Of a DNA stretch of 28,952 nucleotides, positions 1 to 28,952 are shown one piece after another. A program made the translations under genes and the position numbers. The notes under the pieces are model-generated. The model ran no database searches. It worked only from the letters and a program-made list of their open reading frames with translations, and was not told where the DNA came from. The DNA is from a virus: positions 1 through 28,952 of the IMG/VR virus record IMGVR_UViG_3300031857_001014. One strand, written 5' to 3'. The first letter of the stretch is position 1. Every line of letters begins with the position of its first letter.

Positions 1-84
1 ACCCTTGCCGGAGTGCAGTTTGCCAGAGCCAAACTCTTTCATCACCTTGCCGACCTTCTTTTGCGCTTTACTCATTGCCTTCAT
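1..84 (-). CDS. DUF6496-like small basic protein (3' end beyond window)
   Basis: The first 28 codons are visible and the gene runs off the left edge. The start begins MKAMSKAQKKVGKVMKEFGS and is rich in Lys. This matches, from memory, small phage proteins of the DUF6496 type, which begin with a similar SKAQKKVGKVM..F..G.LHSGKG stretch. A GGGGGA Shine-Dalgarno-like sequence lies just upstream of the ATG at 84. The function of the family is unknown. It follows TerL by 32 bases on the same strand, so it probably belongs to the packaging operon. The second Met (codon 4) is an alternative start. Confidence 0.65.
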   Translation of the reverse strand, partial: MKAMSKAQKKVGKVMKEFGSGKLHSGKG

Positions 85-116
85 AGGTTTCCCCCATTGG
101 TTTGTCAATACCCGAA

Positions 117-1523
117 TTATGCAACCCTGACAAGGTTTCTGCGCAGGGGCTGTGACCATTTGCTTGAGCCACTGCTCCCGTACATCCCCATCACCGCATC
201 ACTTGCAAATGTCAGGACAAAGGCATCGGCCTTGTCAGGACTTGGCAGGCCGCGCCTCTTGATCTCGTCTTTTCCCTCAATAGCGATCTTGCCATTGCTG
301 GTGAAGTTGTACCGCACTGTGGCCAGCTCGGCAATCAAGACATCATCCTTTGGCATCTTGCAGTCCCGTGCCTCAAGCCAGGCTCTTGCCCTGTACCAAA
401 GCTCTGCCTTCAGATTTCTATAAGTCCCACCCATGGCTGGTGACTCTGACACATTGATCCCTCTGGCCGGTAGCCCCAGCTCCCGCAGCCGATCCACCAC
501 CCCAGCCCCAAGTCCGATTGAATCGACCAGTATTTCCTTTGGCTGCTGGCTTGGTGGCAATGCCTGATACTCAGCCACCACCGCGCCAGTCAATTGCATC
601 AGGTCCAGATTCTTCCATGTCCGGATATTCTCTGTGACCGCATTGCCCTGCCTTTTGCACAGTGCTGATCGGTCACTTCCAAACCGCGCCACATCCAACC
701 CCCAGATCATGGGCGCATAGTCACTTGGCGCGACATCCCGATTGACCGCACTCTCCAGCAAATCCATGGCAATCACAGTGTCGTCATCCCCCTTGGGAAA
801 CTCCCCGATCACCCTGATCCGGTAGACATTGCTCTCCTCGCCATACCGCATGGCCATCTCTTTGACGTACTCATCTGAGACACGGGGTGAATCAGTGCAA
901 GCCACTTGAAACGTGGTCCACTCATCAGACAGGCGCGTGTGGGTGTCGTAAAAGAACCCAGAGCTTCTGACCGGATTCCCCAGTAACAGCGTCACCGCAT
1001 TGTGGCCAGACATCGAGCCAGCTGCCGCCTCAAACACTTGCTCTGGCACACCACTGGCCTCATCAGCCACCAGCATCACGTTCTCTGAGTGAATCCCCTG
1101 CAAAGCCTCTGGCTGCTCTGCCCGACTTGTCCTGGCAGAAATAAACATCTCAGTCGGTGCAGCATTAAATTCAATCCTCTCTTGCTTGACAGTCAGCAGT
1201 CCCTGCAAAGGCAATGGCATCGCATTGATCCACCTCTTTAGCTCTGCAAACATCGCGTCATATAACTGACTGCTCGTTGGCGCTGTCACCACCACCTTGA
1301 CCGGACTCCTGGTCATAAAGTACCAGAGCATGGCCCAGCTGCTGGCCGTACTCTTTCCCACCCCGTGGCCACTTCTAACGCTTATCTTCCGATCACCACG
1401 GGCAATCGCCCCAAGAAACTTCACTTGCCACGGGTCAGGGTCAACCCCCAAAACCTCCCGCACAAACAACACGGGGTCAGGCTGATACCTCTCTACCCAC
1501 TGCGAAAAGACATTTTCTTTCAT
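117..1523 (-). CDS. terL: Terminase large subunit (ATPase and nuclease)
   Basis: This is the DNA-packaging motor that cuts concatemers and pumps DNA into the prohead through the portal. The 468-residue length is normal for TerL. The N-terminal ATPase shows Walker A GHGVGKST at residues 52-59 and Walker B VMLVADEA at 149-156, with Asp154-Glu155. The C-terminal RNase H-like nuclease shows its acidic residues at Asp277 (GLDVARFGSDRS), Asp334 (ILVDSIGLG) and Asp430/Asp433 (PDKADAF). The ATG overlaps the stop of the preceding gene by four bases (ATGA), implying coupled translation. TerS lies about 1 kb upstream on the same strand. Confidence 0.95.
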   Translation of the reverse strand: MKENVFSQWVERYQPDPVLFVREVLGVDPDPWQVKFLGAIARGDRKISVRSGHGVGKSTASSWAMLWYFMTRSPVKVVVTAPTSSQLYDAMFAELKRWINAMPLPLQGLLTVKQERIEFNAAPTEMFISARTSRAEQPEALQGIHSENVMLVADEASGVPEQVFEAAAGSMSGHNAVTLLLGNPVRSSGFFYDTHTRLSDEWTTFQVACTDSPRVSDEYVKEMAMRYGEESNVYRIRVIGEFPKGDDDTVIAMDLLESAVNRDVAPSDYAPMIWGLDVARFGSDRSALCKRQGNAVTENIRTWKNLDLMQLTGAVVAEYQALPPSQQPKEILVDSIGLGAGVVDRLRELGLPARGINVSESPAMGGTYRNLKAELWYRARAWLEARDCKMPKDDVLIAELATVRYNFTSNGKIAIEGKDEIKRRGLPSPDKADAFVLTFASDAVMGMYGSSGSSKWSQPLRRNLVRVA

Positions 1524-1723
1524 GGGTGGATCGTCTCATAGATGGCCCATGCCTTGGGACTCATCGCCCATCTGTGCGCCTGAAGCTCATCAGTCCTCAC
1601 AAGTATCAACAAGTGGTAAGTCATCGCCAGGTCAAACCTCTCCTCTTGTATCGCCTCCATCATCCGAATCTTCAAATCCAGCAACATCACCGACAAATGC
1701 ATCGCTGTCAACAAATCAGTCAT
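1520..1723 (-). CDS. Small alpha-helical protein of unknown function
   Basis: The product has 67 residues, beginning MTDLLTAMHLSVMLLDLKIR. The frame is open further upstream to 1840, but that would overlap the zinc-ribbon gene. The internal ATG at 1723 overlaps the previous stop as ATGA and has GAGG five bases upstream, so it is preferred. The sequence is rich in Leu, Met, Glu and Ile and should be mostly helical, with no clear membrane segment. It sits directly upstream of terL and overlaps it by four bases. I do not recognise the family; a packaging-related role is only suggested by position. Confidence 0.65.
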   Translation of the reverse strand: MTDLLTAMHLSVMLLDLKIRMMEAIQEERFDLAMTYHLLILVRTDELQAHRWAMSPKAWAIYETIHP

Positions 1724-1917
1724 TTCATCCTCGCTTGTTTCAGATTCCGGCCCGTCTCCCGATCGGTCCAGCACGATGCACATATCCACCTGGCCACACT
1801 CATCTGCACCCCACCCTCTGGTGGCTTCATCTCTTCGCATTTATTACAAAGCCGTAATTTATGGCCATGCATATTCCCATTTAACCGAATATGGTTATTT
1901 ACAAAATTACTCTTCAC
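1720..1917 (-). CDS. Small zinc-ribbon-like protein
   Basis: The product has 65 residues with a CxxC pair at 24-27 and a second at 46-49 (LCNKCEEMKPPEGG...WICASCW). This four-Cys spacing suggests one bound zinc. The start is GTG at 1917, chosen because it overlaps the upstream stop as GTGA, the arrangement used throughout this operon; ATG at codon 16 is an alternative. The C-terminal tail is basic (TGRNLKQARMK), compatible with nucleic-acid binding. Similar short Cys4 proteins are common in phage genomes but lack assigned roles. It overlaps the next gene by four bases. Confidence 0.7.
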   Translation of the reverse strand: MKSNFVNNHIRLNGNMHGHKLRLCNKCEEMKPPEGGVQMSVARWICASCWTDRETGRNLKQARMK

Positions 1918-2075
1918 TGTATTTTCTGCACTTCATTATTTTTATGGATTAACCATTTATCACCTAATAATCTAATTGCCTTGATATATTGCAATTGATT
2001 ATGTCTGTTTGTGCTTCTCGGCACATAATCAACATTGAATAACTGGCGCACTTTAGTTAATAACGTAATATTCAT
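1914..2075 (-). CDS. Small basic conserved phage protein (53 aa)
   Basis: This short gene has an ATG that overlaps the stop of the previous gene as ATGA at 2072-2075, and its stop overlaps the next gene's GTG start as GTGA. The product begins MNITLLTKVRQLFNVDYVPR and contains STNRHNQLQYIKAIRLLGDK. It is rich in Arg, Lys and Asn, has no Cys and no membrane segment. A similar RSTNRHNQ...RLLGDKWL pattern is familiar from other phage genomes without a known function. The two flanking 4-base overlaps are the main support that it is real. Confidence 0.65.
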   Translation of the reverse strand: MNITLLTKVRQLFNVDYVPRSTNRHNQLQYIKAIRLLGDKWLIHKNNEVQKIQ

Positions 2076-2236
2076 ATAATCCCCACGATCTGGTTAATGT
2101 CCACCCATGCATGCCAAACAATTGTGCCATCCAAGCTCATTAGCTTGCAGAAGATTTTTTTGTCTTGAGTCTCATCAGTGTCTAAGACGATCCACTCTTG
2201 ACCTTTGAGAACCACTGTCGCTAGTTTAGATTTCAT
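2072..2236 (-). CDS. Small hypothetical protein (54 aa)
   Basis: The product begins MKSKLATVVLKGQEWIVLDT and is predicted to be beta-rich (KGQEWIVLDTDE...TIVWHAWVDINQIV). The frame extends upstream to 2275, but ATG 2236 has GGAG seven bases before it, so this start is chosen. It is the first gene after the AT-rich gap at 2237-2546, so a leftward promoter for the terL group is expected in that gap, though none is convincing by eye. The function is unknown. Confidence 0.6.
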   Translation of the reverse strand: MKSKLATVVLKGQEWIVLDTDETQDKKIFCKLMSLDGTIVWHAWVDINQIVGII

Positions 2237-2546
2237 TCGTTTGCTCCGTTGTTTGTGGAGTTGACATTTTTGCACAATTTGACTTGTTTGTTAAATTATT
2301 TTTTTATTTTTTAAAAAATTTTTTTTGTAGGTGTTTAGTGCCGCCACAGTCGCCCCGCCAAGCCGGCCAAGGGGGGGGTCACGGCCACCGACCGCCAGCT
2401 GGCCACCACCGACTTGTCCCCAGATTTTGGCAAACTTTATCCACAGATTCCTGTGCATAACTAGGCTTGTAATACTTTGATGCACTTAATTCTGTGGATA
2501 ACGACTTGTCCACTTAACATAATGATCGTTGTATAAAGTGACTGAA
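2237..2546. other. Gene-free gap: AT-rich block plus DnaA boxes (candidate origin)
   Basis: This stretch of about 310 bases has no convincing gene. From 2283 to 2330 it is almost pure A/T, with runs of T and A like a DNA-unwinding element. From 2340 to 2415 it is GC-rich, with an 8-G run near 2370 and GGCCACC repeated. Then come two perfect DnaA boxes, TTATCCACA at 2437-2445 and its reverse complement at 2493-2501, plus a one-mismatch box TGTGCATAA at 2452-2460. This combination resembles a replication origin or a regulated region using host DnaA. A 64-codon frame here is Gly/Lys-rich and looks fortuitous. Confidence 0.5.
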
Positions 2547-3053
2547 TCATTTGGTATTCATATCCTCGATTGTCACGCTGCGCTTGCGCAGTGCATCAAG
2601 GGCCATGCTTCCAAGGTCGATGTTGACCAGTGGTTGCTGCTTGTCACCATACTCATCTGGCGCTTGCTTGGAGGCCAGCCAGCGCCTTGTATCCACTCTC
2701 AGCTTGGCCACTTGCGCCTCTTGAGGGCTTGCGTTGTCTGCAATTTCCAGCGTCTGCTCTGCTAAACTTCTCCCACCTCGCGTGCGTGCGCGTGCGAGGA
2801 GTTCCCCCCGCTTGGCATCTTTTTCTATCCATTTGTAGAAACCGCCAATGCTTATGTCCAAAGACTTAATCACTGAATCGATGGTCTTCCCTTCGGCAAT
2901 ATGGTCAAAGAGCATAGCCTCACCGCCAAAGGCGTGAATTTTCTTATTGATCCCAGACATCTCTTTGCGCTCGATGTTGGCAAGTTCTTTTTGGTTCATC
3001 TGCCTGGTTGCGATGTTGTCAGCCAGCTCACTCAGTGTTTGTGCTTTTGCCAT
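2547..3053 (-). CDS. terS: Terminase small subunit (Sf6/P22-like)
   Basis: The likely DNA-recognition subunit of the packaging terminase, 168 residues. An N-terminal helical part is followed by a helix-turn-helix-like segment (IAEGKTIDSVIKSLDISIGGFYKWIEKD, about residues 53-80). A conserved region with VDTRRWLASKQAPDEYGDK (about 120-138) resembles Sf6-type small subunits. The ATG has GAGGAT upstream with about eight bases spacing. Its 5' end overlaps the VRR-NUC gene by 26 bases. The candidate origin region lies between this gene and the genes leading to terL, an unusual separation. The identification rests on remembered family motifs. Confidence 0.8.
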   Translation of the reverse strand: MAKAQTLSELADNIATRQMNQKELANIERKEMSGINKKIHAFGGEAMLFDHIAEGKTIDSVIKSLDISIGGFYKWIEKDAKRGELLARARTRGGRSLAEQTLEIADNASPQEAQVAKLRVDTRRWLASKQAPDEYGDKQQPLVNIDLGSMALDALRKRSVTIEDMNTK

Positions 3054-3414
3054 TCAAGTAATCCTCAATGATTTTGATTGCATCTGGTGCTGATCGAGAG
3101 ACCAGGCACAGATATCCTTTTGCGTTTAACTGCAAACCCACAGCGCTTTGTTTGCTTGAGACCACTCCGGCCTTGGTCTTCATTTCCAAAAATAACCCAT
3201 GAAAGCCATTTTTAGGCTCTAAGACGCAAAGGTCAGGCATCCCTGCCAATACCCCTTCAGAATGCAACCTAACGCGCTCTGAGGCCGTTCTATCGCCTCC
3301 ATTGGGTATTGCTGCAATGATGATTTCCGGATAGAACGCACGAAAGTGCTGCACCACCTTGACTTGCTCAATGTGTTCAATGCTCTTTCGCTTGCGCTTT
3401 ATGTCAACCACCAT
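3028..3414 (-). CDS. VRR-NUC domain nuclease
   Basis: A 128-residue PD-(D/E)XK-fold protein of the VRR-NUC family, which in phages often accompanies SNF2-type helicases and is thought to cut branched DNA. Visible family features, numbered from this start, are the N-terminal SIEHIEQVKVVQHFR helix, AIPNGG (about 35-40), the catalytic-type GMPDL with its Asp (about 58-62) and the LEMKTK strand (about 75-80) with Glu and Lys. The frame is open to 3537, but the extra N-terminus has no family features and overlaps the preceding gene, so ATG 3414 is used. GTG at 3411 has a better spaced GGAG and is an alternative. It overlaps TerS by 26 bases. Confidence 0.85.
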   Translation of the reverse strand: MVVDIKRKRKSIEHIEQVKVVQHFRAFYPEIIIAAIPNGGDRTASERVRLHSEGVLAGMPDLCVLEPKNGFHGLFLEMKTKAGVVSSKQSAVGLQLNAKGYLCLVSRSAPDAIKIIEDYLNGKSTNTE

Positions 3415-3731
3415 GACTCCGATTCTACTGCCGAGGCTTTGGCTTGGAACAAATGGCATCGGTGTTTGACATCGGTTGGGAATGCGGCAAGGCCAGTCTG
3501 GCCGCACTGATGTTCGGACCATGTGATGGTTGCCCATCCATTCCTAATCTTTGCCTGGTCAAACATCCACTGGAGTGGTTTTGAGTTGACCTTCCTGTGC
3601 CTTTCCATCTGCTCTGCTGGCATGGACTGGCGCTGCTCGACCATGCATGAATGCTGACATTCATGGCAAAAAACCCTCTCATCCAACGACTGTGGATAAC
3701 CTGTGGATAACTGTTCAACTTGTTGGACCAT
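3399..3731 (-). CDS. Cys/His-rich small protein, probably zinc-binding
   Basis: The product has 110 residues, with CHEC at 22-25, Cys29, and later Cys76 and Cys92 (HQCGQTG, KHRCHLF), which could form a zinc site. A strong Shine-Dalgarno GGAGG lies six bases before ATG 3731, favouring this frame over an overlapping 97-codon frame. Codons 8-15 (LSTGYPQS) are encoded by two tandem DnaA boxes, so the gene's 5' end is part of the candidate origin. It overlaps the VRR-NUC gene by 16 bases. The function is unknown; a replication role is plausible only from position. Confidence 0.7.
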   Translation of the reverse strand: MVQQVEQLSTGYPQSLDERVFCHECQHSCMVEQRQSMPAEQMERHRKVNSKPLQWMFDQAKIRNGWATITWSEHQCGQTGLAAFPTDVKHRCHLFQAKASAVESESWWLT

Positions 3732-3938
3732 CGATAACCTCCAAAAATCGTTAAAAGTAAAGCGGTATGGACAAAGGAAATCTACCGCTTTACCGCTTTA
3801 CTTTTCACCATCACAAAACTTGCCAGACTTGCCTGTGGATAAGTGGGTCTACGACCCCCACTTATACCAACAGAGCCAGCCATTGTCTAAACAGGTATAC
3901 CGCTTTACTACCTGTTTACTACCTGTTTACCGCTTTAC
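3691..3938. repeat. Iteron array with three DnaA boxes (candidate replication origin)
   Basis: Perfect DnaA boxes (TGTGGATAA) lie at 3691-3699, 3702-3710 (11-base spacing) and 3834-3842. The 11-mer TACCGCTTTAC occurs directly at 3783-3793, 3791-3801, 3898-3908 and 3928-3938 and inverted at 3757-3767. The variant TACCTGTTTAC occurs at 3909-3919 and 3920-3930, with a 10/11 inverted copy at 3887-3897. Unit spacings of 8 and 11 bases resemble iterons of theta-replicating plasmids. The array lies immediately downstream of the primase-polymerase/helicase gene and overlaps its last codons. The origin call is inference. Confidence 0.65.
3839..3865. repeat. Inverted repeat beside a DnaA box
   Basis: ATAAGTGGG at 3839-3847 is the exact reverse complement of CCCACTTAT at 3857-3865. 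The inner bases can also pair (GGGTC with GACCC around a TAC loop), giving a long hairpin with a two-base bulge. The left arm overlaps the DnaA box at 3834-3842, so it is probably part of the origin structure and not a terminator; no T-run follows on either strand. Confidence 0.6.
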
Positions 3939-6103
3939 TTTATTTGCACCCACCCATTGCCTGATTGGTCCTGACAGAAGCGCTGGAAAATAGCCGCGCC
4001 TACTGCCCGTCTGGCATAGCTTTGGTCAGCCATTGGCACTGCTTGGTAGATGTCGGCCCACTCAAGTTGGTGCATCCCTGCCATCTCCTTTGGCACTGAT
4101 GGCCGCCCTGACCCTCTGCGCATAATGACTGCGCCTTTAGCATTGATGATGCTTTGGACAAAGTTGCAGGCAGCATCTGCGGCATCTTGGACTTGTTGCT
4201 GGCGCTTGTCATTCATCCTGTCATTGGCTGCCTGCCTTCGGTCTTCCTCTGATGACATTTCTGGGACTACCAGTAGCACCATCTGCTCTTGGATATCTCC
4301 ATCTTCATCCAAGACTGTGTCGGCAAAGACATCACTATGGAATTTAATTTCTCTGAAGTTGGGTTGGTAACGGGTTTTGACCAGGCGCATATATCGGGTC
4401 TTGGTCTCGTCTTCAAACAGAATGCCGGTGAGGGTTGCGTCACCCGTGAATGCACTTGCTCCACGGGCTGTGGCATCTGAGTCTGACTTGCTGATTGTTT
4501 TGTTCGTGTGGGTGATGATGCAGACTGGCGTGTCCAGTTGGATATAGATGGTCTGCTTTAGGGCGGCAATATATGCACCCACTTCAGAGTTGTCATTCTC
4601 ATTATCAATATCCATGGTGGCATTGGCCGTGTCAAGTACCAATAATGGCCGGATATTATCAATCGTGTGGTTTATTACATTATGCGCAAGCATGAGTAAA
4701 TCTTTCACATTGGACCTTTTGGCATCGATGATGACAAACCAGTCTGATAATGCTTTGGGGTTTATCCCATAATGCCGTGCATAGCCTGTTAATGTTCTTT
4801 CAACCTGGTCAGAGTCTTCAGTCACGATGATTGTTTTGCGCTTTTTGGTGGCTGTAAGTTGGCAGTCCTTGGCCTGTAAGCCTGCCATGACCATGCAAAG
4901 ACTGATGATGGCCGTGGTCTTGCCAATGCCAGGCTGACCGGCCAGTACCATGAAACTGTGCGCCCAGAATCCTTTAACCATGTAGCGGATCGGCTTGATC
5001 TGGCCAATGAATAGATGGCGCTCTGGCCAGCCTTTGACTTCATCTGTGGCCACTGGTGCTTGGGCCTGACTGATCACCGCTGCAAAGTCTTCCACCGCAC
5101 TTTTACGCTCGGTCTGCTTGGTTGGGGCTTCCCAGCCACAGTCCTTGGCGTGTTTGTAGAGTGTGCCAAGACCAACACCTTTGCCCTGGTGGAATGACTT
5201 CCAGTGGGTCTCAATGTCTTTTGTGCCGGCAAACTTCTGGCCAGCCATAGACCATTGCATCCATGGGCCAAGACCAGCCTCTCCGAATTCGGTGTGCAGC
5301 GCTTGGCCTAGCTCAATCCACTGGTCATAGTCACAGTCGGGGCTGATGTGGTGCAAAGCCTTGATGGCACGATCAAGATCGCTGTCTTCAAGTCTTGAGC
5401 CTAATTGGGTGAAGTCAAATGATTGTGTAGGTGGTGCAGGCTTTGGCTCTTGCATCTGGTGCTGCTCGATGATGCCCCAGTCTTGTAGAAGACTAAAAAG
5501 GTCCACAGCCTCTTGGAATTCACCCACCACAGCGTTGCCACTGAGTAGCACTGACTTTCCGGCACTGTTTGGGAGGCCAAATACTTCCAGTTCCTGACCA
5601 CCGCCTAGCTTGTACTTGGGCAGCACCAGGTCAGATTCTTTGGGTGGTGAGACCCATAAGAAGACATGACGGCCACGGCCTGAGACAGAAACCTCGGTCA
5701 GCATCTTCTTTTGCTTGACATACTTTGCCATGCGCTGAATGGCCACGTTGGTCGGGCCAGAGGCGTGTTTCATGTCTACATCAAGGCAAACCAAATAGTT
5801 TCCTGATGCGCTGATGATGGGGCGCTGCTGGACAAGGCCAAGGTATTGGCCACTTGGGGCTGACTCCATGGCCCAAATGTCTTCGGATGTGTAGAGTTCT
5901 GCTGGGTCTGTATCCCGTGCAACACCTTGGCCGCTTCGCTTGTATGGAATCTTTTTATTGCCTTGCAGGGCAAAGGTACAAAAGACGGCATCGGGTGCGA
6001 CTGCGCCTATCTTGCAGGCCACAGACTGGGACTGGACAAATGTGTCGTTTTGGGGTGTTTCAGTTATGATTGCCACTGAAATTCCTTTAGTTGGGTGTTT
6101 CAT
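3935..6103 (-). CDS. Primase-polymerase with PriCT-2 and RepA-like helicase domains
   Basis: A 722-residue replication protein. The N-terminal archaeo-eukaryotic primase-like domain shows LDVD at 107-110 with Asp108/Asp110, SGRGRH at 141-146 and an acidic ELEVFG at 171-176. A PriCT-2-like segment spans about 245-325 (DYDQWIELGQALH...THWKSFH). The C-terminal AAA/RepA-type ATPase has Walker A GQPGIGKTT at 389-397 and Walker B LLVLDTAN at about 487-494. Such proteins prime and unwind DNA at phage and plasmid origins; iterons sit at this gene's 3' end. ATG 6103 has AAGGG ten bases upstream; GTG at codon 10, preceded by AAAGGA, is an alternative start. No separate DNA polymerase is in view. Confidence 0.85.
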   Translation of the reverse strand: MKHPTKGISVAIITETPQNDTFVQSQSVACKIGAVAPDAVFCTFALQGNKKIPYKRSGQGVARDTDPAELYTSEDIWAMESAPSGQYLGLVQQRPIISASGNYLVCLDVDMKHASGPTNVAIQRMAKYVKQKKMLTEVSVSGRGRHVFLWVSPPKESDLVLPKYKLGGGQELEVFGLPNSAGKSVLLSGNAVVGEFQEAVDLFSLLQDWGIIEQHQMQEPKPAPPTQSFDFTQLGSRLEDSDLDRAIKALHHISPDCDYDQWIELGQALHTEFGEAGLGPWMQWSMAGQKFAGTKDIETHWKSFHQGKGVGLGTLYKHAKDCGWEAPTKQTERKSAVEDFAAVISQAQAPVATDEVKGWPERHLFIGQIKPIRYMVKGFWAHSFMVLAGQPGIGKTTAIISLCMVMAGLQAKDCQLTATKKRKTIIVTEDSDQVERTLTGYARHYGINPKALSDWFVIIDAKRSNVKDLLMLAHNVINHTIDNIRPLLVLDTANATMDIDNENDNSEVGAYIAALKQTIYIQLDTPVCIITHTNKTISKSDSDATARGASAFTGDATLTGILFEDETKTRYMRLVKTRYQPNFREIKFHSDVFADTVLDEDGDIQEQMVLLVVPEMSSEEDRRQAANDRMNDKRQQQVQDAADAACNFVQSIINAKGAVIMRRGSGRPSVPKEMAGMHQLEWADIYQAVPMADQSYARRAVGAAIFQRFCQDQSGNGWVQIK

Positions 6104-6130
6104 TGTTAGTTGCCCTTGAGTTGGACTTTG

Positions 6131-6168
6131 GCCTGGTAGTGTTAACGCGCTGCCAGGCTTTTCTTTTG
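6131..6168 (+). terminator. Terminator-like hairpin antisense to the replication operon
   Basis: GCCTGG at 6131-6136 pairs with CCAGGC at 6153-6158. The inner bases extend the stem to about 12 pairs around a TAAC loop, but only with G-U pairs in the plus-strand RNA. TTTTCTTTT follows on the plus strand. The same hairpin on the minus strand has mismatches and no U-run. It lies in the 84-base gap between two leftward genes, so it would stop rightward antisense transcripts. Confidence 0.45.
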
Positions 6169-6187
6169 GGGGCGTGAGTTGTGGATT

Positions 6188-6280
6188 CTATGCTTGCCAG
6201 AGAAAAGCCAAATGGATCATGTAGGTCCAAAAGGCAGTCAGCACGGCCAGAAGTAAAACCCAGACATAACCTGGCCTCAT
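6188..6280 (-). CDS. Single-span membrane micropeptide (30 aa)
   Basis: The ATG overlaps the stop of the nuclease gene as ATGA at 6277-6280. The product begins MRPGYVWVLLLAVLTAFWTY and is essentially one transmembrane helix with a short charged start and almost no tail. It lies between the nuclease and primase genes in the replication operon, not in the lysis region. No family is recognised. The 4-base overlap matches other junctions here and is the main evidence that it is translated. Confidence 0.55.
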   Translation of the reverse strand: MRPGYVWVLLLAVLTAFWTYMIHLAFLWQA

Positions 6281-7284
6281 TCCTTGGCCTTGACAAGACT
6301 GGGCGCAGCACTCTTCTCACCGACTAGGTCTTCGCTCACCTCGACACCAAGTTTCAAGACAGCGCTGGGGCTTTTGAGTTCCCACACCTTCAAGTTGTCT
6401 TTGAATGCTTCCATGACCAAAGCCTCGTCTTTCCAGAATTTTGTCTTACGGCCTGCGCGCATGGTCCAGCCGTCAATCGCTTTGCCTTCAGTGATCTGAG
6501 CCTTGGCAGCAGACTGCACGGCATCGGCCCATGCGGCCATCAGGACAGCGTTATCTAGCATCTCTGGGGTAACAGTGGTGTCAGGCTTGAAATCGCTCCT
6601 AGCGACTTCTTGGACCTTCTCGCGCATGGATGGGCAAATGGTCTTGGCCTTGCAGTATCGGCAAGCATCGGGTGATGGGTTTGTGGGGGCATCGCCAGTG
6701 AGCGCCAGCTCGGCAGCCTCTTTCAAGCGCCTGCCGTGCAAATTCAAGTAATTGCCAGACACTGTCCACTTGCTGTGGCCAACACGGGGCTGGAAAATGT
6801 GCATGGTGCATTCGATGGTGTCTGGCGCTTTGAGCTGGCGCATTGCACCAAGGGCATAAGTCAAGAGCTGCTTGTTGTCATTTGCGTCAACGGCCACACG
6901 GCCAGTCTTCAAATCAATGACATGAAGATGGTTGCCATCGACCAGGATGGCATCAGCTGTGCCACCAAGCGCTGGGTGCAGAGACTTCAAGCCTTCATCA
7001 AGGTTAACTTCGATCAGCTTCTTTCTGGGGTTTTCTACCAAAGTATTGACAAAGTTGGCATAGCCTTGGGCCATGGACAAATGGTCAGGGTCAGTGCCAG
7101 TGGGGATTGCACCACCGCGCAGAATGATCTCTGACAGCTCATGGATGGCTGTGCCAATGGCAGCAGCCTCGCCAGCTGGCTCCCATGGCATGAGGGATTC
7201 GAGGCGATATGAGCCTGGGCATTGCATAAACCGATCTGTTCGTGATGCTGAGAGTCGGGCGTGTTTTCTGGTTTCGTGTTGCAT
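6277..7284 (-). CDS. DUF2800-type PD-(D/E)XK nuclease with Cas4/AddB-like Cys cluster
   Basis: A 335-residue phage exonuclease-like protein. Core motifs are GTAIHE at 44-49, GGTADAI with Asp111, VIDLKTG with Asp124 and Lys126, and Gln139 in DNKQLLTYALG. Four cysteines fit an iron-sulfur pattern of the Cas4/AddB type: Cys22 (MQCPGSYRLE) and C-x2-C-x5-C at 208, 211 and 217. It probably trims DNA ends in recombination or replication. The ATG is preceded by AGGAG. It lies 12 bases after the helicase gene and overlaps a membrane micropeptide gene by four bases. Confidence 0.85.
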   Translation of the reverse strand: MQHETRKHARLSASRTDRFMQCPGSYRLESLMPWEPAGEAAAIGTAIHELSEIILRGGAIPTGTDPDHLSMAQGYANFVNTLVENPRKKLIEVNLDEGLKSLHPALGGTADAILVDGNHLHVIDLKTGRVAVDANDNKQLLTYALGAMRQLKAPDTIECTMHIFQPRVGHSKWTVSGNYLNLHGRRLKEAAELALTGDAPTNPSPDACRYCKAKTICPSMREKVQEVARSDFKPDTTVTPEMLDNAVLMAAWADAVQSAAKAQITEGKAIDGWTMRAGRKTKFWKDEALVMEAFKDNLKVWELKSPSAVLKLGVEVSEDLVGEKSAAPSLVKAKE

Positions 7285-7296
7285 GGTTTCTCCTGG

Positions 7297-8523
7297 TTAA
7301 ATGATTTGATTGACGATATTCAGTTTCTTTAAGACCTTGGCCAAGACTGTATGGTCCAAGCTGGCCTTGATGGTCAATATGTAGATGACGGGTGGAATGC
7401 CTGATTTGTTGATGTTTTCGACTCTGCTGCTGGCCTGCTCCAGTGCTGATGTGGACCAAGTGCATTCAACAAAGACAATCGTGTCGGCAGCGGATAGGTC
7501 TACACCTTCAGACATGGCGGCAATGTTGCCAATGATGCATTTGGTCTGGCCAGACTGAAAATCTGCAATGGCCTTGTCGCGCTTGGCTCTTGTAGTGTCC
7601 CCCACTACTGTCACGGGCTTGTGGGTTTTGAGTTCATCTTGCAGGGCTTGGACCACATCTTTGTGGTGCGCAAACACCACCACTGGCTCATCGGCCTGGA
7701 GCAAGTCATCGATGAATTCACTGGCCGCCTTGACTTTGCGCATTCCGGCCTCGCGCATGACTTCGGCCAGACCCTCAAAGGCCAGCAAGGCGTTGGGGTT
7801 TGCCATCAAGGCATCGGCATCAAAACTTTGCTCACGTTTGTCGTTGGGTAAATCAAAGGTGATCAGGCTGACTTGTGGCTCTTTGTAGTCTTTGAAGATG
7901 GTTTCTTTTTTTCTGCGCATGACATGGGGCTTCATCATGTCTTTGAGTTCAACCAGGTTAGATGCGCCACTGGTATCCAAGCCCCATGGGGCGACCCACA
8001 TCTTGGCGTATCGGCCTGCAAAGTCAAACCAGCCGCCCCTGTAAATGCCAAGGCCGTGCAAGATGGGCCACAGCTCGATGGGCCGATTTGGAATTGGTGT
8101 GCCAGACAATGCATAAACAAAAGAAATCTTCTTCATGGCCAGCATGGCGGCCTTGGTCCTTTGGGCTTTTGGATTCTTGATTCTGTGGCACTCATCCAAA
8201 ACTAGAGTGTTATATCTGTCCAAATCTGTTTGTGCGTATTGCAACACATCGTAGTTAATGATGGTGATATCTGCGCTATTTACCTCTGAAGCCTCGCGTT
8301 TTCCATTGACAACATGGACCGAGACGTTCGGGGCTAATTTGGCAAAGGCAGATTCCCAAACTGTCTTGGCAATGGCTGGGCAGACGATCAGTGCGGGTAG
8401 GTTTTCAAGTGCAGCAGCTGCTGTGGGTAGCGTCTTACCAACCCGTGGCTGGTCGGCCAATATGGCCCTGCGCCTGGACAGCAAGAAGAGCTTGGCCTCT
8501 TGCTGGTGGGGGAATAGTTGCAT
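7297..8523 (-). CDS. SNF2-family (SF2) DNA helicase/translocase
   Basis: A 408-residue ATPase with superfamily 2 motifs: motif I ADQPRVGKT at 23-31, motif II DECH at 110-113, motif III SGTP at 140-143, motif V near EGVDLS at 339-344, and motif VI QASSRVENINKSG from residue 363. It is close to the small SMARCAL1-like translocases found in phage replication modules, which remodel forks or branched DNA, and is accompanied here by a VRR-NUC and a Cas4-like nuclease. It is the first leftward gene after the divergent control region; AGGA precedes the ATG by about eight bases. Confidence 0.9.
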   Translation of the reverse strand: MQLFPHQQEAKLFLLSRRRAILADQPRVGKTLPTAAAALENLPALIVCPAIAKTVWESAFAKLAPNVSVHVVNGKREASEVNSADITIINYDVLQYAQTDLDRYNTLVLDECHRIKNPKAQRTKAAMLAMKKISFVYALSGTPIPNRPIELWPILHGLGIYRGGWFDFAGRYAKMWVAPWGLDTSGASNLVELKDMMKPHVMRRKKETIFKDYKEPQVSLITFDLPNDKREQSFDADALMANPNALLAFEGLAEVMREAGMRKVKAASEFIDDLLQADEPVVVFAHHKDVVQALQDELKTHKPVTVVGDTTRAKRDKAIADFQSGQTKCIIGNIAAMSEGVDLSAADTIVFVECTWSTSALEQASSRVENINKSGIPPVIYILTIKASLDHTVLAKVLKKLNIVNQII

Positions 8524-8634
8524 GATCGTTTCCTCGTTTTAACTTGCAGGCATCTTAACTGACATTTGTGCTAAAGTGCAATTTCTGTTTGACGACAGAA
8601 ACGTAAAAACCTAAACCCTTAAAAGGAAAAAACC
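8524..8634. promoter_or_regulatory. Divergent promoter region between helicase and SSB genes
   Basis: This 111-base gap separates the leftward helicase from the rightward SSB. Leftward, TTGCAC with an 18-base spacer to TAAGAT is a weak sigma70-like match. Rightward, TTGACG at 8589-8594 with a 17-base spacer to TAAACC is another. The SSB start has AAAGGA upstream. None of these boxes is strong, so the exact promoters are uncertain, but two divergent operons require control here. Confidence 0.45.
8582..8601. promoter_or_regulatory. Perfect 7-bp-arm palindrome over the putative SSB -35 box
   Basis: TTTCTGT at 8582-8588 and ACAGAAA at 8595-8601 are exact inverted copies around the six bases TTGACG, which is itself the best -35 candidate of the rightward promoter. 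A dimeric repressor binding here would block the promoter. The same heptamer TTTCTGT recurs at 9452-9458 in the leader of the next rightward operon. The binding protein is unknown; the HTH protein at 9184-9384 is the obvious candidate. Confidence 0.45.
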
Positions 8635-9204
8635 ATGTCAACAAGAGTCGTAACCGGAAAAGTTCGTTTTTCTTATTTCTCAGCTTTAACAGCTCGCAAG
8701 AATGAAATGAACGGGAAAGAAGAGTTCTCAACCCAAGTGCTTGTCCCCAAAACAGACACCGAGACTGTGAACCAATTGAAAGCGGCAGCCAAGGCCGCAT
8801 TGACCGCCAAGTTCGGGGACAAGATTCCCAAGACTGTGCGCAATCCCTTGCGTGATGGCGATACTGAAGTCAAATCTGATGGCGGACCACTTGGGCCTGA
8901 GTACGCTGGCCACTATTTCTTCAACACCAAGTCAACCAATAAGCCTGGCGCAGTGGATGCCCATGGCCATGACATCTTGGGCAGCCAAGATATTGTGTCT
9001 GGCGACTATGGCCGAGTCAGTCTAAATGCTTATGCTTATGACCAGGCTGGCAATAAGGGTGTGTCGTATGGTCTCAACAACATCATGCTTTTGGCCAAGG
9101 GTGATTCGCTGGGTGGTGCAAAGCCATCAGCGGCCAGTGACTTTGGAGTGGTGGCAGGCAAAGGCTCTGCGCCAGTGGCCGAGTCAGTCGATAACGACTG
9201 GTGA
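8635..9204 (+). CDS. Single-stranded DNA-binding protein (DUF2815/Enc34 type)
   Basis: The 189-residue product resembles the DUF2815 (Enc34) family of phage single-strand DNA-binding proteins. Recognisable parts are the N-terminal KVRFSYFSALTARK strand, RNPLRDGDTE (about 80-89), GHYFFNTKS, the IVSGDYGRVSLNAYAY strand and YGLNNIMLLAKGDSLGG. The last residues (ESVDNDW) form a short acidic, aromatic tail of the kind SSBs use to recruit partners. A good AAAGGA site precedes the ATG. It probably coats DNA for the divergently encoded helicase, nuclease and primase. Its 3' end overlaps the convergent HTH gene by 21 bases. Confidence 0.85.
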   Translation: MSTRVVTGKVRFSYFSALTARKNEMNGKEEFSTQVLVPKTDTETVNQLKAAAKAALTAKFGDKIPKTVRNPLRDGDTEVKSDGGPLGPEYAGHYFFNTKSTNKPGAVDAHGHDILGSQDIVSGDYGRVSLNAYAYDQAGNKGVSYGLNNIMLLAKGDSLGGAKPSAASDFGVVAGKGSAPVAESVDNDW

Positions 9205-9384
9205 TCTGTCGATCAGTTTCTCAAGGGCCAAGTGCAATTGATTGACTGATGTCCACAGTGGCTCAACAGTTCCAGACAGCCATCGGCTCACCTGGGACTG
9301 TTGGATGCCAGCCTCATTACACACCGCAGCCATGGTGATCTTGTGAGCCTTGGCCTTTACCTTGATATCGTGAATTGATTGCAT
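9184..9384 (-). CDS. Cro/CI-like helix-turn-helix regulator
   Basis: The 66-residue product is a minimal XRE-type HTH domain. It starts MQSIHDIKVKAKAHKITMAA, has the HTH around residues 16-40 (TMAAVCNEAGIQQSQVSRWL, with SQVSRW as recognition helix), and ends shortly after a third helix (SVNQLHLALEKLI). No dimerisation or cleavage domain is present, so it resembles Cro more than CI. It is transcribed leftward, convergent with the SSB gene and divergent from the rightward operon at 9500, with an inverted repeat in its leader. It probably controls those operons; alone it does not show that the phage is temperate. Confidence 0.8.
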   Translation of the reverse strand: MQSIHDIKVKAKAHKITMAAVCNEAGIQQSQVSRWLSGTVEPLWTSVNQLHLALEKLIDRSPVVID

Positions 9385-9403
9385 GACCGCATTCTAATTG
9401 CGC

Positions 9404-9428
9404 TTTATGTATAAAAACAACACATAAA
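9404..9428. promoter_or_regulatory. Inverted repeat, possible operator of the HTH regulator
   Basis: TTTATGT at 9404-9410 and ACATAAA at 9422-9428 are exact inverted copies separated by 11 bases, so the half-sites lie about 1.7 helical turns apart. The repeat is 20 bases upstream of the HTH gene and inside the gap between it and the rightward operon, where an autoregulatory operator would be expected. The surrounding bases are AT-rich, so chance is possible. Confidence 0.4.
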
Positions 9429-9436
9429 AATAATTC

Positions 9437-9466
9437 TTGCAAGATATTTGTTTTCTGTCTTACACT
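9437..9466 (+). promoter_or_regulatory. Putative sigma70-like promoter of the rightward small-gene operon
   Basis: TTGCAA at 9437-9442 and TACACT at 9461-9466 are separated by 18 bases, each matching four of six consensus positions. The first gene begins at 9500, giving a leader of about 27 bases. The heptamer TTTCTGT, shared with the SSB leader palindrome, falls inside the spacer at 9452-9458. Confidence 0.4.
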
Positions 9467-9499
9467 GTTACTACTGTGCAACTTAAACGAAAGAAACCA

Positions 9500-9595
9500 A
9501 TGAAACCCTCAACCGAATCCCTCTTGGATTATTTGACTGCCTTGGCCATTGGCGTTGGCATGGCCGCACTTTTGGTGGCATGGTGGTCGGCATGA
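9500..9595 (+). CDS. Membrane micropeptide (31 aa)
   Basis: This short gene begins MKPSTESLLDYLTALAIGVG and continues with MAALLVAWWSA, giving a soluble start of about ten residues followed by one transmembrane helix. Its stop overlaps the next gene's ATG as ATGA. It is the first gene of the rightward operon downstream of the putative promoter. The upstream GAAAG is a weak ribosome site. No family is recognised. Confidence 0.5.
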   Translation: MKPSTESLLDYLTALAIGVGMAALLVAWWSA

Positions 9596-9861
9596 CCAAA
9601 GACGAAATTTTTAAACTGATTGAAGACAATGGCCTGACCCTGCATGGTGACATTGAACACTTTGCCGCCCTTGTCGCTGATCGTGTTTACGCTCAATACC
9701 TGGAGCAGCCAACACCCAGCCAAGCTGGCGTGATCTCAATAACAGTTCCAGAGCCAGTTGCATACCTTTGCGAGAACGCAACTGGGCATCGATATTTCCG
9801 GTGGAAAAAACCTTCAGGCATCTACAAACCAATTGCGCTTTACACAAAGGATAAAACATGA
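9592..9861 (+). CDS. Hypothetical phage protein (89 aa)
   Basis: The start at 9592 is chosen because ATGA overlaps the stop of the micropeptide; the frame is open 12 bases further upstream. The N-terminal half is helical (MTKDEIFKLIEDNGLTLHGD). The C-terminal half, PVAYLCENATGHRYFRWKKP followed by YKPIALYT, resembles a short conserved tail seen in many small phage early proteins that are annotated only as hypothetical. Its stop overlaps the next start as ATGA. Nothing indicates a catalytic role. Confidence 0.65.
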   Translation: MTKDEIFKLIEDNGLTLHGDIEHFAALVADRVYAQYLEQPTPSQAGVISITVPEPVAYLCENATGHRYFRWKKPSGIYKPIALYTKDKT

Positions 9862-10139
9862 ACTACGGCCCCACACCCAATTGCCCCAGAGGCTTATTTG
9901 AATTTGCCTGCTCAGTAGAAGATGTTGACCTTATATGCTTTCTGGAATACAGCCCAGAAGAAAAGGGATCAGTTGATTCCCTTGGCTCACCTTATGAGCC
10001 TGACCTTGAAGAGAGCATGGTGCTGAATAACGCATACATCGCTGGCACTGATGTGGACATTGCCCACATTATTTTGCAGTCCATGGTGGACCACATTGAA
10101 GTGTCTGCGCTGGAGAAGTTTAAGGATGGTGATGAATGA
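9858..10139 (+). CDS. Hypothetical acidic phage protein (93 aa)
   Basis: The product is acidic and contains EYSPEEKGSVDSLGSPYEPD, a pattern familiar from small phage early proteins of unknown role, followed by a helical C-terminus (DIAHIILQSMVDHIEVSALE). The ATG overlaps the upstream stop by four bases. Its stop at 10137-10139 overlaps the start of the methyltransferase (ATG 10132) and also the alternative-frame ATG at 10136, so translation of either downstream frame could be coupled to it. Confidence 0.65.
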   Translation: MNYGPTPNCPRGLFEFACSVEDVDLICFLEYSPEEKGSVDSLGSPYEPDLEESMVLNNAYIAGTDVDIAHIILQSMVDHIEVSALEKFKDGDE

Positions 10140-10884
10140 GCTGGCTCTTTTCGCAGGCGCTGGTGGCGGAATACTTGGAGGGCATCTCCTTGGATGGCGC
10201 ACAGTCTGCGCAGTCGAGTGGGAGGCCTACCCAGCAAGCGTATTGTGCGCCAGACAAAATGACGGCCTTCTCCCGCCTTTCCCAGTCTGGGATGACGTAC
10301 AAACCTTTGACGGCCACCCATGGCGAGGCATTGTTGATGTCGTATCTGGCGGCTTTCCATGCCAAGACATCTCAATCTCGGGGGGGGGGGCGGGTATTGA
10401 TGGCGACAGAAGCGGAATGTGGCGTGAAATGGCGCGGATCATTCACGAAGTACAGCCAGGATTCGTGTTTGTGGAAAACTCACCAATGCTCACTTCTAGG
10501 GGACTTGGAAGAGTTCTCGGAGACTTGGCCGCAATGGGGTTTGATGCGAGATGGGGAGTGCTGGGAGCAGCGGACATTGGAGCAAACCATCAGAGGGATA
10601 GAATCTGGATTTGTGGGACAAACATTTCCAACACCAGACGCGAGTTGTGGCCAAAGGGGGACTCAACCCAATTGGACTCCGAAAAGAAAATCAGGCCATC
10701 AAGCGCAATACACAATCAACCAGGCAGTGAGGGATTTGGAACAAAGCAGTGGTGGCAAATTGAACCCAGTGTGGCTCGAATGGGTGATGGGGTGGCCTAT
10801 GCATTGGACCGATCTAAAGCCATCGGCAATGGCCAAGTCCCACTCTGCGCAGCAACAGCTTGGAAAATCTTAAATGACCAATGA
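10132..10884 (+). CDS. DNA (cytosine-5) methyltransferase
   Basis: A 250-residue C5-cytosine methyltransferase with motifs in order: motif I LFAGAGG at 6-12 (AdoMet binding), motif IV GGFPCQDIS with catalytic Cys77, motif VI ENS at 115-117, motif VIII QRDR at 154-157, and motif X GNGQVP at 232-237. The region between motifs VIII and X is short (about 75 residues), so the target recognition domain is small. It probably protects phage DNA from host restriction; the target site cannot be read from sequence. ATG 10132 is used; ATG 10126 is possible. An 11-G tract encodes residues 83-87. A second frame is open along nearly the whole gene (separate entry). Confidence 0.9.
   Translation: MNELALFAGAGGGILGGHLLGWRTVCAVEWEAYPASVLCARQNDGLLPPFPVWDDVQTFDGHPWRGIVDVVSGGFPCQDISISGGGAGIDGDRSGMWREMARIIHEVQPGFVFVENSPMLTSRGLGRVLGDLAAMGFDARWGVLGAADIGANHQRDRIWICGTNISNTRRELWPKGDSTQLDSEKKIRPSSAIHNQPGSEGFGTKQWWQIEPSVARMGDGVAYALDRSKAIGNGQVPLCAATAWKILNDQ
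10136..10873 (+). CDS. Overlapping frame inside the methyltransferase gene; uncertain second product
   Basis: A 245-codon frame, +1 relative to the methyltransferase, starts four bases after the methyltransferase ATG and stops just before it ends. The start is MSWLFSQALVAEYLEGISLD, and the C-terminal part reads LNPVWLEWVMGWPMHWTDLKP. From memory, similar proteins (WLFSRALVEEY...; LNP.W.EWLMGWP.GWTDLKP) are annotated in many phage and prophage genomes, often as methyltransferase-related. Either this is a true overprinted gene, or its conservation only reflects constraint on the methyltransferase frame. The stop TAA touches the next small gene's ATG (TAAATG). No independent motif of known function is seen. 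Confidence 0.4.
   Translation: MSWLFSQALVAEYLEGISLDGAQSAQSSGRPTQQAYCAPDKMTAFSRLSQSGMTYKPLTATHGEALLMSYLAAFHAKTSQSRGGGRVLMATEAECGVKWRGSFTKYSQDSCLWKTHQCSLLGDLEEFSETWPQWGLMRDGECWEQRTLEQTIRGIESGFVGQTFPTPDASCGQRGTQPNWTPKRKSGHQAQYTINQAVRDLEQSSGGKLNPVWLEWVMGWPMHWTDLKPSAMAKSHSAQQQLGKS
10380..10390 (+). repeat. 11-G homopolymer tract within the methyltransferase gene
   Basis: Eleven consecutive G residues, followed by C and GGG, lie just after the catalytic PCQ motif and encode SGGGA in the methyltransferase. Such tracts are prone to slippage. Loss of one G would join the methyltransferase N-terminus to the open second frame; gain of one G would reach a TGA (10398-10400 in current numbering) almost at once. 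Confidence 0.9.
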
Positions 10885-11053
10885 CCTACCACCAGCCATT
10901 GACGCATCCCTCGACCTGGTCAATGACCTACTTCATCCAGAAGTTTATGGCCACGCCATACCTACTGAAGTCAAAGCCCGTGCATTCGTTGTCAAAACAA
11001 TGCTGGAGCGTTTAAAATCCCGAATGGAGAGTGGCACATGGCCAGAGGCTTAA
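10874..11053 (+). CDS. Small hypothetical protein (59 aa)
   Basis: The product begins MTNDLPPAIDASLDLVNDLL and continues through HPEVYGHAIPTEVKARAFVV to a helical, basic end (KTMLERLKSRMESG). It overlaps the methyltransferase 3' end by 11 bases, and its ATG directly follows the TAA of the overlapping second frame. It overlaps the next gene by 16 bases. It looks soluble and helical, with no recognised family. The close packing and lack of stops support it, but the ribosome site is weak. Confidence 0.55.
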   Translation: MTNDLPPAIDASLDLVNDLLHPEVYGHAIPTEVKARAFVVKTMLERLKSRMESGTWPEA

Positions 11054-11424
11054 AACCCCGTGTAGAGCCTGCCATTGAGGCAGCACTACAAAAGAAAGGC
11101 AATCTGTCTGACCTTGATCTGGCCAAGTTGTGCTTTTGTGCCAGGCGCAGTGCAGCCAGAATTCTGTTTGATTTGCACCGCCATGAATTGGTATATATCA
11201 GTGGATATACCAGAGTGAGCGCCAATGGCCAGTGGCGGCCACTGTGGTCATGGGGGGATGGTGAAGATGCCATAGCGCCTGGGCCAGTGCCAGGGTCTGA
11301 GCGCATTAAGAAATACCGCGACAAAATGAGTGCAGACGACAAAGACTTTGACGCTGCCAGACGTAGACAGAAAAGACGGGTTGTGAAACGCGACCCACTT
11401 GTGGCCGCGTTTTTTGGGTCTTAG
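11038..11424 (+). CDS. Winged-helix-like DNA-binding protein
   Basis: A 128-residue basic protein. Residues 24-65 (SDLDLAKLCFCARRSAARIL followed by FDLHRHELVYISGY) look like a helix-turn-helix with a beta wing. The middle has NGQWRPLWSWGDGEDA, and the C-terminus is rich in Arg and Lys (RRRQKRRVVKRDPLVAAFFG). Similar proteins recur in phage early operons, usually annotated as hypothetical or transcriptional regulators. It is the last rightward gene; its stop abuts, with no gap, the stop of the convergent virion operon. A terminator-like hairpin lies within its last codons. Confidence 0.7.
   Translation: MARGLKPRVEPAIEAALQKKGNLSDLDLAKLCFCARRSAARILFDLHRHELVYISGYTRVSANGQWRPLWSWGDGEDAIAPGPVPGSERIKKYRDKMSADDKDFDAARRRQKRRVVKRDPLVAAFFGS
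11386..11415 (+). terminator. Intrinsic terminator inside the end of the rightward operon
   Basis: AAACGCG at 11386-11392 pairs with CGCGTTT at 11406-11412, with an inner CCA/TGG pairing, and a run of six T follows from 11410. It would end the rightward operon at the convergent junction while lying within the last gene's coding sequence. The minus strand has no matching U-run. Confidence 0.5.
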
Positions 11425-13239
11425 TTATTGGCCAAGCAGGCTGATTAGACCAGCTGCACCAGTGGTCGGAAACATCTTTTTCAAGAGTTCTTGTGTGGCC
11501 GCATCAGTACCTGGTGCAACACCAGTCTGCATTCTTGATGCCAAGTTAGCAGTTGGTTGGGCTGTATAGGCACGGGCTGCAATGTTTGTTGGCGCGGCCA
11601 GCATCATGCTCAATGGGCTGACTTCCATGGACCTTGTGGCCGTTCCAGAGTCGCCAACAATTGGCTTAAATGCTTGGGCAAACCTAGCGGCCTCATACAT
11701 CGGTGTCTGGTTAGAGCCAAACACAAAACCTTGTGGGTCTTTACGGGTCAATGCGCTGGCCAAGTTCAAACCTGACACATTGCCAGTCGATGGATTGACC
11801 ACACCTTGATTGGACCTGATGGTCATCAAGTTGCGATAGTTGGCACGGGCTTGCTGGAATGCGGCTTGTTGTTCTTTTGACAAACCTTGGGCCAAGGCAT
11901 CATCGACCATCTCTTTGAGCTGGAACAAAGCGCTGCCAAGCTCACGATCACCCATTGCTGTGGTCATTTCGTTTTTAGCGCGTTTACCAATTTTTGACGA
12001 TAAAGCCTGCAATTCATTACCACTGGCCTCGCCTTTGGCTGCTATGTTTTGCACTTGCTGAACAAAAATATTGTTTTTAAATGGCTGAGTTGTCAGACCT
12101 TCAAAAGCCTTATCGACAATTTCAATGCCAGTTTGAATGGTGTTTCCATCTACCTTTTTGACTTGTGGGCTTGCCACTTGTTGGTAGACATTGCTAATCT
12201 GGCGCTGTGCTTGGGCCAATACTGGATTGCTTAATTCTGTGGAATCAACACCAATGGCTTGGGCCGTTGCTCGATTAAGAATCTTCTGATTCTCTGTTTT
12301 GATCGTGTTAAATGGTCCAGAAGTAAATGGGCTTGATTCCATTCGAGCTTCCATTTGCTGCAAAGACCTAGAGCCTGTCTCTTGACCAGGCGTTGTGCGG
12401 AATCCCATTTCTTTGCCACGGCCAAGAATGGCCTGCTGGGCAGAAGTAAGTCCGGCTGATGCATCTGGTCCGACAACACCAGGAGTCATGCCACCACCAG
12501 TGACTGTGGCTGTGGGTGTTGTGGTCACATTGACTTGAGCGCCACCGACACCTGGTTGACCAGGCATTGGCATAGCTGGTGGTTTAGTGCCAAAAAGTAA
12601 CTTGGATAATTTATCTGCACCATAGCCAGCGCCAGCGCCAAATAAAGTGCCAGCACCCATTTGCTCGACTTTCTCAGCAAAGAATTGTGGTGTTGTTGTG
12701 CCAGGGGTGGTGGCCACGGGTTGTGAAGCACCGCCAATTGCACCAGTAATTGCACCAGCACGCACTGGGGCTGATACTGCACCAAGTGCGCGCACAGCAG
12801 CAGTTGATGGGATCAATGTGCCTGCAATGTTGCCACCGACTCGGCCCACATCGATTTCACCTTGGCGCATCTGGCCTTGTCGCCAGTTTCTTTGGTAATC
12901 TAGTTCAGCCTGACGATTGATATCTTCAACCCTTCTGCGCTCTGCTTGGGCAAACTGCTCAAGACTAGAGCCTGCTGGGGAAATAGCTTCTAGGCCGCGA
13001 GTCAACAGTTGAGCGCCAGCGTCTGGAATATCGCGCAAACCGCGAATAACACCACCGACTGGCGAATTCATAATCTTGGATTCAAAAGACTCTGGGGCTT
13101 TACCAGTTGGCGCTGGTGCTACTGGCGCAGCAGCTGGCACTTGCAATGCTTGAATGGCTTTGATGATCTGCTCATCAGTCATGCTTTCTGGGAAAGACAC
13201 TGGCCCAATGTTGGGGATTTGAACAATTTTGTCAGCCAT
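11425..13239 (-). CDS. Internal virion / DNA-ejection-type protein (604 aa)
   Basis: The last gene of the virion operon. The N-terminus (MADKIVQIPNIGPVSFPESM, then TDEQIIKAIQAL) resembles the short domain often found at the start of phage internal proteins. It is followed by a Pro/Ala linker, then a long helical region rich in Ala, Gln and Gly, with hydrophobic glycine-rich stretches near residues 160-210 (GAITGAIGGASQP, GAGTLFGAGAGYG). This composition and the position beside three other such proteins fit ejection proteins that leave the capsid and help DNA cross the envelope, as P22 gp7/gp16/gp20 do. No catalytic motif is seen, so the assignment rests on context. Confidence 0.65.
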   Translation of the reverse strand: MADKIVQIPNIGPVSFPESMTDEQIIKAIQALQVPAAAPVAPAPTGKAPESFESKIMNSPVGGVIRGLRDIPDAGAQLLTRGLEAISPAGSSLEQFAQAERRRVEDINRQAELDYQRNWRQGQMRQGEIDVGRVGGNIAGTLIPSTAAVRALGAVSAPVRAGAITGAIGGASQPVATTPGTTTPQFFAEKVEQMGAGTLFGAGAGYGADKLSKLLFGTKPPAMPMPGQPGVGGAQVNVTTTPTATVTGGGMTPGVVGPDASAGLTSAQQAILGRGKEMGFRTTPGQETGSRSLQQMEARMESSPFTSGPFNTIKTENQKILNRATAQAIGVDSTELSNPVLAQAQRQISNVYQQVASPQVKKVDGNTIQTGIEIVDKAFEGLTTQPFKNNIFVQQVQNIAAKGEASGNELQALSSKIGKRAKNEMTTAMGDRELGSALFQLKEMVDDALAQGLSKEQQAAFQQARANYRNLMTIRSNQGVVNPSTGNVSGLNLASALTRKDPQGFVFGSNQTPMYEAARFAQAFKPIVGDSGTATRSMEVSPLSMMLAAPTNIAARAYTAQPTANLASRMQTGVAPGTDAATQELLKKMFPTTGAAGLISLLGQ

Positions 13240-13242
13240 TTT

Positions 13243-14775
13243 TTACTCCGTTACATAGCGAAAGATGCCGGTTGCAGGGTCTCTGACAAGTCTAGGCACA
13301 CCAGTCGGCCTTGCAGCCACTGGGGCATTTTGTGCAGCTAATTGTTTTTCAATCTGCTTATAAGCTGGACCAGCTCGGACAGTCATGGCCAGCTCGGTGT
13401 CGCGTCTGGCACGGGCTTTTTGCTCAATGGTTTTTGGCGCGTCATTGGTCTGTGGGAAATATTTAGTAATCTCTTTTTCCATCTCTTCCACGCCAATAAC
13501 TGCACCAGACTCTGGTCGCAAGTTGGCAGTGACCCAGTTCTCTTGAGCCTGACGATACTGCTGACGGCCCACATCTTCTGAGACATTGGCCAAGCCAGTT
13601 GTTAATCCAGCACTTGGAATGGCGCGCATGATGGCCTGATACTTCCCTGGCTGGCCATAAGCCTGCTCAAGTGTGACTGGCTTGCCAGTCTTGGGGTCTA
13701 AAATTGGCTCACCAGATTTATCCACCGCAGGCTGATTGAAGATGTTTGTTGACTGCTTCATTCGGAATGCAAAGCCTGCTGACTTGCTTTGGTCTTCAGT
13801 CGGCTTAGAGCCAGCACCTTCAAGTTGTGTTCCAGCTGCCGTCATAACTGGCATGGCAGTACCACCAGGCGCTTTTGGAACATAGACCAAACCTTCTGGT
13901 GTTTCTCTGATCTCTGTCGCACCACGCAAAAATTCTTGTTGGCGCAAGCCAAGACCGCCTTGGGCCACGGCCAAGTTGCCTTGAGCCACTTTCAAGTTGG
14001 CAATCTCGCTTGGGGTCATTGTCTGGGCAAATGTTTCACCGCCCGTTAATGCTGATTTGTTAACAGCCACAGTCTGGCCGCCAAGGTTTTGCAAGACGAC
14101 ATCACGCTTTGGACCAAAGCCTTGCATGGTCCTGATGTCGCCAGACTCAAACTGCTGGACCATGATGGGCTTGCCAGTAGTGTCAGTCACCTCAAATGGC
14201 TGGCCAACAACTTTAGCCCGTGGGTTTAAGTCTCTGGCCATGTCCTGATAGCGTTTGGCCTCTTCGCCTCTGCCTCTTGATGCCAAAAGGTCTGCGGCCC
14301 GTTGATATTGAGCCGCTTTAATCTCGGCATCGCTTGGTGGTTGAATGTTTGCAGCCAGTTCAGCACGGGCCATGGTTGGTCCGGCTTGCATTCCTGGTGC
14401 GGCCAAAGCCTGCTGCTCTGGACTCAATGCAGTTGTTGGTTTGGTGAAAATATTGCCCAATTGGGTTTGCAAATCTTGGGCTGTTTTAGCCTCTTGCAGT
14501 TTCTGGCCCAGAATCAAATCTTGCAATGAGCCAGCTCTTGCCTGCTGATAACCTTGCTGGCCAGCCATCAAAGCTGATCCAAGTGCTTGGCCCATGCTGA
14601 TGGGGGTTGTGCTTCGGCCACTGGCTTGTAGCAATGCACCAGCTGCTGACAGTGCAGCATTACGGCCCAAGAGTTTTCGCTGGTCTTCTGTCAGCAATGC
14701 GTCAAGTCCTGATGGAGTGCCACCAAGACCGCCACTGAACAAACTGCTTAAATCAAATCCAGTTTCATTAGCCAT
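13243..14775 (-). CDS. Internal virion / ejection-type protein (510 aa)
   Basis: The N-terminus is MANETGFDLSSLFSGGLGGT, followed by a helical region (RKLLGRNAALSAAGALLQAS) and a long Gln/Ala-rich stretch (LILGQKLQEAKTAQDLQTQL). The centre has beta-rich segments such as KPIMVQQFESGDIRTMQGFG. This layout is typical of phage internal or pilot proteins lacking enzyme motifs. It sits between two similar proteins with gaps of 3 and 16 bases. A role in DNA ejection is inferred from composition and location after the gp10-like gene, as in P22-like gene orders. Confidence 0.65.
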   Translation of the reverse strand: MANETGFDLSSLFSGGLGGTPSGLDALLTEDQRKLLGRNAALSAAGALLQASGRSTTPISMGQALGSALMAGQQGYQQARAGSLQDLILGQKLQEAKTAQDLQTQLGNIFTKPTTALSPEQQALAAPGMQAGPTMARAELAANIQPPSDAEIKAAQYQRAADLLASRGRGEEAKRYQDMARDLNPRAKVVGQPFEVTDTTGKPIMVQQFESGDIRTMQGFGPKRDVVLQNLGGQTVAVNKSALTGGETFAQTMTPSEIANLKVAQGNLAVAQGGLGLRQQEFLRGATEIRETPEGLVYVPKAPGGTAMPVMTAAGTQLEGAGSKPTEDQSKSAGFAFRMKQSTNIFNQPAVDKSGEPILDPKTGKPVTLEQAYGQPGKYQAIMRAIPSAGLTTGLANVSEDVGRQQYRQAQENWVTANLRPESGAVIGVEEMEKEITKYFPQTNDAPKTIEQKARARRDTELAMTVRAGPAYKQIEKQLAAQNAPVAARPTGVPRLVRDPATGIFRYVTE

Positions 14776-14791
14776 TTTTTAATCCTTCTAA

Positions 14792-15748
14792 TTAACGCAA
14801 TAGGCCAAGAATACCGCCACCAATTGCACCTACTGCTGTCCCGATTCCTGGAACAACGCTGCCCAATTGAGCGCCAGCCAAAGCGCCACCAAGAGCGCCA
14901 GCGCCAACATTCTGGCTGTAAGGTGTTGTTGCCTGCATTCCCAAATTAGCAGGGCTTGCACCAAGACTTGACTGGACAATGCCCAGACGCTGGAGGCCAA
15001 TGTTGCGAATGGCATCCATTTGTTGCTGGTCCAAAGCCTGACGCGCACCGCCAGCACCCATGACCGCTTGAGCGCCACCAAGACGCAATGCTTGTTGCTG
15101 TGCAGCCAAATTGCCTAGCTGGCTTGCACCACCTAATCGCAATTGAGCGCCTTGCAAGCCTGCTTGCTGATTGGCAATGTCGGCTGCTGATCTGCGGCCA
15201 ATGTCAGCCTGCTGCATGGCCATGGCCTGATTGAATGCCTGCTCGTTCAGAGTTGTCCCAAGTGTGGCAGCCTGCTTGGCAAACCCTTGGTTGGTCAGAG
15301 CCTCGGCCACACCTTGGCGTGATCCACCAAATGCACGGGCAGCTGTGGCGCGTTCACCAGTTTGGGCAATGGCAGCGCGTCTTGCAGATTCCAAATCAGA
15401 CAATGCATTGGTGCGCACTGCTTCTGTATAGGGATTCATGTAACTGGCAATTGAGCCTGGACCAGTCATGCCAAGATTGGTCTGCTGCGCTGTAAGTTGA
15501 TTGGGCTGATAAACACCACCATAAGCCGCCATCTGCGCGGCCAAGTCTGTGCCAGATATGCCTGGGCCAGCAAGGCCCGTGTTGACCAGAGCTTCCTCGC
15601 CTGCCTGGTACATTGGATTAAAGCCAGCAATCTGCTGAGTTGGCAATGCACCAGCGACCCCTTGGGCCTGCTGAAAGTTGGCCAAGAATGCTTCTTTGAT
15701 CTGTGGATCAATGGAGCTTGTTGAGGTTGTTGTTCCACCTTTTGACAT
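14792..15748 (-). CDS. Internal virion / ejection-type protein with glycine-zipper tail (318 aa)
   Basis: The N-terminus (MSKGGTTTSTSSIDPQIKEA) and the repeated RSAADIANQQAGLQGAQLRL-type helices match phage pilot or internal proteins. A conserved-looking segment SYMNPYTEAVRTNALSDLES (about 102-121) is typical of the group. The C-terminal 35 residues form a Gly/Ala-rich hydrophobic zipper (GALGGALAGAQLGSVVPGIG) that could insert into or span a membrane, fitting an ejection role. It lies 9 bases after the preceding gene. No enzymatic motif is seen. Confidence 0.7.
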   Translation of the reverse strand: MSKGGTTTSTSSIDPQIKEAFLANFQQAQGVAGALPTQQIAGFNPMYQAGEEALVNTGLAGPGISGTDLAAQMAAYGGVYQPNQLTAQQTNLGMTGPGSIASYMNPYTEAVRTNALSDLESARRAAIAQTGERATAARAFGGSRQGVAEALTNQGFAKQAATLGTTLNEQAFNQAMAMQQADIGRRSAADIANQQAGLQGAQLRLGGASQLGNLAAQQQALRLGGAQAVMGAGGARQALDQQQMDAIRNIGLQRLGIVQSSLGASPANLGMQATTPYSQNVGAGALGGALAGAQLGSVVPGIGTAVGAIGGGILGLLR

Positions 15749-15757
15749 ATCGCCACC

Positions 15758-16864
15758 TTATCCGAGTAAAGATTTCATTTTCTTGGCTGGCACTTTGCCT
15801 TCATTGATCATGTCTAGAAGTCCACGGCCATACTTGTTGACTGAAGACTTTTTGATCACATATTCACCACGATCTAGATATCCAGCGCCATCATCCGGTC
15901 CAATTGGGTTCATGCCAAACAAACCATCGACCATGCCGCCCATGGCATATGCAGCGTCACCAGCTGCACCAGTGCCTGGGCCACCTCCAGTGTTGCCGTC
16001 GCTAGTAGCGCCACCACTATCACCGCCACCGCCAGAAAGGTCTATGCCCGTTGTATTTCCAGATGCAGCCGCTGCCGCAGCCGCTGCTGCATTAGCCGCC
16101 CTGATATTTTCATAAAGCATTGGGTTGTAGCCACCCATGGCAGTGTTGGCCACAGTACCAGCATAAGGATTCACCATCTGGGGGCTTATTGCCCTGATCT
16201 GTGAATAAGGTGATGCGCCACCAGCTGTCACGGCAGGGTTGTACTGAGCGCCAATGGGAATGCCCATGTAGTTCTGGAAATTCTGCTCAAGAGTTTGTGG
16301 CTGATAGTTGGTAACTGGTGGAGCGCCCATAGACTGGGGCTGCATTTGCGACTGAGACAGCAGGCCAGTATTTGCAAATGGTTTGTACTGCTGCACATTC
16401 TGAGTGATTAAATCAGTAGGGTTTTGAGCGACATAAGCATTGACGGCTTTATTAAATGAAGCACCAAACGTGTCTGGTGTCAATGTGCCATTGATCAATG
16501 CATTGGTCCAGAAGTCAACACCAGCCTGGTCAGCTTGATTTGCAGCAGTGCCAATTCCTCTGCGGCCAATGTTTGCATAGGCATCCAAAACCAATTGACG
16601 ATAACGCGCAGTATTGTCAACAGCACCACCGCCACCGCCACCGCCAGTGACAACATTGCCACCGCCACCAGTTGTGGCAGCAGCTGCACGATCTGCATCA
16701 ATCTGTGCTGCAAGTGTAGGATTAGCCGCACGAACCTGATCGACCAATGTATTGAATTGGCCAAGATCGTTGTTCATCCAAAATTGGATTGCCTCTTCAT
16801 TGGGCCTTAATTCAGCCTTTGGATTGGCTGCATACGCTGCTAATACTTCTGCTCTTGTTGCCAT
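15758..16864 (-). CDS. Virion-associated protein with DUF4214-like N-terminal region (368 aa)
   Basis: The start at 16864 (MATRAEVLAAYAANPKAELR) is chosen because AGGGGA lies about eight bases upstream; the frame is open to 16891. Residues around 85-160 (RYRQLVLDAYANIGRRGIGT, then AGVDFWTNAL) resemble DUF4214-type helical repeats. There are low-complexity glycine and alanine runs (GGGGGGG; ten consecutive Ala near residue 270). The C-terminus (GAGYLDRGEYVIKKSSVNKY) resembles a short domain shared by podovirus internal proteins. It is the first of four likely ejection-type proteins. The assignment is by composition and order. Confidence 0.65.
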   Translation of the reverse strand: MATRAEVLAAYAANPKAELRPNEEAIQFWMNNDLGQFNTLVDQVRAANPTLAAQIDADRAAAATTGGGGNVVTGGGGGGGAVDNTARYRQLVLDAYANIGRRGIGTAANQADQAGVDFWTNALINGTLTPDTFGASFNKAVNAYVAQNPTDLITQNVQQYKPFANTGLLSQSQMQPQSMGAPPVTNYQPQTLEQNFQNYMGIPIGAQYNPAVTAGGASPYSQIRAISPQMVNPYAGTVANTAMGGYNPMLYENIRAANAAAAAAAAASGNTTGIDLSGGGGDSGGATSDGNTGGGPGTGAAGDAAYAMGGMVDGLFGMNPIGPDDGAGYLDRGEYVIKKSSVNKYGRGLLDMINEGKVPAKKMKSLLG

Positions 16865-16874
16865 AGTCTTTCCC

Positions 16875-17243
16875 CTATAAGTCCTTTGCAAGCACAGCCC
16901 ATTGTGGGCTGTAACCTTCGTCTTTCAAAAATGTCTTTGCCCAGCCTTTTCGGCCTGCCAAAGTCACCCTGGTGCATCCAACAGATTTGCCCCAGGATTC
17001 GATCAATGGTCTCATCCTTGAGAGTTCATCTAGGTCGCCACCAGCCAGAAAATAATGCAAATTCTTGAGCCTGGGATAGACAATGATCTCTGTCAATACC
17101 ACCGAGTCCTTGGCTGGCCACAGCTGTAATCTGTGGTTTTCCACCATCTCGGCAATATCATCAAAATTATGTGTGCCTCCAGAGTATTCTAATGCCGCCT
17201 CCACTTGTTGGCGCAGCCTTTCCAAATGCTCTTGGTCGCTCAT
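16875..17243 (-). CDS. GNAT-like phage virion protein (gp13-like)
   Basis: The 122-residue product resembles an acetyltransferase (GNAT) fold found in many phage structural operons. Key parts are VVLTEIIVYPRLKNLHYFLA (about 48-67), GDLDEL, WGKSVGCTRVTLAGRKGWAK and a C-terminal strand ending AVLAKDL. T7 internal virion protein gp13 is a distant analogue. Whether it acetylates anything is doubtful; the usual acetyl-CoA pyrophosphate loop is not evident. It lies between the gp10-like gene, which it overlaps by four bases (ATGA), and the internal proteins, supporting a role in virion assembly. Confidence 0.75.
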   Translation of the reverse strand: MSDQEHLERLRQQVEAALEYSGGTHNFDDIAEMVENHRLQLWPAKDSVVLTEIIVYPRLKNLHYFLAGGDLDELSRMRPLIESWGKSVGCTRVTLAGRKGWAKTFLKDEGYSPQWAVLAKDL

Positions 17244-18718
17244 CTCTTACCGGCTGGGACAGCGTCTAGTCTCATTGTGCCAACTCGCCAATCGGCCAAA
17301 GTATTGCCAGTCACCTTCATATTGACTTGTCGACCAGAAAACCTCACTGAAGTTGGGTTTGCTGCCGTATATGGTCCAAATGTGGACTGAGTCCCAGTCG
17401 GGTAGTTTCGGGTCTTGAATGAGACCACGGCCTCACCCAATGTCTGCTCATCTGGCACAACTTGGCGCACAGACATGATGTTGTCGCCATTGCCAATCTG
17501 CACTGGGCCAGACTCGGCATAGACGCTGGCGCTGTCATAGTTAAAGCCAACTTCATGCTCGTAAATGTAGCCAGTGCTGGAAACCATCAAAGGATAGGTG
17601 AACACTCCGGCATCAACCCCAGCAGTTCTGGCCATCGTACCAATGTTCCAGTGGTTTTCGCGGTAGTTGAAAGTGACATAGCTGTCATTCTCATTACTTG
17701 ATGCGCTTGGGTAATACCACCAGATTTCGCCAAATTTGCTGACATGGACCGCATAAATCTTGGATGCCTGCGCATAGTTGATATTGTCAAATATGTAGTC
17801 AGATACATCGCTTGGCAGTGGCTTGACATAGCCGTCATATATCCAAAAGCCTGCCCTACTCATCCAAATGGCTGCCGTATCAATGGCCGCCACAGCCTGG
17901 GCCGAAATGAGACCGCAGCCAGAGCCAGCCTTCTCAAAGCCATAGACAAATGGAGCGCCAACATACTGGGCCGTGTGGACATCCACATCTGTAAACAGTA
18001 GGTTGACACCCTTGACCCGCTTGCCAGCGATCAATGTGCCAGGGCTTGCCAAGTCATAGTCGCCTGCCAAGTTGTCACCAGCTGGTGTCCATTGGGTATT
18101 GTCTTCCTGATCGCACCACTGTACTTTTCTTGGGTTTCCACCAGCGCCAAGGGCAAAGATGATGCGCTCTTGGGTGACTAAAACCGCCTTGTTGTTGACT
18201 GGTGCATTGGTGATTGCCGCTGCCAATGTAGGTGTCGCAAACCCCAATTGCCACTCATAGAGCTTGCCGTCAGTGCTGGAGCAAGCAATCAAATACTCGC
18301 CCCATGTATCAAGTGACCAGGTGGTGGCAGGGATGGGTGTGCCAGTATCTGGCCTTGCAATGCCATAGGCAAATGTGCCATAGGTGCTGTATCCATAGCC
18401 CGTCAGGGTTGTGGAGTTTGCATAGCCACTGGTGAAACCCGTTGGGGTAATGTCTTTGAGTGTCCCAGCCTCATTCATGGCATAGAGCTTGGAATGTGTG
18501 CCAGCGCCAATGTATCGGTTGCCACTGTTATCGCGCCAAGTGATGATGCCTCGGCATGAGCCAGTCATCTGTGAGCTTGACCTGGTGCGCCATCCATTGA
18601 TAGGTCTCAATGTGTTTTCATACCAGCGAACAAGGTTAGCGTCATACCAGCGCCCTGCTGCCTGGTATTCAGTGCCGTTTCTGTAAACCCCTGGCGGTAA
18701 TTTGATTGGTATGTACAT
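17240..18718 (-). CDS. P22 gp10-like tail nozzle / DNA stabilisation protein
   Basis: A 492-residue protein beginning MYIPIKLPPGVYRNGTEYQA, the typical start of phage stabilisation proteins related to P22 gp10. The body is beta-rich with repeated aromatic strands (YIGAGTHSKLYAMN, WGEYLIACSSTDGKLYEWQL), as expected for a beta-propeller-like nozzle below the adaptor. A late segment (VSFKTRNYPTGTQSTFGPYT) is typical of the C-terminal region in these proteins. It probably closes the tail channel after packaging. It lies eight bases after the jelly-roll protein and overlaps the GNAT-like gene by four. Confidence 0.8.
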   Translation of the reverse strand: MYIPIKLPPGVYRNGTEYQAAGRWYDANLVRWYENTLRPINGWRTRSSSQMTGSCRGIITWRDNSGNRYIGAGTHSKLYAMNEAGTLKDITPTGFTSGYANSTTLTGYGYSTYGTFAYGIARPDTGTPIPATTWSLDTWGEYLIACSSTDGKLYEWQLGFATPTLAAAITNAPVNNKAVLVTQERIIFALGAGGNPRKVQWCDQEDNTQWTPAGDNLAGDYDLASPGTLIAGKRVKGVNLLFTDVDVHTAQYVGAPFVYGFEKAGSGCGLISAQAVAAIDTAAIWMSRAGFWIYDGYVKPLPSDVSDYIFDNINYAQASKIYAVHVSKFGEIWWYYPSASSNENDSYVTFNYRENHWNIGTMARTAGVDAGVFTYPLMVSSTGYIYEHEVGFNYDSASVYAESGPVQIGNGDNIMSVRQVVPDEQTLGEAVVSFKTRNYPTGTQSTFGPYTAANPTSVRFSGRQVNMKVTGNTLADWRVGTMRLDAVPAGKR

Positions 18719-18726
18719 GATGACAA

Positions 18727-19377
18727 TTATGTAATGTTGGACACAAAGCTCATCGTGACGATGGCCGATGGAGTGGCTGGCCGTGTGGGGCTTGTTCCAG
18801 CGGCATATTGCTCAATGGAGACACCAACATCGCTCACTCGCCACATTATCTCAAGATAGTCAGTGCTGTTCATGCTCACAAAGAAATTCAAGGCTGCAAC
18901 CAAGTGAGATGGATCGCCTGATGATTTTCTAGGTGACAAATTAAATCTGCTGTTTGAGTTGGCAATGTTTGTGCCATTTTTCCTAAACCAGATTTCAGTG
19001 TCTTGCGTGTCATTGGTCGTGTTCTTAAATTGAATAGAAAACTGACAGTTCCAGATTCCGGCATCTGCCACAGTCAATCTCGATCCACTTGCCAAAGTCA
19101 CGCCATTGGAAAAGTCTGTGGTGTTAAATGTGACAGCATAGGCCGCTGTCGTGCTGGCAGCCGTCTGGTCGGTCGAGTCTTGAAAAGCCCCATAGGGGTT
19201 ATTCATAAACCGACCACCCCTTGGTCCAAATAATGAACCAAGCACAGCAGCCAGCTTTTTGAAGTAAATCGTCAGTGAGCCATTGTTCTCATTGAAATGC
19301 CTGCGCTCATACACCTCGGTGGGATAACCAAGGGTAGGCGGTGCTGGATTCTCAAGTTGTTGTGTCTGACTGGCCAT
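18727..19377 (-). CDS. Jelly-roll (C1q/TNF-like) virion surface protein
   Basis: The 216-residue product has an N-terminal helical part (LTIYFKKLAAVLGSLFGPRG) and a C-terminal domain of about 140 residues that looks like a C1q/TNF-type jelly roll. Visible strands include AYAVTFNTTDFSNGVTLASG, SRLTVADAGIWNCQFSIQFK, IWFRKNGTNIANSNSRFNLS and MNSTDYLEIMWRVSDVGVSI. Such domains occur in phage capsid decorations and tail appendages, where they may bind glycans or stabilise the particle. It sits between a small membrane protein and the gp10-like gene. The exact location on the virion is not known. Confidence 0.7.
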   Translation of the reverse strand: MASQTQQLENPAPPTLGYPTEVYERRHFNENNGSLTIYFKKLAAVLGSLFGPRGGRFMNNPYGAFQDSTDQTAASTTAAYAVTFNTTDFSNGVTLASGSRLTVADAGIWNCQFSIQFKNTTNDTQDTEIWFRKNGTNIANSNSRFNLSPRKSSGDPSHLVAALNFFVSMNSTDYLEIMWRVSDVGVSIEQYAAGTSPTRPATPSAIVTMSFVSNIT

Positions 19378-19402
19378 AGGGTAATTTTGCCTTAAATGGA
19401 GC

Positions 19403-19546
19403 TTACTTGGCCATCAAGTACAGCCCCACATTTGAAAAAGCATATCCAGCATATACCACCGCCATATATGGGCTGCCTTTAAGCAGCTGCTCCACAGCAA
19501 TGTAGGCATAGATCGCGCCAGTCAGGATGATTAGCCAGGCGCTCAA
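19403..19546 (-). CDS. Small two-span membrane protein with TTG start (47 aa)
   Basis: Read from TTG at 19546, which overlaps the upstream stop as TTGA. The product begins (M)SAWLIILTGAIYAYIAVEQ, has a short loop (LLKGSPY) and a second hydrophobic segment (MAVVYAGYAFSNVGLYLMAK). Two short membrane helices are likely. A similar GAIY.YIA.EQ..KG...YAGYAFSN pattern is familiar from other phage genomes without an assigned role. The non-ATG start and weak AGGT site suggest low or coupled translation. Confidence 0.65.
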   Translation of the reverse strand: MSAWLIILTGAIYAYIAVEQLLKGSPYMAVVYAGYAFSNVGLYLMAK

Positions 19547-20529
19547 AATTGACCTACATCGATGACCTCACCCCTAAACTGGACCATGTCCTCGTCAAAC
19601 TTGTGGACCAGTTCTGGCCACAATAACTGGCCATTAAAGAAGTTCAGCACCGCAAAGCCTGATCTGTGATTGGCAGGGTTTATCTCGGCATAGGTGAATT
19701 GAGGGCCATCAGTCTCGGCCAATGTTCCGGTATCGACCCCGTAGCGCACCCCGTTGTAGTCGTTAAATGGCGTGACCTTTAGACTGTGCAGATGACCAGT
19801 CACCACCGAAACCCCAGCGTTCACAGTATTGTTGTGGGTGGCATGGACACCGCCCTTGTATCGGTGTTTGATGATGCACTGCTCAGTGGGCCACACTGCC
19901 CAGCAGAAGTCCCACTCTGTAATATGGTCAGTTAACTTAAAGCCTTTGACCTCTTTAAATTGTGGGGCGTGTTGGATCAGTCTGTTGCCAAACCGAATGT
20001 CATGGTTTCCCCATGTAAAGAGTAGCTTTACATTGTGCCTGGCTGCCTTGGCCACTTCCTCGATCTCACCCAACGCACCTTGCGTAGCTTTTAGCTCTTG
20101 AATGACTGAAATCTGGGGCTGGTCAGTAATGTCATGGCGGCTTATGGTTGAGCCATCAAACGCATCCCCATTGCAGATTACCGCCTTTGGCTTGAATTCT
20201 TGGATGGCCCACAGTAAACCCTTAAAGGCCGTGGACCTTTGACCAGGTATAAAGTGCGCATCAGAGAAAACAATCACAGTCCCGTCTAGGATGCCAAGTT
20301 CTATTTGCTTTAAAGGGGAAAATGATTTGGGTCTGTTTTTGTCGTAATAAGCGCCTCGATGGTCTTTGGCATTAAGGGTCAGGTTGTATTGTTTTTCAAT
20401 CCACCTTCTGCGCAAATGGACAGCTCTAATTGCAATATCAAGATGTTCAGCTATTCTTGCAGCAGACTGAAGTTGACCCCATAACTGTATAAATTCAGTG
20501 TCTGTGCAAGTCTGATTATGGTTGCCCAT
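19543..20529 (-). CDS. Calcineurin-like metallophosphoesterase with N-terminal HTH-like region
   Basis: A 328-residue protein with the metal-binding motifs of the family: SDAH with Asp90 and His92, GDAFDG from 121, GNHD at 174-177, a His-containing GVHATHNN near 227-234, and GHLH at 245-248. These would bind two metal ions and hydrolyse a phosphoester, possibly in DNA, nucleotides or protein. The first 45 residues (TEFIQLWGQLQSAARIAEHL, then RAVHLRRRWIE) look like a helix-turn-helix. It sits in the virion/lysis operon, unusual for a DNA enzyme. It overlaps the metallopeptidase gene by 14 bases. The substrate is unknown. Confidence 0.85.
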   Translation of the reverse strand: MGNHNQTCTDTEFIQLWGQLQSAARIAEHLDIAIRAVHLRRRWIEKQYNLTLNAKDHRGAYYDKNRPKSFSPLKQIELGILDGTVIVFSDAHFIPGQRSTAFKGLLWAIQEFKPKAVICNGDAFDGSTISRHDITDQPQISVIQELKATQGALGEIEEVAKAARHNVKLLFTWGNHDIRFGNRLIQHAPQFKEVKGFKLTDHITEWDFCWAVWPTEQCIIKHRYKGGVHATHNNTVNAGVSVVTGHLHSLKVTPFNDYNGVRYGVDTGTLAETDGPQFTYAEINPANHRSGFAVLNFFNGQLLWPELVHKFDEDMVQFRGEVIDVGQF

Positions 20530-20890
20530 GGGAATCCTTAATTAACAGCTTTTCTAAAAGATTGACCACCCTATGCTCTTGGACTTCAATTTCTTCCTGA
20601 GAAGACTTAGGGTCTTGGGCCACAGTCATAAGGTCATGCAAAAAGACATGAAGCAGCTCATGTAGGGCCGTCTGGTCTAAAGATTCCTGAGTAATTTTTT
20701 CCGCGCCAAAATCACCCAAACGATAAGTCGCAAGCCTGGCAGGCTCATTGAATTCCACTGAGGCCATGGCATTCTTTGCAGGCTTCAATCCCTTCTCAAT
20801 GCGCCAGTCGCCAAGGTTAAGGATTTTCTGCCACTTCTTTACACTTTGTGCAAAGAGCGCGGCATCTTGTGGTGTAGGAATGTTAGACAT
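20516..20890 (-). CDS. Small zinc metallopeptidase-like protein
   Basis: The 124-residue product has a zincin motif HELLH at 77-81 followed by HD, in a helix preceded by DQTALHELLHVFLHDLM. A downstream acidic helix (SQEEIEVQEHRVVNLLEKLL) could give the third ligand. The N-terminal half has WQKILNLGDWRIEKG and AMASVEFNEPARLATYRLGD, as in minimal phage metallopeptidases related to the SprT or ImmA type. It could cleave a host or virion protein; no target is evident. AAGG lies seven bases before the ATG. It lies between the endolysin and the phosphoesterase genes. Confidence 0.75.
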   Translation of the reverse strand: MSNIPTPQDAALFAQSVKKWQKILNLGDWRIEKGLKPAKNAMASVEFNEPARLATYRLGDFGAEKITQESLDQTALHELLHVFLHDLMTVAQDPKSSQEEIEVQEHRVVNLLEKLLIKDSHGQP

Positions 20891-20925
20891 ATCAACACCT
20901 TATATGACTTTTATGTCAATTTAAT

Positions 20926-21522
20926 TTAAGTGGCCAATACAGCCAGCGCATGGTTGATGTGTTTAATGCGGTCGTCAAGCCCTATGAACCCGCCATTGAT
21001 CTTTTTGGTCATGGTCTTATAGTCTTTGATATCAGCATATTGGTTGAGCTTCTGAGTATCCCAAAACCATCCGGCAGTCAGCGCAGCATACTGGGGCGTG
21101 GCCACCAGCTCAGGCTGCATGATCAAGTCCACACCAAGCGCTTGGCCTGCATGGTGATAGTTAGCCGACCCAGTCAATTGAATGCACCCACGGCCTCTGA
21201 AACGATACCCATCCCCACTGGCCTCATCCCTATTACCCATGCGACTGCTGTAAACAGTGTTTGCAATGAGCTTGGGATTTCTGGCGCACATCTGGGCCTT
21301 GGCAGCGTCAAAGCGCTTGGGCCAGAGCTTTTGCAAAGCCTCTGCGCGATAGTTCAAGTTTTCTTCCAAGATTCTGAAATTGCCACACTCATGGCCACAC
21401 TGGCCAATAAAGGCAGCCTGGCGCAATGGCGTTGAAATGTCAAAGCGCTGGAAAGTCTCATTGAGGGCATCCACCCACTCTGGGCCAATGTGCAGTTGGG
21501 CCAGCTGTTCACTATTGACCAT
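20926..21522 (-). CDS. Endolysin, glycoside hydrolase family 19 (chitinase-like)
   Basis: The 198-residue product is a GH19 muramidase/chitinase-type endolysin that would cut the glycan strands of peptidoglycan at lysis. Features include FIGQCGHECGNFRILEENLN (catalytic Glu45 region and Glu53/54), GYRFRGRGCIQLTG at 105-118, and ALTAGWFWDTQKLNQYAD further on. There is no signal peptide, so release depends on a holin-type membrane protein, of which several candidates lie upstream. It overlaps the end of the Rz-like gene by 11 bases. The domain fills the whole protein; no separate cell-wall-binding domain is present. Confidence 0.9.
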   Translation of the reverse strand: MVNSEQLAQLHIGPEWVDALNETFQRFDISTPLRQAAFIGQCGHECGNFRILEENLNYRAEALQKLWPKRFDAAKAQMCARNPKLIANTVYSSRMGNRDEASGDGYRFRGRGCIQLTGSANYHHAGQALGVDLIMQPELVATPQYAALTAGWFWDTQKLNQYADIKDYKTMTKKINGGFIGLDDRIKHINHALAVLAT

Positions 21523-21976
21523 TGACTAAAACCCTCACTTCGTTATAGGCGTTGATGCAGGCGTTGAGCCTGCTGATGGCTTTGTCTCCTTCGGCTGCGA
21601 TGTCGATAAGAGCTGCAATAGTCTGTCGCTCAGATTCGCTTGCATCGGTGCTATTTCCTGTGGCAGTGCTGGCACTTGCATTGGCTTGTGGACAACTTGG
21701 GGCTGGGAGGCGCAGCCGACCAGTCCTAGCAAGCTCATGCATAGCAGACTGTTTTTTCTTGACATCATCTTGGGCCTTTCTGAGTTTTGTTTCCTGATCT
21801 TGCAGTTTCTCGCCAAGCTCTTTCTCTTTGGCTCTGGCTTCTTCATTCTTTTGGGCAATGGCCAGTTTCATGTCATTGTCCCTGTCTTCCCAGCCAAAGT
21901 GATAGCCACCTCGGTAAGAGCCAAACAAGGCAATGCAGATTGCCAGGGCGATATAGGGTAATGGGATGCCAAACAT
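21512..21976 (-). CDS. Rz-like inner-membrane spanin
   Basis: The 154-residue product has an N-terminal membrane anchor (PLPYIALAICIALFGSYRGG), a charged coiled-coil region (residues 40-80, KNEEARAKEKELGEKLQDQE and following), and a C-terminal helical segment (RQTIAALIDIAAEGDKAISR). This is the layout of i-spanins (Rz), which join an outer-membrane lipoprotein to fuse the two membranes after peptidoglycan is cut. Support is strong because a lipoprotein frame is embedded within it and the endolysin gene follows. It starts in a TAATG overlap with the upstream membrane protein gene. Confidence 0.85.
   Translation of the reverse strand: MFGIPLPYIALAICIALFGSYRGGYHFGWEDRDNDMKLAIAQKNEEARAKEKELGEKLQDQETKLRKAQDDVKKKQSAMHELARTGRLRLPAPSCPQANASASTATGNSTDASESERQTIAALIDIAAEGDKAISRLNACINAYNEVRVLVNGQ
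21535..21768 (-). CDS. Rz1-like outer-membrane lipoprotein spanin, embedded in Rz
   Basis: This gene lies entirely within the Rz gene in another frame. From ATG 21768 it gives 77 residues: MMSRKNSLLCMSLLGLVGCA, a signal peptide with the lipobox LVGC, then a proline-containing periplasmic part (QPQVVHKPMQVPALPQEI). AAAGG lies six bases upstream of the ATG, supporting this start over the longer open frame. The nested arrangement is the classic embedded Rz/Rz1 form. It would pair with the Rz-like protein across the periplasm. Confidence 0.85.
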   Translation of the reverse strand: MMSRKNSLLCMSLLGLVGCASQPQVVHKPMQVPALPQEIAPMQANLSDRLLQLLSTSQPKETKPSAGSTPASTPITK

Positions 21977-22473
21977 TATTCTGACTCCCGTCTGGCAATG
22001 GCCAGCTGCTCACGCTCATGGTCATCCTCAAGATGGTCCGGTGGCGTTGTGGGTGGTGGACCAGGTGTCCAAGACTCATCAAGCTCTGGATTGGTCCAAG
22101 TTGGCATTGCCCCAAATGGCTGACTTGGGATGCCGTTGGTGCTTGCAGTAAACCCGTGGTTGTTGCTGTAACCATACTGGCCTTGCATAGGCTGGCACAT
22201 TGGCTGGCCCATGGGTGGTGTCTGCTGCCTAGAAGTCATTGCACGTTTGCCAATCACACCGCCAATACCGCCCACAATCAATAGAACGATATCGTTCAGC
22301 ATCTTGGTATATGCCTGGTCAATCGGGGCCATGCTCTTGATAGGCTGGGTCACAAAGGTCACAGAATACAAAAGCGCAATCACGATAAAGAAAAGAATCA
22401 GGGTGACAGCAAGCACCACAATGCTCCAGACCCTGACCTCGATCTCTTCAGTTGTTAGGTTTAACTTCGTCAA
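21976..22473 (-). CDS. Membrane protein with two spans, holin candidate (165 aa)
   Basis: The start is TTG at 22473, with GGAG seven bases upstream. A first membrane helix lies at about 16-40 (VWSIVVLAVTLILFFIVIAL) and a second at about 61-76 (DIVLLIVGGIGGVIG). The long C-terminal tail is hydrophilic, rich in Pro, Gln and Met and then acidic (TPPDHLEDDHEREQLAIARR). Directly upstream of the spanin and endolysin genes, it is a reasonable holin or antiholin candidate, although the tail is longer than usual. It overlaps the lipoprotein gene by 26 bases. Confidence 0.65.
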   Translation of the reverse strand: MTKLNLTTEEIEVRVWSIVVLAVTLILFFIVIALLYSVTFVTQPIKSMAPIDQAYTKMLNDIVLLIVGGIGGVIGKRAMTSRQQTPPMGQPMCQPMQGQYGYSNNHGFTASTNGIPSQPFGAMPTWTNPELDESWTPGPPPTTPPDHLEDDHEREQLAIARRESE

Positions 22474-22639
22474 CTTTTTTCTCCAAGATTGGTGCTACCA
22501 AGTATTCTGGGCAAGTCTGGGTAAACAGACATCTAGGCTTTTGGCACTCTGTCGCATGAAAATTGTCAGGATTCTGGCACTTGTATCGATATTTTTCGTC
22601 ACAGCCAGTCAGCAGTAAAAGTAGCAATAGATATTTCAT
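22448..22639 (-). CDS. Small Cys-rich lipoprotein (63 aa)
   Basis: The start MKYLLLLLLLTGCDEKYRYK gives a lipoprotein signal with lipobox LLTGC, so Cys13 would be lipidated. The mature part of about 50 residues has five more cysteines (YKCQNPD, TECQKPRCLFTQTCPEY) that could form disulfides in the periplasm. Similar short DEKYRY-type lipoproteins are familiar in phage lysis regions. It may be an extra outer-membrane lysis or superinfection-exclusion factor. The ATG overlaps the previous stop as ATGA. Confidence 0.75.
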   Translation of the reverse strand: MKYLLLLLLLTGCDEKYRYKCQNPDNFHATECQKPRCLFTQTCPEYLVAPILEKKVDEVKPNN

Positions 22640-22791
22640 TTCCCTAGTCCCACTTTGCCAAGCAATAAATTGACTATTTTGTCAGATAAATCATCTGGCA
22701 GAAACTTCATAAAACCCAAGAAATAAAGCGCCACGCATCCGTAAACGAATATCTTGAGGCATAGGTCAAAGGTCTTTTGATACTCATTCAT
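22636..22791 (-). CDS. Single-span membrane protein (51 aa)
   Basis: The ATG overlaps the previous stop (ATGA at 22788-22791), and the stop overlaps the lipoprotein start in the same way. The product begins MNEYQKTFDLCLKIFVYGCV, has a membrane helix at about 10-30 (continuing ALYFLGFMKFLP) and a short helical tail (DDLSDKIVNLLLGKVGLGK). It is a possible holin-type or accessory lysis protein. No family is named from sequence alone. Confidence 0.6.
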   Translation of the reverse strand: MNEYQKTFDLCLKIFVYGCVALYFLGFMKFLPDDLSDKIVNLLLGKVGLGK

Positions 22792-23288
22792 CTGCCGCCA
22801 CATCTGCGAGTTGTTGCACAGAAGTCCATCAATTCATTGATGCCAATTGCCACCAGAAACAAGACAAAAGCCACACCGCCAATGATCATGGCCAGCTCAT
22901 TCATTTCTTGCTCTTTGGCTTTAGCCTCTTTCTCGGCCTTCTTTAATGCGCTTAATTCTTTGGCATCAGCCAAGTCCATCTCGGCCTGCCTGGCCTTGAT
23001 TTTGTTCCAGACATCAATCTTGCCAGTCTGCATGAAAAGCATTTTTAGCTCTTCCTCAAAGGCTCTGGCCTGTTCCAGTGCCATCTCAATCTGCAAGGCC
23101 GTACCCATGTTTGAGCCTTTGCCAGACTGCTTTGCTTGAAGCATGGCCTTGGTGGCCACAGACTTTGCGTCAAACATCTTGCCAATCATTGGGGCAAGTG
23201 AGCCTAAATCATTGGCCACCTTGCTGGCCTTTTTGACCATGCTGATGGCGCTTTGTATCCCCGCCAGGGCCGTCATCGGATCAATCAT
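22788..23288 (-). CDS. Coiled-coil protein with C-terminal membrane anchor (166 aa)
   Basis: The start at 23288 (MIDPMTALAGIQSAISMVKK) is set by an ATGA overlap with the micropeptide before it; the frame is open to 23312. A helical N-terminal half is followed by a charged coiled coil (about residues 100-132, rich in Glu, Lys and Ala, ending EKEAKAKEQEM) and a membrane helix (ELAMIIGGVAFVLFLVAIGI). The short tail contains Cys and Arg. Proteins with this plan are common near phage holin and tail genes, function unknown. It may scaffold lysis proteins at the inner membrane. Confidence 0.65.
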   Translation of the reverse strand: MIDPMTALAGIQSAISMVKKASKVANDLGSLAPMIGKMFDAKSVATKAMLQAKQSGKGSNMGTALQIEMALEQARAFEEELKMLFMQTGKIDVWNKIKARQAEMDLADAKELSALKKAEKEAKAKEQEMNELAMIIGGVAFVLFLVAIGINELMDFCATTRRCGGR

Positions 23289-23404
23289 TTTCTCTTCTCC
23301 CACTTGAGACAAACAACCTTCCGATTGTAGACATCACCAGTCCATGCCCACCTGGTGCATCGATATTCTGTGGTTGCTGCTAATAGGACCAGAGCATAGA
23401 TCAT
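23285..23404 (-). CDS. Micropeptide with hydrophobic N-terminus and two Cys (39 aa)
   Basis: The ATG overlaps the previous stop (ATGA at 23401-23404), and its stop overlaps the next start (23285-23288). The product begins MIYALVLLAATTEYRCTRWA, then WTGDVYNRKVVCLKWEKRK. The hydrophobic first ten residues could be a weak export signal, and Cys16 and Cys32 could pair. The TGDVYNRKVVCL.W string is familiar from small phage lysis-region proteins. Two flanking 4-base overlaps support it. Confidence 0.65.
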   Translation of the reverse strand: MIYALVLLAATTEYRCTRWAWTGDVYNRKVVCLKWEKRK

Positions 23405-23493
23405 GGCCAAAACGAAATGATGACAAAAAACGACCAAATAATGGTCGCTGTAAGCAAGGCCGCAGCAATGAATGCTACGGCCCAGTCTTTCAT
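23401..23493 (-). CDS. Membrane micropeptide (30 aa)
   Basis: This gene is embedded in a chain of 4-base overlaps: its ATG overlaps the XhlA-like stop (ATGA at 23490-23493) and its TGA overlaps the next ATG. The product begins MKDWAVAFIAAALLTATIIW and ends SFFVIISFWP, one long transmembrane helix with a very short N-terminal charged part. It may be a small holin, pinholin-like protein or lysis modulator. No family is recognised. Confidence 0.6.
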   Translation of the reverse strand: MKDWAVAFIAAALLTATIIWSFFVIISFWP

Positions 23494-23717
23494 TTTTTAA
23501 GCCATGTTTGCCAGATAGCCCCAGCCGCCATGATTGAAGCAGCCACCCACAGAATAGGCTTGGCAGCAGAAGCAATCCACCCAAGCACTTTAAAAGCGCC
23601 TTGCAAAGCATCAAAAGCCTCCACAAGACCTTTTGTATTCTTGTCTATGCTATCTACCTTGGTTTCGACTGCAAGCAGTCTTTCGTAGATTTGTTCGTGG
23701 GTGACTTCTTGTGTCAT
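23490..23717 (-). CDS. XhlA-like coiled-coil membrane protein, holin accessory candidate
   Basis: The 75-residue product has an N-terminal helix with heptad-like spacing (ERLLAVETKVDSIDKNTKGL, residues 12-31) and a C-terminal membrane segment (KPILWVAASIMAAGAIWQTW). This resembles small hemolysin XhlA-type phage proteins, which act with holins at the inner membrane. It begins the run of small membrane protein genes upstream of the endolysin and overlaps the tail-region gene before it as ATGA. The role in lysis is inferred. Confidence 0.65.
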   Translation of the reverse strand: MTQEVTHEQIYERLLAVETKVDSIDKNTKGLVEAFDALQGAFKVLGWIASAAKPILWVAASIMAAGAIWQTWLKK

Positions 23718-24139
23718 GTCCGTTCAACCCAAGATGTTGTGGCCTCATCCCATTGATAACGTACATTGCCACCATTCATAACGTCATTTGCTGGTCTTGC
23801 TACTGGTGCAGCCCATGTCATTGTGTCAATGTAACCAATCCAAGATGGATAAGGCTTACGGGCTTCATGTTCAGCAACTTTAGCTGCGTTGAATTCTGCT
23901 TCAGTTAGTACTTGTAATACACCAGCAATGTTTAGGTCAGCGTCTGCATCGCAAGTGCCATAGTATTTAGGCGCACGTAAGTATGTGCCATCAGATGCTG
24001 TTGGTACAGGCCATGTAGAACTGTCATGCCAAATGTGAGTCCAACCTTTGATGACTGGCATAGACGGGCCTGTGCGTTGTGGCTCTATCGTGCAAGGAAT
24101 TTTAGTGTTTGCATCTACTTCTGTCACGCAAATATACAT
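23714..24139 (-). CDS. Tail-fibre-associated hypothetical protein (141 aa)
   Basis: The product begins MYICVTEVDANTKIPCTIEP and ends with a Trp-rich segment (VRYQWDEATTSWVERT) like the short Y.WD..T.SW domain at the ends of phage tail or fibre-assembly proteins. The middle has LTEAEFNAAKVAEHEARKPY, a helical stretch. It lies between the Lcl-type receptor-binding gene and the lysis genes, where fibre chaperones are often found. AAGGA lies nine bases upstream of the ATG. The chaperone idea is inference. Confidence 0.55.
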   Translation of the reverse strand: MYICVTEVDANTKIPCTIEPQRTGPSMPVIKGWTHIWHDSSTWPVPTASDGTYLRAPKYYGTCDADADLNIAGVLQVLTEAEFNAAKVAEHEARKPYPSWIGYIDTMTWAAPVARPANDVMNGGNVRYQWDEATTSWVERT

Positions 24140-24157
24140 TTTAAATATTCCTTAAAA

Positions 24158-24799
24158 TTAAACAGCAATTCGTCTAACGGCACGAACATAAGAGGACACA
24201 CTAGTTTTACCAGTATTTCCATAAGCACCATTAGTAAAACTTTGATGTCTTGCATCTGTGCTATCAAATTCAGTGCTAGAAAAGTATATATCCGCAGCAA
24301 AAGATTCAGCCCCACCAGACTGAAATGCGGAAACTGATGTTTGAGCAGGAGTTCCACTGGAATAGTTTGAGCCTCGACTTGGAACAGCATTGGTATTTGT
24401 TCCAGAAACTCCACTATTTGTAGCGGTTGTAGGTTTTAAATTGTAATAGCAGATTTCAAGTTCATTTCTAGCTGGCATATACCAGTCAGTAAATCCACCA
24501 ATTGAAAGGTCTTCGCAGAATTGTGCGGCTGGATGACTAGCATTGTTCATATTGCTACTATTGGTTGGGCCATCAATAAGTGATGATGTTCCAGATGTGC
24601 TTGTTTCCGTTGTTTTCCATTGCAGCGAAACATTTTGACCAGATGCTTTAGGAGCAACGATTAAGTAATGCGTAGCTACACCCGATACGCCAATTTGACC
24701 AGCGTAAAACCCACCACCAAATGCCTGACCAATAACTGTCGGTACAGTTGGCGCAAACGACCTCTGGTTTTGAAAAACAGCTTGTAAAGCACCACTCAT
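24158..24799 (-). CDS. Lcl/DUF1566-type probable receptor-binding tail protein
   Basis: The start at 24799 ([20 protein letters not shown]) is set by an ATGA overlap with the fibre gene and by AGGGAG nine bases upstream; the frame runs to 24826. The 213-residue product contains an Lcl_C/DUF1566-like, C-type-lectin-like domain: [20 protein letters not shown], then [20 protein letters not shown] and a terminal SYVRAVRRI. Such folds bind ligands on tail tips, so this is a good candidate for host recognition. The gene looks more AT-rich than its neighbours, suggesting modular exchange. No reverse transcriptase or template repeat of a diversity-generating retroelement is seen. Confidence 0.7.
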
Positions 24800-25599
24800 G
24801 TCAATCCACTCCCTGAAATAAGCCAAGTTGTTGAAGTCATTTTAATTGCTGTTGCTGAACCATATTGAGCAAGACTGCGTGAGCCTGTAGTGCCAGCAGA
24901 AGACAAGTACATAGTGTCAGTAGTAATTGCAATCGTAACCACTTGACTGGTCATGTTGATGAATGTGATTGCAGTTCCAATTGGATAGGCAACAGAACCA
25001 TTGTCAGGAATTGTGTATGTCCTTGCATTGGCATCACCTGATGGGTGAAATATATGCTTACCAGCATCAGCAAGAACTAATGTGTAGGCAGCAGATTGGC
25101 TATTTTGTGGGATGTTTCTAAAACCTACGGCATCTGTTCCATCTACTGTGCAAGATGACAATGTTCCGCTGGATGGTGTTCCCAATTGAGGAGTTGTTAA
25201 TACTGGGCTTGTAAGAGTCTTATTGGTCAAGGTCTGTGTGCCAGTTAATGTCACATCACCAGTGGCAGCAGCTGCAAAATCTAATGTGCCAGACCCGTTG
25301 GTCTTTAGGACATAGTTGGCCGTGCTGTCAGCTGTGGGCAATGTGAATGCTGTGACAAAGCTCTGCAAGTTGGAGTCATAGGCCAGCACATCAGTGCCAA
25401 TGGCCACGCCAAGCGCTGTCCTGGCTGCTGATGCCGTAGCGCCACCAGTTCCACCTTTTGTGACCTTTAGCACTGGCCCAGCGTCAAACAGCGCGTCAAT
25501 TGAATCTAGGTCTGAATTGATCTTCGTTCCCCAGCTGTCGGTAGATGCACCAACTTCGGGTTTGGTTAGCAATAGATTCGTGGTGGTTGTATCAGCCAT
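24796..25599 (-). CDS. Tail fibre-like protein (267 aa)
   Basis: The N-terminus [20 protein letters not shown] with [19 protein letters not shown] is a common opening of phage tail fibre or collar proteins. The body is low in charge and Thr/Ser/Gly-rich with repeated elements ([40 protein letters not shown]), typical of trimeric beta-structured fibres. The last third ([20 protein letters not shown]) is beta-rich. It precedes the Lcl-type protein with a 4-base overlap, suggesting the two form a fibre and its tip. The trimer is inferred. Confidence 0.75.
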
Positions 25600-25607
25600 T
25601 TTTCACC

Positions 25608-26420
25608 TCATGCGGCAATTTGCCAAGATTCACTATTATCAGCAATTGGAGTCCAAGTTTCACTTGAATCACTAATTGCAGTCCATGTTTCTGACTGGTC
25701 AGATATCGGTGTCCAAGTCTCTGAATTATCAGATATCCCAGACCAACTTTCTGCCGTGTCACTTTCTGCTTGCCATTTTAGTCTTGCATTGACCGCCATG
25801 GATGATGTTTCTGTGAAAGCAATAGCACCAGGCTGCCTGCGCTGCGCATCCACCGCCATGGTGCTTGTGCCAGTCACAGCAAAGCCAGAATTGCCAATGA
25901 TGCTGGTTGAGACTGTCAGTGTCGATGTGTCAACAATCAAAGCCTGGCCAATGGCGTATCTGAGACCACCCACCGCCATGGTGCTTGTGTCACTGATGGC
26001 GGCTGCGCCCACCGCATAACGCACCCCAGCCACGGCCATGGTGCTTGTGTCGCTGATAGTGGCCGCAGCAGTTGTCACCCTATTGGCTGCCACGGCCATG
26101 GTGCTTGTGCCAGTAATGGCCATTGCACCATCAAAGACCTCATTGGCCTGCACAGTCATTGTGCTGGTAGATGTGATTGCTATGGCAGCAGAGACATACC
26201 TGATGGCCGCCACCGCCATGGTGGACTGGTCAAAAATCTCAAATTGGGTATTGGAAACAGTAACACCAGCCACCGCCATGGTGCTGGTGTCTGAAATAAT
26301 TATTTGAGGCTCAAATGTGCCTCTGGAGTAGTTGCCCTTGCCGTAAGAGCCGTAGCCGTAGCCTACCCTCGGATCAGAGTATTGGCCAACACCAAAATTC
26401 CCCGATCCATAGGCTGCCAT
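25608..26420 (-). CDS. Two-tier tandem-repeat virion protein (270 aa)
   Basis: An N-terminal Gly/Tyr-rich segment (MAAYGSGNFGVGQYSDPRVG and following) leads into about nine 20-residue repeats with core TSTMAV (residues about 36-217). These are followed by five 10-residue repeats of the form SDxSETWTPI. No known enzyme motif is present. The regular spacing suggests a beta-solenoid or elongated fibre element. It sits between a gp80-like virion protein and the tail fibre gene, so a tail or decoration role is likely. The repeats are also strongly conserved at DNA level, implying recent expansion. Confidence 0.6.
   Translation of the reverse strand: MAAYGSGNFGVGQYSDPRVGYGYGSYGKGNYSRGTFEPQIIISDTSTMAVAGVTVSNTQFEIFDQSTMAVAAIRYVSAAIAITSTSTMTVQANEVFDGAMAITGTSTMAVAANRVTTAAATISDTSTMAVAGVRYAVGAAAISDTSTMAVGGLRYAIGQALIVDTSTLTVSTSIIGNSGFAVTGTSTMAVDAQRRQPGAIAFTETSSMAVNARLKWQAESDTAESWSGISDNSETWTPISDQSETWTAISDSSETWTPIADNSESWQIAA
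25611..25766. repeat. 30-bp tandem repeats (five 10-residue units)
   Basis: The end of the repeat-protein gene encodes five successive 10-residue units (SDTAESWSGI, SDNSETWTPI, SDQSETWTAI, SDSSETWTPI, ADNSESWQIA), so the DNA repeats with a 30-base period. The units differ by a few bases each. Such arrays can expand or contract by slippage or recombination. Confidence 0.85.
25769..26315. repeat. 60-bp tandem repeats (about nine 20-residue units)
   Basis: The core GCCATGGTGCTTGTG (plus strand) or a close variant recurs about every 60 bases, for example near 25856, 25976, 26036 and 26096, with diverged copies near 25793, 26153, 26214 and 26274. Each unit encodes TSTMAV plus 14 variable residues. 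Conservation is highest at the TSTMAV codons. Confidence 0.85.
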
Positions 26421-26421
26421 A

Positions 26422-26817
26422 TCAGGCCAAAGTGATGCTCAAAGATGCAGCTGGAATGCGCAAGACATCGCCATCATTGATGGTGCGCGCTGTGGTCAAA
26501 GGGGCCCAGGCCAAAAGGTTGCCAGAAGTGCTTGCGTCAAAAATGCCAGCCCAGCCCACTGATCCCCAGTTACCGCCAGAGGCAGCTGCAAACTCGATGG
26601 CCGCTGCATTGGTGAATGTCGTGGCCGTGCCAGAGCCTGAGATCGTGCCAGTGACCACGCGGGCATAAGCATTGCCAGACACCTCAGTGCCGCCACCCGT
26701 GTCACTGGGCGCAGCCGTGAAAAGGCCAACATACCAGGCTGTCGGGCGGGTTGCCGTGTTCGTTGTAAATAGAAAATTTAAAACTAGGTTTTCGGTGTAG
26801 TCGCTGAAAGATGACAT
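26422..26817 (-). CDS. gp80-like virion/tail protein (131 aa)
   Basis: The product begins MSSFSDYTENLVLNFLFTTN, followed by RPTAWYVGLFTAAPSDTGGG, a pattern seen in a family of phage proteins often annotated as tail fibre protein or gp80-like. The rest is beta-rich with SGNAYARVV, WGSVGWAGIFDAS and GDVLRIPAASLSITL. The exact role is not established; the conserved position after the head-tail adaptor suggests a particle component. It lies 10 bases after the adaptor gene and two bases before the repeat-protein gene. Confidence 0.7.
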   Translation of the reverse strand: MSSFSDYTENLVLNFLFTTNTATRPTAWYVGLFTAAPSDTGGGTEVSGNAYARVVTGTISGSGTATTFTNAAAIEFAAASGGNWGSVGWAGIFDASTSGNLLAWAPLTTARTINDGDVLRIPAASLSITLA

Positions 26818-26827
26818 GGTCTAGTCC

Positions 26828-27451
26828 TTATCCAAAAGTCTTTGCACGGGTCAGCAATGCACCACCAGAAGATGCACCGCGATCATCGGCAGTTTGTAAA
26901 TCATTTAAGGCTCGCTCATACAGCGTTGCCCATGTCTGGATTCTCGCATCATCTTGCAAGTATGGTGCAGCCTGGAGCAGTGATCCATACAGATAAATGT
27001 CTGGGCTTGATGCCAAAAGCCAGTTGCTGGCCACACTGCTTGATAACTTTGTCAACTTAGCGTAATAGGTCAGCTCAGTGGTGTAGTTTGCATCGGGTGT
27101 TGGGACAATTCGGAATTGGCCACCAACAACACCAAAGAATCTTGGTTTGCCACTGGCCGTGTATTCGGCTGCCTTGTTGTCCAAGGCATCAATGCTCAAA
27201 AATTCCAATGGTGTTTGGGGATTTGTGCTGGTGAGCTTGAGGGATTTGGTCTCAAGAAAGTCGCTTGGCACTGCGCCATATTGCGCGTCAAAAGACGCAT
27301 TGGCCCTGACGATCATCTGCCTGGTGCGCAGTGTTCGCTCCACTTGAGCCTCGGCCAGAGAGATAAAGTCGGGAATGACTGTGGTCAGGTCTGACCGATT
27401 AAGCCAGTCGCCAATGGATGTCTTCAGCTCTGTATATGTAGTCAGTGCCAT
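26828..27451 (-). CDS. Head-tail adaptor, P22 gp4-like
   Basis: The 207-residue product begins MALTTYTELKTSIGDWLNRS, then DLTTVIPDFISLAEAQVERT, the usual opening of podovirus adaptor proteins that bind under the portal ring. A helical bundle is followed by a beta-containing insertion (SDFLETKSLKLTS, RFFGVVGGQFRIVPTP) and a C-terminal helix (YLYGSLLQAAPYLQDDARIQ). It would form the dodecameric ring joining portal and nozzle. The start and the glycosyltransferase stop share one base (TAATG). The family is recalled by pattern, not by search. Confidence 0.75.
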   Translation of the reverse strand: MALTTYTELKTSIGDWLNRSDLTTVIPDFISLAEAQVERTLRTRQMIVRANASFDAQYGAVPSDFLETKSLKLTSTNPQTPLEFLSIDALDNKAAEYTASGKPRFFGVVGGQFRIVPTPDANYTTELTYYAKLTKLSSSVASNWLLASSPDIYLYGSLLQAAPYLQDDARIQTWATLYERALNDLQTADDRGASSGGALLTRAKTFG

Positions 27452-28101
27452 TATTGGGCCTCTTTTTCCATTTCCTCTTTCACAATCCAGGTGTGTTCAT
27501 GGCGAAACTCAAATGTGCCAATGTGGCCAATTTCCTTTGAGACATCATGGTCGATGTAGACTTTGTAACCCAGCTCTTGCGCTTTCTTACAAAAAAACAC
27601 ATCTTCTCCCATATAGCCCCGTGTGGTCTGCCACGGCATATCAAACCATGGCTCGCTCATGCCCTCAAACACCTCGCGCTTGATCAGCATTATGCCCGTT
27701 CCAATGCTTCCCACCTCTTCCAATCCGGTGGATTCTGGCATGGTGAAAACAGCCTGGCGCTTGCCGTCAGCGTCATAGTTCTGGGCAGTTGGGCCAGTGG
27801 GCATTCTGCGCCTGGCACAGTTGGCAGCCACAATCTCTTTGTCGTGCTTTAAGAGCCTTTGAACCATGTCCTGTGGAAATGTCATGTCCGAGTCAATGAA
27901 AAGGATGTGGGTGCAGCCTTCAGCCATGGCATCCAAGCAAAGGTCAGCCCTTTGGTTTTGGATAATTGTGCCTTGCATCAATTTCAGACTGATAGCGTCT
28001 GTGGTGTTGAGGGTGTGATAAGCCACCATATTCACCATGCAATAGGTGTAATTTGTGTGGACCTGATCACGGGCAGGGGTGCATACAGCAATGTAGTTCA
28101 T
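27451..28101 (-). CDS. GT-A type glycosyltransferase
   Basis: The 216-residue product has a GT-A-like plan. CTPARDQVHTNYTYCMVNMV at the start is the nucleotide-sugar entry, GTIIQNQRADLCLDAMAEGC follows, and HILFIDSDMTFPQDM at about 65-79 carries the DSD (DxD) metal-binding motif. Later come GSIGTGIMLIKREVF and YMGEDVFFCKKAQELGYKVY, as in family 2-like or Anp1-like enzymes. It may glycosylate a virion protein or alter the host surface. Its location in the virion operon, between the 105-residue gene and the adaptor, suggests a particle protein. It overlaps the preceding gene by four bases. Confidence 0.8.
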   Translation of the reverse strand: MNYIAVCTPARDQVHTNYTYCMVNMVAYHTLNTTDAISLKLMQGTIIQNQRADLCLDAMAEGCTHILFIDSDMTFPQDMVQRLLKHDKEIVAANCARRRMPTGPTAQNYDADGKRQAVFTMPESTGLEEVGSIGTGIMLIKREVFEGMSEPWFDMPWQTTRGYMGEDVFFCKKAQELGYKVYIDHDVSKEIGHIGTFEFRHEHTWIVKEEMEKEAQ

Positions 28102-28415
28102 ACTTTCCCAGGTCTAGTTCTAAAGAATTGATTGTCAGAGTCGTTGAGCCATTTTTTCATGTACTCCTGGTCATCGATCTTGCCCTCGGCCTTCATCTTG
28201 TAATAAAGGGATTCGGGGATAGATGCCACCAAGTGCCATTCGCCTTTCCATGCCGCCTTCTCATCCACAGCGTTGTAGATGGCCTTGTTGGCCTCAATCA
28301 CTGCTGTGACATCTTGTTGGGTCTCAATGGTCACATCACCAGTTTCTGGGTTTTCATGCCAGATTCTTTTGATGCCTTGATCTTTGTTTTCGCTAAATAG
28401 TCTTTTATGAATCAT
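28098..28415 (-). CDS. Conserved hypothetical protein after the capsid gene (105 aa)
   Basis: The product contains DVTIETQQDVTAVIEANKAI, then WHLVASIPESLYYKMKAEGK, a pattern familiar from small proteins next to the capsid gene in related podoviruses, function unknown. The C-terminus is basic with WLNDSDNQFFRTRPGK. ATG 28415 lies two bases beyond the terminator T-tract and no Shine-Dalgarno sequence is seen before it; no better in-frame start exists. Its stop overlaps the glycosyltransferase start as ATGA. Confidence 0.7.
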   Translation of the reverse strand: MIHKRLFSENKDQGIKRIWHENPETGDVTIETQQDVTAVIEANKAIYNAVDEKAAWKGEWHLVASIPESLYYKMKAEGKIDDQEYMKKWLNDSDNQFFRTRPGKV

Positions 28416-28416
28416 G

Positions 28417-28448
28417 TTAAAAAAAGGGCCAAGTTTCCCTGGCCCTTT
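28417..28448 (-). terminator. Intrinsic terminator after the capsid gene
   Basis: On the minus strand AAAGGGCCA pairs with TGGCCCTTT (28440-28448 with 28423-28431) around an 8-base loop, and the T-run continues to 28419. It lies 13 bases after the capsid stop codon and would cap the abundant capsid transcript. Partial read-through must supply the downstream virion genes unless they have their own promoter. Confidence 0.8.
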
Positions 28449-28461
28449 CAGTTTGCTTCGA

Positions 28462-28952
28462 TTAAGAAGTAATCAAGTCAGCAGCCAAGCCGTGGGCATT
28501 TTCAGCCAACACTTTGTGACCCCACTCAACGATCAGCATACGCTTTTCAGCGTCACCTGTCTTGGCCAATTCGACTTGCTGGTAAGGGCGCAGCATAGTC
28601 ATTTTGGCGTATTCAGGATCAATCACCCATGCATCGCGCTCACGCTGGAATCTATTCGCAATGACCTGTACGTTTCCAAAATCTGAAACATAAATGTCAA
28701 CTGCGCCAACCAGTGTGGCAGGCTTTGCACCGCCATCAATGTTGAAACGGCTTGAGGCAATACCAGAGAAACCTGACACGCGCTGCTTATTAACAGGACC
28801 GCACATCAAAATCTTAGGTGTACCGCCAGCAGTCCACACTTTCTGAATCACATTTTTCAAAATGGTTTCAGTAAATGTGCGCACGTTGCCATCTGTACGG
28901 GCGCTGTTTGGCAGCGTTGTGTAAGATGGGTCAGTACCATTGGTCTGCTTGT
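28462..28952 (-). CDS. Major capsid protein, DUF5309/SU10-like (5' end beyond window)
   Basis: The C-terminal 162 residues are visible, open to the window edge. Key segments are KILMCGPVNKQRVSGFSGIA, VDIYVSDFGNVQVIANRFQR, AWVIDPEYAKMTMLRPYQQV and a terminal LIVEWGHKVLAENAHGL. They match the C-terminal part of DUF5309 proteins, the HK97-fold capsid proteins of SU10-type podoviruses. A GTG within the visible part is an internal codon, not the start. A strong intrinsic terminator follows. The N-terminal arm and E-loop are outside the window. Confidence 0.8.
   Translation of the reverse strand, partial: KQTNGTDPSYTTLPNSARTDGNVRTFTETILKNVIQKVWTAGGTPKILMCGPVNKQRVSGFSGIASSRFNIDGGAKPATLVGAVDIYVSDFGNVQVIANRFQRERDAWVIDPEYAKMTMLRPYQQVELAKTGDAEKRMLIVEWGHKVLAENAHGLAADLITS

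Follow-up and report, generated by a model that had tools for sequence, protein, structure and literature searches.

How fibres are attached to the tail in most uncultured short-tailed phages is, to our knowledge, not known, and the question is raised here by a gene for a highly repetitive protein in a stretch of viral DNA of 28,952 nucleotides, the whole of which is called the window below. The minus strand of the window carries a major capsid fragment, a glycosyltransferase-like gene, an SU10-type adaptor, a Gp80 homologue, the repeat protein, and a tail-fibre-like protein, and then an endolysin, a virion structural protein, DNA-ejection-like proteins, replication genes, and the large terminase; judging from the sequence, this gene content would look like that of a podophage. 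We propose that the repeat protein is a tail strut of a short-tailed phage, which would join the base of the tail to the receptor-binding fibre that the following gene encodes, and we give this reading about an even chance of being right. The features concerned are the following:

25608..26420, minus strand: gene of the repeat protein or strut, P0001, 270 aa (translation, dN/dS, and relatives).
26295..26420, minus strand: Tyr/Gly-rich N-terminal segment, residues 1-42, the proposed anchor (alignments and column identity).
25755..26294, minus strand: nine 20-residue units, residues 43-222, predicted to be beta-solenoid coils (autocorrelation, unit table, AlphaFold2, and structural alignment).
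25611..25778, minus strand: C-terminal Trp ladder, residues 215-270, with six Trp and five SDxSETWTPI-like decamers (translation and decamer identity).
26422..26817, minus strand: homologue of Gp80 (podophage GP4 fibre I), P0003 (Pfam PF23140, E 7.4e-40; PDB 8jou chain E 9.6e-11).
26828..27451, minus strand: tail adaptor of the SU10_adaptor family (Pfam PF24175, E 7e-39; PDB 9nwi and 7z47).
24796..25599, minus strand: tail fibre P0002, with a near-invariant N-terminus (26 residues) and a variable remainder, the proposed partner of the Trp ladder (BLAST relatives).

The original prediction had described 20-residue units with a TSTMAV-type core followed by 10-residue units of the SDxSETWTPI type, and both the translation and the autocorrelation bear this out. 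Units 1-9 are exactly 20 residues each and share a [ST]TMAV-like core, the five decamers occupy residues 221-270, and Trp residues stand 10 residues apart at positions 216, 226, 236, 246, 256, and 266. The self-similarity of the protein is significant (p = 0.001, 1000 shuffles), with z scores of 16.0 at lag 20, 10.2 at lag 40, and 7.1 at lag 10, and the same autocorrelation test found a significant period in none of the five neighbouring proteins (P0002-P0006). In an alignment of 42 sequences, position 4 of the unit is Ser in 97% of 373 units, and the mainly hydrophobic columns include 6, 8, 13, 18, and 20. The N-terminus of the window protein is 17 residues longer than that of its 253-aa relatives and contains a YG motif twice; the N-terminal segment (26295-26420) seems to have been doubled in the window's subgroup.

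The same DNA repeats had been called well conserved and taken to suggest recent growth by duplication. The former holds in part, in that Tandem Repeats Finder reported 30-nt arrays over the decamers and there is a modest excess of shared codons, but the 60-nt units of the window gene are only 33-67% identical; within the gene the same program listed a 6-nt run (26348-26363) besides the decamer arrays and no 60-nt array. Window units share the codon at 116 of 259 identical residues (0.45 vs 0.30 under the null, p = 0.002), mostly in the core, and an excess at p ≤ 0.05 was seen in 4 of 10 relatives tested. Some exchange between units within the window's lineage is possible. Recent growth itself is unsupported, given the divergence of the unit DNA, the way in which units match by position across genomes, and a nearly constant length. 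Units that occupy equivalent positions in different genomes share on average 52% identity, compared with 33% for units at different positions within a genome (42 sequences), and a unit finds its best match at its own position in 96% of cases for genomes at least 80% identical, 92% at 60-80%, and 55% at 40-60%. The units thus hold their positional identity over the family's nearer range, the middle units least. The dN/dS ratio is below 1 in all 36 regional comparisons (12 relatives, three regions), with 0.61 as the highest value.

Copy number was followed in 158 distinct loci, which comprise the best 80 of 127 relatives among viral contigs (IMG/VR) and the best 80 of 119 found with a divergent member as query. 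The nine-unit length is kept in 152 of the 153 relatives with an intact N-terminus (best 80 of each scan), in which the first Trp stands at index 198, 199, or 215; the last of these goes with the 17-residue N-terminal extension, which moves the first Trp 17 residues later in 56 of the 153 proteins. The single exception (L139) is exactly 80 residues shorter. Among 156 intact C-termini, with the two loci cut at the 3' end omitted, the ladder has six Trp in 136, four in 15, three in 3, and four plus a further, final Trp five residues on in 2. Variation in copy number between isolates, which had been thought possible, is for the 20-residue units nearly absent in this set, L139 apart, though their number differs between distant branches of the family; the decamers do vary, mostly two at a time. 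Conservation is likewise uneven along the chain: mean column identity is 0.73 for residues 18-38, 0.31-0.48 for the units, and 0.59-0.77 for the decamers, the last decamer having the highest value, and both ends of the protein are more conserved than the rod between them.

AlphaFold2 with 61 aligned sequences (mean pLDDT 71.4) placed a solenoid at residues ~36-212, with block means of 78-94 for units 1-6 and two strands per coil in units 4-6; pLDDT fell short of 50 over residues 1-35 and reached 49-59 in the ladder. VIA-align set residues ~31-214 on solenoids: 4opw (Z 18.7, rmsd 4.4 with the second model; Z 18.3, rmsd 2.4 with the first), 3ljy (Z 17.4), 7qpk (Z 15.7, rmsd 2.3), tapirin 6n2b (Z 15.5, rmsd 2.4), 4i84 (Z 14.5), and a stretch of 9rkv chain O (Z 14.1, rmsd 2.8, 169 residues aligned), while GlmU and LpxD chains aligned only at rmsd >11. 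We take 4opw, 7qpk, 6n2b, and 9rkv chain O to be right-handed and GlmU and LpxD to be left-handed. An antiparallel meander, hinted at by the long strands of the first model, was set aside in favour of a parallel solenoid on the strength of these alignments and of the two-strand coils of the second model. A constant coil length with a position-specific pattern, as in beta-solenoids, was found, the stacking itself being predicted. Foldseek returned no PDB match below 1e-3, so that the solenoid is a prediction of moderate strength; in BFVD the first model had eight matches below 1e-3, all uncultured phage proteins or nameless entries, and CRP-5 A0A646QWD6 followed at 0.03. The rod is predicted to be a beta-solenoid, best matched by beta-helices that we take to be right-handed, which lends moderate support to the earlier suggestion of a solenoid or fibre shaft; AlphaFold2 did not give disorder throughout the chain.

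The family profile, which is free of any model, picks out residues 704-774 of the Hap adhesin 3syj, with E values of 0.0016 (whole sequence) and 0.044 (best stretch), and apart from Hap no convincing relative of the strut or its counterparts, and none of the fibre N-terminus, was found among solved chains by sequence. Hap and HxuA (4i84), an autotransporter and a two-partner adhesin, have the beta-helix in common with the strut but are secreted bacterial adhesins. The Parabacteroides adhesin-like solenoids 4opw, 3ljy, and 3lyc, among the best structural matches (Z 16.6-18.7), are also bacterial proteins, presumably DUF2807 members; Pfam DUF2807 did not match P0001 at E 1 or any of the 61 aligned members at E 0.01, and the MEP402 counterpart gp62 matched it at E 0.0035, below the cut-off. 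The statement that no named family is known is also supported: Pfam and NCBIfam gave no match above cut-off, whether to an enzyme family, as was of interest for a comparison with tail spike depolymerases, or to any other, the best PHROG was phrog_31951 (173 columns, unknown function), a weak match to residues 73-163 (E 7e-4), and PF23140, the Gp80 family, matched the neighbour P0003 and not P0001. A single scan with two peptide patterns found no relatives in bacterial genomes. Beta-helical fibre shafts are known. The titles and abstract openings searched contained no description of the strut family, and within what was searched three features seem not to have been described: the strict 20/10 pattern, the pairing of conserved ends with a rod that can be exchanged, and the link to a single fibre N-terminus.

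The protein might instead be a trimeric tail spike or short fibre that touches the host itself, a three-chain rod whose ladder would act as an interdigitated trimer clamp or as a glycan-binding tip, and we regard this as somewhat unlikely. It gains from the solved phage match, since 9rkv chain O belongs to a tail-fibre entry of Agrobacterium phage 7-7-1, and from the long fibre gp015 of that phage, to which chain O may correspond and which is described as a trimer with an N-terminal baseplate anchor, a beta-helical middle domain, and a C-terminal jelly-roll part (PMC12796354). Chain O differs from the strut, however, in its 560 residues and 15% identity. The unit bodies vary most, which speaks for a spike, but the C-terminus is the most conserved part of the chain, and the variable partner is the product of the next gene. 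Receptor-binding tips usually vary.

The surroundings of the gene are constant. With neighbours called by simple ORF rules, in the 158-locus set (best 80 of each scan) the Gp80 homologue lies directly upstream of the strut gene in all 148 callable loci, a P0002-related fibre lies directly downstream in 150 of 153, and all 128 loci with 1.1 kb or more of upstream sequence contain the adaptor gene. The fibre N-terminus is near-invariant in the 26 starts compared, and the called fibre ORFs vary widely in length, some being cut by contig ends. In SU10 the fibre proteins gp12 (proximal) and gp13 (distal) are numbered directly after the adaptor gp11 (PMC9509320). The order of adaptor, Gp80, strut, and fibre agrees with that of an SU10-like proximal fibre gene, with Gp80 standing between adaptor and strut; no SU10 chain was returned for the window protein or its profiles among PDB sequences. 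Two further genes deserve mention. The glycosyltransferase-like gene upstream of the adaptor (27451-28101, minus strand) has a homologue in 94 of 105 family loci with at least 1.9 kb upstream (best 80 of each scan), and its product could modify the Ser/Thr-rich coils of the strut. The gene after the fibre (24158-24826, minus strand) encodes an Lcl_C domain (E 6e-9) and possibly a further host-contact protein.

The association was also approached from the fibre. A search of viral contigs with just the first 60 or 70 residues of two fibres gave 159 loci (best 80 of each scan), of which 145 with at least 500 nt upstream were kept, the upstream gene again being called by simple ORF rules. In these 145 loci (best 80 of each scan), the gene directly upstream of the fibre has at least three ladder Trp in 92, two in 23, one in 14, and none in 5, and no ORF was called in 11. 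Only 17 of 758 other forward frames (stop to stop, 120 aa or longer) from the same loci have three or more, a rough control because many of these frames are not genes. The strut-based set already contained eight of the 134 upstream ORFs, and 84 of the other 126 have at least three Trp. A 20-residue period was found in 79 of these 84, in 12 of the 23 with two Trp, and in 1 of the 19 with fewer. These counts indicate that the ladder, the rod, and the fibre N-terminus go together; on the other side, 19 of the 134 upstream ORFs have fewer than two ladder Trp. The YG motif near the start, sought with a simple pattern, was present in 45 of the 92 genes with three or more Trp, so that the YG end is less general. 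A rule of at least three Trp per ladder, true of the window's family (156 of 156), failed in the fibre-first set with its 23 loci of two.

On these grounds we favour the strut. A Tyr/Gly-rich N-terminal peptide would seat on the tail base, on either the adaptor or the Gp80 ring; the nine coils would form a short right-handed beta-solenoid rod that sets a fixed distance; and the Trp ladder would be the joint at which the conserved N-terminus of the next fibre docks, leaving the rest of that fibre to vary. What the data show is the repeats and how old they are, the gene order, the conservation of both ends, and the link between Trp ladders and this type of fibre N-terminus; the solenoid is a prediction, and we infer the orientation of the strut on the tail, its oligomeric state, its place in the virion, and the contact of the ladder with the fibre.

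The ladder occurs well beyond the near relatives. Of 145 selected CDS of at least 90 aa from 13 annotated phage-record regions, 10 have a lag-20 period, one of them (102 aa) apparently by chance, and 14 carry at least three spaced Trp towards the C-terminus, two of these being proteins of another kind, of 170 aa (CRP-4) and 341 aa (PVJ1). Both features occur together in eight CDS: MW202879, MEP402 gp62, Venkman gp51, phiM5_18, CRP-5 gp55, MW202481, MW202462, and C72C1, MEP402 and Venkman being Methylophilales phages; the strongest lag is 10 in phiM5_18 and 8 in CRP-5 gp55. CRP-4 gp54 has three Trp and no lag-20 match, and BcepMigl gp28, at the same gene position, has a weak 20-residue period (p 0.018) and no ladder. 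The CRP-4 and CRP-5 counterparts (L085 2447-3208 and L167 2112-2936) carry GDSRITE-type repeats with a top lag of 8, besides or in place of clear 20-residue units. In MEP402, gp61 (L083 4074-4379), a 101-aa protein adjoining gp62, has a three-Trp C-terminus and little room for a shaft. The labels "serine-rich adhesin" and "E3 ubiquitin-protein ligase HERC6" on L086 15802-16578, L170 12910-13626, and L169 5389-6219 seem to be chance annotations.

The branch of MW202462, with at least 79 loci, aligns with the window's family over 226 columns (hhalign probability 99.5, E 2.5e-23) with six Trp in register, a score that repeats can inflate. Six Trp are present in 71 of its 77 measured proteins and four in 5 (one cut), and the lengths of 196, 216, 276, and 294-296 suggest changes by whole units. 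Gp80 is directly upstream in all 76 loci with enough sequence (of at least 79), yet the fibre N-terminus motif was found within the 2.5-kb flanks of none of 79 loci, though the ladder is present. Conversely, the ladder protein is not next to Gp80 in MW202481, Venkman, MW202496, and DB2. In MW202496 the gene directly before a window-type fibre has, by eye, a YG motif near the N-terminus, a six-Trp ladder, and a different repeat shaft, and DB2 gp11 (L087 6211-7737, annotated as ribonuclease E) joins a repeat shaft of ~21-22 residues, also by eye, to the same six-Trp ladder. The Psychrobacillus phage PVJ1 (L172 5001-6427), annotated with baseplate and tape measure genes, has a Gp80 homologue directly after baseplate J and then the 341-aa protein, whose spaced Trp near the C-terminus are WxxL-like; this is perhaps the same fibre-joint idea.

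A precedent for such a ladder exists in SU10, where Trp839, Trp847, and Trp857, all from the same chain, are arranged as a quasi-threefold star on which one trimeric fibre sits, although the dock there belongs to the nozzle protein (PMC9509320). If the strut ladder worked in exactly this way, three Trp would seat one fibre and six would seat two, which we consider unlikely. Exactly three ladder Trp are found in six proteins of divergent phages (phiM5, MEP402 gp62, MEP402 gp61, CRP-4, CRP-5, and MW202879), and six is the commonest count in both the strut-based and the fibre-first sets, as the triad would have it. The counts do not go in threes, however, but by twos: with eight duplicates removed, the number is even (2, 4, 6, or 8) in 104 of the 107 upstream genes that carry two Trp or more, these loci being related and not independent, and 151 of 156 members of the window's family have six or four. 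SU10 thus remains a precedent for docking on spaced Trp, and the even counts do not favour its exact triad geometry. They suggest instead growth by 20-residue steps, with one coil carrying two Trp; the step of the ladder would then equal the step of the rod, which may be the reason that one period is half the other.

Whether the protein is in the particle at all bears on a third reading, namely that it is a chaperone or fibre-assembly factor whose gene adjoins that of the fibre and which does not enter the virion. The strongest result against the strut comes from here: in the particle proteome of phiM5 a mark of detection is given to the Gp80 neighbour and to the fibre phiM5_19, which has a window-type N-terminus, but not to phiM5_18 itself. 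The tryptic peptides of phiM5_18 are mostly long, which weakens this non-detection as counter-evidence, but a 16-mer and a 19-mer are among them and it is not removed. In the window protein the ladder falls within a single tryptic peptide of 55 residues. A chaperone would also explain why the gene adjoins the fibre gene in nearly every callable locus (150 of 153, best 80 of each scan). Against this, BcepMigl gp28 in the same position matches a PHROG named virion structural protein, and the fibre chaperones known to us do not resemble a rigid rod of repeats whose ends are conserved. We therefore find a chaperone quite improbable and, judging from the position of its gene, hold the strut protein to be a likely virion component. 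A disordered low-complexity linker of no defined fold, as the low pLDDT of residues 1-35 and of the ladder might suggest, is scarcely credible beside the well-scored units 1-6, the exact period, and the position-specific conservation.

More broadly, and tentatively, we suggest that these proteins belong to an unnamed but widespread class of two-ended podophage fibre connectors. In each, an N-terminal tail anchor, YG-rich in many members, would be followed by a rod of interchangeable type, either the 20-residue solenoid or a different repeat such as those of MW202496 and DB2 gp11. The Trp ladder, lengthening by two Trp and 20 residues at a time, would offer one socket shared by trimeric fibres, and receptor-binding fibres could then be swapped with no redesign of the tail. 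If the strut reading is true, 20-residue coils followed by a Trp every 10 residues would be the signature of a tail-to-fibre connector in many environmental phages; in the records examined such genes go by the names hypothetical protein, "serine-rich adhesin", or "E3 ubiquitin-protein ligase". The same signature would also point to the receptor-binding fibre next door, and the even Trp counts make the geometry of the joint directly testable.
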